The notes under the pieces are model-generated. The model was not told the DNA's origin. It made no database searches and was given only the letters and a program-made list of their open reading frames with translations. Source: Pseudomonas sp. P8_241 (GTDB lineage: Bacteria; Pseudomonadota; Gammaproteobacteria; Pseudomonadales; Pseudomonadaceae). From it: a stretch of DNA of 64,000 nt. The translations under genes and the position numbers were made by a program. The stretch spans positions 558,001-622,000 of the forward strand of contig NZ_CP125377.1 in NCBI RefSeq assembly GCF_034008315.1, in the 5' to 3' direction. Each line of letters opens with the position of its first letter. Position 1 is the stretch's first letter. Of this stretch, positions 1-64,000 are shown in pieces.

Positions 1-31
1 GAACAGGCATTCATAAAGCAGGAGTCATTCA

Positions 32-307
32 ATGGCCCGTATTAGTGTTGAGCGTGCCCACGGCCTGGGCAAGGAAGCGGCCCGCGAGAAGGCCGACCAG
101 TTGGCGCAGAAACTTTCCGACCAGTATGGCCTGGAGCCGCAATGGTCCGGCGACACCCTGAACCTCAAGCGTTCGGGCGTGAAAGGTGCGGTACATGTCA
201 GCGAAGATTCGATCAAGGTCGATGTGGAGTTGGGCCTGATGATGTCGGCCATGAGCGGCATGATCAAAGCGGAAATCGAAAAGGCGCTGGATAAAGCCCT
301 CGCATAA
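32..307 (+). CDS. Polyhydroxyalkanoic acid system family protein
   Basis: This 91-residue protein is small, charged and has no signal peptide or membrane segment. Its start (MARISVERAHGLG) and length match the PHA granule-associated small protein family (PHA_gran_rgn) that sits next to phaI/phaF in pseudomonads. The ATG at 32 follows an AGGAG at 20-24 with good spacing. The second half (about residues 66-91) is helical with an MMSAMSGM run, which could be amphipathic and suit a granule surface. It is separated from phaI by a REPIN and about 220 bases, so it is probably not in the same transcript. Its exact role is unknown; the link to PHA is by family and neighbourhood. Confidence 0.8.
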   Translation: MARISVERAHGLGKEAAREKADQLAQKLSDQYGLEPQWSGDTLNLKRSGVKGAVHVSEDSIKVDVELGLMMSAMSGMIKAEIEKALDKALA

Positions 308-316
308 ACGCGCTCT

Positions 317-403
317 TGTAGGAGCAAGCTTGCTCGCGATGCAGGCAACTCGGTATTTCAGTTGCACCGAGGTGATGCCATCGCGAGCAAGCTTGCTCCT
401 ACA
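317..403. repeat. REPIN (inverted pair of REP palindromes)
   Basis: Two copies of a REP unit (TGTAGGAGCAAGCTTGCTCG type) face each other across about 40 unrelated bases. The same unit recurs near 5272, 14956 and 49029. It lies between the PHA-associated small protein and phaI. The inner arms are perfect palindromes around AAGCTT. It may end or stabilise transcripts, but no T-run follows. Confidence 0.9.
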
Positions 404-530
404 GTCAGAGGCAACCCTCTGTCCATGTCAGTTGTTAGGGTGCCGTTTCTAATTTTTCTCCCTACCTTTGTGCCCAAGCCCGACACTTCTTGCGGGCAGT
501 TCCTCAAACCTTCTGCGCGTGAGGTGCACC

Positions 531-953
531 ATGGCCAAAGTTATTCTGAAGAAAAAAATCGACGCATCGACCACTGCTCTGGGCGACGTCAAATCCTATG
601 CCCGCAAGATCTGGCTGGCAGGCCTGGGTGCCTACACCAAGGTCGGCCAAGAGGGTAGCGAGTACTTTCAAGAGCTGATCAAGGCTGGTCAAGTTGTTGA
701 AAAAAATGGCAAAAAAGTAGTCGCTGAAAAACTCGAAGCGGCGAATGCCGAGATCGATGAAGCCAAGACCGAAGTGAGCACTTTCAAAGGTCGCGTCGAA
801 GTTCAACTCGACAAAGTCGAGAAGGCGTTCGACACGCGTGTCGCAAGTGCCTTGAATCGTATCGGTATTCCGTCTAAACATGACGTTGAGACACTCTCTG
901 CTAAGCTCGATGAGCTGACGGCATTGCTCGAACGTGTCGCGCGTAAATCTTAA
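531..953 (+). CDS. phaI: Phasin PhaI, PHA granule-associated protein
   Basis: PhaI coats intracellular PHA granules. The 140-residue product begins MAKVILKKKID; an in-frame upstream start at 468 exists but the ATG at 531 gives the family's usual length and N-terminus. The motif KIWLAGLGAYTKVGQEG, shared with PhaF just downstream, marks the phasin domain, followed by a long heptad-rich helix. The stop at 951-953 overlaps the ribosome-binding site of phaF, so the two genes are very likely one operon. Convergent phaD encodes the regulator known to control phaI and phaF in related species. Confidence 0.93.
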   Translation: MAKVILKKKIDASTTALGDVKSYARKIWLAGLGAYTKVGQEGSEYFQELIKAGQVVEKNGKKVVAEKLEAANAEIDEAKTEVSTFKGRVEVQLDKVEKAFDTRVASALNRIGIPSKHDVETLSAKLDELTALLERVARKS

Positions 954-963
954 GGAGAACGGG

Positions 964-1803
964 ATGGCTGGCAAAAAGAATACTGACAAAGAAGGCAGCT
1001 CGTGGATCGGGAAAGTCGAAGACTACTCCCGCAAAATCTGGCTGGCTGGCTTGGGCGTGTACTCGAAGATCGACACTGACGGCAGCAAGCTCTTCGATAC
1101 ACTCGTTAAAGACGGCGAGAAAGCCGAGAAGCTCGCCAAGAGCGCTGTTGGCAACAAGGTCGACGACGTCAAGGATTCCGCTTCTTCCGCCAAGTCGCGC
1201 ATCAGCGGCGTGAAAGATCGCGCACTGGGCAAGTGGGATGAGCTGGAAGGGGCTTTCGACAAGCGCCTGAACAGCGCCATTTCGCGCCTGGGCGTGCCGA
1301 GCCGCAACGAAGTCAAGGCTCTGCACAGCAAGGTCGATACCCTGACCAAGCAAATCGAAAAACTGACCGGCGCCAAGGTTGCGCCTGTTGCGGCGAAAAC
1401 TGCAGCAGCCAAACCAGCCGCCAAAACCGCGGCAAAACCACTGGCTAAAGCAGCTGCAAAACCAGCGGCCAAGACAGCGGCAGCAAAACCTGCTGCAGCC
1501 AAGCCAGCGGCCAAACCAGCTGCCGCGAAAGCCGCCGCTAAACCGGCTGCCAAGCCAGCAGCTAAACCTGCGGCCAAAACTGCAGCGGCCAAACCTGCTG
1601 CGGCCAAACCTGCTGCGGCGAAAAAACCAGCTGTGAAAAAGCCGGCTGCACCGAAAGCTGCTGCGCCAAAACCAGCAGTGGCTGCCGCCAAACCGGCAGC
1701 CCCGGCACCTGCAGCCAGTTCGTCGAACTCTGCGTCCGCGCCGACCCCTGCTGTAACCCCGACTGCCGCGCCAGCTCCATCGACGCCAACCAGTCAGTCC
1801 TGA
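964..1803 (+). CDS. phaF: Phasin PhaF with histone H1-like tail
   Basis: PhaF binds PHA granules through its N-terminal half and DNA through its C-terminal half, helping to share granules between daughter cells. The ATG at 964 follows AAGGAGA at 952-958. Residues 1 to about 137 form the phasin domain (KIWLAGLGVYSKIDTDG plus a coiled coil). From about residue 139 to 245 the protein is made of Ala-Ala-Lys-Pro repeats, like histone H1, and ends in an Ala/Pro/Ser-rich stretch. The product is 279 residues, slightly longer than the P. putida protein, and repeat number normally varies. The low-complexity DNA produces a long antisense ORF that is not a gene. Confidence 0.95.
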   Translation: MAGKKNTDKEGSSWIGKVEDYSRKIWLAGLGVYSKIDTDGSKLFDTLVKDGEKAEKLAKSAVGNKVDDVKDSASSAKSRISGVKDRALGKWDELEGAFDKRLNSAISRLGVPSRNEVKALHSKVDTLTKQIEKLTGAKVAPVAAKTAAAKPAAKTAAKPLAKAAAKPAAKTAAAKPAAAKPAAKPAAAKAAAKPAAKPAAKPAAKTAAAKPAAAKPAAAKKPAVKKPAAPKAAAPKPAVAAAKPAAPAPAASSSNSASAPTPAVTPTAAPAPSTPTSQS

Positions 1804-1818
1804 TTCTCAGGGCTCAAG

Positions 1819-1851
1819 AAAACGCCCGGCCTGTAAAGGTCGGGCGTTTTT
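1819..1851 (+). terminator. Rho-independent terminator of phaIF
   Basis: A GC-rich hairpin (AACGCCCGGCC paired with GGTCGGGCGTT) is followed by a T-run, 15 bases after the phaF stop. It would end the phaI-phaF transcript before it runs into convergent phaD. Confidence 0.9.
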
Positions 1852-1864
1852 GTTTGTGCAGAAA

Positions 1865-1892
1865 AAGATCGCAGCCTTCGGCAGCTCCTACA
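1865..1892. repeat. Single REP unit, GATCGCAGCCTTCGG type
   Basis: A solitary copy of the repeat AAGATCGCAGCCTTCGGCAG lies between the convergent phaF and phaD. The same unit is found at 12649-12678, 17759-17834 and 39520-39588. Confidence 0.75.
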
Positions 1893-1896
1893 GATC

Positions 1897-2514
1897 TCAT
1901 TGGTCTTCAAGGTACTCCATCGCCATCTGTTCGGTCGCCACTTTCATCGACGCAAGCAGGTGCGGCGCCACCAGCATCATGATCTGGTAAATCACCAGTC
2001 GCACTTCACCTTCGCGGCCGAGGATTCGCTGATAGTCCAGTGAAAACAGCAACGTCAGGGTGATTTGCTCCACCAGTTGCCCCAGCGCCTGGGTCTCACT
2101 GACCAGCAACCCTTGCGCCTGTAAGCGCGCCAGCAACGACGCCAGTGTGCGCTTGAGGGAATTGAGCAGGTTGCGAATGCCCTTGGCCAGTTTCGGCAGA
2201 CGTCCTGCGAGGTTCGACAGGTCCTGGAACAGAAACCGGTAGTGGGACAGGCGTTCGACGATCAGGTGCAAGAACAGCCAGTAGTCCTCAGGTGCCAATT
2301 CGACATCGGCCGGTGGATCGAGCAGTGGCGCGAGTTCGTTTTGAAAGCGCTCGAAAAGCCCGAGAATCAGCGGTTCCTTACCGTGGAAGTGGTAGTAGAG
2401 GTTGCCCGGGCTGATGCCCATTTCGTTGGCAACTTCCATGGTGGAGACATTCGGTTCGCCCTTCTCGTTGAACAAACTCAGGGCACATTCGAGGATCCGG
2501 TCGCGGGTTTTCAT
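1897..2514 (-). CDS. phaD: TetR-family regulator PhaD
   Basis: PhaD is the TetR-like regulator of the PHA locus, reported in P. putida to activate phaC1 and phaI transcription. The 205-residue protein has an N-terminal helix-turn-helix: MKTRDRILECALSLF, then NEMGISPGNLYYHFHGKE at about residues 29-46, typical of the family. The rest is a helical ligand-binding domain. It lies 59 bases downstream of phaC2 on the same strand and is probably the last gene of phaC1-Z-C2-D. It converges on phaF. Confidence 0.93.
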   Translation of the reverse strand: MKTRDRILECALSLFNEKGEPNVSTMEVANEMGISPGNLYYHFHGKEPLILGLFERFQNELAPLLDPPADVELAPEDYWLFLHLIVERLSHYRFLFQDLSNLAGRLPKLAKGIRNLLNSLKRTLASLLARLQAQGLLVSETQALGQLVEQITLTLLFSLDYQRILGREGEVRLVIYQIMMLVAPHLLASMKVATEQMAMEYLEDQ

Positions 2515-2573
2515 CCAGTCTTCTTATTGATCGGGTCATGCCACGGCAGGCAGCCGCCGTGGCTCGTTTAACG

Positions 2574-4256
2574 TCAGCGCACGCGCACGTAAGTGCCAGG
2601 TGCCGCCTCCATCGGTGGATAATTCTGGTTGCCCAGCGCCGTGTGCGTTTCTTTTTGCGCGCCGGAGCGCTCCTGGATCCAGCCGAGCCATTGGCCCCAC
2701 CAGCTGCCCTCGACTTGCTTGGCGTCGTAGAACCAGGCCCGTGGGTCGCTGCTCAGCTTTGCGCCCTCGACATAGTTGGCTTTCGGATTGTTCGGCGGGT
2801 TTAGAATGCTTTGTATGTGGCCGCTGTTGGACAGCACAAAACGACGGTCGCCACCGAGTAGCAGCGTTGAACGATACACCGCATCCCACGGCGTAATGTG
2901 ATCGTTGATGCCGGCAACGCTGAAGCTGTCGACGGTCACCTTCTGTAAATCTATCGGTGTGCCACAGACTTCGAGACCGCCCGGATGGCCCAGCGGGTTG
3001 TGCTTGAAGAAGTCCAGCAAATCGCCGTGCAGGGCGGCGGGCAGGCGTGTGTTGTCGTTGTTCCAGTAGAGGATGTCGAATGCTGGCGGCTCTTTTCCCA
3101 ACAGGTAATTGTTGACGAAGTAGCTCCAGATCAAATCGTTGGGGCGCATCCAGGCGAACACCTTGGCCATGTCCCGCCCGTCCAGCACACCTTTCTGGTA
3201 GGAGCGGCGCTTGGCGGCTTCCAGGGTTTGTTCGTCGGCGAACAGTGTGGCAGGCGAATCCATTTGGCTGTCGAGCAAGCTCACCAGATACGTCGCGCTG
3301 GAGACCCGGCGCAGTTGCCGCTTGGCCTGCAAGTGCCCCTGCAGCGCGGCAATGGTCAGCCCGCCGGCACAGGCGCCCATCAGGTTGACCTCACGGGCGC
3401 CGGTGATGGCCCGGCAGACGTTCATGGCTTCTTCCACGGCCTCGACGTAAGTCGACAGACCCCATTCACGGTGGCGCACATCAGGGTTGCGCCAACTGAT
3501 CACGAATGTCTGCAGGCTGTTCTTGAGTGCGTACTGGACGAAACTGTTGTGCGGGCTCAGATCAAAAATGTAGTACTTGTTGATCTGCGGTGGCACCACC
3601 AACAGGGGCTTGGAGTACTGCTTTTCGCTCATGGGCTTGTATTGGATCAGCTCCAGCAGTTCATTGCGAAACACCACCGCGCCGGCGGTGGTGGCGACTG
3701 TTTTGCCGACCTCGAACGAGTGCTTGGTGACTTGTCGTGGCAGGCCGTCGTTGTGCAGAAAGTCGTCTACCAGGTGGCTGATGCCGCGCACCAGGCTATT
3801 GCCGCCGGAGTTGAAGATTTCCTTGATCGCCAGCGGATTGAGCAGGGTGTTGGAGGGCGACACGGCATCGTTGAGCAAGGCAAAGGCGAAGTGAGCGCGG
3901 GCGCGGTCGTCCGGGCTCATATTGCTCTCGTCGATCCACTGTTTGACTTGTTTCTGCCAGCTCAGATACGCCTGCAGGCTGCGACGGTAAAACGGGTTCA
4001 GGCTCCATGCCGGGTCAGCGAAGCGCGCATCCTGCGGGTTGGTCGGGTGCAGGGTATCGCCCAGCAGCACACGACCCAGTTGTCCGCTCAGTTTCAAGGC
4101 ATGTCGCGCGGTGTGCACCGGGTTGCGCAAACCATGAGCGGCCACACTGCGCAGAGTCGACAGCAGATCCCGGCCGCGCAGACCGGTGATCGCACTTTGT
4201 GCGTTGATGAACGTGGCGGGAGGGGGTAGAGACTCCCTCGCTGGTTTATCGCGCAT
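2574..4256 (-). CDS. phaC2: Class II PHA synthase 2
   Basis: PhaC2 polymerises (R)-3-hydroxyacyl-CoA of medium chain length into PHA at the granule surface. The 560-residue protein has the lipase-box-like GACAGG with the nucleophile Cys296. Downstream, NDHITPW and SGHIQS carry the Asp and His of the catalytic triad. It is clearly paralogous to PhaC1 (same length, colinear motifs such as FADPAWS and VPPQINK), but its N-terminal 25 residues differ. It lies downstream of phaZ after a 113-base gap. The ATG at 4256 gives the family's N-terminus. Confidence 0.96.
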   Translation of the reverse strand: MRDKPARESLPPPATFINAQSAITGLRGRDLLSTLRSVAAHGLRNPVHTARHALKLSGQLGRVLLGDTLHPTNPQDARFADPAWSLNPFYRRSLQAYLSWQKQVKQWIDESNMSPDDRARAHFAFALLNDAVSPSNTLLNPLAIKEIFNSGGNSLVRGISHLVDDFLHNDGLPRQVTKHSFEVGKTVATTAGAVVFRNELLELIQYKPMSEKQYSKPLLVVPPQINKYYIFDLSPHNSFVQYALKNSLQTFVISWRNPDVRHREWGLSTYVEAVEEAMNVCRAITGAREVNLMGACAGGLTIAALQGHLQAKRQLRRVSSATYLVSLLDSQMDSPATLFADEQTLEAAKRRSYQKGVLDGRDMAKVFAWMRPNDLIWSYFVNNYLLGKEPPAFDILYWNNDNTRLPAALHGDLLDFFKHNPLGHPGGLEVCGTPIDLQKVTVDSFSVAGINDHITPWDAVYRSTLLLGGDRRFVLSNSGHIQSILNPPNNPKANYVEGAKLSSDPRAWFYDAKQVEGSWWGQWLGWIQERSGAQKETHTALGNQNYPPMEAAPGTYVRVR

Positions 4257-4369
4257 GACTCAACACTCCTTCGTCTTCAGGCCAAATACAAATACCGAAC
4301 CAGAACACCATAGACGCTGTAATGGGTTGTTGCGCGGCGCGGCGTCCTGCCGTTCCCTTACTGCAAGGT

Positions 4370-5224
4370 TTAGCCGCCCAATGGCGCTGGATGCGGATGC
4401 ATCACCGCGCGCTGTCGCTCCTCTTCCAGGAATTTCATGATGATCGGGGCGACCGCTTCGGCCCGGGTAATCAGGAACAAATGCCCGTCGTCGATAATGT
4501 GCAGCTGGGCATTGGGAATCCGCCAGGCCAAAACGCGCATGTTGATCAGCGGGATCAGTGGGTCATCATCGCCCGCCAGCACCAGGGTCGGCTGATTGAT
4601 CTTGTGCAGCCAGTGGATACTGGTCCAGCCGACGCCGGCGAACAGTTGCCAGTAGTAACCGAGTTTGCCTGCCGAGCGCACTTTGGCGGCGTGGCTGGCT
4701 GCCAGGGTCGGATCGCGACGGAACGAACCACCGTAAATCAACGGCGCAATCCGGATCACGTGGGACGGCTGAATGTAGCGCCGCGGGCTGGCCATCAGCC
4801 ACAGCACCTTCGGCTTGCCCGGCACCATCACCGCACCGGCCGCCGTGGCAGCCAGTACCAGCTTCTTGCAGCGCTCTGGATAGTCAAAGGCAAACTGCTG
4901 AGCGAGGGCACCACCCCAAGACACTCCGATCACGTTGACTTGCCCGTAATCGAGATAGTCGAGCATTCGCGCCGTGAGTTTTGCCAGGCCGGGAAAGCGA
5001 TAAGGCCGGCGCGGTGTCGACGAGCCGCCGACACCGGGTACGTCGAAAGCGATGACTTCCAGGTCCGGGTCGAGCGCCGCGATGAACGGAAACACCAGCT
5101 CCAGGTTGGCGCCGATGCCGTTGAATATCAGCAAGGGCGTCAAGTGAGGCTTGCCGGGGCGTACCGCCGTGCGGAGCGTCTGGCCATCCAGCTCGACGGT
5201 ACGGAATATAAAGGGTTGCGGCAT
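4370..5224 (-). CDS. phaZ: Intracellular PHA depolymerase PhaZ
   Basis: PhaZ hydrolyses stored mcl-PHA to release 3-hydroxy fatty acids. The protein is an alpha/beta hydrolase of 284 residues from the ATG at 5224 (MPQPFIFRTVELDG). A longer reading frame exists upstream, but it runs through the REPIN at 5272-5367 and is not credible. The nucleophile elbow GVSWGG places Ser102, the position known for the P. putida enzyme. AGDDDPLIP and the DDGHLF motif near the C-terminus hold the remaining triad residues. It lies between the two synthase genes, the usual order in pseudomonads. Confidence 0.95.
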   Translation of the reverse strand: MPQPFIFRTVELDGQTLRTAVRPGKPHLTPLLIFNGIGANLELVFPFIAALDPDLEVIAFDVPGVGGSSTPRRPYRFPGLAKLTARMLDYLDYGQVNVIGVSWGGALAQQFAFDYPERCKKLVLAATAAGAVMVPGKPKVLWLMASPRRYIQPSHVIRIAPLIYGGSFRRDPTLAASHAAKVRSAGKLGYYWQLFAGVGWTSIHWLHKINQPTLVLAGDDDPLIPLINMRVLAWRIPNAQLHIIDDGHLFLITRAEAVAPIIMKFLEEERQRAVMHPHPAPLGG

Positions 5225-5271
5225 GCTTCGGGGCCCTGTGGGTCGCGTTTTTAAATTCTTCCCCGATCCCC

Positions 5272-5367
5272 TGTAGGAGCGAGCTTGCTCGCGAAAAACG
5301 CAAAGGCAACGCATTCATCCAGACAGCGCGCGTTATCGTTGACGTCCATCGCGAGCTCGCTCCTACA
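5272..5367. repeat. REPIN between phaC1 and phaZ
   Basis: Two facing REP units (TGTAGGAGCGAGCTTGCTCG and its inverse) lie in the gap between phaC1 and phaZ. A stem of this kind inside a polycistronic transcript may protect the phaC1 message or weaken readthrough into phaZ. Confidence 0.88.
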
Positions 5368-5385
5368 AGGGGCGAGGTGTGTCAG

Positions 5386-7065
5386 TTACCGCTCATGTAC
5401 ATAGGTGCCGGGTGCAGCTTCAGCCGCCGGATAGGCCTTGTTGCCCAGTTTCAAAGGCGCCTTCTTCAGGTTGCCCGAACGCTCGGCCTGCCAGGTCTGC
5501 CAGTGCAGCCACCAGGAGTCGGTGTGTTTGGTCGACTCCAGCTGCCAGTCATCAGCGTTGACGGGCATTTCGGTGCTGGTCATGTAGCGCGATTTCGGAT
5601 TGCCCGGCGGGTTCAGGATGCTCTGGATGTGCCCGCTGCTGGACAGCACGAATTCAACCTTGCCGCCAAACAGCTGCGCCGATTTGTAGCAGGAGCGCCA
5701 CGGAGTGATGTGGTCGCTGGTGCCGGCCAAGGCAAAGATGTCGGCGGTGACCTGCTTGAGATCGATCGGCGTGCCGCACACTTCCAGTGCGTTCGGGCGG
5801 ATCAATGGATTGTTTTTGAACATTTCGATCAGGTCGCCGTGGAACGCGGCAGGCAGGCGAGTGGTGTCGTTGTTCCAGAAGAGAATGTCGAACACCGGCG
5901 GCTCGTTGCCCAACAGGTAGTTGTTGACCCAGTAGTTCCAGATCAGGTCGTTGGGGCGCATCCAGGCGAAGACTTTCGCCATGTCGCGGCCTTCCAGTAC
6001 ACCGGCCTGATAGGAATGGCGCTTGGCGGATTCGAGGGTCTGCTCGTTGACGAACAGGGCAACGTCGCTGTCCAGTGTGGTGTCGAGCACGCTGACCAAC
6101 AGTGTCAGGGAGTTCACCTTTTTCTCGCCGATTGCCGCGTAGTGGCCCAGCAGTGCGGTGCAGGTGATCCCGCCGGAGCAGGCGCCGAGCATGTTCACAT
6201 CTTTGCTGCCAGTGATCGCGGTGATCACGTCGACGGCTTCCTTGAGCGCTTCGATGTAAGTCGACAGACCCCACTCGCGTTGCGCCTTGGTCGGGTTGCG
6301 CCAACTGACGATGAATGTCTGAACGTTGCTGCGCAGGCAGAACCGCGCCAGGCTCTTCTCCGGGCTCAGGTCGAAAACGTAGAACTTGTTGATCTGTGGC
6401 GGTACTACCAGCAGTGGGCGCTCATAGACTTGCTCGGTGCTCGGCTTGTACTGGATCAGTTCCAGCACATCGTTGCGGAACACCACCGCGCCTTCGGTCA
6501 CGCCCAGGGTCTTGCCGACCTCAAATGCACCCATGTTGACCTGGCTCGGCATACCGCCGTTGTGCACGATGTCCTTGGCCAGATGGGAAAGGCCGTCAAG
6601 CAGGCTTTTACCGCCGGTTTCGAAGAAGCGTTTGACTGCTGCAGGGTTGGCCGCCGTATTGGACGGTGCGAGCGCTTCGGTCATGAGGTTGATGACGAAA
6701 TGCCCGCGACCGACATCCTGTGCCGGCAGATTGCTTTCGTCGATCCAGGTGTGGAGCTCCTTGCGCCACGCCAGGTAAGTCTGCAAATAACGTTTGTAGA
6801 GCGGGTTTTGGCTCCAGGCCGGATCGGCGAAACGACGATCTTCGTTGGTCGGTTGCAGCGCGGATTTGCCGAGCAAAACGTTCTTGAGTTCAAGGCCGAA
6901 ATGAGCGACATGCTTGGCGCTGTGAATCGGTTGCCTGACGGCTTGCCTGAGCACCATACGAGCTGAAGCCAGTAGATCTTTGCCACGCAGTCCAACGACA
7001 GGATTGAGCCCCAAGGTGTTTTCGGAGGCTTGATACTTCAAGTCATCGTTATTCTTGTTACTCAT
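5386..7065 (-). CDS. phaC1: Class II PHA synthase 1
   Basis: PhaC1 is the main medium-chain-length PHA synthase. It has 559 residues, the class II standard length. The box GACSGG places the nucleophile Cys296; SDHITPW and SSGHIQS carry the catalytic Asp and His in the C-terminal third. The start MSNKNNDDLKYQASEN is a typical pseudomonad PhaC1 N-terminus. It is the first gene of phaC1-Z-C2-D, transcribed toward phaD. A sigma54-like promoter lies at 7192-7207. Confidence 0.97.
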   Translation of the reverse strand: MSNKNNDDLKYQASENTLGLNPVVGLRGKDLLASARMVLRQAVRQPIHSAKHVAHFGLELKNVLLGKSALQPTNEDRRFADPAWSQNPLYKRYLQTYLAWRKELHTWIDESNLPAQDVGRGHFVINLMTEALAPSNTAANPAAVKRFFETGGKSLLDGLSHLAKDIVHNGGMPSQVNMGAFEVGKTLGVTEGAVVFRNDVLELIQYKPSTEQVYERPLLVVPPQINKFYVFDLSPEKSLARFCLRSNVQTFIVSWRNPTKAQREWGLSTYIEALKEAVDVITAITGSKDVNMLGACSGGITCTALLGHYAAIGEKKVNSLTLLVSVLDTTLDSDVALFVNEQTLESAKRHSYQAGVLEGRDMAKVFAWMRPNDLIWNYWVNNYLLGNEPPVFDILFWNNDTTRLPAAFHGDLIEMFKNNPLIRPNALEVCGTPIDLKQVTADIFALAGTSDHITPWRSCYKSAQLFGGKVEFVLSSSGHIQSILNPPGNPKSRYMTSTEMPVNADDWQLESTKHTDSWWLHWQTWQAERSGNLKKAPLKLGNKAYPAAEAAPGTYVHER

Positions 7066-7191
7066 CTACGACGCTCCATTGTCCTGAGACGAGTACCGGG
7101 TCGTGCTGTGCAGTCTCACAACTAACGCCAGGTACTGCTGCTCGGGGTGACCGTTAATACTGCATCGCTGCTTTTTTAATGCAGAGAGCAC

Positions 7192-7207
7192 TGCAGGGAA
7201 CTTGCCA
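7192..7207 (-). promoter_or_regulatory. Sigma54-like -24/-12 promoter upstream of phaC1
   Basis: Read on the minus strand the site is TGGCAAGTTCCCTGCA, against the RpoN consensus TGGCAC-N5-TTGC. GG and GC are exactly 10 bases apart; two consensus positions differ. It would start transcription about 115 bases before the phaC1 ATG. RpoN-dependent PHA formation has been described for P. aeruginosa, which agrees. Confidence 0.55.
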
Positions 7208-7324
7208 GTTCCATTGGTTACCCGAGTTTAATTTTTTTCGCAAGCAGGCCAATCAGTGGTCCTGGAGCGGAGCATTCAAGCAGATGAAATTAGAAAATGC
7301 CTTCTAATGAACAAGAGGCTCGGA

Positions 7325-7702
7325 CTAGAGCATCAGTTTGACGACAGACTCGTTCGGATCGCGGGTTTTTCCGGCCGCTTTGAGCTCGGCAAGGTAGTCT
7401 TCCCAGAGTGCGTCATAACGCCGCGCCAGTTCGTAGAGGTATTCCCAGGTGAACAGACCGCTGTCGTGGCCATCATCGAACGTCAGTTTGATTGCATACT
7501 GACCGGCCGGTTCTACCTTGGTCAGTCCTACGTTGATCTTGCCAAATTGCAAGACAGGTTTGCCGTGGCCCTGGACCTCGGCGGAGGGGGAGTGCACGCG
7601 TAGAAACTCGGCGGGCAGGGTGTATTCCTCTCCGGTCGCGTATTTGAGCGACAGGGTTTTTGAGGCTTTGTGCAGTTTGATGTCGGTGGGGAGCTGGGTC
7701 AT
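7325..7702 (-). CDS. DUF971 protein (gamma-butyrobetaine hydroxylase-like N-terminal domain)
   Basis: This 125-residue protein consists of the small DUF971 domain, which also forms the N-terminus of gamma-butyrobetaine hydroxylases. The recognisable parts are the beta-rich start (IKLHKASKTLSLKY), an LRVHSPSAEVQGHG stretch, and FDDGHDSGLFTWEYLYELA near residues 76-94. In the full-length oxygenases this fold binds zinc; I do not see a Cys-rich zinc site here, only scattered His/Asp. It follows hslU on the same strand after a REPIN, an arrangement common in pseudomonads. Its function is not established. Confidence 0.88.
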   Translation of the reverse strand: MTQLPTDIKLHKASKTLSLKYATGEEYTLPAEFLRVHSPSAEVQGHGKPVLQFGKINVGLTKVEPAGQYAIKLTFDDGHDSGLFTWEYLYELARRYDALWEDYLAELKAAGKTRDPNESVVKLML

Positions 7703-7737
7703 GGCCGGATATCCGTTGGTATGCGTGATCTGACCCT

Positions 7738-7804
7738 TGTAGGAGCCGGCTTGCTGGCGATGGCGATCTTGGGTGCGTCATCGCCGGCAAGCCGGGCTCC
7801 TACA
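7738..7804. repeat. REPIN between hslU and the DUF971 gene
   Basis: Two facing units of the GCCGGCTTGCTGGCGAT type of REP are separated by about 20 bases. The 3' unit has an extra G in its arm (AAGCCGGGCTCC). It sits 15 bases after the hslU stop and could act as a 3' stabiliser for hslVU mRNA. Confidence 0.88.
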
Positions 7805-7818
7805 AGGAATCACATTAC

Positions 7819-9156
7819 CTACAGGATATAACGGGACAGGTCTTCGTTCTGTGCCAATTCGCCCAGGTGACTGTTGACGTAGTCGGCGTCGATCTGGATC
7901 ACCTTGTCATCATGTGCGCTGGCCAGGTCGCCGGCACTGAACGACACCTCTTCGAGCAGGCGTTCGAGCAATGTGTGCAAACGGCGGGCACCGATGTTTT
8001 CGGTTTTCTCGTTGACCTGCCAGGCGATCTCGGCGATGCGCTTGATCCCGCTCGGCAGGAACTCGATGCCCAGGCCTTCGGTTTTCAACAGCGCGCAATA
8101 TTGCTCGGTAAGCGACGCATGCGGTTCGCTGAGAATGCGCTCGAAGTCTTCCGGGCTCAGGGCCTTGAGTTCCACGCGGATCGGCAGACGGCCTTGCAGC
8201 TCGGGCACCAGGTCGCTCGGCTTGCTCAAGTGGAAAGCACCGGAGGCGATGAACAGGATGTGGTCGGTCTTGACCATGCCCAGTTTGGTGTTGACGGTGC
8301 AACCTTCGATAAGCGGCAGCAAGTCGCGCTGTACGCCTTCGCGGGACACATCGACTCCACCGGAGTTGCCGCGCTTGGCGACCTTGTCGATTTCGTCGAT
8401 GAACACGATGCCGTGCTGCTCGACTGCTTCCAGCGCCTTGGCCTTCAACTCTTCATCGTTGACCAGGCGACCGGCTTCTTCGTCACGCACCAGTTTCAGC
8501 GCTTCCTTGACCTTGAGCTTGCGGGCTTTCTTCTTGCCCTTGCCCATGTTGGCGAACAGGCTTTGCAGCTGGTTGGTCATTTCTTCCATGCCCGGTGGCG
8601 CGGAGATATCGACGCCGGCCATCTCGGCGACTTCGATTTCGATCTCCTTGTCATCCAGCTGACCTTCGCGCAGGCGCTTGCGGAACAGCTGGCGGGTGTT
8701 GGAGTCGGCAGTCGGGGCGTCGTCGTTGCTGAAACCCATACGCGCCGGAGGCAGCAGGGCGTCGAGGATACGCTCCTCAGCGGCGTCTTCGGCGCGGTGG
8801 CGAACCTTGACCATTTCCTGTTCGCGCAGCAGTTTGATGGCGGCATCGGCGAGGTCGCGAATGATCGATTCGACGTCGCGACCTACATAGCCGACCTCGG
8901 TGAATTTGGTGGCTTCGACTTTGATGAACGGCGCATTGGCCAGTTTCGCCAGGCGACGGGCGATCTCGGTTTTACCAACACCGGTCGGGCCGATCATCAG
9001 GATGTTCTTGGGTGTTACTTCAACACGCAGCTCTTCAGGCAGCTGCATCCGGCGCCAACGGTTACGCAGAGCAATGGCGACGGCGCGCTTGGCATCGTCC
9101 TGGCCGATGATGTGGCGATTGAGTTCGTGGACGATTTCACGGGGAGTCATGGACAT
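7819..9156 (-). CDS. hslU: ATPase subunit HslU of the HslUV protease
   Basis: HslU is the AAA+ unfoldase that feeds proteins to the HslV peptidase in the cytoplasm. In the 445-residue protein, Walker A GPTGVGKT is at residues 56-63 and Walker B FIDEID near 254. The acidic, insertion-rich I domain lies between about residues 110 and 240. The C-terminus LSRYIL is the tail that docks into HslV. It starts 54 bases after hslV on the same strand and shares its heat-shock promoter. A second in-frame ATG two codons later is possible. Confidence 0.97.
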
Positions 9157-9210
9157 AATATTTAAAGGACCTCAAGCAAGAATGAGCCGTGGCGCTGGGC
9201 CGAAACAGAC

Positions 9211-9741
9211 TTACTCGGCGCAGTCCTGCTCCTCAATGGTCTGGGTGTGATTGGTGAATACACAGATGTCGCCGGCGATGCCGAGGGCGGTTTCGACGAT
9301 TTCGCGGGCCGACAGATCAGTTTTCTTCAGCAGTGCGCTGGCAGCTGCTTGAGCGTAAGCGCCGCCGGAACCCATGGCGATCAAGCCGTCTTCAGGCTCC
9401 ACCACATCGCCGTTACCGGTGATGATCAGCGAGGCGTCTTTGTTGGCGACGGCGAGCATGGCTTCGAGGCGGCTCAGGGTGCGGTCGGTGCGCCATTCTT
9501 TGGCGAGTTCGACGGCGGCACGGACCAGATGGCCCTGATGCTTTTCAAGCTGGCCTTCGAAACGTTCGAAGAGGGTAAAGGCGTCGGCGGTAGCGCCGGC
9601 AAACCCGGCAATGACCTGACCGTGGTACAGGCGGCGAACTTTTTTCGCATTGCCTTTCATCACGGTATTACCAAGGGAAACCTGGCCGTCGCCGCCCATG
9701 ACGACTTTGCCGTGGCGGCGAACTGAAACGATGGTGGTCAA
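9211..9741 (-). CDS. hslV: Peptidase subunit HslV of the HslUV protease
   Basis: HslV is the proteasome-like Thr peptidase of the HslUV complex. The start is taken as the TTG at 9741, which has a GGAG about ten bases upstream. Removing the initiator Met then exposes [10 protein letters not shown] with the catalytic N-terminal Thr, as the family requires. An upstream ATG at 9789 would add 16 residues and hide that Thr, and it overlaps the -10 region of the promoter, so it is rejected. The 176-residue length is standard. [11 protein letters not shown] and the conserved [12 protein letters not shown] are present. Confidence 0.95.
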
Positions 9742-9787
9742 GGGAAGAGTCTCCACGCAGCGGGGCGAAAATGCCTTATGCCCATTC

Positions 9788-9815
9788 ATATGGGGGTGGT
9801 GGGGCGTTTTTCAAC
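9788..9815 (-). promoter_or_regulatory. Sigma32 (heat-shock) promoter of hslVU
   Basis: On the minus strand, GTTGAAA (-35) is followed after exactly 13 bases by CCCCATAT (-10). The sigma32 consensus is CTTGAAA-N13-CCCCATNT, so only one of the fixed positions differs. Transcription would start about 40 bases before the hslV TTG. Confidence 0.88.
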
Positions 9816-9878
9816 TGCGAGGCGGGAGAAGGGACGAGCGGTGTTTCGTGCACAAGGTTGTGTTGTGTGGTCTGACGC

Positions 9879-10003
9879 CATCGCCAGCAAGCCGGCTCCT
9901 ACAGGTTGTGTGACTTTCACGGATACGGTGAACCGTGGACTTCACGGCGTTCGCGATACCGCGAACGATACATAACCTGTGGGAGCCAGCCTGCTGGCGA
10001 TGA
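9879..10003. repeat. REP pair upstream of hslV
   Basis: An inverted pair of the CATCGCCAGCAAGCCGGCTC type flanks about 75 bases that include a CGTTCGCGATACCGCGAACG palindrome. It fills most of the gap between the SPOR-protein gene end and the hslV promoter. The two units are less alike than in the other REPINs (GGCTCCTACA against GTGGGAGCC). Confidence 0.75.
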
Positions 10004-10029
10004 ACGATGACGCGGTGTTCCTTAAGGGC

Positions 10030-10737
10030 TCAGCGGTTCTGGCGTTGTTGTAACAACAAGTTGCTGAAGCCGGCACCAGCCAGTTGTTTCTGGGCGGTGG
10101 TCAGTTGTTCGCGATTGCTGAACGGCCCGACCAAAACCCGATACCAGGTTTCATCCTTCACAGTGCCGGACTCGACCGCCACAGCCTGGCCTAACAGAAT
10201 GATCTGCGCGCGCACCTTGTCCGCATCAGCCTCTTTGCGGAACGAGCCTGCCTGCAGGAAGAACTTCGTCACCGGCGCAGCCTTGACCGGCGGTGCAGGT
10301 GGCGGCGTGATCCCTGCCAGGGCAGCCTGAGCGCGTGCGGTGTCGATCTTCGCCGCTTCAGCCGGGGTGACCGGCGTTGTTGGAATGGCCGGCACTTGCG
10401 GCGTCGGCAGGGTCTTCTCCGGCACGGCATCTGGCGGCACGATGACCTCCGATTCTGGCAGCAAGGTGTAGAAATCGTACTTCGGCTTCACCGGTTGCGT
10501 CGGGCTCGGCGGGGTCTTGTTGGCCTCGGCGATCTTGGTGGCTTTCTGTTGCTGCTCCACCTTCTCGCGTTTGACCGTGTCGCTGCCTTTGCCCGGCTCC
10601 AGTTTCATCAGGAACACGATGAACGCGCCGACCGTCAGGCCGATCGCCATCCACAACCAACCCGGAATCGGTTGCTTTGCAGGAGCTTGGTAACGGCTGG
10701 CGCCACGCTTGGGTGCAGGTTTTTTCTTGGCGGCCAA
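10030..10737 (-). CDS. SPOR-domain inner membrane protein (FtsN-like)
   Basis: This 235-residue protein has the layout of FtsN: a short basic cytoplasmic N-terminus (MAAKKKPAPKRGASRY), one membrane segment at about residues 26-44 (WLWMAIGLTVGAFIVFLM), a Pro-rich periplasmic linker, and a C-terminal SPOR domain from about residue 155 (FFLQAGSFRKEADADKVRAQ). SPOR domains bind denuded peptidoglycan at division sites. It lies one base downstream of argS, so the two are co-transcribed; this argS-SPOR pairing is common in pseudomonads. It is an FtsN candidate, but the essential FtsN segment cannot be recognised by eye. Confidence 0.88.
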   Translation of the reverse strand: MAAKKKPAPKRGASRYQAPAKQPIPGWLWMAIGLTVGAFIVFLMKLEPGKGSDTVKREKVEQQQKATKIAEANKTPPSPTQPVKPKYDFYTLLPESEVIVPPDAVPEKTLPTPQVPAIPTTPVTPAEAAKIDTARAQAALAGITPPPAPPVKAAPVTKFFLQAGSFRKEADADKVRAQIILLGQAVAVESGTVKDETWYRVLVGPFSNREQLTTAQKQLAGAGFSNLLLQQRQNR

Positions 10738-10738
10738 C

Positions 10739-12475
10739 TTACATACGCTCCAGAGTTTCCAGGCCCAAGAGTTCCAGGCCTTGCTTGAGGGTGCGTCCGG
10801 TCAGTGCGGCGAGGCGCAGACGGCTTTGCATTTGTTCCGGGGTTTCGGCGGCGAGGATCGGGCAGTTCTCGTAGAAGCTGGAGAACAGGCCGGCGACGTC
10901 GTACAGGTAAGTGCAAAGGATGTGCGGCGTGCCTTTTTCGGACACGTTGTTCAGGATTTCACCGAACTGTGCGAGTTTCGCCGCCAGCTCATGCTCGTGC
11001 GCCGCTTCGAGCACGATCTGGCCTTCGACTTCGCTGAAGTCCTTGCCGAGTTTGCGGAATACTCCGGCCACGCGGGTGTAGGCGTACAGCAGATACGGCG
11101 CGGTGTTGCCTTCGAAATTGAGCATCAGATCGAAGTTGAAGCTGTAGTCGCTGGTGCGGTGCTTGGACAGGTCGGCGTATTTCACTGCGCCAATGCCCAC
11201 GACCTTGGCGATGTTGCGCAGCTCGGCTTCGGCCAGCTCGGGGTTCTTGTCTTTCACCAGGGTGTAGGCGCGTTCCTGGGCTTCGGTCAGCAGGTCGATC
11301 AGCTTCACGGTGCCGCCATCACGGGTCTTGAATGGACGGCCATCGGCGCCGTTCATGGTGCCGAAGCCCATGTGTTCCATTTCCATCGGATGGGTCACGA
11401 AGCCGGCCTTGCGCGCCACGGCGAACACTTGCTGGAAGTGCAGGGCCTGGCGCTGGTCGACGAAGTACAGCGCGCGATCAGCCTTGAGTTTGCCGCTGCG
11501 GTAGCGCACGGCCGCCAGGTCGGTGGTGGCGTAGAGGTAGCCGCCGTCAGCCTTGACGATGATCACCGGCAGCGGGTCGCCGTCGGCGTTCTTGAATTCG
11601 TCCAGGAATACGCATTGGGCGCCGTTGCTCTCGACCAGCATGCCCGCCGCTTTCAGATCGTTGACCACGTTGATCAGGTCGTCGTTGTAGGCGCTTTCGC
11701 CCATCACGTCGGCCATGGTCAGTTTGACGTTGAGCAGTTCGTAGATCTTCTGGCAGTGGGACAGCGAGATGTCCTTGAACTTGGTCCACAGCGCCAGGCA
11801 GTCGGCATCGCCGGCTTGCAGCTTGACGACCAGGCCGCGGGCGCGGTCGGCGAATTCTTCGGATTCGTCGAAGCGTTGCTTGGCTGCACGGTAGAAGTTT
11901 TCCAGGTCCGACAGCTCGTCGCTGGTGATCGGGTTTTCCTGCAGGTAAGCCATCAGCATACCGAACTGGGTGCCCCAGTCGCCGACGTGGTTCTGACGGA
12001 TGACTTCGTCACCGAGGAATTCCAACACGCGGGCCACGCCGTCGCCAATGATGGTCGAGCGCAGGTGGCCGACGTGCATCTCTTTGGCCAGGTTCGGTGC
12101 CGACAGGTCGACGACGGTACGCTGTACCGGGCCGGCCTTGCGCACGCCGATGTGGGCGTCGGCCAGGGCGGCGTCCAGGCGCGAGGCCAGGGCATCGGTG
12201 TTCTGGAAGAAGTTCAGGAAGCCGGGACCTGCGATTTCGGTCTTGGTGATGTTTTCATCAGCCGGCAGTGCGGCGATGATTTTCTCCGCCAGGTCGCGGG
12301 GCTTCATGCCTGCAGGCTTGGCCAGCATCATGGCGATGTTGCTGGCGAAGTCGCCGTTCTTCTTGTCGCGGGAGTTTTCCACCTGGATCGCCGGCGACAG
12401 GCCTTCAGGCAACACACCTTCGTTGACGAGTTGGGTGATGGCTTGTTGGATCAGCTGGCGAATGGTGTCTTTCAT
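10739..12475 (-). CDS. argS: Arginine-tRNA ligase
   Basis: ArgS charges tRNA-Arg. The 578-residue protein has the N-terminal Add1 domain typical of ArgRS ([17 protein letters not shown]). The class I HIGH signature appears as HVGH in [16 protein letters not shown] at about residues 130-145. A KMSKS motif is replaced, as usual for many ArgRS, here by KTRDGGTV. The C-terminal helical anticodon-binding domain ends [10 protein letters not shown]. It is transcribed with the downstream SPOR gene. Confidence 0.97.
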
Positions 12476-12648
12476 GGTCTTCTCTTTCGACCGCAGGTGC
12501 GGCGGCGCATCATGCGCTGGTGGAAAAACTGGGCATTATCCGTTGCCAGGGCGGGCTTGCCAACCTTAGCAGGCAGGATGTGGATGTGTGGTGAAAATTG
12601 GGCCGCTATCGCTGGTGTTCACCCAGGCAGGTATCACCACAAAACCCC

Positions 12649-12678
12649 TGTAGGAGCTGCCGAAGGCTGCGATCTTTT
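12649..12678. repeat. REP unit between priA and argS
   Basis: A single copy of the TGTAGGAGCTGCCGAAGGCT repeat ends 8 bases before the priA stop codon on the opposite strand. It is the reverse orientation of the unit at 1865-1892. Confidence 0.75.
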
Positions 12679-12685
12679 GATCTTT

Positions 12686-14905
12686 CTAATACAAGTCCAC
12701 CGGGTCAACATCCAGCGACCAGCGCACCGCCCGTCCGCTCGGCATCTGCTCCAGCACCAACAACCAACTGGTCAGCAAGCGGTGCAGGGGGGCTCGGGCT
12801 GTCGCTTGCAACAACAATTGCGCGCGATAACGCCCGGCTCTGCGCTCCATCGGTGCTGGCACCGGCCCCAGCAGCTCGATGCCGGTCAGGTTCTGTTCCG
12901 CCAGCAACCGCTCGGCTTCGCTACAGGCTTCATCAAGAAAGCCCTCGGCTTGCCCCGGTTTGTGCGCTTCGGCCCGCAGCAATGCCAGATGCGCAAACGG
13001 CGGCAGGCCGGCAGCGCGACGCTCGCTCAAGGCCTGCTCGGCAAAAGCGAAGTAACCCTGCTCGGTCAGCTGGATGAGCAGCGGGTGGTCGGCGAGGTGT
13101 GTCTGGATGATCACCTTGCCGGGTTCCTCGGCGCGACCTGCGCGGCCCGCCACCTGGACGATCAACTGCGCCATGCGCTCGCTGGCGCGGAAATCACCGG
13201 AAAACAGTCCGCCGTCAGCATCAAGGATCGATACCAGCGTCACTCGTGGAAAGTGGTGCCCTTTGGCAAGCATCTGCGTGCCGATCAGAATGCACGGCTG
13301 GCCTTTTTGAATGGTTGCGAACAACTGGTTCATCGCATCTTTGCGTGAGGTGCTGTCACGGTCGACCCGCAGGACCGGGTAGTCCGGGAACAGAATCTGC
13401 AGGCGTTCCTCGGCTCGTTCGGTACCGGCCCCCACCGGACGCAAATCGACCTTGTTGCACTTCGGGCATTGGCGTGGCACGCGTTCAACGTAGCCGCAAT
13501 GATGGCAACGCAGTTCGCCATAGCGCTGGTGCACGGTCATGCGCGCATCGCAGCGCTGGCATTCGGACATCCAGCCGCAGTCGTGACAGAGCAAGGTCGG
13601 GGCGAAGCCGCGACGATTGAGAAACACCAGAACCTGCTGGCCGGCAGCAAGTGTCTGGCCGATGGCTTGCTGCATCGGCCCGGAAATTCCGCTGTCCAGC
13701 GGACGACTTTTCACATCCAGACGCAAGAAGCGTGGCTGCTTGGCGCCACCGGCACGCTCGTTCAGCCGCAGGAGGCCATAACGACCGGTGTAGGCGTTAT
13801 GCAGGCTTTCCAGCGACGGCGTCGCGGAGCCGAGGACGATCGGGATGTTTTCCTGGCGTGCCCGTACCAGGGCCAGATCGCGGGCGTGGTAGCGCAAACC
13901 TTCCTGTTGTTTATAAGAGCCGTCGTGCTCTTCATCGATGATGATCAGTCCGGGGTTTTTCATCGGGGTGAACAGAGCCGAGCGGGTGCCGATAATAATG
14001 TCGGCCTCACCGTCACGTGCCGCGAGCCAGGCGTCGAGGCGTTCACGATCGTTGACCGCCGAATGAATCAACGCGATGCGCGCATTGAAGCGCTGCTCGA
14101 AACGCGCCAGGGTTTGCGGGCCGAGGTTGATTTCCGGGATCAGCACCAGCGCTTGTTTGCCGGCCTCCAGGGTTTCGCGGATCAGCTGTAAATACACTTC
14201 GGTCTTGCCGCTGCCCGTGACGCCGGCCAGCAAAAATGCGTGATAACTGTCGAACCCGGCGCGAATCGCCTCATAAGCGGCGCACTGTTCCGGGTTGAGC
14301 GGCAACTCGGGTTGCGCCAGCCAGTGCTCATGGCGTGCGCCGGGAGCGTGCCGACGGATCTCGACTTGCACCAGGTCCTTGGCCAGCAATAGGTCCAGGC
14401 TGTCTTTGCTCAGCATCAGTTTGCTCAGCAATTGATGGGCGACGCCGTGGGGGTGCTGGGCAAGCGTCGCCAGGGCTTCTCGCTGGCGCGGGGCGCGGGC
14501 GATGCGCGGGTCGTCGAGACTGGCGCCGGGGGCGGCAGACCAGAATCGTTCCTGGCGCGCTTCGGCCAGTTCGCCTTGGCGCAGCAGCACCGGCAAGGCC
14601 CAGCTCAGCGTATCCCCAAGGCTGTGCTGGTAATACTGGGAGGTCCACAGGCACAGCTTGAACAGCGCGGGCGGTAGCGGCGGCGTGGCGTCGAGCAGCG
14701 CCAGCGCCGGCTTGAGCTTTTCGGCCGGGACTTCGCTGGTATCGGTGACTTCGACCAGAATCCCGATCATTTCCCGTCGCCCGAACGGCACCCGCAAGCG
14801 CATACCGGGGTGCAACTGCGTGCGCAGCACGCCAGCCGGCGCGCGGTAGTCGAACAGGCGGCGCAGAGGCGAGGGCAGGGCGAGGCGCAAAATGGCGTCG
14901 GGCAC
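12686..14905 (-). CDS. priA: Primosomal helicase PriA
   Basis: PriA reloads the replicative helicase at stalled forks and D-loops. The 739-residue protein starts at a GTG (14905). The N-terminal DNA-binding region is followed by helicase motif I (GVTGSGKTEVYL, about residue 230) and a DEEH box. A zinc-binding insert of paired Cys follows (CHDCGWMSECQRC, then CHHCG and CPKC). The motifs QMLAKGHHFP and QVAGRAGRAE are helicase motifs V and VI. It faces rpmE divergently across a REPIN. Confidence 0.96.
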   Translation of the reverse strand: MPDAILRLALPSPLRRLFDYRAPAGVLRTQLHPGMRLRVPFGRREMIGILVEVTDTSEVPAEKLKPALALLDATPPLPPALFKLCLWTSQYYQHSLGDTLSWALPVLLRQGELAEARQERFWSAAPGASLDDPRIARAPRQREALATLAQHPHGVAHQLLSKLMLSKDSLDLLLAKDLVQVEIRRHAPGARHEHWLAQPELPLNPEQCAAYEAIRAGFDSYHAFLLAGVTGSGKTEVYLQLIRETLEAGKQALVLIPEINLGPQTLARFEQRFNARIALIHSAVNDRERLDAWLAARDGEADIIIGTRSALFTPMKNPGLIIIDEEHDGSYKQQEGLRYHARDLALVRARQENIPIVLGSATPSLESLHNAYTGRYGLLRLNERAGGAKQPRFLRLDVKSRPLDSGISGPMQQAIGQTLAAGQQVLVFLNRRGFAPTLLCHDCGWMSECQRCDARMTVHQRYGELRCHHCGYVERVPRQCPKCNKVDLRPVGAGTERAEERLQILFPDYPVLRVDRDSTSRKDAMNQLFATIQKGQPCILIGTQMLAKGHHFPRVTLVSILDADGGLFSGDFRASERMAQLIVQVAGRAGRAEEPGKVIIQTHLADHPLLIQLTEQGYFAFAEQALSERRAAGLPPFAHLALLRAEAHKPGQAEGFLDEACSEAERLLAEQNLTGIELLGPVPAPMERRAGRYRAQLLLQATARAPLHRLLTSWLLVLEQMPSGRAVRWSLDVDPVDLY

Positions 14906-14955
14906 GCGGGGGGATCTCGATTAGCGAAAGATAAAAGCGGGGTTGCCTGTCCCCC

Positions 14956-15045
14956 TGTAGGAGCAAGCTTGCTCGCGATAGCGTCGTGTCAGGCAACACA
15001 TATGCTGACTGACAGGCCCTCATCGCGAGCAAGCTTGCTCCTGCA
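14956..15045. repeat. REPIN between priA and rpmE
   Basis: Two facing GAGCAAGCTTGCTCGCGAT units, 5' ends TGTAG and TGCAG, lie in the divergent priA/rpmE spacer. It is upstream of, and does not overlap, the rpmE promoter. Confidence 0.88.
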
Positions 15046-15098
15046 GGGGATCGCGTATTGGTCCGGGAGCCTAGCAGACGGTCGGTCTCAGGGACAGC

Positions 15099-15126
15099 TT
15101 GCGTGATTGGCATTGTCTGGTAGAAT
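15099..15126 (+). promoter_or_regulatory. Sigma70-type promoter of rpmE
   Basis: TTGCGT, a 16-base spacer and TAGAAT lie about 70 bases before the rpmE ATG. This is the best sigma70 match in the spacer, found by eye. Confidence 0.5.
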
Positions 15127-15196
15127 CCGCGGCCTAATTACGTGCGGTATTCAACAATAGTGTTGGGTGGCGGCACGCTAGCCCGAGGAAGACACC

Positions 15197-15427
15197 ATGA
15201 AAGCTGATATCCATCCAGAATACCCAGCAGTTGCTGTTACCTGCAGCTGCGGCAACAAGTTCGAAACCCGTTCGACCTTCGGCAAAGCCCTGGCGATCGA
15301 CGTTTGCAACGAATGCCACCCGTTCTACACCGGTAAGCAGAAGACTCTGGACACTGGCGGCCGCGTTCAGCGCTTCGCAGACCGTTTCGGTGCTTTCGGC
15401 AAGAAAGCTCCAGCTGCTGCAGAGTAA
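15197..15427 (+). CDS. rpmE: Ribosomal protein bL31, zinc-binding form
   Basis: bL31 is a protein of the 50S subunit near the central protuberance. The 76-residue product has the four-Cys zinc set: CSCG near residue 16 and [12 protein letters not shown] near residue 37. It is therefore the zinc-containing paralogue, not the zinc-free one made under zinc limitation. ATG 15197 has a purine-rich GAGGAAG upstream. A strong terminator follows at 15463-15492, inside the next reading frame. Confidence 0.97.
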
Positions 15428-15441
15428 GGTTAAGGAGCCCG

Positions 15442-16242
15442 ATGGGCTTTTCCTTGCTGTTGAAAAAGGCGTCCCTTGCGGGCGCCTTTTTTATGTCTGC
15501 GATTTGGCTTTCAACTGCTCAAGCCTTCTGTCCGGCTCCCCATGGGCTGACATCCGCCACGGTAGAGCGCGTGGTGGACGGCGACACCCTTCGCCTGAGG
15601 GATGGTCGCAGTGTGCGCATGATCGGCCTGAATACGCCGGAGTTGGGCAAGAAGGGCCGTTCCGACGAACCCTTCGCAGTGACGGCGCGCAAGCGTCTCG
15701 AAGCGTTGGTGGCGGCAAGCGACGGGCAAGTCGGTTTGCTGTCCGGTAAAGAAAGCAAAGATCACTACGGCCGCACTCTGGCCCATGTCTACGGCGCCGA
15801 CGGCGCTAATTTTGAAGCGCAAATGCTTGCCGAGGGCCTGGGTTTTCAGGTGGCCGTCGCACCGAATGTCGATTTGGTTGCTTGTCAGCAAATTGCAGAG
15901 CGCCGCGCTCGTGAGGCCGGGCTCGGCGTGTGGCGCCAGTCACCTGTGCTGAAAGCAGAACAGATCAATGCGTCCGGGTTTGCCGTGCTCAGTGGTCGTG
16001 TAAGCAAGGTTCAGCGCAATCGCGGCGGGGTTTGGATCGAGTTGCAGGATTCGGTTGTATTGCGTGTTGCACCCAATCAATTGGCGCGATTCGATATCGC
16101 TTCGCTGGAGCGCTTGAAAGGCAAGCAGGTCGAGGCGCGCGGCTGGGTACTCGATCGTTTGCGTCGCGGCGGACTTCAGGCTGGCCAGGCGCGCTGGATG
16201 TTGCCATTGACTGATCCGGCGATGTTGCAAGCGTTGCAGTGA
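15442..16242 (+). CDS. Secreted thermonuclease-family (SNase-like) protein
   Basis: The 266-residue protein has a signal peptide (MGFSLLLKKASLAGAFF..STAQA) with likely cleavage before FCPAP. A staphylococcal-nuclease-like domain covers about residues 35-155: VVDGDTLRL, then VRMIGLNTPE and DHYGRTLAHVY supply the Asp, Arg/Glu and second Arg of the SNase active site. A further region of about 90 residues may form another OB-like fold. The ATG at 15442 has TAAGGAG upstream. The rpmE terminator lies over codons 8-17, which encode part of the signal peptide. A later ATG at 15493 would leave a too-short signal peptide without positive charge. Confidence 0.88.
   Translation: MGFSLLLKKASLAGAFFMSAIWLSTAQAFCPAPHGLTSATVERVVDGDTLRLRDGRSVRMIGLNTPELGKKGRSDEPFAVTARKRLEALVAASDGQVGLLSGKESKDHYGRTLAHVYGADGANFEAQMLAEGLGFQVAVAPNVDLVACQQIAERRAREAGLGVWRQSPVLKAEQINASGFAVLSGRVSKVQRNRGGVWIELQDSVVLRVAPNQLARFDIASLERLKGKQVEARGWVLDRLRRGGLQAGQARWMLPLTDPAMLQALQ
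15463..15492 (+). terminator. Terminator hairpin after rpmE, inside the nuclease gene
   Basis: The stem AAAAAGGCG/CCC pairs with GGG/CGCCTTTTT around a TTGC loop, with one bulged T, and ends in a six-T run. It is 35 bases after the rpmE stop and within the 5' codons of the nuclease gene. Confidence 0.85.
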
Positions 16243-16425
16243 TAAAAAATTGTAGACATTTTTTCTGCTGATTGTGAACAGTCTATCCCTTGTGTTCCGC
16301 GGCTCTTGGCCCAAAGTCGTAGGGCAGGGCGCTTGACAGGGGTGACCAGCCAGTCTTGTGGGGACTTTGCGAGGCGCGTATCCTCGCTGACCAGTCTGTC
16401 CAACAGTAAAAAGCGGAATGCCAAA

Positions 16426-17694
16426 ATGTCTGATCTGAAAACTGCCGCTCTCGAATATCATGCCAATCCTCGTCCAGGGAAGCTGAGTGTCGAGCTCACC
16501 AAGGCCACTGCTACCGCCCGCGACCTGTCGCTGGCGTACAGCCCGGGCGTAGCCGAACCAGTGCGTGAGATCGCTCGCGATCCTGAACTGGCCTACAAGT
16601 ACACCGGCAAAGGCAACCTGGTTGCAGTCATTTCCGATGGCACCGCGATTCTCGGCCTGGGTAACCTCGGCCCATTGGCTTCCAAGCCAGTGATGGAAGG
16701 TAAGGGCGTGCTGTTCAAGCGCTTTGCCGGCATCGACGTTTTCGACATCGAAGTTGACTCCGAAAGCCCGCAAGCCTTCATCGACACCGTCAAGCGCATC
16801 TCCATCACCTTCGGTGGCATCAACCTGGAAGACATCAAGGCACCTGAGTGCTTTGAGATCGAACGCGCTCTGATCGAGCAGTGCGACATTCCAGTGTTCC
16901 ACGATGACCAGCACGGCACCGCTATCGTGACCGCGGCTGGCATGATCAACGCCCTGGAAATCGCTGGCAAAACCCTGGCCGACGCCAAGATCGTCTGCCT
17001 GGGCGCCGGTGCTGCCGCCATCTCCTGCATGAAATTGCTGGTGAGCATGGGCGCCAACATCGAAAACATCTACATGGTCGACCGTACTGGCGTGATCCAC
17101 TCCGGCCGTGACGACCTGAACCAGTACAAGGCTGTGTTCGCTCACGCGACCGACAAGCGCACCCTGGCTGACGCCCTGCAAGGCGCTGACGTGTTCGTGG
17201 GCCTGTCCGGTCCGAACCTGCTGAGCGCTGAAGGCCTGCTGTCGATGGCGCCTAACCCGATCGTGTTCGCGTGCTCAAACCCTGATCCGGAAATCTCCCC
17301 GGAACTGGCGCACGCCACCCGTAACGACGTGATCATGGCCACCGGTCGTTCCGACTACCCGAACCAGGTCAACAACGTACTGGGCTTCCCGTTCATCTTC
17401 CGTGGTGCCCTGGACGTTCGCGCCAAGCGCATCAACGAAGAAATGAAAGTGGCTGCAGCCAATGCCCTGCGTGAACTGGCCAAGCTGCCAGTGCCTCAGG
17501 AAGTGTGTGACGCCTATGGCGGCATCAAGCTGGAATTCGGTCGTGAGTACATCATTCCGAAACCAATGGATGCTCGTTTGATTACCCTGATCTCCGATGC
17601 CGTGGCCAAAGCCGCCATCGAGACCGGTGTGGCAACCCTGCCGTATCCGAAGAACTACCCGCTCAAAAGCGTGGATGACGTGTTCAACGGCTAA
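16426..17694 (+). CDS. maeB: Malic enzyme, short form without PTA-like domain
   Basis: The enzyme converts malate to pyruvate and CO2, probably with NADP. The start is the ATG at 16426 (MSDLKTAALEYHANPRPGK); a longer frame to 16306 lacks support. The 422-residue chain has the malic N-terminal domain (YSPGVAEP, YTGKGNLVAVISDG, FHDDQHGTAIV) and the NAD-binding domain (CLGAGAAAISCMKLL). It lacks the phosphotransacetylase-like C-terminal half of the 750-residue E. coli MaeB, as is normal for pseudomonads. It stands alone and ends in a clear terminator. Confidence 0.9.
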   Translation: MSDLKTAALEYHANPRPGKLSVELTKATATARDLSLAYSPGVAEPVREIARDPELAYKYTGKGNLVAVISDGTAILGLGNLGPLASKPVMEGKGVLFKRFAGIDVFDIEVDSESPQAFIDTVKRISITFGGINLEDIKAPECFEIERALIEQCDIPVFHDDQHGTAIVTAAGMINALEIAGKTLADAKIVCLGAGAAAISCMKLLVSMGANIENIYMVDRTGVIHSGRDDLNQYKAVFAHATDKRTLADALQGADVFVGLSGPNLLSAEGLLSMAPNPIVFACSNPDPEISPELAHATRNDVIMATGRSDYPNQVNNVLGFPFIFRGALDVRAKRINEEMKVAAANALRELAKLPVPQEVCDAYGGIKLEFGREYIIPKPMDARLITLISDAVAKAAIETGVATLPYPKNYPLKSVDDVFNG

Positions 17695-17714
17695 GTCGTT
17701 GTAGCGCTTCAACC

Positions 17715-17748
17715 AAAAGCCCCGGCTCGTGAGACTCGGGGCTTTTTT
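17715..17748 (+). terminator. Terminator of the malic enzyme gene
   Basis: AAAAGCCCCG pairs with CGGGGCTTTT around a 14-base loop, followed by T residues, 20 bases after the stop codon. Confidence 0.88.
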
Positions 17749-17758
17749 GTGCCTATTC

Positions 17759-17834
17759 AAAAGATCGCAGCCTGCGCCAGCTCCTGCATGGAGCGGCTTA
17801 CGCCCCTTAGAAGCTGGCGAAGGCTGCGATCTTT
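17759..17834. repeat. Inverted REP pair between maeB and ponA
   Basis: Two facing AAAGATCGCAGCCTGCGCCAG-like units lie between the terminators of the two convergent genes. Confidence 0.8.
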
Positions 17835-17840
17835 CAGGTA

Positions 17841-17878
17841 AAAAAAGCCCCGCGCTTCTCTCGAAGGCGGGGCTTTTT
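17841..17878 (-). terminator. Terminator of ponA, possibly bidirectional
   Basis: AAAAAGCCCCGC pairs with GCGGGGCTTTTT. On the minus strand it is followed by a T-run just after the ponA stop at 17891. T residues on both sides let it work in both directions. Confidence 0.85.
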
Positions 17879-17890
17879 GGCAGGTCGGAA

Positions 17891-20332
17891 TCAGAACAAA
17901 TCGATCGGCGCCGCTTCATCTGCCGGTAGCGGGCTGCCCGGCGCTGTGCCGTTGCTCAGTTCGTTTGCGGATGGCGGCGTGTCCTCGGCCTTGAACAGCT
18001 CGAAGTAGGCGCCTGGCGTACCCGGGCTGGCTGCGCGCCCGCTGATCGGATCGACCCGCAGACTGAGAAGGCCTTCCGGCTCCGCTTGCGTGTGTGGCGG
18101 CTTGTCCTTGAGGGCGGCTCCCATATAGTTCATCCAGATCGGCAGCGCGACTGTGCCACCGAACTCCTTGCGGCCCAGACTTTCAGGCTGGTCGAAGCCG
18201 GTCCAGACCGTGGTCACGTAGTCGGCGTTGTAGCCGGAGAACCAGGCGTCCTTGGATTCGTTGGTCGTACCCGTTTTACCAGCGATGTCGGAGCGACCCA
18301 GTGCCAGGGCGCGACGCCCGGTGCCGAGCTTGATGACGTCCTGGAGCATGCTGTTGAGGATGTAGGTCGTGCGCCCATCGACAATGCGTTCGGCCACCGC
18401 CGGTGCTTGTGGTGCGGGTGTCGCGCCAGGGACTTCGCCCGGGGTCGCATTGACTGTGAAGGCTTCAGCGGAAGGTGCGGCAATGCCGTCGCTGGCGACG
18501 CCACCCTGAGGCACGCTCGCCGGGTTGGCGACGAACAGGGTGTCGCCGTTGCGGCTTTCGATCTTGTCGATGATGTATGGAGTGATTTTGTAACCGCCGT
18601 TGGCGAAGGTGCTCCAGCCAGTGGCGATTTCCATCGGCGTCAGGGTCGCAGTGCCCAGGGCCAGGGACAGGTTGGGCGGCAGATCCTGCTTGTTGAAGCC
18701 GAAGCGGGTGATGTAGTCGATGGTCTTGCCGACGCCCATTGCTTGCAGCAAGCGGATCGACACCAGATTGCGCGACTTGTAGAGCGCTTCACGCAGACGG
18801 ATCGGGCCAAGGAACGTGTTGGTGTCGTTTTTCGGGCGCCAGACCTTGTCCATGTACTCGTCGACGAACACGATCGGTGCGTCGTTGACCAGGCTGGAGG
18901 CGGTGTAGCCACTATCCAGTGCTGCGCTGTAGACAAACGGCTTGAAGCTCGATCCGGGCTGGCGCTTGGCCTGAAGGGCGCGGTTGTAGTTGCTCTGCTC
19001 GAAGGCGAAGCCACCGACCAGCGAGCGGATTGCACCGTTCTGCGGGTCAAGGGAAACCAGTGCACCCTGGGCTTGAGGAATCTGGCTGAACTTCAGTGAG
19101 TTGTCCGGTTGGCGCTGTACACGAATCAGGTCGCCGACCTGTGCCACGTCCGAAGGCTGCTTCGGATTTGGCCCCATGCTGTTGGTGTTCAGGAACGGAC
19201 GAGCCCATTTCATGGTGTCCCAGCTGACATGCTCCTGGCCGGTGCGGGTCAGGACTTGCAAACCGTTCTTGTCGACCTGGGTAACGATGGCTGGCTCGAG
19301 GCTGCTGATGGTGCGCTGCTTGGTCAACTCCGTTACCCATGCCTCGCGGGTCTTGCCCGGCAAACGCGATTCCGGACCGCGATAGCCATGGCGCTGGTCG
19401 TAGGTCATCAAGCCTTCGTGGAGGGCAGTATTGGCCAGTTCCTGAAGATTGCTTGGCACTGTGGTGGTGACACGAAATCCTTCAGTGTATGCATCGCTGC
19501 CGTAGCGACCGACCATTTCGGCACGGGCCATTTCAGCGATGTATGGCGCGTTAACCTCTGGTGTCGGCACGTGATAACTGGCGTTGAGTGGCTCGTTGAC
19601 CGCAGTGGTGTAGTCGGCCTCGGTAATTTTGCCGAGCTTGTACATGCGTCCCAGGATCCAGTCGCGACGCTCCTTGCTGCGTGCGGGGTTGGCCAGCGGG
19701 TTGAAGCGTGACGGTGCCTTGGGCAAGCCGGCGATCATCGCCATCTGTGCCAGGCTGACGTCGCGGATCGACTTGCCGTAATAGACCTGCGCCGCTGCCT
19801 CGATGCCATAAGCGCGGTTACCCAGATAGATCTTGTTGACGTACAGCTCAAGGATCTCGTCCTTGGTGAGCTGTCGTTCGATCTGCAGTGCCAGAAGGAT
19901 TTCAGTGGTTTTGCGCGAAAAGCTGCGTTCGCTGGTCAGGAAGAAGTTCTTCGCGACCTGCATGGTGATGGTGCTGCCGCCGGACTGAATGTGCCCGCTT
20001 TTGACCAGTTGCGTGGCGGCACGCATCAGGCTGCTCGGATCGACGCCGTAGTGGTTGGCGAAGTTATCGTCTTCAGCACTTAGTAACGCATTAATGAAAT
20101 TGGGGGGAATGTCGGCGAAACGGATCGGAGTACGGCGCATTTCGCCAAACTCTGCAATCAACTTGTTGTCGCTGCTGTAAACCCGCAAGGGAATCTGCAA
20201 CTGGATGCTTCGCAGGGCCTCAACGGACGGTAATCCGGGGCTAAGGTAGAGGTACGCCCCGCTCAGACCCAGAAGGAGTCCGCAGAAAACCGCGACGATG
20301 GACCAACCGAAAAACTTCAGCAGACGAATCAA
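17891..20332 (-). CDS. ponA: Penicillin-binding protein 1A
   Basis: This bifunctional class A PBP polymerises and cross-links peptidoglycan in the periplasm. The 813-residue protein starts at a TTG (20332) and has one N-terminal membrane anchor (LLKFFGWSIVAVFCGLLLGLSGAYLYL). The glycosyltransferase domain has EDDNFANHYGVD with its catalytic Glu near residue 87. An OB-like insert follows, then the transpeptidase domain with SSFK, SRN and KTGTT motifs. It diverges from pilM, the arrangement known in P. aeruginosa. No ATG lies close upstream, so the TTG start is likely but the ribosome-binding site is weak. Confidence 0.95.
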   Translation of the reverse strand: MIRLLKFFGWSIVAVFCGLLLGLSGAYLYLSPGLPSVEALRSIQLQIPLRVYSSDNKLIAEFGEMRRTPIRFADIPPNFINALLSAEDDNFANHYGVDPSSLMRAATQLVKSGHIQSGGSTITMQVAKNFFLTSERSFSRKTTEILLALQIERQLTKDEILELYVNKIYLGNRAYGIEAAAQVYYGKSIRDVSLAQMAMIAGLPKAPSRFNPLANPARSKERRDWILGRMYKLGKITEADYTTAVNEPLNASYHVPTPEVNAPYIAEMARAEMVGRYGSDAYTEGFRVTTTVPSNLQELANTALHEGLMTYDQRHGYRGPESRLPGKTREAWVTELTKQRTISSLEPAIVTQVDKNGLQVLTRTGQEHVSWDTMKWARPFLNTNSMGPNPKQPSDVAQVGDLIRVQRQPDNSLKFSQIPQAQGALVSLDPQNGAIRSLVGGFAFEQSNYNRALQAKRQPGSSFKPFVYSAALDSGYTASSLVNDAPIVFVDEYMDKVWRPKNDTNTFLGPIRLREALYKSRNLVSIRLLQAMGVGKTIDYITRFGFNKQDLPPNLSLALGTATLTPMEIATGWSTFANGGYKITPYIIDKIESRNGDTLFVANPASVPQGGVASDGIAAPSAEAFTVNATPGEVPGATPAPQAPAVAERIVDGRTTYILNSMLQDVIKLGTGRRALALGRSDIAGKTGTTNESKDAWFSGYNADYVTTVWTGFDQPESLGRKEFGGTVALPIWMNYMGAALKDKPPHTQAEPEGLLSLRVDPISGRAASPGTPGAYFELFKAEDTPPSANELSNGTAPGSPLPADEAAPIDLF

Positions 20333-20517
20333 GGCTTTGGGATATCCAGGGCAAAAAATGAATTAGGCATCAGGGTCAGGCAAAAGGAAACGACCCGCGC
20401 TTGAGCAAATGCGGAAAAAAACGCTGGGCATTATAAGCATTTTTCTGCTGGGTAGCGTCATTTGCGCTGCTGTCAAGACGGGCGGGTTGAACGCAATGGA
20501 CATTGCACAGTCCGTAA

Positions 20518-21608
<1,091 letters not shown>

Positions 21609-21609
<1 letters not shown>

Positions 21610-22175
21610 TGGCGCGAATCAATCTTTTGCCCTGGCGCGAAGAGCAGCGTGAACTGCGTCGCAAACACTTTTTTGTGGTTCTGGCGGCTGTGCTGGTCGG
21701 GGCGATGGGTGCGGTAATGATTGCGAATCAGGTGATTGGTGGTGCCATTGATCGACAAGTCGCCCGCAACGATTACCTCGGCAAGCAGATAGCAGTGGTG
21801 GATGGGCGAATCAAGCAGATCAGCGATCTCAAGGAGCGTCGCCAGCAACTGCTGGACCGCATGAGAATCATCCAGGATCTGCAGAGTAACCGTCCAATCA
21901 GTGGACGAATATTCGACCAATTGGCCCGTACCTTGCCAGATGGTGTTTTTTTCACCGAAGTCAAAATGACGGACAAAGTCCTGTCCGTGACAGGCGCGGC
22001 GGAGTCCAACAATCGGGTTTCAGACCTGATGCGCAATCTGGAGGCTTCGGACTGGTTCGATAAGCCGAGTCTTACCGAGGTCAAGGCAAGCGCTGTCGAT
22101 CAGGTGAATCAGGCCAACATTTTCCAGCTGACAGTGCGTCAGGTTCGCCCCCCGGTGCCGGAGATGGATGAATGA
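21609..22175 (+). CDS. pilN: Type IV pilus inner membrane protein PilN
   Basis: PilN is a bitopic inner membrane protein linking PilM in the cytoplasm to PilO in the periplasm. The N-terminus MARINLLPWR carries the conserved INLLPWR PilM-binding motif. One membrane segment spans about residues 23-42 (FFVVLAAVLVGAMGAVMIA), followed by a coiled coil and a ferredoxin-like periplasmic domain. It overlaps pilM by one base and pilO by four. Confidence 0.96.
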
Positions 22176-22795
22176 GCCCCTCCGAATGGTACGACGGCTT
22201 GCGCAAGATCGACATTCACGACCTGGACACCCGCAATATTGGCTCCTGGCCATCTGCCGTCAAAGCTGCAGTGGCTTGCCTGTTGATGGTTGCGGTGCTT
22301 GCTCTGGGCTACAGCGTTTCCATCAGCGAGCGGGAAGGCCAGCTCGATCTCAAGCGTAAGGAAGAGTCGGCGCTCAAGGAGCAGTTTGCGACCAAGATGC
22401 GAATGGCCGCGAATCTGGAGGCCTACACGCAGCAGATGGATGAAATGGAGAACGCCTTCAGCGTGTTGTTGCAACAGTTGCCCAGCGACACCGAAGTGCC
22501 GGGTTTGCTTGAAGACATCACCCGCACGGGGCTTGGCAGTGGCCTGGTGTTTGAGGAGATCAAGCTGTTGCCAGAAGTCTCTCGGCCGTTCTACATCGAA
22601 TTGCCTATCCAGATCACCGTCACGGGCGGCTATCACGACCTCGCGACGTTCGTCAGTGGCGTCGCAGGGTTGCCTCGAATCGTCACGTTGCACGATTTCG
22701 ATCTCGCGCCGGTCAATTCCGAGCTCGGGGCAAAATTGCGCATGAGTATCCTGGCCAAGACTTATCGCTACAACGACAAAGGGCTGGCGCAATGA
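22172..22795 (+). CDS. pilO: Type IV pilus inner membrane protein PilO
   Basis: PilO pairs with PilN across the inner membrane and contacts PilP. The 207-residue protein has a single membrane segment near residues 28-47 (AVKAAVACLLMVAVLALGY), a coiled coil and a ferredoxin-like domain (YIELPIQITVTGGYHDLATFVS). It overlaps pilN and pilP by four bases each. Confidence 0.96.
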   Translation: MSPSEWYDGLRKIDIHDLDTRNIGSWPSAVKAAVACLLMVAVLALGYSVSISEREGQLDLKRKEESALKEQFATKMRMAANLEAYTQQMDEMENAFSVLLQQLPSDTEVPGLLEDITRTGLGSGLVFEEIKLLPEVSRPFYIELPIQITVTGGYHDLATFVSGVAGLPRIVTLHDFDLAPVNSELGAKLRMSILAKTYRYNDKGLAQ

Positions 22796-23316
22796 GCCGG
22801 CGAAACCTGACGGTTGTCCTGTTGATGGGTGTGCTCGGCGGCTGTGGTGCCGGCGATGACGTGGGTGACCTGGATGCGTACATGAGCCGGATGCGCTTGC
22901 GTGCGCCGGACAAGATTGAACCAACGCCGGCATTCCGGTCTTACCCGACATTCACTTACAGCGCAGCGAACCTGCGCAGTCCGTTTTCGAAGCAGATCCG
23001 AATCGATCGGGAGGGTCACAAGCCTGGTTCTCGCAATGTCGGCCCGGACCCCGATCGGGTCAGGCAATACCTCGAAGGTTTCAACATCGAGCAATTCGAA
23101 ATGGTCGGCACCCTCTCCAATGCGACTGGCTCATTTGCTTTGCTGCGCGGGGCGGGAGGTGTGCACCGACTGAGCGTCGGCGATTACCTGGGGCGCAACG
23201 ACGGACGAATAGTCTCCATCAGCAGCTCGCAAGTCGAAGTGGTCGAAATCGTCCCGGATGGGGACGGCGCTTGGCTGGAGCGACCCCGGACCATCTCATT
23301 GAAAGAGCACTCATAG
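22792..23316 (+). CDS. pilP: Type IV pilus lipoprotein PilP
   Basis: PilP is an inner membrane lipoprotein that connects PilNO to the secretin PilQ. The signal peptide ends in a lipobox with the lipidated Cys at residue 18 (VLGGC). After an unstructured linker, the C-terminal beta-sandwich runs from about residue 95 (FNIEQFEMVGTLS) to the end and includes LSVGDYLGRNDGRI. It is 174 residues, the normal length. Confidence 0.96.
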   Translation: MSRRNLTVVLLMGVLGGCGAGDDVGDLDAYMSRMRLRAPDKIEPTPAFRSYPTFTYSAANLRSPFSKQIRIDREGHKPGSRNVGPDPDRVRQYLEGFNIEQFEMVGTLSNATGSFALLRGAGGVHRLSVGDYLGRNDGRIVSISSSQVEVVEIVPDGDGAWLERPRTISLKEHS

Positions 23317-23326
23317 TGGAACAAAA

Positions 23327-25378
23327 ATGATGAACAGGATTTTCTCCACCATCGGTCTTTCGCTATGGATAGCGATGTTGTCGCCGATGGTACAAGCGGC
23401 CAATCTCAAAGCGCTGGATGTCGAAACGTTACCGGGGGATCGTGTTGAGTTGAAGTTGTCATTCGACAAGCCTCCCCCTGAACCTCATGGCTACACCACA
23501 CAAGCACCCGCCCGAATTGCGCTGGACATGCCTGGCGTTGTCAGTCTGCTCGCGACCAAGACTCAGGATCTGGGGCGCGGCAATGCTCGCAGCGCCACGG
23601 TAGTCCAAGTCAAAGATCGTACGCGGTTGATCATCAACCTGAACCAGCTGTCTGCGTACGAGTCGCGCATTGAAGGCAATGATCTGTTTGTCGTGGTCGG
23701 ACAAGAGGCCAAGAGCCCAGTGGCAAGCCGGGCAGCTTCTGCTGTCTCACGTCCTGCGCGAAATACTGTGCCGGCGGGCAGAGCTATTCGTGGCGTGGAT
23801 TTTCAGCGCGGAAGTCAGGGTGAAGGCAATGTCGTGATCGATCTGTCGGATCCGACGATGGCTCCCGAGATTCAAGAGCGAGAAGGCAAGATTGTTCTCG
23901 GTTTTGCCAGGACCCGACTGCCTGAGTCTCTGCGCGTGCGGCTGGATGTAAAGGATTTCGCTACGCCGGTGCAGTTCGTCAAGGCCAGCGCGACCGGTGA
24001 TCGGGCCATCGTCAGCATCGAGCCGGGCGGTGCCTTCGAATACTCCACCTATCAAACCGATAACAAGCTCACGGTCAGCGTCCGTCCGATGAGCGTCGAC
24101 GATTTGCAAAAGCGCGATGCCGTTCGAGCTTACAGCGGGGAGAAGCTTTCGCTTAATTTTCAGGACATCGATGTGCGTTCGGTCCTGCAACTGATCGCCG
24201 ACTTCACCCACCTCAATCTGGTGGCCAGCGACACGGTACAGGGTGGTATTACTTTGCGCCTGCAGAACGTACCGTGGGATCAGGCGCTGGATCTGGTGCT
24301 GAAAACCAAGGGGCTGGACAAGCGCAAGGTCGGTAATGTCTTGCTCGTCGCGCCGGCCGACGAAATTGCTGCCCGCGAACGTCAGGAGCTCGAATCACAA
24401 AAGCAGATCGCCGATCTCGCGCCGCTTCGGCGGGAGCTGTTGCAGGTCAATTACGCCAAGGCGGCCGATATTGCCAAGTTGTTCCAGTCGGTGACCAATG
24501 CCGAGGCAAAAGCTGACGAGCGGGGCTCGATCACCGTCGATGAGCGGACCAACAACATCATTGCCTACCAGACCCAGGATCGTCTCGACGAGCTGCGCAG
24601 AATCGTCGCACAACTGGATATTCCGGTACGCCAGGTGATGATCGAGGCGCGGATCGTCGAAGCCAACGTCGACTATGACAAGAGTCTGGGCGTACGTTGG
24701 GGCGGTTCCATCCACAAGGGCAACTGGAACGCCTCGGGCGTTAGCAAAGATGCCGTCGGTGCGCTCGGGGGTACGAGCAGCAGTTCACCGTTCGTCGACC
24801 TGGGGGTGGCGGACAAAACGTCGGGAATCGGGTTGGCATTCATCACCGACAACGTCTTGCTGGATCTGGAACTGACGGCGATGGAAAAAACCGGCAATGG
24901 GGAAATCGTCTCGCAGCCTAAGGTAGTCACGTCCGATAAGGAAACCGCAAAGATCCTTAAAGGCACCGAGATTCCCTATCAGGAAGCCAGCTCCAGCGGC
25001 GCTACCTCGGTCTCATTCAAGGAGGCTTCGCTGTCACTGGAGGTCACGCCGCAGATCACGCCGGACAACCGGATCATCATGGAGGTCAAGGTCACCAAGG
25101 ACGAGCCGGACTACCTGAACAAGGTCCAGGAGGTTCCGCCAATCAAGAAAAACGAGGTCAACGCCAAGGTCTTGGTCAATGACGGCGAGACCATCGTCAT
25201 CGGAGGGGTTTTTTCAAATACTCAGGCCAAGGTTGTAGATAAGGTGCCATTTCTTGGCGATGTGCCGTATCTTGGCCGCCTTTTCCGGCGTGACGTGGTT
25301 TCGGAGAAAAAATCCGAGCTGTTGGTGTTTCTCACACCGCGTATCATGAATAACCAGGCGATTGCTGTGAGTCGTTGA
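23327..25378 (+). CDS. pilQ: Type IV pilus secretin PilQ
   Basis: PilQ forms the outer membrane pore for the pilus. The 683-residue protein has a signal peptide (cleavage after PMVQA), AMIN domains that bind peptidoglycan in the first 230 residues, an STN/N0 domain near 270-320 ([19 protein letters not shown]), N1 ([11 protein letters not shown]) and the secretin domain in the C-terminal 200 residues ([34 protein letters not shown]). Two adjacent ATGs at 23327 and 23330 are possible starts; the ribosome-binding site is poor. Confidence 0.96.
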
Positions 25379-25382
25379 TTCT

Positions 25383-25901
25383 GTGCGAAATTTGATTCTT
25401 GTAGGTCCGATGGGTGCTGGAAAAAGCACCATCGGCCGATTGCTGGCCAAAGAGCTGCGCTTGCCATTCAAAGATTCCGATAAGGAAATTGAATTACGCA
25501 CGGGCGCCAATATCCCATGGATCTTCGATAAAGAAGGCGAACCGGGCTTTCGTGATCGCGAGGAGGCAATGATTGCCGAATTGTGTGATTACGACGGCGT
25601 GGTGCTGGCGACCGGCGGCGGTGCAGTCATGCGCGAAGCCAATCGGCGGGCACTGCACGCCGGTGGGCGAGTGGTTTATCTGCATGCCTCTGTCGAGCAG
25701 CAGGTCGGCCGCACGGCCCGTGATCGCAATCGACCGCTTTTGCGTACCGCCGATCCGGCCAAGACGCTTCGGGATCTGCTGGCGATCCGCGATCCGCTTT
25801 ATCGGGAAATCGCCGATCTGGTGGTGGAAACCGATGAGCGGCCGCCGCGAATGGTCGTGCTCGATATTCTCGAACGATTGCAGCAGCTGCCGCCCCGTTA
25901 A
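25383..25901 (+). CDS. aroK: Shikimate kinase
   Basis: AroK phosphorylates shikimate in aromatic amino acid synthesis. It starts at a GTG four bases after the pilQ stop. The 172-residue enzyme shows the P-loop GPMGAGKST at residues 8-16, the shikimate-binding FRDREEAMI, the GGGAVMR loop and the lid RDRNRPLL. It is probably co-transcribed with pilMNOPQ and aroB, as in many gammaproteobacteria. Confidence 0.97.
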
Positions 25902-26053
25902 AGCGCCGCACGAAATGCGCTATCCTCGGCGTCCTGCCATGACCGTGCAAGGTTGTGGCAGATGGCTATCGAACGGCGTCACATCAGCCGAGGCCGCGGA
26001 CATTGGTTAATTCAAGGCAAGATGCCTGATAACAATCTTCACTGTGGGGACAC

Positions 26054-27154
26054 ATGCAGACACTCAAGGTCGATCTAGGCGAGCGCAGCTACCCGATTCA
26101 CATTGGCGAAGGTTTGTTGGACCAGCCTGAGCTGCTGGCCCCGCACATTCGCGGACGGCAAGTCGCGATCATCTCCAACGAAACCGTTGCGCCGCTCTAT
26201 CTTGAACGTCTGACCCGCAGCCTGGCGCAGTTCTCGGTGATTTCCGTTGTGCTCCCGGATGGTGAAGCCTTCAAGACCTGGGAAACCCTGCAGCTTATTT
26301 TTGATGGCCTGCTGACTGCGCGCCATGACCGTCGTACCACGGTGATCGCCCTCGGCGGCGGTGTGATCGGCGATATGGCCGGTTTTGCGGCCGCCTGCTA
26401 CCAGCGCGGCGTCGACTTCATCCAGGTTCCGACCACGCTGCTGTCGCAGGTCGACTCCTCGGTGGGCGGCAAGACCGGGATCAATCATCCGCTGGGCAAG
26501 AACATGGTCGGGGCCTTCTATCAGCCGAACGTGGTGCTGATCGATACCGCCAGCCTCAATACCCTGCCCGCCCGCGAACTGTCCGCCGGCCTGGCTGAAG
26601 TCATCAAATACGGTTTGATCTGCGATGAGCCGTTCCTGACCTGGCTCGAAGACAACGTCGACCGCCTGCGTAATCTGGATCAGCAAGCCCTGACCTATGC
26701 CATCGAGCGCTCCTGCGCGGCCAAGGCTGCGGTGGTCGGCGCCGATGAAAAAGAGACCGGCGTTCGTGCGACATTGAACCTGGGGCACACTTTCGGCCAC
26801 GCCATTGAAACCCACATGGGCTATGGTGTCTGGCTCCACGGAGAAGCGGTCGCTGCTGGCACCGTAATGGCTCTGGAAATGTCCACGCGCCTTGGCTGGA
26901 TCAGTGAGCAGGAGCGCGATCGAGGTATCCGTCTGTTCCAGCGCGCCGGGCTCCCGGTTGTCCCGCCTGAAGAGATGGCCGAAGCCGATTTCCTGGAACA
27001 CATGGCAATTGATAAGAAAGTGATCGACGGTCGTTTGCGCCTGGTGCTGCTGCGCCATATGGGCGAAGCAGTGGTGACCGACGATTATCCGAAAGAGGTT
27101 TTACAGGCCACGCTGGGAGCGGACTACCGCGCCCTGGCTCAGCTTAAAGGTTAA
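26054..27154 (+). CDS. aroB: 3-dehydroquinate synthase
   Basis: AroB makes 3-dehydroquinate from DAHP using NAD and a metal. The 366-residue enzyme has the NAD-binding [15 protein letters not shown], the substrate loop [15 protein letters not shown], and metal ligands in GLAEVIKYG and [12 protein letters not shown]. It follows aroK after 152 bases that include a GC-rich hairpin-forming stretch but no clear terminator, and precedes the DamX-like gene by 10 bases. Confidence 0.97.
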
Positions 27155-27164
27155 TAAGAACGCG

Positions 27165-28757
27165 ATGACTAGTCTGCATGCCGACGAGGCTTTCCTCGGC
27201 CATTACCAGTTGAATCATGACCCTTTTGCTCCACGGGTTCCTGGCTTCAAATTTTTCCCGGCCCAGCGCAAGCCGGTCCTGGGGCAACTGCATCACCTGG
27301 CGCGTTATAGCCAGCTGCTGTTGGTGGTCACTGGCCCTCAGGGTAGTGGCAAGACCCTGCTGCGCCAGGCCCTCGTGGCCAGCACCAATAAGCAATCGGT
27401 GCAGAGCGTGGTGGTTTCGGCTCGCGGTGCCGGGGATGCTGCGGGTGTTCTGCGTCAGGTAGCGCAGGCGCTGGACGTCGCTCGCGCCGAAATCGACGCC
27501 ATTCTGGCTCAAGTGGTTCAGCTGGCGCTCACCGGGCAGGAAGTGTATCTGCTGGTGGATGATGCCGAGCAGCTCGACGAGTCCGCGCTCGAAGCCTTGA
27601 TGGCACTGGCTGCCGGTGCGCCGGAAGGTCGTCCACATGTGTTCCTGTTTGGTGAGTCGTCGCTGATCGCTCAGCTTGACGCTTTGCATCTAGAGGAAGA
27701 GCGCTTCCACGTTATCGAGTTGCAACCCTACACCGAAGAAGAAACCCGCGAATATCTGGACCAGCGGCTCGAGGGGGCGGGTCGGGGTATAGAACTTTTC
27801 ACCGCAGATCAGATCTCTGATATTCACGAAAGCTCCGACGGTTGGCCTGGCAACATCAACCAGGTTGCCCGCGATGCAATGATCGAAGCCATGATTGCCA
27901 GCCGCTCAGCGGTGAAGCGTCCAAAAATGGGGTTCAATATGCCGAAGAAACACGTATTGGCGATTTCCGCCGTTGTCGTGGTCGCGGTAGCCGCCGCCTG
28001 GTTGATGCCGGGTCGCAGCAAGACACCGACCACCGGTGCACCGACCAACGAACAGGCGCAATTGCCGCTCGGCCAGGGCGCGCCTCAGCCGAACGGCGGT
28101 GCGCCAGCCGTTGAATTCGCTGGTAACACGCAGCCGATGCCTTTGCCGTTGGTCGGTAATTCGCAACCGGTCATGCGTGGCCCATTGGCGGAAGCCGCGG
28201 GTGGTATTACCGAAGGTGATGACGGCGTGCCGCTTGAAGGTTCGAGCCAGACGCCACCGACAGTGACTACGACTGCGCCGCCTGCGGGCGTCCCGGCCGG
28301 TCCAGCGCCTGCACCTGCGGTCAAACCGACCCCTGCACCGACTCAAGTCGCTACGGCCAAACCTGCAACGATCCCTGCGCCTGCCGCCAAGCCTGCCCCG
28401 GCGCCAGCCAAACCGGCCGTTGCCGCAACCAAGCCAGCCGAGAAGCCAGCGCCTGCTGCCAAGGCCGCTGGCGGTACCTGGTATTCCGGTCAGGCGCCGG
28501 GCAATTACGTGGTGCAGATCCTCGGCACCAGCTCTGAAGCGAGTGCGCAAAGCTTCGTGAAAGAGCAGGGCGGCGATTACCGTTATTTCAAGAAAGTCCT
28601 CAATGGCAAGCCGCTTTACGTCATCACTTATGGCAGCTTCGCCAATCGTGATGCAGCCGTTTCCGCCATCAAGGCCTTGCCAGCGAAGGTTCAGGCTGGT
28701 AAACCTTGGCCTCGCACTGTCGCCAGCGTCCAACAGGAACTGGCAACAACTCGCTGA
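27165..28757 (+). CDS. DamX-like AAA ATPase with SPOR domain
   Basis: This 530-residue protein begins with an ExeA-like AAA domain: Walker A GPQGSGKT at residues 57-64 and YLLVDDAEQLDE for Walker B. A membrane segment follows at about residues 265-284 (VLAISAVVVVAVAAAWLM), then a Pro/Ala-rich periplasmic linker of nearly 150 residues, and a SPOR domain from about residue 440 (GNYVVQILGTSSEASAQSFV). SPOR proteins go to septal peptidoglycan. Its place after aroK-aroB matches damX of enterobacteria, which however lacks such an obvious complete ATPase domain. It starts 10 bases after aroB. Confidence 0.88.
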   Translation: MTSLHADEAFLGHYQLNHDPFAPRVPGFKFFPAQRKPVLGQLHHLARYSQLLLVVTGPQGSGKTLLRQALVASTNKQSVQSVVVSARGAGDAAGVLRQVAQALDVARAEIDAILAQVVQLALTGQEVYLLVDDAEQLDESALEALMALAAGAPEGRPHVFLFGESSLIAQLDALHLEEERFHVIELQPYTEEETREYLDQRLEGAGRGIELFTADQISDIHESSDGWPGNINQVARDAMIEAMIASRSAVKRPKMGFNMPKKHVLAISAVVVVAVAAAWLMPGRSKTPTTGAPTNEQAQLPLGQGAPQPNGGAPAVEFAGNTQPMPLPLVGNSQPVMRGPLAEAAGGITEGDDGVPLEGSSQTPPTVTTTAPPAGVPAGPAPAPAVKPTPAPTQVATAKPATIPAPAAKPAPAPAKPAVAATKPAEKPAPAAKAAGGTWYSGQAPGNYVVQILGTSSEASAQSFVKEQGGDYRYFKKVLNGKPLYVITYGSFANRDAAVSAIKALPAKVQAGKPWPRTVASVQQELATTR

Positions 28758-28763
28758 AGATTC

Positions 28764-28784
28764 GGCGGCCTTACCCAGGCCGCC
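28764..28784 (+). terminator. GC-rich hairpin after the damX-like gene
   Basis: GGCGGCC and GGCCGCC form a perfect 7-bp stem just after the stop. No T-run follows, so it could be a transcript-stabilising stem or a weak terminator. It opens the 349-base non-coding stretch that leads to gltB. Confidence 0.5.
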
Positions 28785-28945
28785 TCTCCAGGCACCTCAA
28801 AATTTCTGCAAGTGCGCGCCGCCTTCCAGGCTGCGTGCCTTGTGGTGTCTGCGTCAGAGTAGTCTTTGAGTCGTTGCGGTCAGAATCAAAAAGGTTTTGA
28901 CTAGCACAGCGTATCGTTTTAAACCTTTCACAAATGCGACATAGA

Positions 28946-28967
28946 TTTACGACATTTCGTCGTCAAA
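28946..28967. promoter_or_regulatory. Inverted repeat upstream of the gltB promoter
   Basis: ACGAC and GTCGT are arranged around ATTTC, flanked by TTT and AAA, directly before the -35 hexamer. Placement fits an operator or activator site. No regulator can be named from the sequence. Confidence 0.35.
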
Positions 28968-28968
28968 T

Positions 28969-28997
28969 TTGTGAGCCTCTGTGTCGGTGTGTACAAT
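28969..28997 (+). promoter_or_regulatory. Sigma70-type promoter of gltBD
   Basis: TTGTGA and TACAAT are separated by exactly 17 bases. The transcript would begin near 29004, about 100 bases before the gltB start. Apart from this, the inverted repeat, the leader hairpin and the stem at 28764, I see nothing else in the 28758-29106 stretch. Confidence 0.65.
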
Positions 28998-29070
28998 GAC
29001 CTCCCTTTTGCCCCCGCAAAGCTGGCGTACGTTCGGCGCGGATGGCAAGTGGTTGAATTGAAAAGAAATT

Positions 29071-29087
29071 TGCCTCGATCAGAGGCA
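29071..29087 (+). promoter_or_regulatory. Leader hairpin next to the gltB ribosome-binding site
   Basis: TGCCTC and GAGGCA form a perfect 6-bp stem around GATCA, ending five bases before the GGTGAG that serves the gltB ATG. It could affect translation initiation. Confidence 0.4.
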
Positions 29088-29106
29088 GCCTGGTGAGAAA
29101 GTGTCT

Positions 29107-32100
29107 ATGAAAGCAGGTCTGTACCAACCAGATGAATTCAAGGATAACTGCGGTTTCGGCCTGATAGCCCATATGCAGGGCGAGCCCAGTCATACCCTTT
29201 TGCAAACGGCCATCGAGGCCCTGACCTGCATGACCCACCGCGGTGGGATTAATGCCGACGGCAAGACCGGTGACGGTTGCGGTCTGCTGATTCAAAAGCC
29301 GGACGTATTCCTGCGAGCCATCGCCCAGGAAACTTTCGGCGTCGAAATGCCCAAGCAATATGCTGTGGGCATGGTCTTCTTCAACCAGGACCCGGTCAAA
29401 GCCCAGGCCGCTCGCGAGAACATGAACCGCGAGATCCTGGCCGCCGGCCTGCAATTGATCGGATGGCGCAAAGTGCCAATCGACACCAGCGTGCTCGGCC
29501 GCCTGGCCCTTGAGCGCCTGCCGCAAATCGAGCAGGTGTACATCGGCGGTGAAGGCCTGAGCGATCAGGACATGGCCGTCAAGTTGTTCACCTCCCGTCG
29601 TCGCTCGTCCGTGGCCAACGCCGCCGACACCGACCACTACGTGTGCAGCTTTTCCCACAAGACCATCATTTACAAAGGCCTGATGATGCCGGCGGACTTG
29701 ACCGCCTTCTATCCAGACCTGAGCGATGAGCGCCTGCAAACTTCGATTTGCGTGTTCCACCAGCGCTTCTCCACCAACACCCTGCCGAAATGGCCGCTGG
29801 CTCAACCGTTCCGCTTCCTGGCGCACAACGGCGAGATCAACACCATCACCGGTAACCGCAACTGGGCCGTGGCCCGTCGCACCAAGTTCAGCAACGATCT
29901 GATGGACCTGGAAGAACTCGGCCCGCTGGTCAACCGCGTGGGTTCCGACTCCTCGAGCATGGACAACATGCTGGAGTTGATGGTCACCGGCGGCATCGAC
30001 CTGTTCCGTGGCGTGCGGATGATCATTCCGCCTGCGTGGCAGAACGTCGAGACCATGGACCCGGATCTGCGTGCATTCTACGAGTACAACTCGATGCACA
30101 TGGAGCCGTGGGACGGCCCGGCTGGTGTAGTAATGACCGACGGTCGTTATGCGGTGTGCCTGCTCGACCGTAACGGTCTGCGCCCGGCGCGTTGGGTCAC
30201 CACCACCAACGGCTTCATCACCCTGGCTTCGGAAATCGGTGTCTGGAACTACCAGCCTGAAGACGTGATCGCCAAGGGCCGCGTTGGCCCGGGCCAGATT
30301 TTTGCCGTGGACACCGAAACCGGTCAGATCCTCGACACCGATGCCATCGACAACCGCCTGAAGTCCCGTCATCCGTACAAGCAATGGCTGCGCAAGAATG
30401 CCCTGCGCATCCAGGCGACCATGGAAGACAACGACCACGGTTCGGCGTTCTACGACGTCGATCAGCTCAAGCAATACATGAAGATGTATCAGGTCACGTT
30501 CGAAGAGCGCGACCAGGTGCTGCGTCCGCTCGGTGAGCAGGGCTACGAAGCCGTTGGCTCGATGGGCGACGATACGCCGATGGCCGTGCTGTCCCAGCGC
30601 GTGCGTACACCGTACGACTATTTCCGCCAGCAGTTCGCGCAGGTTACCAACCCGCCAATCGATCCGCTGCGTGAAGCCATCGTCATGTCGCTGGAGATCT
30701 GCCTCGGTGCCGAGCGCAACATCTTCCAGGAGTCGCCGGAACACGCTTCGCGTGTGATCCTCAGCTCGCCGGTCATTTCCCCGGCCAAGTGGCGCTCGCT
30801 GATGAACCTCGATCGTCCGGGCTTCGAGCGCGCGATCATCGATCTGAACTACGACGAAAGCGTCGGCCTTGAAGCGGCGATCCGCAATGTTGCCGATCAG
30901 GCTGAAGAAGCTGTGCGCGCCGGTCGTACCCAGGTTGTGCTGAGCGATCGTCACATTGCCCCGGGCAAGTTGCCGATCCACGCATCCCTGGCCACCGGCG
31001 CGGTGCACCACCGCCTGACCGAAAAAGGCCTGCGTTGCGACTCCAACATCCTTGTTGAAACCGCGACTGCACGTGACCCGCATCACTTCGCCGTGTTGAT
31101 CGGTTTCGGCGCCTCTGCCGTTTACCCGTTCCTGGCCTACGAAGTGCTGGGCGATCTGATCCGCACCGGTGAAGTGCTGGGCGACCTCTACGAGGTGTTC
31201 AAGAACTACCGTAAAGGCATCACCAAAGGCCTGCTCAAGATCCTGTCGAAGATGGGTATCTCGACCATCACTTCGTACCGTGGTGCGCAGTTGTTCGAAG
31301 CCATCGGCCTGTCCGAGGAAGTCTGCAACCTGAGCTTCCGTGGCGTGCCAAGCCGTATCAAGGGTGCGCGTTTCGTCGACATCGAAGCCGAGCAGAAAGC
31401 CCTGGCCACCGAAGCCTGGAGCCCGCGCAAGCCGATCCAGCAGGGTGGTCTGCTGAAGTTCGTCCACGGTGGCGAATATCACGCGTACAACCCTGACGTG
31501 GTCAACACCCTGCAAGCCGCTGTGCAGCAGGGCGACTACAGCAAGTTCAAGGAATACACGTCGCTGGTGGACAACCGCCCGGTGTCGATGATCCGCGACC
31601 TGCTGAAAGTCAAAACCCTCGACACGCCATTGGACATCAGCGAAATCGAACCGCTGGAATCGGTGCTCAAGCGCTTCGACTCCGCCGGTATCTCGCTGGG
31701 CGCCCTGTCGCCGGAAGCTCACGAAGCCCTGGCCGAAGCCATGAACCGACTCGGTGCGCGTTCCAACTCCGGCGAAGGTGGTGAAGACCCGGCGCGCTAC
31801 GGCACCATCAAGAGCTCGAAAATCAAGCAAGTGGCGACCGGCCGTTTCGGTGTGACCCCGGAATACCTGGTCAACGCTGAAGTGCTGCAGATCAAGGTCG
31901 CTCAAGGCGCCAAGCCGGGCGAAGGCGGTCAACTGCCAGGCGGCAAGGTCAACGGTCTGATCGCCAAGCTGCGTTACGCAGTGCCGGGCGTGACGCTGAT
32001 TTCGCCACCGCCGCACCACGACATCTACTCGATCGAAGACTTGTCGCAGCTGATCTTCGACCTGAAACAAGTCAACCCGAAGGCGCTGGTCTCGGTGAAA

Positions 32101-33552
32101 CTCGTAGCAGAAGCGGGCGTCGGCACCATCGCCGCCGGTGTGGCCAAAGCCTATGCAGACTTGATCACCATCTCCGGCTACGACGGCGGCACCGGCGCAT
32201 CGCCGCTGACCTCGATCAAATACGCGGGCGCTCCGTGGGAGCTCGGCCTGGCCGAAACCCACCAGACCCTGCGCGGTAACGACCTGCGCGGCAAAGTGCG
32301 GGTTCAAACCGACGGCGGCCTGAAAACCGGCCTCGACGTGATCAAGGCTGCGATCCTCGGCGCAGAAAGCTTCGGCTTCGGCACCGCGCCAATGATCGCG
32401 CTGGGCTGCAAATACCTGCGTATCTGCCACCTGAACAACTGCGCCACCGGCGTCGCGACTCAGAACGAGAAACTGCGCAAGGATCACTACATCGGGACCG
32501 TCGACATGGTGGTGAATTTCTTCACCTACGTCGCCGAAGAAACCCGTGAGTGGCTGGCCAAGCTGGGCGTGCGCTCCCTCGAAGAGCTGATCGGTCGTAC
32601 CGATCTGCTGGAAGTCCTCGAAGGCCAGACCGCCAAGCAGCAACACCTGGACCTGACCCCGTTGTTGGGCAGCGACCACGTGCCGGCGGACAAGCCGCAG
32701 TTCTGTGGCGTTGAACGCAACCCGCCGTTCGACAAAGGCCTGCTGGCCGAGAAAATGGTCGACATGGCCACCTCGGCGATCAACGACCTGAGCGGCGCTG
32801 AATTCGCCCTGGATATCTGCAACTGCGACCGTTCCATCGGCGCACGGATCTCCGGCGAAATCGCGCGCAAGCACGGCAACCAGGGCATGGCCCACGCGCC
32901 GGTCACGTTCCGCTTCAAGGGCACTGCCGGTCAGAGCTTCGGCGTGTGGAACGCTGGTGGCCTGAACATGTACCTGGAAGGCGATGCCAACGACTATGTC
33001 GGCAAGGGCATGACCGGCGGCAAGCTTGTCATCGTTCCGCCGAAGGGCAGCGTCTACCGCACCCAGGACAGTGCCATCATCGGTAACACCTGCCTGTACG
33101 GCGCCACCGGCGGCAAACTGTTCGCTGCCGGCACCGCGGGCGAGCGTTTTGCCGTGCGTAACTCCGGTGCCCACACCGTTGTGGAAGGCACTGGCGATCA
33201 CTGCTGCGAGTACATGACCGGTGGTTTCGTCTGCGTATTGGGCAAGACCGGATACAACTTCGGCTCTGGCATGACCGGCGGTTTCGCCTACGTGCTCGAC
33301 CAGGACAACACCTTCGTTGACCGGGTCAACCACGAACTGGTGGAAATCCAGCGGATCAGCGGCGAGGCGATGGAAGCCTACCGCAGCCATTTGCAACGCG
33401 TGCTGAACGAGTACGTCGAGGAAACGGACAGCGAGTGGGGTCGTGAACTCGCCGAGAACCTCGATGATTACGTGCGCCGTTTCTGGTTGGTCAAGCCCAA
33501 GGCTGCCAGCTTGAAATCGTTGCTTTCCAGCACCCGTGCCAACCCGCAGTGA
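29107..33552 (+). CDS. gltB: Glutamate synthase (NADPH) large subunit
   Basis: GltB makes glutamate from glutamine and 2-oxoglutarate, with electrons from GltD. ATG 29107 is chosen over the GTG at 29101 because it is nine bases from GGTGAG. The 1481-residue protein has a 14-residue propeptide before Cys15 (NCGFGLIAH), the N-terminal nucleophile of the glutaminase domain. The FMN/2-oxoglutarate synthase domain follows; [12 protein letters not shown] carries the 3Fe-4S Cys set. The C-terminal beta-helix GXGXG domain is rich in Gly ([22 protein letters not shown]). gltD follows after 32 bases. Confidence 0.97.
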
Positions 33553-33575
33553 TATGCGCCTGAAGAGTTTGATGA

Positions 33576-35003
<1,428 letters not shown>

Positions 35004-35017
35004 TCGACGCCTCACCC

Positions 35018-35104
35018 TGTAGGAACCGGCTTGCTGGCGATGAACGTTAACGCGGTGTACCTGATCACCGCGTCGTCTGCATCGCCAGCAAGCCGGCTCC
35101 TACA
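35018..35104. repeat. REPIN between gltD and hemE
   Basis: Two facing GGCTTGCTGGCGAT-type units are separated by about 40 bases. They follow the gltD stop by 15 bases and could cap the gltBD transcript. Confidence 0.88.
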
Positions 35105-35233
35105 GTGTTTTCGGTGTTGCAAAGAAATATTCCCCCGCGACAAATTGACCCGATAGACAAAAGGCTGACCTGCAACCGTGCCTTTTGCGTCGCGCTCTGA
35201 GAAAATGCCCGCACTTTTTTTCCGGATGCCGAC

Positions 35234-36301
35234 ATGACTGCCCTGAAGAACGACCGTTTCCTTCGCGCCCTGCTCAAGCAACCCGTAGACGTCACCCCTG
35301 TGTGGATGATGCGTCAGGCCGGTCGCTACCTGCCTGAATACCGCGCCAGCCGTGCCAAGGCCGGCGACTTCATGAGCTTGTGCATGAATCCGGCGTTCGC
35401 CTGCGAAGTCACGATGCAACCGCTCGACCGCTACCCGCAACTGGATGCGGCGATCCTCTTCTCCGATATCCTGACCATCCCCGATGCCATGGGCCAAGGC
35501 CTGTACTTCGAAACCGGCGAAGGTCCGCGTTTCAAGAAAGTCGTCAGCACCCTGGCCGACATCGAAGCCTTGCCGATTCCCGATCCGCACAAAGACCTCG
35601 GCTACGTCATGGACGCGGTCAGCACCATCCGCCGCGAACTGAACGGCCGCGTGCCGCTGATCGGCTTTGCCGGCAGCCCATGGACCCTGGCCACCTACAT
35701 GGTCGAAGGCGGCTCGTCGAAAGACTACCGCAAGACCAAAACCATGCTCTACGACAACCCGCAAGCCTTGCACCTGCTGCTGGACAAGCTCGCGCAGACG
35801 GTCACCAGCTACCTCAACGGCCAGATCATGGCCGGTGCGCAAGCGGTACAGATCTTCGACAGTTGGGGCGGTGCCCTCTCGGCGGCGGCTTACCAGGAAT
35901 TCTCCCTGGCCTACATGAAGAAAATTGTCAGCGGCCTGATCCGCGAACACGAAGGTCGCAAGGTGCCGGTCATCCTGTTCACCAAGAACGGTGGTCTGTG
36001 GCTGGAGAGCATCGCCGATGCCGGCGCCGACGCACTGGGCCTGGACTGGACCTGCGACATCGGCAGTGCCCGCGCCCGCGTGGGTGACAAAGTCGCGTTG
36101 CAAGGCAACATGGACCCGACCGTGCTCTACGCAAAACCGGAAGCCATCCGTACCGAAGTCGGGCGCATCCTTGCCAGCTATGGCAAAGGCAGTGGCCACG
36201 TGTTCAACCTTGGCCATGGCATCACCCCGGAAGTCGATCCGGAGCATGCTGGCGCCTTCTTGCGTGCCGTGCATGAGTTGTCGGCGCAGTATCACGAGTG
36301 A
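35234..36301 (+). CDS. hemE: Uroporphyrinogen decarboxylase
   Basis: HemE converts uroporphyrinogen III to coproporphyrinogen III in haem synthesis. The 355-residue enzyme shows the N-terminal signature [16 protein letters not shown] with its conserved Arg residues, the [14 protein letters not shown] segment with the essential Asp, [16 protein letters not shown] and the C-terminal [17 protein letters not shown] 35234 is well placed. It is monocistronic. Confidence 0.97.
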
Positions 36302-36333
36302 TAGCTGCCCAATAAAAAACGCCCGGTAAAAAA

Positions 36334-36422
36334 TGTGGGAGCGAGCCTGCTCGCGAAAGCGGTGGAACAGTCAGCAAATGTTTGGCTGACACTCCGCAAT
36401 CGCGAGCAGGCTTGCTCCCACA
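36334..36422. repeat. REPIN between hemE and the MFS gene
   Basis: Facing TGTGGGAGCGAGCCTGCTCG units lie between convergent genes. This is a variant with TGTGGGAG in place of TGTAGGAG at the outer end. Confidence 0.88.
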
Positions 36423-36432
36423 TTGGTTTGGG

Positions 36433-37707
36433 TCAGACTTTGACGCCACCCAGCAGCGGCAGCTTCGCCAGCTTCAACGCCACCAGCAACGCAATCACCA
36501 GCAGCGTGCCGATGAACAGCCCGATCCCGTTCCATCCACCCAAATGCCAGAACACGCCACCCATCGTACCGGCGATGCTCCCCCCGGCGTAATAGCTGAA
36601 CAGGTACAAGGACGATGCCTGCCCCTTGGCCCGGGTGGCGCGGCGACCGATCCAGCTGCTGGCCACCGAATGGGCGCCGAAAAAACCGAAGGTGAACACC
36701 AACATGCCGATGATCACCAGCGGCAATGGCGTGAACATCGTCAGGGCGAGGCCACCAATCATCAGCGCGATGGTGCTCCAGAGCACTTTACGGCGGCCGA
36801 GTTTGTCGGCCAGCGAGCCGATTTTCGCCGAGCTGTAGATGCCCGACAGGTACACCACCGACAGCAACCCGACGAACGCCTGTTCCATATGGTACGGCGC
36901 GGCCAGCAGGCGATAGCCGATGTAGTTGAACAGCGTGACGAACGCGCCCATCAACACAAAGGCTTCGAGGAACAACAGCGGCAACCCGGCGTCGCGAAAG
37001 TGCATGGTGAAACCGTCGAGCAAGCTGCGCGGGTGCAGCGAGCGGGCGCGGAAGTTGCGCGACTCGGGGAGAATTTTCCAAAACACCGCCGCGGCAATCA
37101 ACGCCAGGCCACCGATCACCAGCATCGCCGTGTGCCAGCTGACGAAGTCGATCAACACCCCGGTGATCAAGCGTCCGCTCATTCCGCCAATTGCGTTGCC
37201 ACCGATGTACAAACCCATGGCGAGGCCGATGTGCTGTGGGTGAATCTCTTCGCTCAAATAAGTCATTGCAACTGCTGCCAGGCCGCTCAGCGACAACCCG
37301 ATCAGCGCACGCATCAGCAGCACACCGTGCCAGCTCGGCATCATCGCACTGGCCATGGTGCACAGCGCGGCGGCGAACAGGGCCGCCACCATCACCGGCT
37401 TACGCCCGATACGGTCGGAAATCGGGCCAGTGATCAGCAGGCCAATGGCGAGCATGCCGGTGGCGATCGACAGGATCAGGCTGCTCTGTGCCGCGTTGAT
37501 GGAATACTCGTGGGACAGCAGCGGCATCATCGGCTGCACGCAGTAGAGCAGGGCAAAAGTCGCGAAGCCGCCGCAGAACAACGCCAGCACCGTGCGCATG
37601 AACGCCGGCGTACCTTTTTCGATGTAGATTTCCGCCAACTCAACAGCGATAGCACCCGGCGCGGCGGGTGGAACTTCATGGGCGAGTGGGGCAACAACAG
37701 TTTTCAC
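36433..37707 (-). CDS. MFS transporter, YnfM-like
   Basis: This is a 12-helix major facilitator of 424 residues. After a 36-residue polar N-terminus, the first membrane helix starts near residue 38. The family loop motif between helices 2 and 3 reads GPISDRIGRKP, and the matching motif in the second half is GSLADKLGRRK. Its resemblance is to YnfM-type drug/arabinose efflux proteins, but the substrate is unknown. It starts at a GTG (37707) with GAGG upstream. It diverges from a LysR gene; ynfM and ynfL of E. coli are arranged the same way. Confidence 0.87.
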   Translation of the reverse strand: MKTVVAPLAHEVPPAAPGAIAVELAEIYIEKGTPAFMRTVLALFCGGFATFALLYCVQPMMPLLSHEYSINAAQSSLILSIATGMLAIGLLITGPISDRIGRKPVMVAALFAAALCTMASAMMPSWHGVLLMRALIGLSLSGLAAVAMTYLSEEIHPQHIGLAMGLYIGGNAIGGMSGRLITGVLIDFVSWHTAMLVIGGLALIAAAVFWKILPESRNFRARSLHPRSLLDGFTMHFRDAGLPLLFLEAFVLMGAFVTLFNYIGYRLLAAPYHMEQAFVGLLSVVYLSGIYSSAKIGSLADKLGRRKVLWSTIALMIGGLALTMFTPLPLVIIGMLVFTFGFFGAHSVASSWIGRRATRAKGQASSLYLFSYYAGGSIAGTMGGVFWHLGGWNGIGLFIGTLLVIALLVALKLAKLPLLGGVKV

Positions 37708-37774
37708 AGGGACCTCGGAGGACGCAGCCGGTCAGGCAATGAAAAAAAGCATATAGCTGGCTAATGATTCAATC

Positions 37775-37784
37775 CAATATATTG
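37775..37784. promoter_or_regulatory. Palindrome in the MFS/LysR divergent spacer
   Basis: CAATATATTG is a perfect AT-rich palindrome midway between the two divergent starts. LysR proteins bind such dyads. It is the only clear symmetric site in the 118-base spacer. Confidence 0.35.
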
Positions 37785-37825
37785 TTCGACCTGTTTGATA
37801 GCTTTTACGACCTAATGAGGTTTCC

Positions 37826-38728
37826 ATGGAATTGCGTCATCTGCGCTACTTCATCGCCGTCGCCGAAGAACTGCACTTCGGCCGCGCTGCACAGGTGCTG
37901 GGCATCTCGCAGCCGCCGCTGAGCCAGCAAATTCAAGCGCTGGAACAGGAAGTCGGCGCACGGCTTTTTGAACGTACCAATCGTCGGGTCGAACTGAGCG
38001 AAGCCGGTCGGCTGTTCCTCGAAGAGGCGCGATTGGCGCTGGCGCAGGTCGCCAAAGCGGCGGATGTCGCGAGGCGGGCACAGTTGGGCGAGTTGGGCGA
38101 ACTGAAAATCGGCTTCACCTCGTCGGCACCCTTCAACTCGACCATTCCCCAGGCGATTTTCTCTTTCCGCCAGCGCTTCCCGGCCGTGCACCTGAATCTG
38201 CGGGAAATGAGCAGCACCCAGGTGGCCGATGCGCTGGTGGACGAGTCGATTGAAGTCGGCATCATGCGCCCGCTCGGGTTGCCGGACAGTCTCAGCGTGG
38301 TCGAATTGATGCGCGAGCCGCTGGTCGCGGTCCTCAGCTCCAAACATCCGCTGGTCAACGGCAGTGAAGAGGGCCTGTTTCTGTCAGCCCTGGCCCTCGA
38401 ACCTTTCGTCTTTTTCCCACGCAGTTACGGCAGCGGTCTGTATGCGCAGTTGCTCAGCCTGGCGCGGGACGCCGGCTTCAGCCCGCACTTTGCCCAAGAG
38501 GCCGGTGAGGCCATGACCATCATTGGCTTGGTCGCGGCGGGGCTCGGGGTTTCGGTAATGCCGGCGTCATATCAGCGGATGCGTATCGACGGCGTGGTCT
38601 ATCGGCCGCTGCTCGATCCGGCAGCGGTATCGGCGGTGTGGCTGGTGCAGCGCAAGGACCAGAAGTCAGCGATGGCGAGGGCGTTTGTGGAGTTGTTGAC
38701 GAGGAAGGTGGAACCGTTACAGGCGTGA
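37826..38728 (+). CDS. LysR-family transcriptional regulator
   Basis: The 300-residue protein has an N-terminal winged helix-turn-helix (MELRHLRYFIAVAEELHFGRAAQVLGISQPPLSQQIQALE), then the effector-binding domain from about residue 90 (LKIGFTSSAPF). Its most likely target is the divergent MFS gene. The closest recognisable relatives are LysR proteins of the BenM/CatR-like and YnfL type; the inducer cannot be told. Confidence 0.9.
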   Translation: MELRHLRYFIAVAEELHFGRAAQVLGISQPPLSQQIQALEQEVGARLFERTNRRVELSEAGRLFLEEARLALAQVAKAADVARRAQLGELGELKIGFTSSAPFNSTIPQAIFSFRQRFPAVHLNLREMSSTQVADALVDESIEVGIMRPLGLPDSLSVVELMREPLVAVLSSKHPLVNGSEEGLFLSALALEPFVFFPRSYGSGLYAQLLSLARDAGFSPHFAQEAGEAMTIIGLVAAGLGVSVMPASYQRMRIDGVVYRPLLDPAAVSAVWLVQRKDQKSAMARAFVELLTRKVEPLQA

Positions 38729-38740
38729 CTGCTGCGCAGT

Positions 38741-38838
38741 CAATCGCGAGCATGCTCGCTCCTACAGTGTTCAGCGCTGTGCACACCCTGCTTGCCACAC
38801 CACGGAACCCTGTAGGAGCTGGCTTGCCAGCGAAGGCG
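38741..38838. repeat. Mixed REP pair downstream of the LysR gene
   Basis: A CAATCGCGAGCATGCTCGCTC unit faces a TGTAGGAGCTGGCTTGCCAG unit from a different subfamily. The two arms are not simple inverses, so this may be a recombinant or decayed REPIN. It occupies the first part of the 508-base non-coding stretch 38729-39237. Confidence 0.7.
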
Positions 38839-39015
38839 TCCGCAAGTACTCCCAAAAGACCCTCTGCATGCCAACCTGGCGGGAAACTTCACCCCCTCCT
38901 GTGGGACATTTCCGAAATCCTTCCCAAAAGCTACAGCGTCTTGCGGCGCTGCCTACAGCTACTCCAGAATCCGCCGGCTTGTGCGCTTTTGGGGCTGTCG
39001 GTAGCTTGATTCGCG

Positions 39016-39180
39016 TCACTGATTGTCAGTGATCGGGTTTAGCAGCCTGTATCGAAGTAAAGCGCATTTGCGCTCCTGATAGGCAGGTATGTCCATACCT
39101 GCCCTTGACGGTAGCTGTGCGCAGGGCGCCTTCGGGCGCGCCGGTTTCGCTTCGTCCGGTCTGCTAACCTGCGTACAGCT
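39016..39180 (+). ncRNA. Candidate structured leader RNA of the DUF6124 gene
   Basis: Five dyads are packed in 165 bases. TCACTGA/TCAGTGA is at 39016-39032 and AGCGCA/TGCGCT at 39061-39074. GGCAGGTATG/CATACCTGCC, a perfect 10-bp stem, is at 39082-39103. A C(UUCG)G-capped stem is at 39126-39139 and a CCGG/CCGG dyad at 39141-39159. A 12-bp stem with one G-U pair joins 39113-39124 to 39169-39180 and encloses the last two. The RNA ends about 58 bases before the downstream ATG. Family, promoter and function are unknown to me. Confidence 0.5.
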
Positions 39181-39237
39181 GCCACCCTATTGATCAGTAG
39201 CAATTTGGTGTGGCCGCCATTTTCAGGACGCTGAATC

Positions 39238-39501
39238 ATGACCCATGCGCCAAACCCACCGGATACCGATCCGGACGTGCCACACCAACCCAGCCCCCTA
39301 TTCCTCATCGCCCCCGACGTCGACAACCACACCCTGCTGGAATACGCCTGCGTGTCGCTAGCCTCGGCAAACGTCATGGCAAGTGACTTCGCCAGAGACC
39401 TGAAGGGCTCACAGGGCCACACACTGCTGGGCATCCAGCAGTCGATCATGCTGGGGGAGCTGGCAGTGAATCGGGTGCTGGATAATCTTGATCCGCCCTG
39501 A
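39238..39501 (+). CDS. Small DUF6124-type protein
   Basis: This 87-residue protein starts THAPNPPDTDPDVPHQPSP and has a central helix-rich segment, NHTLLEYACVSLASANVMASDFA, ending LGELAVNRVLDNLDPP. I recognise this pattern from a family of small proteins of unknown function in fluorescent pseudomonads (DUF6124), usually a little longer and present in several copies. There is no signal peptide or membrane segment. AGGA at 39226-39229 serves the ATG. It follows the structured stretch described at 39016-39180. Function unknown. Confidence 0.75.
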   Translation: MTHAPNPPDTDPDVPHQPSPLFLIAPDVDNHTLLEYACVSLASANVMASDFARDLKGSQGHTLLGIQQSIMLGELAVNRVLDNLDPP

Positions 39502-39519
39502 TCACCGTACCGCAAAAAC

Positions 39520-39588
39520 AAAAGATCGCAGCCTTCGTCAGCTCCTACACCAATCACTGTAGGAGCTGCCGAAGGCTGCGATCTTTTG
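39520..39588. repeat. Inverted REP pair at the 3' end of the aryl polyene cluster
   Basis: AAAGATCGCAGCCTTCGTCAG faces TGTAGGAGCTGCCGAAGGCT across 10 bases, giving a long potential stem. It sits eight bases beyond the last ketosynthase stop and may serve as the 3' end structure of the operon. Confidence 0.85.
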
Positions 39589-39595
39589 GCTTAAA

Positions 39596-40822
39596 TTACG
39601 ACCAGCGCTTGAATATCAGCGAAGTATTCACCCCGCCAAACGCAAAATTATTGTTCATCACGTACTGGTTGCTCATCTGCCGAAACTCGCCGCGCAGGTA
39701 GTCGAGTTTGCCGCAGTGCGGGTCGACATTGTCGAGGTTGAAGGTGTGGGCGTAGAGGTCGCGGTTCATCATTTCGATGCTGAACCACGACTCCAGCGCA
39801 CCGCAGGCGCCGAGGGTGTGGCCGAGGAAGCTTTTCTGCGAGCTGATCGGCATGTGTTCGCCGAACAGGCTGCTGGTGGCCAGGGTTTCGGCGATGTCGC
39901 CCTGCTCGGTGGCAGTGCCGTGGCCGTTGACGTAGCCGATGTCGGAAGGTGCAAGTCCGGCATCTTCCAGGGCCAGTTCCATGGCCCGACGCATGGTGAT
40001 CTGTTCGGGGCGGGTGGTGTGCTGGCCGTCGGCGTTGCTGCCGAAACCAACGATCTCGGCATGGATGCGCGCGCCACGGGCCAAGGCGTGTTCCAGTTCT
40101 TCGAGCACCAGCATGCCGCCGCCTTCACCTATCACCAGGCCATCGCGTGCGGTGTCGTATGGGCGGGGGCTGCGTTGCGGGGTGTCGTTTTTCAGGCTGG
40201 TGGCGTAGAGCGCGTCGAAGACCATGGCCTCGGTCGGGCACAGCTCCTCGGCACCGCCGGCGAGCATCAGCGGCAAGCGGCCGAACTTGATCGCCTCGTA
40301 GGCATAGCCGATGCCCTGGCTGCCGCTGGTACAGGCGCTGGACGTCGGAATCAGGCGCCCGGTGAGGCCGAAGAAGATGCTGATGTTCGCCGCCGTGGTG
40401 TGCGGCATCATCCGCACATAGGAATTGGCGTTCAGCCCCTCGGCCACCGAGTTGAGCAGCATGTTGCCGAAGGCCTTGATCTCGTCGGTGCTGCCGGTGG
40501 AGGAGCCGCAGGCGACGCCCATGCGTCCGTCCTTGATTGATTCGTCACCCAATAATCCGGCGTCGGCCAGTGCCAGTTCCGACGCGCCAACGGCCAGCCG
40601 TGATACCCGGCCCATGCTGCGCAGTTGTTTACGGGTCCAGTGACTCGGGACCTTGAAGTCATCGATGGGGCCGGCCAGGCGTGTGTTGAGTTCGGTGAAG
40701 CGGTCCCACTCGTCCATCCGGCGGATACCGCTGCGGTTGGCCACGAAGTTGCCGGCGATGGTCTCCCAATCGCTGCCCAGTGAGGTGATGCCGGCCATGC
40801 CGGTGACGACGACGCGCTTCAT
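39596..40822 (-). CDS. Beta-ketoacyl-ACP synthase of the aryl polyene cluster (downstream copy)
   Basis: This FabF-like ketosynthase would condense acyl chains with malonyl-ACP. The 408-residue protein from ATG 40822 has the active-site Cys164 (SSACTSGS) and the His motifs NGHGTATEQGD and KSFLGHTLGACGA. The ATG overlaps the ketoreductase stop (TGATG); a GTG two codons earlier is possible. It ends the 19-gene operon. It corresponds in position to the second ketosynthase (ApeR) of described aryl polyene clusters. Confidence 0.92.
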   Translation of the reverse strand: MKRVVVTGMAGITSLGSDWETIAGNFVANRSGIRRMDEWDRFTELNTRLAGPIDDFKVPSHWTRKQLRSMGRVSRLAVGASELALADAGLLGDESIKDGRMGVACGSSTGSTDEIKAFGNMLLNSVAEGLNANSYVRMMPHTTAANISIFFGLTGRLIPTSSACTSGSQGIGYAYEAIKFGRLPLMLAGGAEELCPTEAMVFDALYATSLKNDTPQRSPRPYDTARDGLVIGEGGGMLVLEELEHALARGARIHAEIVGFGSNADGQHTTRPEQITMRRAMELALEDAGLAPSDIGYVNGHGTATEQGDIAETLATSSLFGEHMPISSQKSFLGHTLGACGALESWFSIEMMNRDLYAHTFNLDNVDPHCGKLDYLRGEFRQMSNQYVMNNNFAFGGVNTSLIFKRWS

Positions 40823-41550
40823 CAGCACAGGCCTCCGTTGACGGCCAGAACCTGCCGGGTAATGTACGAAGCTTCCGCCGACATCAGGAAATTCACCGCA
40901 CCGGCTACCTCCTCAGAGGTGCCCATGCGTTGTGCGGGGATCATTTTCATCAGCTCTTCCACCGGCACGTTTTCATCGAGCATGGCTGTGTCGATCAGGC
41001 CGGGTGCGACACAGTTAACGGTGATTTTGCGCTTGCCCAGCTCGATCGCCAATGCTTTCGCGGCGCCGATCAGTCCGGCCTTGGAGGCGCTGTAGTTGAC
41101 CTGGCCACGGTTGCCGATCAAGCCGGACACCGAGGTGATGCAGACGATCCGCCCCGGCGCACGACGGCGAATCATCGGCATCATCACCGGGTGCAGCACG
41201 TTGTAGAAACCATCGAGGTTGGTGCGCATCACCACGTCCCAATCATCCTCGCTCAGCGCCGCAAAAGCACCGTCGCGGGTCAGGCCGGCGTTGAGCACCA
41301 CGCCGTAATAAGCACCGTGGGTTTCCACATCGGCTTCAAGGATGGCTTTGCAGCTGGCGCGGTCGGACACGTCGAATTGCAGGATGCGCGCATTGCGCCC
41401 CAGGGCTTCGATTTCGACTTTGACGGCTTGCGCATCGGCCAGGCCGCTACGGCAATGCAGCACGATGTCATGCCCGGCCTGGGCCAGGCGCAATGCGATG
41501 GCGCGGCCGATACCACGGCTGGAACCGGTGACCAATACGGATTCAGTCAT
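40822..41550 (-). CDS. 3-oxoacyl-ACP reductase (FabG-like) of the aryl polyene cluster
   Basis: This short-chain dehydrogenase would reduce the beta-keto group in each cycle of polyene elongation. The 242-residue protein from ATG 41550 has the NADPH loop TGSSRGIG at residues 8-15, NAG, and the catalytic Ser and YSASK. The 7 extra residues from the ATG at 41571 are less likely. It overlaps the dehydratase gene by eight bases and the next ketosynthase by one. It corresponds to ApeQ. Confidence 0.93.
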   Translation of the reverse strand: MTESVLVTGSSRGIGRAIALRLAQAGHDIVLHCRSGLADAQAVKVEIEALGRNARILQFDVSDRASCKAILEADVETHGAYYGVVLNAGLTRDGAFAALSEDDWDVVMRTNLDGFYNVLHPVMMPMIRRRAPGRIVCITSVSGLIGNRGQVNYSASKAGLIGAAKALAIELGKRKITVNCVAPGLIDTAMLDENVPVEELMKMIPAQRMGTSEEVAGAVNFLMSAEASYITRQVLAVNGGLC

Positions 41551-42007
41551 CACTGGATTCCTGGGATTCATGAAGATATTGAGCCGCGTGGGGCGGGCGG
41601 TATACGTTCAGACGCGCCGTCACGTGAATGCCCGTACCGTTGATATGGCATTCGAACACGCCCATGCCGTTGTCGTCTTCCAGGGAACGGATGCCATGGA
41701 TGGTCAGCTCGGTGCCCGCCGGGAAGCTTTCGACGTTGCTCTCGAATTTGCGGCTGCCGAGCAGGAAGCCCAATTCCACGTCATCCCCGCGCTGGCGCGC
41801 ATGGCAACCGGCGAAGGCGGCGACGCTCTGGGCCATCAATTCAATGCCGACCCAGGCCGGCAGGCTACCGTCGGGACGGCTGAACAGTCCATCGGGTCTG
41901 ACGGTGAGGCGGGTATGAATCTGCTCTTCATCGAACGCCAGGATCTGCTCGATGAAGATCATGTCGCCGGCGTGTGGCAGCAGTTCGGCGAGCGGCCAGT
42001 CAATCAT
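41543..42007 (-). CDS. Hotdog-fold 3-hydroxyacyl-ACP dehydratase
   Basis: This small dehydratase (154 residues from ATG 42007, MIDWPLAELLPHAGDMIF) has the ApeP/FabZ-like look: LLPHAGDMIFIEQIL carries the catalytic His, and WVGIELMAQSVAAFAG the second active-site helix. It would form the double bonds of the polyene. The ATG overlaps the upstream ketosynthase stop by four bases. The upstream extension of the reading frame lies over that gene and is not used. Confidence 0.9.
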   Translation of the reverse strand: MIDWPLAELLPHAGDMIFIEQILAFDEEQIHTRLTVRPDGLFSRPDGSLPAWVGIELMAQSVAAFAGCHARQRGDDVELGFLLGSRKFESNVESFPAGTELTIHGIRSLEDDNGMGVFECHINGTGIHVTARLNVYRPPHAAQYLHESQESSDD

Positions 42008-43200
42008 GGTGCGTCTCCGATAATCAGGCTGACATTGTTGCCCCCAAAGGCAAAGGAATTGCTCATCAGGTAGCGTGGAGCAATGGACGCCAGGCGAGCG
42101 GCCGGGGTCACCCAATTCAGCGCGGGTAACTGGGGGTCCGGTTGGCCATCCCAGACATGCGGTGGCAGGGCATGATCGACATTGACCGGGCTCAGGCTCA
42201 ACCAGCAGAACGCGGCCTCCAGGGCACCCGCGGCGCCGAGGGTGTGGCCGGTCATGGGTTTAGTGGAAGAACAGGGTACGCCTTCAGGGAAGAGCGTCGC
42301 GACAGCCTGGCTTTCCATGGCGTCGTTGTGCTGGGTGGCCGTGCCGTGAAGGTTCAGGTAATTGATCTGCTGCGGGTTCAGGTGCGCACGGCTCAAGGCT
42401 TTGTTCATGGCCTGCAAGGCGCCACGGCCGGTGGGCTCGGGGGCGGAAATGTGGTGTGCATCGGAACTGGCGCCGCTGCCGAGCAAGGCTATCGATGGAG
42501 CGTTGTCCGCCTGTCGGCTCATCACAAACAACGCAGCTGCCTCACCGATGTTGATGCCGTTGCGGTTCACCGAGAACGGATTGCAGCGTTGCCCCGAGAC
42601 CGCTTCCAGTGCCGAAAAACCATTGAGCGTCAGCTTGCACAGGGTATCGACACCTCCGCACAACACCGCATCGCACACGCCCAGATCCAGTAGGCGCTGG
42701 GCGCTCATCAATGCACGGGCGCTGGAGGTGCATGCCGTGGAAATGACGTAGGCCGGACCGCTCAGTTGCAGCCAGTCGGCGAGAAAATTCGCCGGGGCCG
42801 CGAGTTCCTGCTGCTGGTAGTCATATTCGGCGGGGAAGTGCTTTTCGCGGATGTAATGGGTCAGGCCCTGGCTGGCCTCGTCGATACCCGAGGTGCTGGT
42901 GCCCAGCACCACACCGACACGGTGGCGACCGTAGGTCTGGATCACGCTATCGATGTCCTGACGGATTTGCAGCGCAGCTTCCAGCAACAGCTGATTGTTG
43001 CGGCTACGATGCAGCGACATGTCGTCTGGAATCGCCGCCAACTCACCGCGGACTGCACCGACCGGCAATGACCGCTCGCGTACCCGCACAGCGTCGTCGA
43101 CCATGCCGGAGCAATCGCCAGCAAACAGGTTTCGGGTGACTTCCTGTTTGTCGCGACCCAGGGCGCAGACCACCCCGAGGGCATTGAGGTAGGCGGTCAT
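42004..43200 (-). CDS. Beta-ketoacyl-ACP synthase of the aryl polyene cluster (upstream copy)
   Basis: The 398-residue ketosynthase has Cys157 in STACTSS and the His motifs NLHGTATQHND and KPMTGHTLGAAGA, so it should be active. It is likely the partner of the chain-length factor encoded first in the operon, as reported for ApeO with ApeC. The ATG overlaps the DUF3261 lipoprotein stop by four bases. Confidence 0.93.
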   Translation of the reverse strand: MTAYLNALGVVCALGRDKQEVTRNLFAGDCSGMVDDAVRVRERSLPVGAVRGELAAIPDDMSLHRSRNNQLLLEAALQIRQDIDSVIQTYGRHRVGVVLGTSTSGIDEASQGLTHYIREKHFPAEYDYQQQELAAPANFLADWLQLSGPAYVISTACTSSARALMSAQRLLDLGVCDAVLCGGVDTLCKLTLNGFSALEAVSGQRCNPFSVNRNGINIGEAAALFVMSRQADNAPSIALLGSGASSDAHHISAPEPTGRGALQAMNKALSRAHLNPQQINYLNLHGTATQHNDAMESQAVATLFPEGVPCSSTKPMTGHTLGAAGALEAAFCWLSLSPVNVDHALPPHVWDGQPDPQLPALNWVTPAARLASIAPRYLMSNSFAFGGNNVSLIIGDAP

Positions 43201-43739
43201 GGCGCGTCACCACTCAGTGGAGTGACTTGGTAGGTCGGACCTTTCGGTAGCTGCAATTGAAAATTCTGTGGTTGTGTGTAGCGGATGTCCCAGCGTTCGG
43301 GGAGGGACCGTTGTGTGCCGTGCTGCCAGGCCCCAGGATAGTTGGCGACGAGTTCATCTTTGGGCGTCAGCGCAAACAGCAACGCGGCGAACAGCTCCCG
43401 GGCTTGCGGATTGGGTGGCAAAAAACCATCGGATTGCCAGTGTTTATCGATCAGTTTCTGGCGTGCTTGGGGAATGCCCAACAGGTCCATCATCGACCAG
43501 CGAATGCCTTGGTCTTCACGCTGGATCACCAGCACCCAATCCTGGCGCTGGTCATCCTGCAAGCGCTGGATGTGCAGTTGCATTGGAAGCGCAAGATTGG
43601 GGTTTTGCTCGGGCAGCGGAGCGCGACTGGCGCAAGCACTCAGCAACAGGGCAGCGGCCACTGGCAGCAATCGCACAAAGCCTGCTGGCCAACGGGCTTG
43701 GCTCCCGGAGCGGCCCTGGCTGTCGCTGAAGACGCTCAT
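43197..43739 (-). CDS. DUF3261 lipoprotein
   Basis: The 180-residue protein from ATG 43739 has a signal peptide with lipobox LLSAC and lipidated Cys36. The remainder, QLHIQRLQDDQRQDWVLVI..., resembles the LolB-like fold of DUF3261 proteins found in aryl polyene clusters. Such a protein could take the lipid-like pigment from the LolA-like carrier and place it in the outer membrane. The start overlaps the flavin enzyme stop by four bases. A longer frame upstream lies over that gene. Confidence 0.85.
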   Translation of the reverse strand: MSVFSDSQGRSGSQARWPAGFVRLLPVAAALLLSACASRAPLPEQNPNLALPMQLHIQRLQDDQRQDWVLVIQREDQGIRWSMMDLLGIPQARQKLIDKHWQSDGFLPPNPQARELFAALLFALTPKDELVANYPGAWQHGTQRSLPERWDIRYTQPQNFQLQLPKGPTYQVTPLSGDAP

Positions 43740-44983
43740 GTCGCCTCTCTTGCACAGAGTTCTGAAATGACCTTCAACCGTCGCTTGGCTTCGCTGACGA
43801 ACGGGTTGCGTTCGTCCCAGGCATATCCGGCGAGAATGGAGCAGATCATCCGGCGGATTTCCGGCGAGCCGCCCTCGTGGTAGATGACGTCCTGGAAGGT
43901 CCCGGTGTACCAGCCTTCGACGTAGCAGCGGAAGGTGTCGACGCCGCGCTTGAGTGGATCGGCGAATTCGCTCTGCCAGTCGACGCAATCACCTTGCAGC
44001 TGGCGGTGCAGCACAGCGGCGGCCATGCTGGCCGAACGCATGGCGATGGTGACGCCGGAGGAGAAGACCGGGTCAAGGAACTCCGCCGCATTGCCCAGCA
44101 GGGCAAAACCGGGACCGTGCAAGGATTTGACGTTGGCTGAATAACCGCCAATGGTCCGGGCTTCGGTGTCCCACACGGCGTTGCCCATCACGCCGGCCAG
44201 GCTTGGCGTTTCGGCGATGAATCCGCGCAGGCAGTCGTCCAGGTTGTCGGTGCGACCTTCAAAGTGTTCCTGGGCGGCGACCACACCGACCGAACTGCGT
44301 CCATTGCTGAACGGAATGGTCCAGAACCAGACATCGCGTTTTGTCGGGTGGGTTGTAATGAGAATCTTGGTCCGGTCGAAATTCGGGTTGTCGATGCAGT
44401 CTTCGACGTGGGTGAACACGGCTTGGCGCACCGGGAAGTTGGACGGCGCCTCAAGGTCGAGCAAACGTGGCAGGACGCGCCCGTAGCCGCTGGCATCGAG
44501 CATGAACTCGACTTCGATGCGGTATTGGCTGCCGTCTTCGCGGCGTACGTCGAGTTGCGGCTTGGCCCCACTGACATCGACGCCGACGATGGACTCGCCG
44601 TAGCGAATCTCCACGCCTTGCAGCGCGGCCTGATCGGCCAGCAACTTGTCGAAATCCGCACGCTGAACCTGGAACGTCGTTGGTTTGCCTTGCGTAAAGG
44701 TGTCGCCAAAATCGAACGCGCTGTAGCGCTCGCCCCAGGCAAACGCGGCACCGGTTTTCACCTGGAAACCGGCGGCGTTGACGGCGTCGAGCATGCCCGC
44801 TTCTTCGACGAAATCCAGGCAGTGGGCCAACAGGCTCTCACCGATGGAAAAACGCGGAAAATGCTGACGCTCGATCACCAGCACATCGTGCCCTTTGCGT
44901 TTGAGCAGCGCGGCGGCGATGGCGCCGGAAGGGCCAGCACCGATCACTACGACCTGGCGGCGTTGCATTTCAACGGTTGGCAT
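43736..44983 (-). CDS. FAD-dependent halogenase-like oxidoreductase
   Basis: This 415-residue flavoprotein has the Rossmann loop GAGPSG at residues 15-20, GES at 48-50, Lys76 in FQVKTGAAFAWG, and WFWTIP at 219-224, which fits the WxWxIP motif of flavin-dependent halogenases. GNAAEFLDPVFSSGV is the second FAD motif. Family members also include geranylgeranyl reductase-like enzymes. In this operon it may modify the aryl head, for example by halogenation or hydroxylation. The start overlaps the antiporter-like gene by 14 bases. Confidence 0.82.
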   Translation of the reverse strand: MPTVEMQRRQVVVIGAGPSGAIAAALLKRKGHDVLVIERQHFPRFSIGESLLAHCLDFVEEAGMLDAVNAAGFQVKTGAAFAWGERYSAFDFGDTFTQGKPTTFQVQRADFDKLLADQAALQGVEIRYGESIVGVDVSGAKPQLDVRREDGSQYRIEVEFMLDASGYGRVLPRLLDLEAPSNFPVRQAVFTHVEDCIDNPNFDRTKILITTHPTKRDVWFWTIPFSNGRSSVGVVAAQEHFEGRTDNLDDCLRGFIAETPSLAGVMGNAVWDTEARTIGGYSANVKSLHGPGFALLGNAAEFLDPVFSSGVTIAMRSASMAAAVLHRQLQGDCVDWQSEFADPLKRGVDTFRCYVEGWYTGTFQDVIYHEGGSPEIRRMICSILAGYAWDERNPFVSEAKRRLKVISELCAREAT

Positions 44984-46127
44984 GAGGGCTCCTTGCCGGC
45001 GCGGCGGCTTTCAACGGGATTCGGTGCATGCCGGTCAAGGCCGGCAGCAGTGTCGCAATCAGGCCCATCAGCATCAACGCGAAGTACAGCGGCGGACTGA
45101 TGAGTTGTTGTTGGAGCAGCAGGTTGAGAAAGACTATTTCGCTCAAACCGCGAATGTTCAGTAACACACTTTCTCGCCAGCGACTGGCTCCGCTGAACGA
45201 GGCGCCGGCCCAGCCGAGGCCGAGCCAGTTGCCCAGCAGTTTGCTGCTGATCGGTAACAGCAGCAATGCCGCCAGTTGTATCCAGCCAAGACTGTCCATG
45301 GCGCTGTGCACGTTGATTTGCACGATGCCGAACGTAAGGATCAGCGGAATGGCGAAGTACGTCTGCAAACGGTTCATCCACAGCAGTGGAAAAGGCAATG
45401 TCAGCGGCGCTTTCAGTGCGGCCATGATCAGGACATAACCGATGCCGAAAATCAGTGCATTGAGCTTGAAGTGCTCGGCGACCACCAGCAACGCAAAAAA
45501 ACATCCGCTGTAGAGCCACGCTTGACGCAGGCCCAGCAGGCGCAGCAGCACCGGCAGGCAAGCGCCGGCCAGCGGCAACAACAAACTGCTCAGGTGCAAG
45601 CTGCCTTGGGCGATGCCGAACACGGTCCAGCAGGCGAGGTCGATGAGGATCGCGGTTTGCACCAGTCGTCGGGTAGCGGCGGGCGGGTAATCGATGTGTT
45701 GCAGGTACAGATACAACACCGGAATGGCGGTAATGGCGAACAGCAGGCCGACCGCCAATGAACTGATCCAGGGTTGTGGCGGCAATAGCCAGATCGCCGT
45801 GGCCAGTCCGCAGGCAAACGGAATGCAGAAACTCGGCAGGGCGATCTTCAGGCTCTGGCGGTCCAGTTGCAGGTCGATCACATCGCTGAGGATGTAGCCC
45901 AGCAACAGGGCGAAGCTCAGGCTGTAGAGGTTCTTCAGCCAGTCCGCCGACACCAGCGCCGCGCCGCTCAGTTGCCATTGCGGTTCGATCCAGAAGTACA
46001 TCAGCAGCGGCAGGCCAAGGGTCGCCAGGAGCAACTGGCTGACAATCGGAATCAGGCCGAAATGCCGACCGACGCGAGTCGCCACGGCGAACAACGCCAA
46101 GGCCATTGCCCAGAACACAATCACCAT
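44970..46127 (-). CDS. Cation/proton antiporter-like membrane protein
   Basis: The 385-residue protein has about 11 to 12 membrane helices and no long soluble domain. The segment VGLLFAITAIPVLYLYL followed by ILIDLACW resembles the core of CPA2 sodium/proton exchangers, including an Asp in the position of the proton-binding residue. The ATG at 46127 overlaps the MMPL stop by one base (TGATG); upstream frame is the MMPL gene. It lacks the KTN/TrkA domain. A transport role in pigment export or pH balance is a guess. Confidence 0.75.
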   Translation of the reverse strand: MVIVFWAMALALFAVATRVGRHFGLIPIVSQLLLATLGLPLLMYFWIEPQWQLSGAALVSADWLKNLYSLSFALLLGYILSDVIDLQLDRQSLKIALPSFCIPFACGLATAIWLLPPQPWISSLAVGLLFAITAIPVLYLYLQHIDYPPAATRRLVQTAILIDLACWTVFGIAQGSLHLSSLLLPLAGACLPVLLRLLGLRQAWLYSGCFFALLVVAEHFKLNALIFGIGYVLIMAALKAPLTLPFPLLWMNRLQTYFAIPLILTFGIVQINVHSAMDSLGWIQLAALLLLPISSKLLGNWLGLGWAGASFSGASRWRESVLLNIRGLSEIVFLNLLLQQQLISPPLYFALMLMGLIATLLPALTGMHRIPLKAAAPARSPHANR

Positions 46128-48466
46128 CACGCTGGCGTCTCCGCGACGGGCGCTGCATGCGGCTGGCGACCGGCCCAAGGCGCGAGCAGGAAACTGAAGA
46201 CCAGGCCCAGGCTCACCGACAGCCCGAAGTTGCTCACCGCCGGGGTGCTCGACACCGCCAACAAACCGAACGACAGCCAGGTGGTCACTGCCGCCAGCAA
46301 CGTACCCAGCAGGCTCACGGCGGCGCCGCCGATCTGTTCGCGCATGAGGATGGCGTAGTCGACGCTGATCGCCGTCACCAGCAGCAGGCCGAACAGGCTG
46401 AACAGGGTTAATGGCTGCCCCAGCCAACCGAGGCTGGCCAGGCTGCACAACGCCGCGAGCAGTGGCAGCGACACGATGCGCAGCGCGCCACCGAAACCGA
46501 ACGGCAGGATCAGCACCAGCACGATCAGCACACAGGAGGCCAGTTTCAGTTCGGCGGCGCTGATCTGGGTGGCGGCGAAGACGCTGTTCAACTCGCCCAG
46601 CCGATCCACCAGCACCACCCCGGGCAAATCCTCAGCCTGGACTTGCAGCAACGTCGGGTTGCTCACGCCTTGCAGGCTGACGATTGCCGCAACGCCGTCA
46701 TCGGTCGGCCCCAGCCACAAGGTGCGATAAGGCTCTGCCAATGGACCGGTGAGTGCTGTGTCGATGTCTTCGGTGGGCAGCGACTGCAACGTTGCCAATT
46801 CCGCCTGGAGCGCCTCGACCGGCACACCGACATCGAGCAATGGTTGCCAGTGCTGCGGCAGTTTGTTCAACGCATCGCGCACTTGCTGCTGTTCGTTCGG
46901 GGGGCTGACCAGCTGGTTGAGCGACAGATAACCTGGAAGTTTATCCAGACCGGTCAACTGATCCAGGCGTTCGCTCAGGGCGCTTGATCGCTCGAGCAAC
47001 TGCTGCTGATTGGCGGCGCGCACCAGGAAGAACTGGCTGGTGGGTTGATAGCCGGTTATTTGCGCGATGCTCCGCGCTTCGTCGGTCAACGCCTGTGGCG
47101 CACTGATCCATTGGCGGATGTCGTTCCGGCTGTCGAGTTGTAGCAGGCCGCCAACGCAGAAGGCGATCAGCAGCGCCAGTAATACCGGTGTACTGACGTG
47201 CTTGAGCAGCGCTTCACGAGAGCTCAACAGATACTCGCAAACGCGTAACGGCCATTGGGCCGGGCGCAGCTCTACACCTTTGAGCAGCGCGGGCAGCAGG
47301 CATACCGCAGACAGATAGGCGCCGAGCAGACCGGCCGCGGAGAACACGGCAATCTGGGTCAATGCCGGGAACGGCGTCCAGGCCAGGGCCAGGTAGCCGA
47401 TGGCGCTGGTGATCAGGCTCAGGGTCAACCCAGGCAAGGTCAGGCGCAGAGCCGGCCAACTGTGCCAGGGTTTCAGGCTCCAGCTCTTGGACAGGTAATG
47501 CAGCGGGTAATCGACGGCGACGCCGATCAGGCTTGAGCCCAATACCAGTGTCATGACGTGCATGTGGCCGAACAGTGCCACGCAGGCCACCGCTCCGAAA
47601 AGCATGCCAACCAGCACCGGAATGAATGCCAGCAACACGCGCCAACGTCGGAAAGCCAGCAGCAGCAACAGCAGGATCCCGACAGTGGCGCCACCGCCGA
47701 CCCAGGTTATCTCTCGCGAAGCCTGTCGCTGTCCGCTGGCTGCGTACAGCAAACCGCTGGCGGCGAGCAGTTGCACGTCGGCCTGGGCGGCTTTTTCTCG
47801 GCTTTGCTGGAGCAGGTCGGCCACTCGCAGCGGAAGGTTCAGGTCGAAGGCATTGCCGGTGGTGAGTGCCCGCAGTAGCACCCAACTCTTGCCGTCGGCA
47901 TCGGCGATCAAGGCGCCGCTGCCAATGTCGAGCTGTACCGAGCCGCGTTGTGGCTGGCTATTCTGGATGCGCCCGGTCAGGCCCAGCCAGTCATCCTGGC
48001 TCGGCACCAGGGTGAAACCGCTGAAGGGATCAAACAGCGCCTGCACCCGCTGCTGGATAAAAACGTCAGGGTGTTCGACCAGTTGCTGACGATCCTCGGT
48101 CGAGAGCATCGCCAGACGGCCTTGCAGCAATTGTGTGCGCAGTGCCGGAAGATCAGCCTGCAGGTTCCACTGGACCTTTTCGAACAGGCCACTGGCCTGC
48201 CACTGATCGCCCAGTTGCTGTGCCATGGCGATGGCTTTCTCACGACTGTTATGGCCAACCAGTAACAGCATCTGACGGTTCAACGGCTCTTGCATGCGTT
48301 GTTCGGCGCGCTGTTCCAATGCGTCCGGCGCCGTGCCCGGCACCAGTTCCATCAGGTTGGCCGACAGCGGCGCGGCGTCACGCCATTGCCAGCCGGCGAG
48401 CGCCAGCACCGCCAGCAGCAGGAGAAGAAACAGCCACGGCAGCTTGCGTTCACTCGGCAAAGTCAT
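46127..48466 (-). CDS. MMPL-family exporter of the aryl polyene cluster
   Basis: This RND/MMPL-type inner membrane transporter of 779 residues has two repeats, each with a membrane helix, a periplasmic loop of about 200 residues, and five further helices. GVAVDYPLHYL and ISVDYAILM carry the paired Asp of helices 4 and 10 used for proton coupling. In aryl polyene clusters the equivalent gene is thought to extract the lipid-like product from the inner membrane. It overlaps the LolA-like gene by 17 bases. Confidence 0.92.
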   Translation of the reverse strand: MTLPSERKLPWLFLLLLLAVLALAGWQWRDAAPLSANLMELVPGTAPDALEQRAEQRMQEPLNRQMLLLVGHNSREKAIAMAQQLGDQWQASGLFEKVQWNLQADLPALRTQLLQGRLAMLSTEDRQQLVEHPDVFIQQRVQALFDPFSGFTLVPSQDDWLGLTGRIQNSQPQRGSVQLDIGSGALIADADGKSWVLLRALTTGNAFDLNLPLRVADLLQQSREKAAQADVQLLAASGLLYAASGQRQASREITWVGGGATVGILLLLLLAFRRWRVLLAFIPVLVGMLFGAVACVALFGHMHVMTLVLGSSLIGVAVDYPLHYLSKSWSLKPWHSWPALRLTLPGLTLSLITSAIGYLALAWTPFPALTQIAVFSAAGLLGAYLSAVCLLPALLKGVELRPAQWPLRVCEYLLSSREALLKHVSTPVLLALLIAFCVGGLLQLDSRNDIRQWISAPQALTDEARSIAQITGYQPTSQFFLVRAANQQQLLERSSALSERLDQLTGLDKLPGYLSLNQLVSPPNEQQQVRDALNKLPQHWQPLLDVGVPVEALQAELATLQSLPTEDIDTALTGPLAEPYRTLWLGPTDDGVAAIVSLQGVSNPTLLQVQAEDLPGVVLVDRLGELNSVFAATQISAAELKLASCVLIVLVLILPFGFGGALRIVSLPLLAALCSLASLGWLGQPLTLFSLFGLLLVTAISVDYAILMREQIGGAAVSLLGTLLAAVTTWLSFGLLAVSSTPAVSNFGLSVSLGLVFSFLLAPWAGRQPHAAPVAETPA

Positions 48467-49154
48467 GTTGCTCCGCGTCGCTCAGGGGTTGGGTGCTGGT
48501 GCTGTCCTGCATGCGCAACAAGGTACTGTCGCCCTGGGTTTCGAGCAGTTCGATGCTGTGCACCAGATCGCTGCCGGCGATATTGATCTGATTGAACACT
48601 TGCTTGAGCAGCAGCGAGCGTGGCACCAGTGTCAATTGCCAGTTCTGTGCGTCGCCGCTCAGGGACAGTTCGAAATCTCGTTGCAGCCCACTGCTGTCGC
48701 CTTGCAGCACGGCGAGGAACAGACGGTTCTGCTCGGTGCCGGCGCTCTTGCCCGGCAGCATCTGCCAACCATGGACATCACGCCGGGCAATGCCTTGGGC
48801 GGTGATGCGGTAATCCTGTTGCAGCGGCGTTTTCAGCAGCCATAACAATCCGTGTTTTTTCGCCAGGACGAAGGTGCCCTTGCTGGTCAGCGGCTGGGGG
48901 AGGGCACGCAGGTGCTTTTCCTGGATGAAGTTGCCGTGGATGACATCGGGCCTGGCCAGTTGATCGCTCAGCTGTTGCAGGTCGAATGCGTGGGCCAGCC
49001 CAGGAATACCCAGCAACACGCAGAACACTGTAGGAGCGAGCTTGCTCGCGAAAGACCTGAGAGCGCCGCGCAGTGTCAGGTGCCCAGCGTCATCGTTAAC
49101 GACCATCGCGAGCAAGCTTGCTCCTACAGGGGAACGGGGGGCGCAGAACTTCAT
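48450..49154 (-). CDS. LolA-like carrier with a REPIN inside its signal-peptide region
   Basis: The mature part, from about residue 56 (FDLQQLSDQLARPDVIHGNFIQEKHLRALP), is a LolA-like lipid carrier, probably taking the pigment across the periplasm. The ATG at 49154 overlaps the thioesterase stop (ATGA), so translation should be coupled. Codons 9 to 42 are the REPIN at 49029-49128 read in frame; the hydrophobic stretch FCVLLGIPGLAHA comes after it. The normal signal peptide appears to have been split by the insertion. The 234-residue reading frame remains open. Whether it is still exported is unknown. Confidence 0.83.
   Translation of the reverse strand: MKFCAPRSPVGASLLAMVVNDDAGHLTLRGALRSFASKLAPTVFCVLLGIPGLAHAFDLQQLSDQLARPDVIHGNFIQEKHLRALPQPLTSKGTFVLAKKHGLLWLLKTPLQQDYRITAQGIARRDVHGWQMLPGKSAGTEQNRLFLAVLQGDSSGLQRDFELSLSGDAQNWQLTLVPRSLLLKQVFNQINIAGSDLVHSIELLETQGDSTLLRMQDSTSTQPLSDAEQHDFAE
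49029..49128. repeat. REPIN inside the LolA-like coding region
   Basis: TGTAGGAGCGAGCTTGCTCG faces its partner across about 55 bases. It is the same subfamily as the copies near 317 and 5272, but here lies within an open reading frame instead of a spacer. Confidence 0.9.
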
Positions 49155-49576
49155 GGCAGGGCCCTCTCAACCGCGTCAGTGAACACCTTGGGCGAAGCCA
49201 GTTGCATTTCGCGGCTGGAGATCTCGACGGCAACCTGGACCGAGACGGCACGGGTCAGGCGTTCGCCGGTGTTTTGGTCAGTGATCAGGTAATTGATCTT
49301 CAGCCTGTTTTCCCACTCCACCAGATTGGCGCGCACGTTGAGCTTCTGGCCGAATACGGCACCGCGCACGTAGCGTAATTGCAGGTCGATCACCGGCCAG
49401 GCGTAGCCCGAGTCGTTCATCGCCGTGTAGTTATGGCCGATTCGGTCCAGCAGCGCACACCGTGCGACTTCCAGGTATTTCACATAATGGCCGTGCCAGA
49501 CCACGTGCATGCTGTCGACGTCGAAAAACGGCACGAGGATTTCCGTGTCGGTGTGAAGCACTCCCTTGCTACGCAT
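49151..49576 (-). CDS. 4HBT-type acyl thioesterase
   Basis: The 141-residue hotdog protein from ATG 49576 has FDVDSMHVVWHGHYVKYLEVAR, the YbgC/4-hydroxybenzoyl-CoA thioesterase signature with its catalytic Asp. It would release the finished polyene from the acyl carrier protein or edit misprimed chains. It overlaps the ammonia-lyase gene by eight bases. It corresponds to ApeK. Confidence 0.9.
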   Translation of the reverse strand: MRSKGVLHTDTEILVPFFDVDSMHVVWHGHYVKYLEVARCALLDRIGHNYTAMNDSGYAWPVIDLQLRYVRGAVFGQKLNVRANLVEWENRLKINYLITDQNTGERLTRAVSVQVAVEISSREMQLASPKVFTDAVERALP

Positions 49577-51113
49577 GCAGCCTCCAGTGTTGTTCGGCGA
49601 TACGTTGCAGGCACAGGCGCAATTCGCCTTCGAGCGCACGGTCTTCGATGACCGGCGGGAAATCTTTGCCCAAGGCCTCGTGCATGGCGGCGAGGGCGGG
49701 TGGCAGCGGTCGGGCGTCTTCGGCCTGACCGCGCAGCCAGACACCCTGATTGGCCGCCAGTAATGTTGCGGCAGCGACCTGTTCGGTCAGCTCCAGCACG
49801 CGGATGGCGTCGCGGGCAGCGATGGTGCCCATGCTCACCTTGTCCTGGTTGTGGCACTCGGTGGAGCGCGAGAACACGCTTGCCGGCATGGTGTTCTTCA
49901 ACGCTTCGGCGGTCCAGGCACTGGTGCCGATCTGTACGGCTTTGAAGCCATGGTTAAGCATCGCCCGTTCGGCGCTGGCGCCGGACAGGTTGCTCGGCAA
50001 GCCGTGGTTGTAACGCTCGTCCACCAGCAGCGCGAGCTGCCGGTCCAGCAGATCGGCGACGTTGGCCACGAGGTTTTTCAGGCTGTCCATGGCGAACGCG
50101 ATGTGCCCGCCGTAGAAGTGCCCACCGTGCAAAACCCGCTCGGCTTCGGCGTCGATGATCGGGTTGTCGTTGGCGCTGTTGAGTTCGATTTCAATGAACG
50201 AACGCAGCCAGTTCAGACTGTCGGCCAACACGCCGAGCACATGGGGTGCGCAACGCAGGGAGTAACGATCCTGTAGGCGGTGCAGTGGTGCGGTCGGTGC
50301 GTCGATGGCCAGATCCTTGCGCAACCAGGTGGCGACTTGCATCTGTCCCGGGTGCGGTTTGGCCGCGAACAGGCGCTCGTCGAAGTGCTCGGGATTGCCT
50401 TGCAGGGCGACCACGTTCAGCGCCGTTATACGTGTGGCCAGTTGAAGCAGATAATCGGCGCGGGCGAAAGCCAGGCAGGCGAGGCCGGTCATCACGGCGG
50501 TGCCGTTCATCAATGCCAGCGCTTCTTTCGGGCGCAGCACCAGCGGTTGCCAGCCGAGTTCGCGGTGCACATCGGCGGCTTGCCAGCGTTCGCCACGGAA
50601 CATCACTTCGCGTTCGCCGGACAAGGTCGCGGCGACGTACGACAACGGCGTCAGATCGCCGCTGGCGCCCACCGAGCCTTCTTCCGGAATCAGCGGCAGA
50701 ATGTCGTGTTCAAGGAACGCTTGCAGCCGCTCCAGCAGTTCCACGCGCACCCCGGACACGCCGTGGCACAGCGACTGCAAACGCGCCGCCAACACAGCGC
50801 GGGTGGCTTGCGCATCGAGCAACTTGCCCAGTCCGCAACCGTGAAAAGTGTACAGATGACGCGGCAGCGCCTCGACGTGATGCAGTGGCACCGCAACCAC
50901 GCACGAATCGCCGTAGCCGGTGGTCACGCCATAGATCACACCTTCCTTGTCCAGCAGGGAATCAAGGAATCGCGCACCCTTGGCGATGCGCTCGCGGTAC
51001 GCGGGATCGCTTTGCAACTGCGTTGGCACCTTGCGGTTGGCCAGGGCCAGCACATCTTCGATGCGCAAAGGGCGTTCGCCGAAGATTACCGGCTCAAGCG
51101 TTGGCGTCGTCAT
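49569..51113 (-). CDS. HAL/PAL/TAL-family aromatic amino acid ammonia-lyase
   Basis: The enzyme would remove ammonia from an aromatic amino acid to give an aryl-acrylic acid starter for the polyene. The 514-residue protein has the MIO-forming Ala-Ser-Gly at 150-152 (SVGASGDLTPLS) and the Tyr61 loop YGVTTGYG. The substrate-selectivity pair reads Phe90-His91, which is neither the Ser-His of usual histidase nor the His-Leu of a known tyrosine lyase. With no urocanase or other hut gene nearby, a pigment role is likely. It overlaps the acyltransferase gene by 20 bases. Confidence 0.9.
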   Translation of the reverse strand: MTTPTLEPVIFGERPLRIEDVLALANRKVPTQLQSDPAYRERIAKGARFLDSLLDKEGVIYGVTTGYGDSCVVAVPLHHVEALPRHLYTFHGCGLGKLLDAQATRAVLAARLQSLCHGVSGVRVELLERLQAFLEHDILPLIPEEGSVGASGDLTPLSYVAATLSGEREVMFRGERWQAADVHRELGWQPLVLRPKEALALMNGTAVMTGLACLAFARADYLLQLATRITALNVVALQGNPEHFDERLFAAKPHPGQMQVATWLRKDLAIDAPTAPLHRLQDRYSLRCAPHVLGVLADSLNWLRSFIEIELNSANDNPIIDAEAERVLHGGHFYGGHIAFAMDSLKNLVANVADLLDRQLALLVDERYNHGLPSNLSGASAERAMLNHGFKAVQIGTSAWTAEALKNTMPASVFSRSTECHNQDKVSMGTIAARDAIRVLELTEQVAAATLLAANQGVWLRGQAEDARPLPPALAAMHEALGKDFPPVIEDRALEGELRLCLQRIAEQHWRLHA

Positions 51114-52035
51114 CGGTCTTCCAGAAAGGATAAAAGTTGAACCATTGTTGGGGCGCTTCGAGACAATAGTGGCTCAGGCGTTCGGCATAGCGCGAAGCCC
51201 ACTGATGAATGACCTGCTCTCGGTCGCTGCGTTTCCAGATGATCGCCTGCGCGAACGGTTCTATCGTCAGGCGATAGCCACCGTCGGGCTTCTTCAGGCA
51301 CATCAGCAGATTGACCGGGCATTTCAACAGACCGGCCAACAGCCACGGGCCCTGGGGGAATTTTGCCGGGTGACCGAGGAAGCCCACGGTTACGCTGCGC
51401 CCGCCATGCAAAGGCACGCGGTCGCCGGCAATCGCCAACCATTCGCCGCGCTCCAGGCGTTCGTGCAGTTGCAGCATGATGACCGGGTCCAGTTCGCTGA
51501 CCTGAATCAGGCGCAAATGGGTCGCCCCGGCTTCGCCCAGCAAACGGTTGAACTGCTCGGCGTGCTTGGTGTGCACCAGTACGTTCATCGTGACCTTTTC
51601 ACCGATCTCTGCCAGCGCACGGCAGACTTCCAGGTTGCCAAGGTGCGCGCCGACCAACATCTGCCCGCGTGTACCGCGCAACTGATTACGCAGGAGCGCC
51701 GGGTCGATGATTTCGATCTGCTCGATGCTCAACTTGCCGTTCCACACGTCAAGCTTGTCGAGCATGGAATCGGCGAAGGCCATGAACTGGCCGAACACGC
51801 GCCAATGGCTCGGCCGCAACTCTCTGCGACCGCTCCAGTCGGCGAGCCGTTGCTGGTATTGCCAGGCACTGTGGCGGGCGCTTCGTCCGAACAGGAAAAA
51901 GTACAAGACGATGCCGTACAGCAGCGGGCTCAACAGTCGGCGACCGAGGACCCTGGCGCCAAACGCGGTGAGCTTCATCAGCCAGAAGCTTCCGCGTTCT
52001 TCGCGGTCAGCCCAATGCTGCTTGTCTGGTGTCAT
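51094..52035 (-). CDS. LpxL/HtrB-type acyltransferase
   Basis: The 313-residue protein from ATG 52035 is a lipid A-type late acyltransferase relative: one N-terminal membrane segment near 35-50 and the HX4E catalytic motif His131 to Glu136 (GAHLGNLE). In aryl polyene clusters it likely joins the pigment to a lipid anchor. ATGA overlap with the glycosyltransferase stop. In some clusters glycosyltransferase and acyltransferase are fused; here they are separate. Confidence 0.88.
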   Translation of the reverse strand: MTPDKQHWADREERGSFWLMKLTAFGARVLGRRLLSPLLYGIVLYFFLFGRSARHSAWQYQQRLADWSGRRELRPSHWRVFGQFMAFADSMLDKLDVWNGKLSIEQIEIIDPALLRNQLRGTRGQMLVGAHLGNLEVCRALAEIGEKVTMNVLVHTKHAEQFNRLLGEAGATHLRLIQVSELDPVIMLQLHERLERGEWLAIAGDRVPLHGGRSVTVGFLGHPAKFPQGPWLLAGLLKCPVNLLMCLKKPDGGYRLTIEPFAQAIIWKRSDREQVIHQWASRYAERLSHYCLEAPQQWFNFYPFWKTDDDANA

Positions 52036-52766
52036 GGTCGCCACCGGCGCCAGAGGATCATCGGCGAACGCAACAACATGCCGAAGAACAACCGCGTGTG
52101 CATGCTTGAAATCAGCACGTTGTCGTGGAACATCCGAAAGTGTGAGACACCGTCCAAAGGGTAATGGACCTTGGTTTGCAGCCACTGCATTGGCTGATTG
52201 CGCCAGGCCAGGCGCACCAGAATGTCAGAGTCGAAATCCATGCGTTTGCCGATCCTCGCCGACTCGATCAGTTCAAGCATTGGAGGCAACGGGTAAACCC
52301 GAAACCCGCACATGGAATCGCGGATCTGCAGCGACAGGGTGTTTATCCAGACCATGACGTGGGTCAGGTAGCGGGCGTACAAACGGCCTTTTGGCACGCT
52401 GTCGTCGTATTGCGGGTAGCCGCAGATGACCGCTTGCGGGTGGGCGCGTGACAGTTCGATAAACCGTTGCACGTCTTGCAGATCGTGCTGGCCGTCGGCG
52501 TCCACTTGCAGGGCATGGCTGAAACCCAGGCGCGAGGCTTCACGCAGCCCGGTCATCACCGCGGCGCCCTTGCCCTGATTGGTGGCCAGGCGGATCAGGT
52601 ACACCATCTCGCGCCGGGCCAATCGATCGAGCACCCGGGCACAGGCCGGGCTGCTGGCATCGTCCACCAGAATGCAGGGCAGGTTGCAGGCGATCAGTGC
52701 ATCGACCACCGTGGTGATGGCGGTTTCGTGGTTGTAGACCGGGATGACGGCGCAGGGGCTATGCAT
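52032..52766 (-). CDS. Family 2 glycosyltransferase
   Basis: The 244-residue GT-A enzyme begins CAVIPVYNHE and has LVDDASSPA and the metal-binding QVDADGQHD (DxD). A membrane-proximal hydrophobic stretch lies near 125-150. It is comparable to dolichol-phosphate-type synthases. Likely role: adding a sugar to the pigment anchor. The ATG is at 52766, preceded by the REPIN at 52791-52901. Confidence 0.88.
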   Translation of the reverse strand: MHSPCAVIPVYNHETAITTVVDALIACNLPCILVDDASSPACARVLDRLARREMVYLIRLATNQGKGAAVMTGLREASRLGFSHALQVDADGQHDLQDVQRFIELSRAHPQAVICGYPQYDDSVPKGRLYARYLTHVMVWINTLSLQIRDSMCGFRVYPLPPMLELIESARIGKRMDFDSDILVRLAWRNQPMQWLQTKVHYPLDGVSHFRMFHDNVLISSMHTRLFFGMLLRSPMILWRRWRP

Positions 52767-52790
52767 GGACCGAAACCTCTACAACACTTT

Positions 52791-52901
52791 TGTGGCGAGG
52801 GAGCTTGCTCCCGTTCGAGTGCGAAGCACTCGTCATGACGCCGGTGCGAGATGGTTTTGGGTCTGCTTCGCAGCCCAGCGGGAGCAAGCTCCCTCGCCAC
52901 A
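52791..52901. repeat. REPIN (GTGGCGAGGGAGCTTGCTCCC type) within the aryl polyene operon
   Basis: Facing TGTGGCGAGGGAGCTTGCTC units enclose about 65 bases with an inner CGAGTGCGAAGCACTCG palindrome. It fills the only sizeable gap in the operon (52767-52903), between the ligase and the glycosyltransferase genes. This is a REP subfamily not seen elsewhere in the window. Confidence 0.88.
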
Positions 52902-52903
52902 GG

Positions 52904-54583
52904 TTATGCATTCAAAGCCTCCAGCAAGATCCGCCCGCTGGAGCAGGTTGCAGTCTCATTGCGATAGGCGAAATACAGTTTGCCGCGAGTTGGGTCGAAA
53001 CGCAGGTGCAGCTGGATTTCATCACCGGGACGCACCAGCTGCTGGAATTTCAGTACTTCCATGCCGGCGAATTTTTCCGGCAGGTTCATCAGTTGCTGTC
53101 CCAGGTTCAACGCCCACTCCACCTGCACCACACCGGGCAGAACTGGCGCAGTGGGGAAGTGACCGCTGAAGTAGGCCAGATCCGGTGGCACGGCCAGTTG
53201 CAGGCTCCACTCGCCATCGGTTTCGGTTTGCTCCAGTACTTGTGGCGCCTTGGGGCGTGGTGCCATCAGCAAGGCGTCGACTTCAGCTTGAGGCAGTTTG
53301 CCCTGGGCATTGAGCGGCAGTTGTCGAAGCAAGCGCCAGCGACGTGGCAGGGCGAGGGCCTCACAGTGTTGACTCAGATGCTTGCGCAATTGCTCAGTCA
53401 CGCTGCGTCGACCCTGATTGCGCAGGGCATGCAGACCTGTTTCGGTCAGTACCAGCAAGGCCCCCAACGAGGCGCGGTTTTCCTGGACGACGCCCAGACG
53501 CGTTTCGGCGACCCATTCATGGGTTGCAAGTGCCTGTTCCAGCATCGGCAGCGAGATACGTTTTTCTTCCAGTTTGACGATCCGGTCCAGTCGTCGGAGT
53601 AATTCGAACCGGCCATCAGCGGTGATTCTCGCGGAGTCGGCGGTGTGTTCGACATAGCCGATTGGTAAATACGGCGAAGCAATCAGCAGCGCGCCGTCAC
53701 CGTCCTGGCTCAGCACAACATCGGCGAAAGGCTGCCAGAGTCCGGAGCCCTGGCGCCAGGCAATGCCGCCGGTTTCCGAGCTGCCGAAGATTTCCGTCGG
53801 CCATTGCCCAAGGCGTTGCTGCAGGTTCTGTGCGGCTTCAGCCGGCAAGGCGCCGCCGGAAGAAAACACCCGACGCACCGCGCTCAAGGCAGGCCAGTCG
53901 AGGTTGTCGCCCATACGCTTGAGCAACGCGGGGCTTGCGATCCAGGCAAAGGCGGGGTGTTCGCGGCTGGCGCGCTGCAGGTCCTCCGGAAAGGCCAGTT
54001 GCCGACGCACGAACGGGCGCCCGGAGCACAGCGGCCACAGCACCCGAAACAGCAGGCCGTAGATGTGCTGGGTGGCGACGCTTCCGATGATGCACGCTGG
54101 CCCCAGGTCCGCTCCCCACAACTGTTCCAGGGCTTCGACTTCATTGGCCAGTTGGCGCAGATTTTTTTCGATGCGCTTGGGCTCGCCACTGGAACCGGAA
54201 GTGCACAGATTGAGCTGGCAGTGATCCAGATCCAGAGCGGCGCCATCCAATGGCGGATGGCGATAGTCGCTCAGGTGGGCATCGCCGGTTTGATCGGTGA
54301 GCCACAGGTCAACGTTCCTGGACCAGCGCTGGCGGGTCTGTGGCTGCAGGTCGGCGGGCAGCAGTACGCTGACCCCGGCGCGCCAGGCGCCGAGCAGCGC
54401 GACCGCCAGATCGGCGGCATCCTCAAGGTGCACGGCCATCTGGCGCACGCCCTGGGTTTGCAGGCCGGCAGCCAGGCGCAGCGCCCGGTCGCACAGCTGA
54501 GCATGGTCCAGCGTCGGAGCGCTCGTCACGGCGCGCTCCGGCTGCGTCTTGAGCAACAGATGCTCAAGTTTTATCCAATTCAT
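52904..54583 (-). CDS. Acyl-ACP/CoA ligase fused to a hotdog dehydratase
   Basis: The 559-residue protein from ATG 54583 has two parts. Residues 1 to about 440 are an AMP-forming ligase: [17 protein letters not shown] is the phosphate-binding loop, [11 protein letters not shown] the adenine motif, and [11 protein letters not shown] the C-terminal Lys. From about 455 to the end it is FabA/ApeI-like hotdog sequence ([22 protein letters not shown] with the catalytic His). In E. coli-type clusters these are two genes (ApeH and ApeI). The start overlaps the COG4648 gene by four bases. Confidence 0.9.
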
Positions 54584-55125
54584 GGGTGGCCTCGTACCCG
54601 TTGGCGTATCAGCCATTCAATGGCAAACATCAGGCCTATCAATCCGTAGGAAATCAGACCGGTGTACAACATCCACCAGCTCAGCGGCGCCCACAGCGTC
54701 AGGGCGGCGGCGCACAAACCGTTGCAGAGAAAAAACACGCTCCAGGCGATGGTTACCTGGCGGGTATAACGAATGGCCTTGGCTGGCAGGTGCGGCTCGC
54801 GCAGACGGGCCAGGCGTTCGACCATCGGCGGGCCGAATTTGAGGCTCAGGCCGAACAATCCCAGCATGAACCCGCTGATTAATACGGGATACCAGCGCAG
54901 CAGCGCCGGGCTGTCCAACAGCGCCAGCAACAGACAGAAACCAATGGCCGCTGTAGCCATCCACTGGCTGCCGGGGCGTCTGCGGCCGGTCAGCGCACGG
55001 GCCAGCCACAGGCTGCCCAGCAGCAGTGCGAACTGCCACGGCGCGAAGTGTTCCATGCCGAAATACACCGCAAAGGGGTACAGCAGGCCTGCCAGCAACA
55101 GGCCGAGGCCGATCAGTCGGCTCAT
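54580..55125 (-). CDS. COG4648-type membrane protein
   Basis: The 181-residue protein has about five membrane helices (LIGLGLLLAGLLYPFAVYFGME at the start; AWSVFFLCNGLCAAALTLW toward the end). Proteins of this COG4648 type are found in almost all aryl polyene clusters, without a known activity. Four-base overlaps link it to the second acyl carrier protein and the ligase. Confidence 0.85.
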   Translation of the reverse strand: MSRLIGLGLLLAGLLYPFAVYFGMEHFAPWQFALLLGSLWLARALTGRRRPGSQWMATAAIGFCLLLALLDSPALLRWYPVLISGFMLGLFGLSLKFGPPMVERLARLREPHLPAKAIRYTRQVTIAWSVFFLCNGLCAAALTLWAPLSWWMLYTGLISYGLIGLMFAIEWLIRQRVRGHP

Positions 55126-55376
55126 GCGGCCGGTTGAACAAGACGGTAGACAGCCTCGACCACGTCGCTGACCGTGCGCACCGACTTGAATTCTTCGGCG
55201 GCGATTTTCTTGCCGGTCTGGCGTTTGATGTGATCGATCAGGTCGACCGCATCGATGCTGTCGATTTCCAGATCCTGATACAGGTTGGATTCGAGGCTCA
55301 CGCGCTCGGGGTCCAGTTCAAACAGCTCGACCAAGGCATCGCGCAAGGTGTTGAAAATGTCGTCACGAGTTTGCAT
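55122..55376 (-). CDS. Acyl carrier protein (second)
   Basis: The 84-residue ACP has the phosphopantetheine site Ser40 in EIDSIDAVDL. It is similar in length to the neighbouring ACP but with a distinct recognition helix. Two ACPs (ApeE and ApeF in described clusters) are usual, one for starter loading and one for elongation. It starts nine bases after the first ACP stop and overlaps the membrane protein gene by four. Confidence 0.92.
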   Translation of the reverse strand: MQTRDDIFNTLRDALVELFELDPERVSLESNLYQDLEIDSIDAVDLIDHIKRQTGKKIAAEEFKSVRTVSDVVEAVYRLVQPAA

Positions 55377-55385
55377 GGTCCGGTC

Positions 55386-55646
55386 TCAAGCTGCCTGTTT
55401 TGCGGTGACGAACGCTGCAAGGCTCGCCACGTTGCTGAAATGATTGCGCGTGTCCTTGGCGTCTGCATCGATTTTGATGCCGTACTTTTTCTGAATGGCC
55501 AGGCCGAGTTCCAGGGCATCGACGGAGTCCAGGCCCAGTCCTTCGCCGAACAGCGTCTGGTCATCGCCAATGTCTTGTGCGCTGATGTCTTCAAGGCCCA
55601 GGGCTTCGATGATCAGGTCTTTGATTTCACGGTGTAGATCGCTCAT
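55386..55646 (-). CDS. Acyl carrier protein (first)
   Basis: The 86-residue ACP carries Ser41 in GLDSVDALELG. It begins MSDLHREIKDLIIEALGLED, typical of aryl polyene ACPs. It overlaps the upstream acyltransferase by 20 bases. Confidence 0.92.
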   Translation of the reverse strand: MSDLHREIKDLIIEALGLEDISAQDIGDDQTLFGEGLGLDSVDALELGLAIQKKYGIKIDADAKDTRNHFSNVASLAAFVTAKQAA

Positions 55647-56436
55647 CTTCGGCGAGCTCCTTGATAAAGTAAGAATGCAGATAATCGTTGAGCTTGCGCG
55701 AGGCTTGAGGGGCGGGCCCCTGTACGGCGTACGCCTGTGGGTCTATATCGGCCCCGACACGGAAACTGAAATGCACGCGCCGTTTGGGTATGCGATACCA
55801 GGGTTCGGCCTTGGTCAATGTCGTCGGGTTGACCTTGATTACCACGGGAGTGAGGATTTTCGCACCGCGCAAGGCGATTGCCGCGCCACCCCGATGAAAG
55901 GCCGGTGTCTGGCCGGGTTGTGTGCGGGTGCCCTCGGGAAAAATGATCAGGGTCTGGCCGCTTTTCAGTGCGTCTGCGGCGGTATCGAGCATGTCCATGC
56001 TGCCGTCGTTGCTGATGTAATCGGTGCGGCGCAGCGGGCCGCGAGTGAAGGGGTTCTCCCACAGACTTTGCTTGACCACGCAATTGGCATGGCGCACCAG
56101 CCCGATCAGGAACACCACGTCGATCAGCGACGGATGATTGGCAATGATCATCTGTCCCGGGCGGCCGAGTTTTTCCGCACCCTCGATATCGTAGGTCAGC
56201 ACACCGGTTCGGGCCATGAACTGCACGAAAAACCAGAAGCAACGACTGACGGTTTTTCGTGCACGCAGCCGATGGGTCTGGGCGTCGCCCGGCAGACAGC
56301 TCAACAACGGGAAAACCAGCAGGCGCAGGCACATACCGCCCAACCCGAACAGGGTGAAGCTCGCGGCGGTCGCCAACAGGCGCCAATAATAAGCGTCGCG
56401 GTTCTTTTCAGTCACGGATTGCGTTGCCAGGTCCAT
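55627..56436 (-). CDS. Lysophospholipid (PlsC-like) acyltransferase
   Basis: The 269-residue protein has one N-terminal membrane segment (about 24-46) and the HX4D motif His101 to Asp106 (NHPSLID), plus FPEGTRTQPG. It is a 1-acylglycerol-phosphate acyltransferase relative, found in aryl polyene clusters next to the chain-length factor. It may link the polyene to a glycerol lipid. It overlaps the chain-length factor gene by 25 bases. Confidence 0.9.
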   Translation of the reverse strand: MDLATQSVTEKNRDAYYWRLLATAASFTLFGLGGMCLRLLVFPLLSCLPGDAQTHRLRARKTVSRCFWFFVQFMARTGVLTYDIEGAEKLGRPGQMIIANHPSLIDVVFLIGLVRHANCVVKQSLWENPFTRGPLRRTDYISNDGSMDMLDTAADALKSGQTLIIFPEGTRTQPGQTPAFHRGGAAIALRGAKILTPVVIKVNPTTLTKAEPWYRIPKRRVHFSFRVGADIDPQAYAVQGPAPQASRKLNDYLHSYFIKELAEDERSTP

Positions 56437-57137
56437 ACACGATTTTTCCAGGCATGTTGGCAGGTTGTTTGCTGGTCAAGCAGCGCCCGCAACAGATTCA
56501 AGGCATGGGGCCCGCGGGATTTGGACAACGCATTCGAAGGGCTGTTCAGGGTCAACTGCCAGTCATTGCCGGGAGTGATCAACAGGCCGACGGCATAGGG
56601 AAATGGCACATCATCAATCCAGGCCGAATACGCCTCGGGCGGTTGCTCCTCGGTCACAACGAGTAACACCGCCGGAGCGCCTTCGCTCAGCAGCGCCGCC
56701 GCCTCCAGCATACCGTGTTCAAGGCCGTCTCCAGCGGCGGCGAGGGCCGTCATCTCGCTGGTCTCATTGCGCATGATCGACCACAGGCCGATGATCGCGT
56801 TGTGCACCGAAAGGCTGAACTGGGTCGGCGACAGCGGCTGATCAACGGCCAGATCGCTGAGAATGTCGAAGGTGCGCGGGGTTTCGCCATGACGAGAAAT
56901 AAAGACCAACGGAAGGTCCTGGAGACCATCGGCCAAGGGCCAGCCGACACTGAACGCCATCCGTGCCAGTCGGCTGAGTCGCCGACGCTGCATGGCTGGC
57001 AGGAACGAGACGTCAGGAGCGGCATCGCTGACCGGCAGCACGACAGGTTGTCGGCTCCAGGCTTGCCAATCGTCCACGCTTTCGAGCCCTGGAGCCCATG
57101 CGCGCCATTGGGCGATATTGAAATTGATCACAGACAT
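56412..57137 (-). CDS. Ketosynthase chain-length factor
   Basis: The 241-residue protein matches the short ketosynthase-like family (Ketoacyl-synt_2) that lacks the active-site Cys: no TACSS-type box is visible, but FSLSVHNAIIGLWSIM is preserved. It would pair with an active ketosynthase to set polyene length (ApeC in described clusters). It is the first gene of the operon; the leader of about 83 bases begins at the promoter 57227-57255. Confidence 0.88.
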   Translation of the reverse strand: MSVINFNIAQWRAWAPGLESVDDWQAWSRQPVVLPVSDAAPDVSFLPAMQRRRLSRLARMAFSVGWPLADGLQDLPLVFISRHGETPRTFDILSDLAVDQPLSPTQFSLSVHNAIIGLWSIMRNETSEMTALAAAGDGLEHGMLEAAALLSEGAPAVLLVVTEEQPPEAYSAWIDDVPFPYAVGLLITPGNDWQLTLNSPSNALSKSRGPHALNLLRALLDQQTTCQHAWKNRVWTWQRNP

Positions 57138-57226
57138 TTCATCCCGCCCCTGAGGGGCTTCCTGACGCGGTAAGTGGTCGAAAACCGTGCCTCACGCTAC
57201 GTGGCGCCAGGCGCCGAGTGGTGCGC

Positions 57227-57255
57227 ATTATCCCGGTGCCGGGAACGTGTAGCAA
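57227..57255 (-). promoter_or_regulatory. Sigma70-type promoter of the aryl polyene operon
   Basis: On the minus strand, TTGCTA and GATAAT are separated by exactly 17 bases. The spacer contains CCCGGCACCGGG, an inverted repeat (57232-57243). The rest of the 57138-57493 spacer has only a possible GTGTAGT/ACTACAC dyad at 57410-57461 before the ParA gene. Confidence 0.55.
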
Positions 57256-57493
57256 ATGCCGGTTGCATTTTGCTCAATCAGACGGACTGGTTAGAGAGCA
57301 AATACATGTTGGTTGCCAATTATTCGCATTTTAATCTGCCCGTCTGTCGTCTCTTATGGTTGTTGATTGTGGTACTTGCGGCTTTTTCGATAGGAGATCG
57401 CCACTGACTGTGTAGTCCCGATCCCAGCGAGGTAGCGAAGCAGTACCGAGGACCACTACACTCGGTCATTCTTTGATACGCGGAGGTTTTGAC

Positions 57494-58264
57494 ATGCGGC
57501 GTGTGGTGTTCAATCAGAAAGGTGGCGTTGGCAAATCCAGCATCGCCTGCAATCTGGCAGCGGTCAGTGCCAGCGAGGGCTTTCGCACCCTGTTGGTGGA
57601 TCTCGATGCCCAGGCGAACTCCACCCAGTATCTGACGGGGCTTACCGGCAGTGACATCCCGATGGGGATCGCCGATTTTTTCAAGCAAACCCTGTCATCC
57701 GGACCGTTCTCCAAGAAAAACCAGGTCGACATCTACGAAACACCGTTCGACAACCTCCACGTCATTACGGCCACCGCCGAACTGGCGGATTTGCAGCCAA
57801 AGCTGGAAGCCAAGCACAAGATCAACAAACTGCGAAAGTTGCTCGAAGAGTTGAGCGAGGACTATGACCGGATTTATCTCGATACTCCGCCAGCGCTGAA
57901 CTTCTACGCAGTATCAGCACTGATTGCCGCCGATCGTGTGCTGATTCCCTTCGATTGCGACAGTTTCTCCCGGCAGGCGTTGTATGGCCTGATGGCGGAG
58001 ATCGAAGAGTTGAAGGAAGACCACAACGAGGGGTTGGAAGTCGAAGGCATCGTCGTCAACCAGTTCCAGGCCCGTGCCAGCCTGCCACAGCAGATCCTCG
58101 ACGAACTGATAGCCGAAGGATTGCCAGTGCTGCCGGTGTACCTGGCCAGTTCAGTGCGTATGCGCGAATCGCATCAGGCCAACACTCCGCTGATCCATCT
58201 TGATCCGCGGCACAAGTTGACCCAGCAATTTGTGGAGCTGCACAACCTGCTGGAAAACGCCTGA
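57494..58264 (+). CDS. Orphan ParA-family ATPase
   Basis: The 256-residue ATPase starts at ATG 57494 ([16 protein letters not shown]) with GGAGG eight bases away. It has the deviant Walker A KGGVGKS at residues 9-15, the [10 protein letters not shown] motif and LDTPPALNF. It resembles plasmid and chromosomal ParA/Soj proteins, but no parB or CBP-binding gene lies next to it; the chromosome partition parA lies elsewhere in pseudomonads. It converges on trxC with 17 bases between stops. Cargo unknown. Confidence 0.88.
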
Positions 58265-58281
58265 AGAACAAAAGAACGGTG

Positions 58282-58716
58282 TCAAACCCCTTGGCTGCGC
58301 AACCAGCTCATCAATTGCGGTAACGGGAAGGCCCCGCTCTGCCGGGCGACTTCCCGGCCGTTCTTGAACAGGATCAGGCTCGGAATCGAGCGAATCCCCA
58401 ACTGTGCCGACAACTGCGGGTTCGCCTCGCTGTCCAGCTTGGCCAATCGGCACTTGCCTGCCAGTTGCGCCGCGGCCTGCTCGAATACCGGCGCAAACGA
58501 CTTGCACGGCCCGCACCAGTCAGCCCACACGTCCACCAGCAACGGCAGATCACCCTTGATCTGGCTGGCGTAGTCGCCTTGCTTGAGCTCAAAGGGCTTG
58601 TTCAGCAGCACTTCAGCTTTGCATCGCCCGCATTTCGGGTGGTCACTGAGACGTTCGGCCGGGATGCGGTTGAGGCCGTTACAGTGGGGGCAGGGGATGA
58701 GGAGTGGCTCGGTCAT
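58282..58716 (-). CDS. trxC: Thioredoxin 2 (zinc-binding)
   Basis: The 144-residue thioredoxin has an N-terminal zinc-binding region (CPHC and CGRC) before the thioredoxin fold with WADWCGPCK. It reduces disulfides in the cytoplasm, mainly under oxidative stress. ATG 58716 is chosen over the upstream ATG at 58761, which adds an unrelated 15 residues. The overall length and CxxC-CxxC-WCGPC set agree with TrxC. Confidence 0.94.
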   Translation of the reverse strand: MTEPLLIPCPHCNGLNRIPAERLSDHPKCGRCKAEVLLNKPFELKQGDYASQIKGDLPLLVDVWADWCGPCKSFAPVFEQAAAQLAGKCRLAKLDSEANPQLSAQLGIRSIPSLILFKNGREVARQSGAFPLPQLMSWLRSQGV

Positions 58717-58789
58717 GACAAATCGTCCAGTCGAAAGCGAATGATCCTTATCTGGAGACATGACTCCAGGTTTTCAATTGTGCAGCGCT

Positions 58790-60301
<1,512 letters not shown>

Positions 60302-63300
60302 TTAGTCGAGTTTGGCCGCCGGCGGTTGTTGCGGAGGCTGGCCATCAACGATCGGCACAATGGTTTTCGCTTCCGGCTCGATGGGCACCATCTTGTACTC
60401 CTGGCCATGAAGGTTCTTGAGGTAGACCTCCATCTGCCGGAACGAGATGTTGATGTGCTGCTTCTTGAACTCGCGGTTGATGAAGCGGTTGACCTCGTCG
60501 AGCACCGGGTTGCGGTCGCCGAGGTCGCGCACGTGCATGCGCAACTCGTGATCGAGGGTGCTTTCGCCGAAGTTCAGGAAATACACATGAGGTTCGGGGT
60601 CTTTCAGCACACGCGGGTTATCGCGGGCAGCTTTCAGCAGCAGTTCTTTCACCAGATCGAGATCCGAGCCGTAGTCGACGCCGAGCTTGAGTGTTACCCG
60701 GGTGATGGTGTCGGTGAGGGACCAGTTGATCAGTTGCCCGGTAATGAACGTCTTGTTCGGAACGATGATGTCTTTGCGGTCGAAGTCGGTGATGGTCGTG
60801 GCGCGGATGCGGATCTTGCTCACCGTGCCCGACAGGTTGCCGATGGTGATGGTGTCACCGATCCGTACCGGACGCTCGAACAGGATCATGATGCCGGAGA
60901 TGAAGTTGGCGAAGATCTCTTGCATGCCGAAACCGAGTCCGACCGACAGCGCCGCCACCAGCCATTGCAACTTGTCCCAACTCACACCGAGGGTCGACAG
61001 GGTCGAGACAAAACCGACACCGGCAATCACGTAGGACAGCAGCGTAGTCGTGGCATAGGCGCTGCCTTGGGCGAGGTTGAGCTTGGACAACACGAAGACT
61101 TCAAGCAGACCCGGCAAGTTTCGCGCGAGGGCGAAGGTGATGCCGATGATGATCAGTGCGCCCAGCATGTCGCCGATGCTGATCGGCACCATGCTCATGT
61201 TGGCGCCGGTGCCGCTGGTGTATTCGTAAAGGGTGATGTTGTCGAGGTACGAAAACACCGTGATAAGGTCAGCCCAGACCCAGTACAGCAACGCCATGAA
61301 ACCACCGAGCAAGGCCAGGCGGATCAGTCGCAGCGACTGTTCGTTGACCTTTTCGATGTCCAGGGTCGGCTCTTCAATGACCGCTTCGCCGTCGCCGGCC
61401 TCTTTCGCCGCCTGACGTTTGGTCAGGGCACGCTGATAGGCCAGGCGTCGGGCTGCAACGCTGAGGCCGCGGACGAAGGTGGCTTCGATTACCAGCCAGA
61501 ACATCAGCAGGTACAGGGTGTTGATCAAGCGGTCGCTGAGTTTCAGTGCGGTGTAGTAGTAGCCGAAGCACACCGCGACGAACAGCGCGACCGGCAGGGC
61601 GGTAAACAGGATGCCCACGACCTTGCGGAACAGCGAGGCGTTTTCGTGGGTCGGGCTGCTGATCAGCAAGCGGCTGAGCAGCAAAGTCATCAAGGCGTAG
61701 CAGGTGAGCACCACCGGCATGCCGATTACGTCGTCGGCCAGCCCCGCCGGTTGCAGTTCGGCAACGGCCACCACCGCGACCAGCGCCATCACGACCATGC
61801 CGAGACGGCGGACCCAGCCGCGAAGGAATTCGACCTGAGGCTTTTCCCAACGGAAATGCAGTTCGGCCACGCCACCCGGCGCGAGGATCCGATAGGCGGT
61901 GTAGAACACCAGCCATGCCTGAGCCATTTGCAGCAGCGCCGCGCCCATATTGGCGTTTTGCCCGCGGGCATCGATTTGCAGGGCCAGCCCGCACAAGGCG
62001 AGGCCAAGGGACACCGGCATCGCCAGCAAAATGTTGATCAGAATGGCTTGTGGTGTGTGCCACTGGCTGTCGCGCTTGAAGTGGCCGATATCCTGGTGAA
62101 CCTTGTTCAGTCGGGCATACAGTTGCTTGCGGCGCCACAGCAGGGCGCCGATCAACAGAGCCAGTGGCAGGAACAGCAGCGGTCGCTGGGTCAGGCCATC
62201 GGTCAGTTCGCTCAGGCTTGAGGCCAGGGGCAGTGTGTCGATCTGACGTTGCAGGCGATCCGGCACGCTGTGGATCCATTCCAGGTCCAGTGGCTTGTTG
62301 CTGGGAATCCAGAACATCTGCTCATCGAGCGTGGCCCGCAGGCTTTGCGCGGTACTGAGCAATTGCTTCTGGTTCAACTGCAGGGTGATGGATTCGTTGA
62401 GGACCGCACTCAGTTCCCGGTTCAGACGTTCCAACAGGTCGGCACGGGTGGTGGCCAGCTCCAGCAGGCTCTTGCGCAGCTGCGGGGTGACTTGCTCGGG
62501 CGGCTGGGTCGACAGCAGGTTATCGACGTAGGTGGCCGGGTTGCTGAGCAACTCCCGTTGCTGGCTGACTTCGAACTGATAGAGGCGAATGTCGGCGATC
62601 TGGTCGGCCAGGTCGCGGTCGACCTTGAGGCGCGGCAGGGCCTGCTTTTGCTTATAGAGAATCTTCGAAAGCAGCAGGCTGCCTTTGAGCACGTTGATCT
62701 GTTCATCCAAAGCCGAGTCGCTTTGGGTCACGCTGTCGAGTTGCTGCTTGGTCTGCAGATTTTTCTGAGTGACTTCGTTGAGGCGGTCAGTGCTTTTGAG
62801 CAGGTAGTCCGAGAGCTTCAGGTTGGCCGTGCTTTCGGTCGCCAGCAGGCTGCTGCCGCCGGATTTCTGCGCTTCGATCGACTGTTGGGTGACGGTCTCC
62901 TGAGACTGCGCCAGGCGCTTCTGGTTGATCAGGTTCTGCAGTTCCTGAATTTCATGATCCAGGCGATCGGACCGTTCCGACAACAGGTCATGCTGACTGT
63001 TGCCCAGATCCTGCAGTTGAGTGTTGCCGGCCAGTTCCTGGCGACGCAGCGGGATCAGGGCGTTGAGCGCCGCGAGTTCGGCATTGAGCTGGTCGCGTTG
63101 CTCGGCGCTCAAGGTCTTGCCGGCGTCTTTGCCGGCCTTGAGGATGTTGTTGATCTGCTGGATGCGTGTCTGGCTGGTGGAGATTTCAGCCTGCGCGCGC
63201 TCCGGACGGGTCTGGGCGGTGATGATCAGACTGTTGGCGTCGGCAAGGGCTTTTTGCAGATCGCTTTGCTGTGTCGAGCGCTCGGTGAGCAATTGCTCCA

Positions 63301-63652
63301 GCTGCTGGATGTTTTCTTTGGCGAAACGCTGTGCCACCGGCACCACACTGGTGGCTTTGAGCCGCGTCAGCTCACGCTGGTTCTCGATGGTCTGTTTGGG
63401 TGCGCTGCTCAGCTGTTGCTTGAGTTCGGCCAGTTTCTGCTCGTAATCACGCTGATTGTTGAGATGAGTCAGCGTGCCTTGCAGAACGGATTGCAGAGCC
63501 TTTTGGTCCGCCTCCGGCAGTTTACGATCAGCGATCTTGTCCAGACTCGTCTGCACGGCTTCGCGGGTGGGCGGTTCGGCGGCTTGCAAGGGGCCGACGG
63601 AGAGACTCAGGCCCAGCAGGGCCATGATGAAAAAGGTGCGCAGGCTTGACAT
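60302..63652 (-). CDS. Large mechanosensitive channel, MscK (KefA) type
   Basis: This 1116-residue protein has a signal peptide (cleavage after LQAA), about 450 residues of periplasmic coiled coil (QKALPRLKVDRDLADQIAD), around ten membrane helices and a C-terminal MscS-like pore with FISGIMILFERPVRIGDTITIG, then a cytoplasmic beta and alpha/beta domain. The length and order match E. coli MscK (1120 residues). It opens on membrane tension to release solutes. It follows the potassium/proton antiporter gene. Confidence 0.92.
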   Translation of the reverse strand: MSSLRTFFIMALLGLSLSVGPLQAAEPPTREAVQTSLDKIADRKLPEADQKALQSVLQGTLTHLNNQRDYEQKLAELKQQLSSAPKQTIENQRELTRLKATSVVPVAQRFAKENIQQLEQLLTERSTQQSDLQKALADANSLIITAQTRPERAQAEISTSQTRIQQINNILKAGKDAGKTLSAEQRDQLNAELAALNALIPLRRQELAGNTQLQDLGNSQHDLLSERSDRLDHEIQELQNLINQKRLAQSQETVTQQSIEAQKSGGSSLLATESTANLKLSDYLLKSTDRLNEVTQKNLQTKQQLDSVTQSDSALDEQINVLKGSLLLSKILYKQKQALPRLKVDRDLADQIADIRLYQFEVSQQRELLSNPATYVDNLLSTQPPEQVTPQLRKSLLELATTRADLLERLNRELSAVLNESITLQLNQKQLLSTAQSLRATLDEQMFWIPSNKPLDLEWIHSVPDRLQRQIDTLPLASSLSELTDGLTQRPLLFLPLALLIGALLWRRKQLYARLNKVHQDIGHFKRDSQWHTPQAILINILLAMPVSLGLALCGLALQIDARGQNANMGAALLQMAQAWLVFYTAYRILAPGGVAELHFRWEKPQVEFLRGWVRRLGMVVMALVAVVAVAELQPAGLADDVIGMPVVLTCYALMTLLLSRLLISSPTHENASLFRKVVGILFTALPVALFVAVCFGYYYTALKLSDRLINTLYLLMFWLVIEATFVRGLSVAARRLAYQRALTKRQAAKEAGDGEAVIEEPTLDIEKVNEQSLRLIRLALLGGFMALLYWVWADLITVFSYLDNITLYEYTSGTGANMSMVPISIGDMLGALIIIGITFALARNLPGLLEVFVLSKLNLAQGSAYATTTLLSYVIAGVGFVSTLSTLGVSWDKLQWLVAALSVGLGFGMQEIFANFISGIMILFERPVRIGDTITIGNLSGTVSKIRIRATTITDFDRKDIIVPNKTFITGQLINWSLTDTITRVTLKLGVDYGSDLDLVKELLLKAARDNPRVLKDPEPHVYFLNFGESTLDHELRMHVRDLGDRNPVLDEVNRFINREFKKQHINISFRQMEVYLKNLHGQEYKMVPIEPEAKTIVPIVDGQPPQQPPAAKLD

Positions 63653-63686
63653 AGAGACCGATTAAAAAGCTGACGAGAAATGGAGT

Positions 63687-64000
63687 TTAGAGGAAGAGTC
63701 CCGGACCCGGGCGACTTCCTTCGGGGAATCTGACGCCCACTTTGCCGATCTTGTTCCCCTCCATGACGGCAACGGTCCAGATGGTGTTGTTCCATTCCAC
63801 CTGGTCGCCAACCACCGGCGCGCCCCCCACTTTCTGGGCAATGAAGTGGCCCAGGGACATGTCCGGGTCGATGCCTTCGACTTTCAGGCCATACAGGGCG
63901 GCAACCGCCGCCAGCTGGGCGTCTCCTTCGAGTACGAAGTCGCCGAAGAAACGCAAATCGAGGCCCCGTTGCGGCGCCTGGCTGAAGAGTTTTCCGAGGG
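63687..64000 (-). CDS. C-terminal part of a potassium/proton antiporter (CvrA/NhaP2-like), cut by the window edge
   Basis: Reading from the window end the frame continues without a stop from 64000 to the stop at 63687, over 104 codons. The sequence ([21 protein letters not shown], then [41 protein letters not shown]) is a CorC/HlyC-type transporter-associated domain, as found at the C-terminus of NhaP2/CvrA. The membrane part is outside the window. Neighbour mscK also deals with osmotic and potassium balance. Confidence 0.8.

Follow-up and report, generated by a model that had tools for sequence, protein, structure and literature searches.

A C4 antisense RNA precedes a DUF6124 gene on a Pseudomonas chromosome and may act mainly on its own leader

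The window, a stretch of 64,000 nucleotides from the chromosome of Pseudomonas sp. P8_241, carries on its plus strand a C4 antisense RNA (39104–39189) and, starting 48 bases after the end of that match, a gene for a DUF6124 protein of 87 amino acids (39238–39501, plus strand). This chromosomal module is flanked by a LysR gene on one side and a ketoacyl-synthase gene on the other. The RNA scored 79.4 bits with the Rfam model RF01695, well above the curated cut-off of 45 bits, and its identification as C4 is near certain. The initial annotation, based on the letters alone, had described a multi-hairpin element at 39016–39180 without being able to assign it to any known RNA family; this statement is superseded. 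Its suggestion of a structured 5' leader or a small RNA was apt, as C4 is a small RNA cut from the leader of its own gene. Elsewhere in the window, at 20060–20353 of the plus strand, Rfam also matched asponA (RF02812; 116.2 bits, cut-off 113).

The 165 nucleotides at 39016–39180 folded with −76.3 kcal/mol versus a mean of −57.7 kcal/mol for shuffled sequences (z −5.02), and none of 200 shuffles was as stable. All dyads previously listed were found at their coordinates in both sequence and fold. In the Rfam alignment stem P1 occupies 17 columns (39109–39125/39168–39184, plus strand), the outermost of which, C–A, is a non-standard pair; the 12-bp stem at 39113–39124/39169–39180 is its core. The stem capped by C(UUCG)G at 39126–39139 is P2. 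The P3 hairpin exposes the hypervariable loop b' (39145–39155), and the second loop, a' (39161–39167), co-varies with its targets. The expected processed form begins at GG, covers 77 nt (about 39110–39186) and ends as the C4 RNA of phage P1 does. Co-variation of the stems among related copies, named in the initial annotation as a check, was found in a set of 40 C4 sequences (36 distinct) chosen from the collected loci and the window: 97.1% of cells were paired in comparison with 31–40% in slid controls, and both sides had changed in 11 of 27 pairs. The three-stem fold is kept by compensatory change.

Upstream of C4 the plus strand carries a putative promoter at 38979–39007 (TTGTGC at 38979–38984, a 17-nt spacer and TAGCTT at 39002–39007), from which transcription would be expected to start near 39013–39015. 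A strict consensus scan of 38880–39620 returned no promoter. The looser pattern TTGnnn-N16..18-TAnnnT, with whose second half TAGCTT agrees, was present in 97 of 121 C4 loci, compared with 7 of 121 when the letters of each locus were shuffled once. The leader proper opens with a hairpin of TCACTGA and TCAGTGA (39016–39032), which the alignment to the Rfam family c4-a1b1 (RF03163) makes the first hairpin of the a1b1 target. That alignment, at 39005–39053, reached 28.1 bits (E 5.5e-5), below the cut-off of 46.7; the window copy resembles c4-a1b1 in its place upstream of C4 and in an a1 loop complementary to a', and differs from it by this score. The a1 hairpin follows at 39034–39049, and its loop TTTAGCAG (39038–39045) pairs with loop a', as co-variation over 121 loci demonstrated. 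The long-range pairing proposed earlier between GGTTTAGCAG at 39036–39045 and CTGCTAACC at 39161–39169, crossing or competing with the 12-bp stem, is real: its columns co-vary between copies, and it is the pairing of loop a' with the upstream target a1.

Next to a1 lies b1 (39050–39061, plus strand; core CGAAGT at 39053–39058), the hypervariable upstream target of loop b', recognized by self-complementarity in 22 leaders and by energy tests. It is adjoined by a short hairpin, AGCGC/GCGCT (39061–39074), visible in sequence and fold and with an identity of 0.84 in the 22 leaders. The last hairpin before C4 (39082–39103) had been read as a perfect 10-bp arm pair; the hairpin is present, but the fold contains nine pairs because a tenth would leave a loop of 2 nt. 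No U-run follows this hairpin, nor was one found anywhere between b1 and C4, so the window has no terminator hairpin with a U-run and a competing arm over the antisense site, the arrangement expected of an attenuator.

On the other side of C4, a2 (39194–39200, plus strand), the downstream target of a', comprises seven positions with five standard pairs, one wobble and one mismatch; all six pairs assessed between a2 and a' form when the wobble is included. The ribosome-binding site of the DUF6124 gene (39220–39237, with AGGA at 39225–39228) occupies the position expected for b2 and is not complementary to b' in the window copy. In most paralogues the loops are complementary to an a2b2 target at the ribosome site of the gene behind C4, whereas in the window a2 is largely kept and the b2 match is lost. 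Duplex energies were compared within the genome, which contains five C4 copies. The window's b' bound its own downstream region with −4.3 kcal/mol, more weakly than it bound the downstream region of any of the other four copies; across 121 loci this energy was at or above −6 in just four, the window among them. Loop a' found its best partner among the five upstream regions in its own a1 (−17.6). The duplex of b' with b1 amounted to six pairs and −7.2 kcal/mol, and three of the four other upstream regions paired better with this b', so the case for b'–b1 complementarity in the window is made by the group of related loci. In some orthologues (L161 and, as judged by eye, L190, L192, L193, L194 and L203) a2 is missing as well.

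The protein encoded behind C4 matched DUF6124 (PF19619) with 74.8 bits against a cut-off of 27. Its dN/dS ratio against 11 relatives ranged from 0.03 to 0.22, which indicates that it is under purifying selection. An AlphaFold2 model predicted a two-helix hairpin (mean pLDDT 82), and a fold search with this model returned only generic helical matches and none at E <= 0.001. Searches of NCBIfam, PHROGs and PADLOC gave no match at E 0.01. Homology of DUF6124 or DUF3077 to the Icd protein of phage P1 was considered and rejected, no similarity being detectable. Between DUF6124 and DUF3077 the profile comparison found a weak relation that was not adopted (E 0.0069 and 0.0022; the probabilities, 5.6 and 12.8, were low), although some genomic frames do match both Pfam models, e.g., one near 32140 of G021:C156. 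The DUF6124 gene stands alone and is followed by the convergent ketoacyl-synthase gene, i.e., the icd and ant genes of a P1-type immI operon are not found downstream. Behind the DUF6124 gene lies a long palindrome (39517–39593); it is probably either a repetitive palindromic element or the common terminator of this gene and the convergent one, and a sub-threshold match of this palindrome to MIR7510 was rejected as a microRNA.

The closest known counterpart is the immI region (c4-icd-ant) of phages P1 and P7, whose C4 RNA has the same fold and the same 77-nt form with identical ends (GGT...TGCCACC). The P1 record AF234172 lists a promoter, a1, b1, C4 of 77 nt, a2, b2, icd and ant1, and the window leader follows the same order. 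The distance from the C4 end to the ATG is 52 nt in the window and 51 in P1, that from a1 to C4 is 72 versus 88 nt, and that from C4 to a2 is 8 versus 4 nt. According to descriptions of the phage system, RNase P cuts C4 out of the transcript and loop b' covers the ribosome sites (PMC5320573), and P1 C4 is a trans-acting repressor (PMC8546580; for further background on P1 see also PMC8201110 and PMC12197685). AF234172 gives a2 and b2 as the sites through which translation of icd and ant is repressed, and terms a1 and b1 "putative". Our duplex method, applied to P1 as a control, recovered the annotated b1, b2 and a1, and missed a2. Unlike the phage locus, the window copy is chromosomal, sits beside core genes, has DUF6124 instead of icd-ant behind it and has lost b2; also unlike P1, Pseudomonas genomes carry many paralogues that differ in their loop letters.

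C4 and c4-a1b1 have been listed for Proteobacteria and phages (PMC2864571). Our search of 57 genomes, with filters that may lose weak matches, detected C4 in 36, namely in 32 of 36 genomes of the genus (0–42 copies each) and in 4 of 21 outside it. Among the 36 genomes of the genus the copy number correlated with the combined count of DUF6124 and DUF3077 matches (Spearman 0.91, uncorrected for genome size). From four genomes 125 C4 copies were extracted and the genes up to 850 nt downstream were scored with local profiles, each grown from one seed. As the initial annotation had proposed to check, the copies do sit before other genes of this type: DUF6124 followed 88 of them, DUF3077 11, a third small family 17 and Bro-N 4, in total 120 of 125; one of the remaining copies had another gene behind it and four had none of these. 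Two of the 17 genes of the third family also matched DUF6124 or DUF3077. Pfam, run on a few of these genes, confirmed DUF6124 for the window, DUF3077 for a frame at L001 and Bro-N in three of four cases, and returned nothing for the truncated frame at L003 and for the third family. Conversely, C4 lay upstream in 77 of 80 named Pseudomonas DUF6124 loci according to our own nucleotide profile; being the best 80 of 212, these loci are close to the window protein. Rfam, applied to 20 sampled DUF6124 loci, detected C4 in 19, c4-a1b1 above its cut-off in 11 and, beside C4, isrK above its own in 3.

Several observations on individual copies were made during this survey. The third small family (L002:1643-1915 and relatives) starts with MNRYMPL or similar, and the member tested had no match in Pfam, NCBIfam or PHROG; its profile values against DUF6124 and DUF3077 (0.16 and 0.27) led us to reject a relation to either. 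L035, L065 and L080 encode short Bro-N proteins of 170–175 aa directly behind a chromosomal C4, possibly trimmed antirepressors. Tandem arrays occur as well, with three C4 copies about 850 bp apart at L058 and four at L082. At L038, L039, L040 and L076 the DUF3077 gene starts 120–160 nt past C4, and inspection by eye revealed a short frame at the C4-controlled ribosome site before it, an arrangement that would resemble, by analogy, the ant-icd coupling of P1.

The pairing between the loops of C4 and their targets was then assessed over 121 loci, four of the 125 copies being dropped for an unparsable loop or a partial match. The counts that follow are not independent events because the copies are related. 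Among the column pairs that co-vary between C4 and the downstream region, the six strongest form one antidiagonal, and the six strongest between C4 and the upstream region form another; these columns are paired in 0.88–0.99 of loci versus 0.32–0.75 expected. The antidiagonals are loop a' with a2 and loop a' with a1; the complete set of six assessed pairs is present in 102 of 121 loci for a'–a2 and in 105 of 121 for a'–a1. In energy tests against targets of the same genome, b' had its strictly best site in its own downstream region in 71 of 121 loci, where about 4 were expected, and in its own upstream region in 26 of 121. Despite the clear co-variation, a' alone discriminated poorly by energy downstream, ranking its own site strictly first in 6 of 121 loci. 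A test anchored on the anti-SD, usable in 39 of the 121 loci, gave 0.90 self pairing versus 0.39 non-self pairing. Within three genomes nearly every b' loop was distinct (39 of 40, 32 of 34 and 42 of 42). No evidence of active avoidance of cross-talk was obtained, as non-self energies were alike for targets of the same and of other genomes.

The behavior of the window's own lineage was analyzed in syntenic loci. The locus, recognized by an adjoining LysR and/or ketoacyl-synthase gene, was found in 12 of 21 fetched relatives. In the resulting 13 loci, window included, b' paired with its own b1 at −9.55 versus −5.78 kcal/mol for non-self partners (none of 10,000 permutations as low; strictly best in three), whereas the downstream energies were hardly different (−7.93 versus −7.54, P 0.18). 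A larger set gave a clade of 17 distinct syntenic loci that share the window's kind of ribosome site. Upstream, b' preferred its own target (−9.40 versus −6.84; none of 20,000 permutations), as did a' (P 0.0001); downstream, the self-preference of b' was gone (−6.06 versus −6.54, P 0.96). The loss of b2 in this clade is partly circular, because the clade was chosen by its ribosome-site sequence; the upstream retention was not built in. In the other 12 syntenic loci the self-preference of b' held both upstream and downstream, and all 31 syntenic loci taken together still displayed it downstream. The energy test of a' with downstream regions detected no self-preference in any syntenic group, even with a2 intact; it cannot judge a2, because it gives no preference where a2 is intact and it also misses the annotated a2 of P1. 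When 22 of the 31 leaders were aligned, all 10-column stretches of highest variability lay within b1 and loop b' (segment identities 0.46 and 0.47), while the other nine measured segments ranged from 0.84 to 0.98. The two fast-changing segments nevertheless stay complementary, with a mean longest run of 7.8 versus 5.35 (none of 20,000 permutations).

Altogether, these results lead us to favor, with moderate confidence, the view that the locus is a phage C4 module, since domesticated, and that its RNA today acts chiefly on the a1b1 target in its own leader. One transcript starting at about 39014 would contain a1b1, C4 and then the DUF6124 gene, and by analogy with P1 RNase P would free the 77-nt RNA. 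In most copies C4 can base-pair with a2b2, thereby masking the ribosome site of the gene behind it. In the window clade b2 no longer matches while a1b1 stays in step with C4, so that C4 most likely acts there on a1b1 in the nascent leaders of its own locus, and the pairing would hold down synthesis of the leader and of DUF6124 as a feedback or attenuation device. The a1b1 alignment below the Rfam cut-off, the weak b'–b1 duplex of the window and an a2 that still forms all assessed pairs speak against action on the leader.

The consequence of pairing at a1b1 may be illustrated by other copies. A run of at least six T just before C4 was present in 8 of 11 DUF3077 copies versus 4 of 86 DUF6124 copies. 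Among 131 loci (the 121 and ten from other genomes) 24 had the T-run, 18 a stem before it and 11 a competing upstream arm, which the b' site overlapped in all 11, these being counts from a loose filter without a computed chance rate. The 11 attenuator-type loci (six DUF3077, one DUF6124 and four from other genomes) include L039, L114, L116, L006 and L007. This arrangement suggests that in DUF3077-type copies the binding of C4 to a1b1 releases a terminator and so switches off the leader, much like the mode of action given for the CI RNA of phage P4, a processed leader RNA described as pairing with one upstream and one downstream site (seqA/seqC) and thereby terminating transcription (PMC4825925); the analogy is drawn from that description. 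Such a form is unavailable in the window because no U-run follows b1, and the outcome there may be cleavage, a Rho-dependent stop or a switch in cis. The window differs also from IsrK (RF01394) of the Salmonella prophage Gifsy-1 (isrK-orf45-anrP), described as a terminated leader RNA before a small ORF and an antirepressor gene (PMC4825925): it scored 18.6 bits against a cut-off of 50 and has neither a U-run terminator nor an antirepressor gene.

The switch in cis just mentioned, to which the pseudoknot or switch of the initial annotation amounts, is the strongest competitor, although we regard it as rather unlikely. Here a1–a' and b1–b' would pair within one RNA, compete with C4 folding and so set both the release of C4 and read-through of the leader. 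The co-variation of a1–a' and b1–b' fits cis and trans pairing alike, and the partners lie about 100 nt apart on one transcript; yet in both the minimum-energy structure and the centroid a1b1 and C4 each form local folds, and the C4 of P1 is the trans-acting repressor described above. Slightly less probable is that C4 goes on repressing DUF6124 translation in the manner of P1, using a2 together with a b2 that is displaced or weakened, and that the mismatch is tolerated. The pairs retained in the window's a2 are compatible with this, and at L169, L171, L187 and L188 nine base pairs form over the start codon (−10.1 kcal/mol), but the window's b' is among the poorest of the 121 loci at its downstream site, prefers every other downstream region of its genome, and belongs to a derived clade without downstream self-preference in which some members have no a2.

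Several loci bear on where the module came from. Another Pseudomonas genome (G014) reproduces the c4-icd-ant layout of P1: behind C4 comes a DUF3077-like ORF (20.4 bits, cut-off 21), and a Bro-N antirepressor frame (88.5 bits) overlaps this ORF. In a relative from another family (G050) C4 stands directly before a Bro-N gene. The Pseudomonas phage record EU982300 contains a DUF6124 gene (108.6 bits) with an adjoining repressor gene, and its upstream DNA is 77% identical to the window leader and C4, a likeness at the level of nucleotide identity. These Bro-N layouts and the phage-borne DUF6124 with C4-like DNA point to a phage origin of the C4–DUF6124 module followed by domestication.

The same loci could be taken to mean that the domesticated C4 confers immunity against phages with C4-controlled antirepressor operons, DUF6124 being a bystander or helper; immunity is also among the roles proposed for the C4-like sRNAs of Acinetobacter baumannii (PMC5320573). 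We consider this improbable, as immunity by itself would not require the observed fit of the loops to their own targets, and DUF6124 itself is conserved. The A. baumannii group 1 sRNAs form several chromosomal copies with variable loops, and RNA-seq is reported to indicate processing at a GGW motif; as described there, their targets may be incoming phage or host transcripts (PMC5320573), while in Pseudomonas nearly every examined copy lies before a small gene and most have a matched a1 and a2. That the window copy is a decaying remnant without function is very improbable: although its b2 is lost and three further C4 loci of this genome look broken (where the gene should start, L001 carries an early stop; the DUF6124 frame of L003 is truncated; no family gene lies behind C4 at L005), the C4 RNA, a1 and the protein are conserved and b1–b' stays matched across species.

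A link between C4 and DUF6124 was not found in the titles and abstract openings that made up the literature searched; it may be in print elsewhere, as subscription journals were mostly outside this scope. Acting on the leader, C4 would fit a wider picture, which we offer tentatively. Fluorescent pseudomonads would have amplified a phage immunity switch into C4 modules numbering in the tens, every one with its own address code and linked to a single small protein of the DUF6124/DUF3077 kind, and the window lineage would have been rewired from the ribosome site to its own a1b1, with a recognition sequence that changes fast and yet remains self-matched. If true, this lineage would amount to a natural experiment in which a1b1, a "putative" site according to the P1 record, proves to work as a target by itself; a clade in which one C4 target match is lost while the upstream one co-evolves makes the role of a1b1 directly testable. 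The finding connects DUF6124 and DUF3077, two abundant families of genes without known function whose names are nearly absent from the literature searched, to a known regulator. With up to 42 copies in one genome, nearly all with loop letters of their own, these bacteria offer a ready library for the specificity of antisense RNAs.
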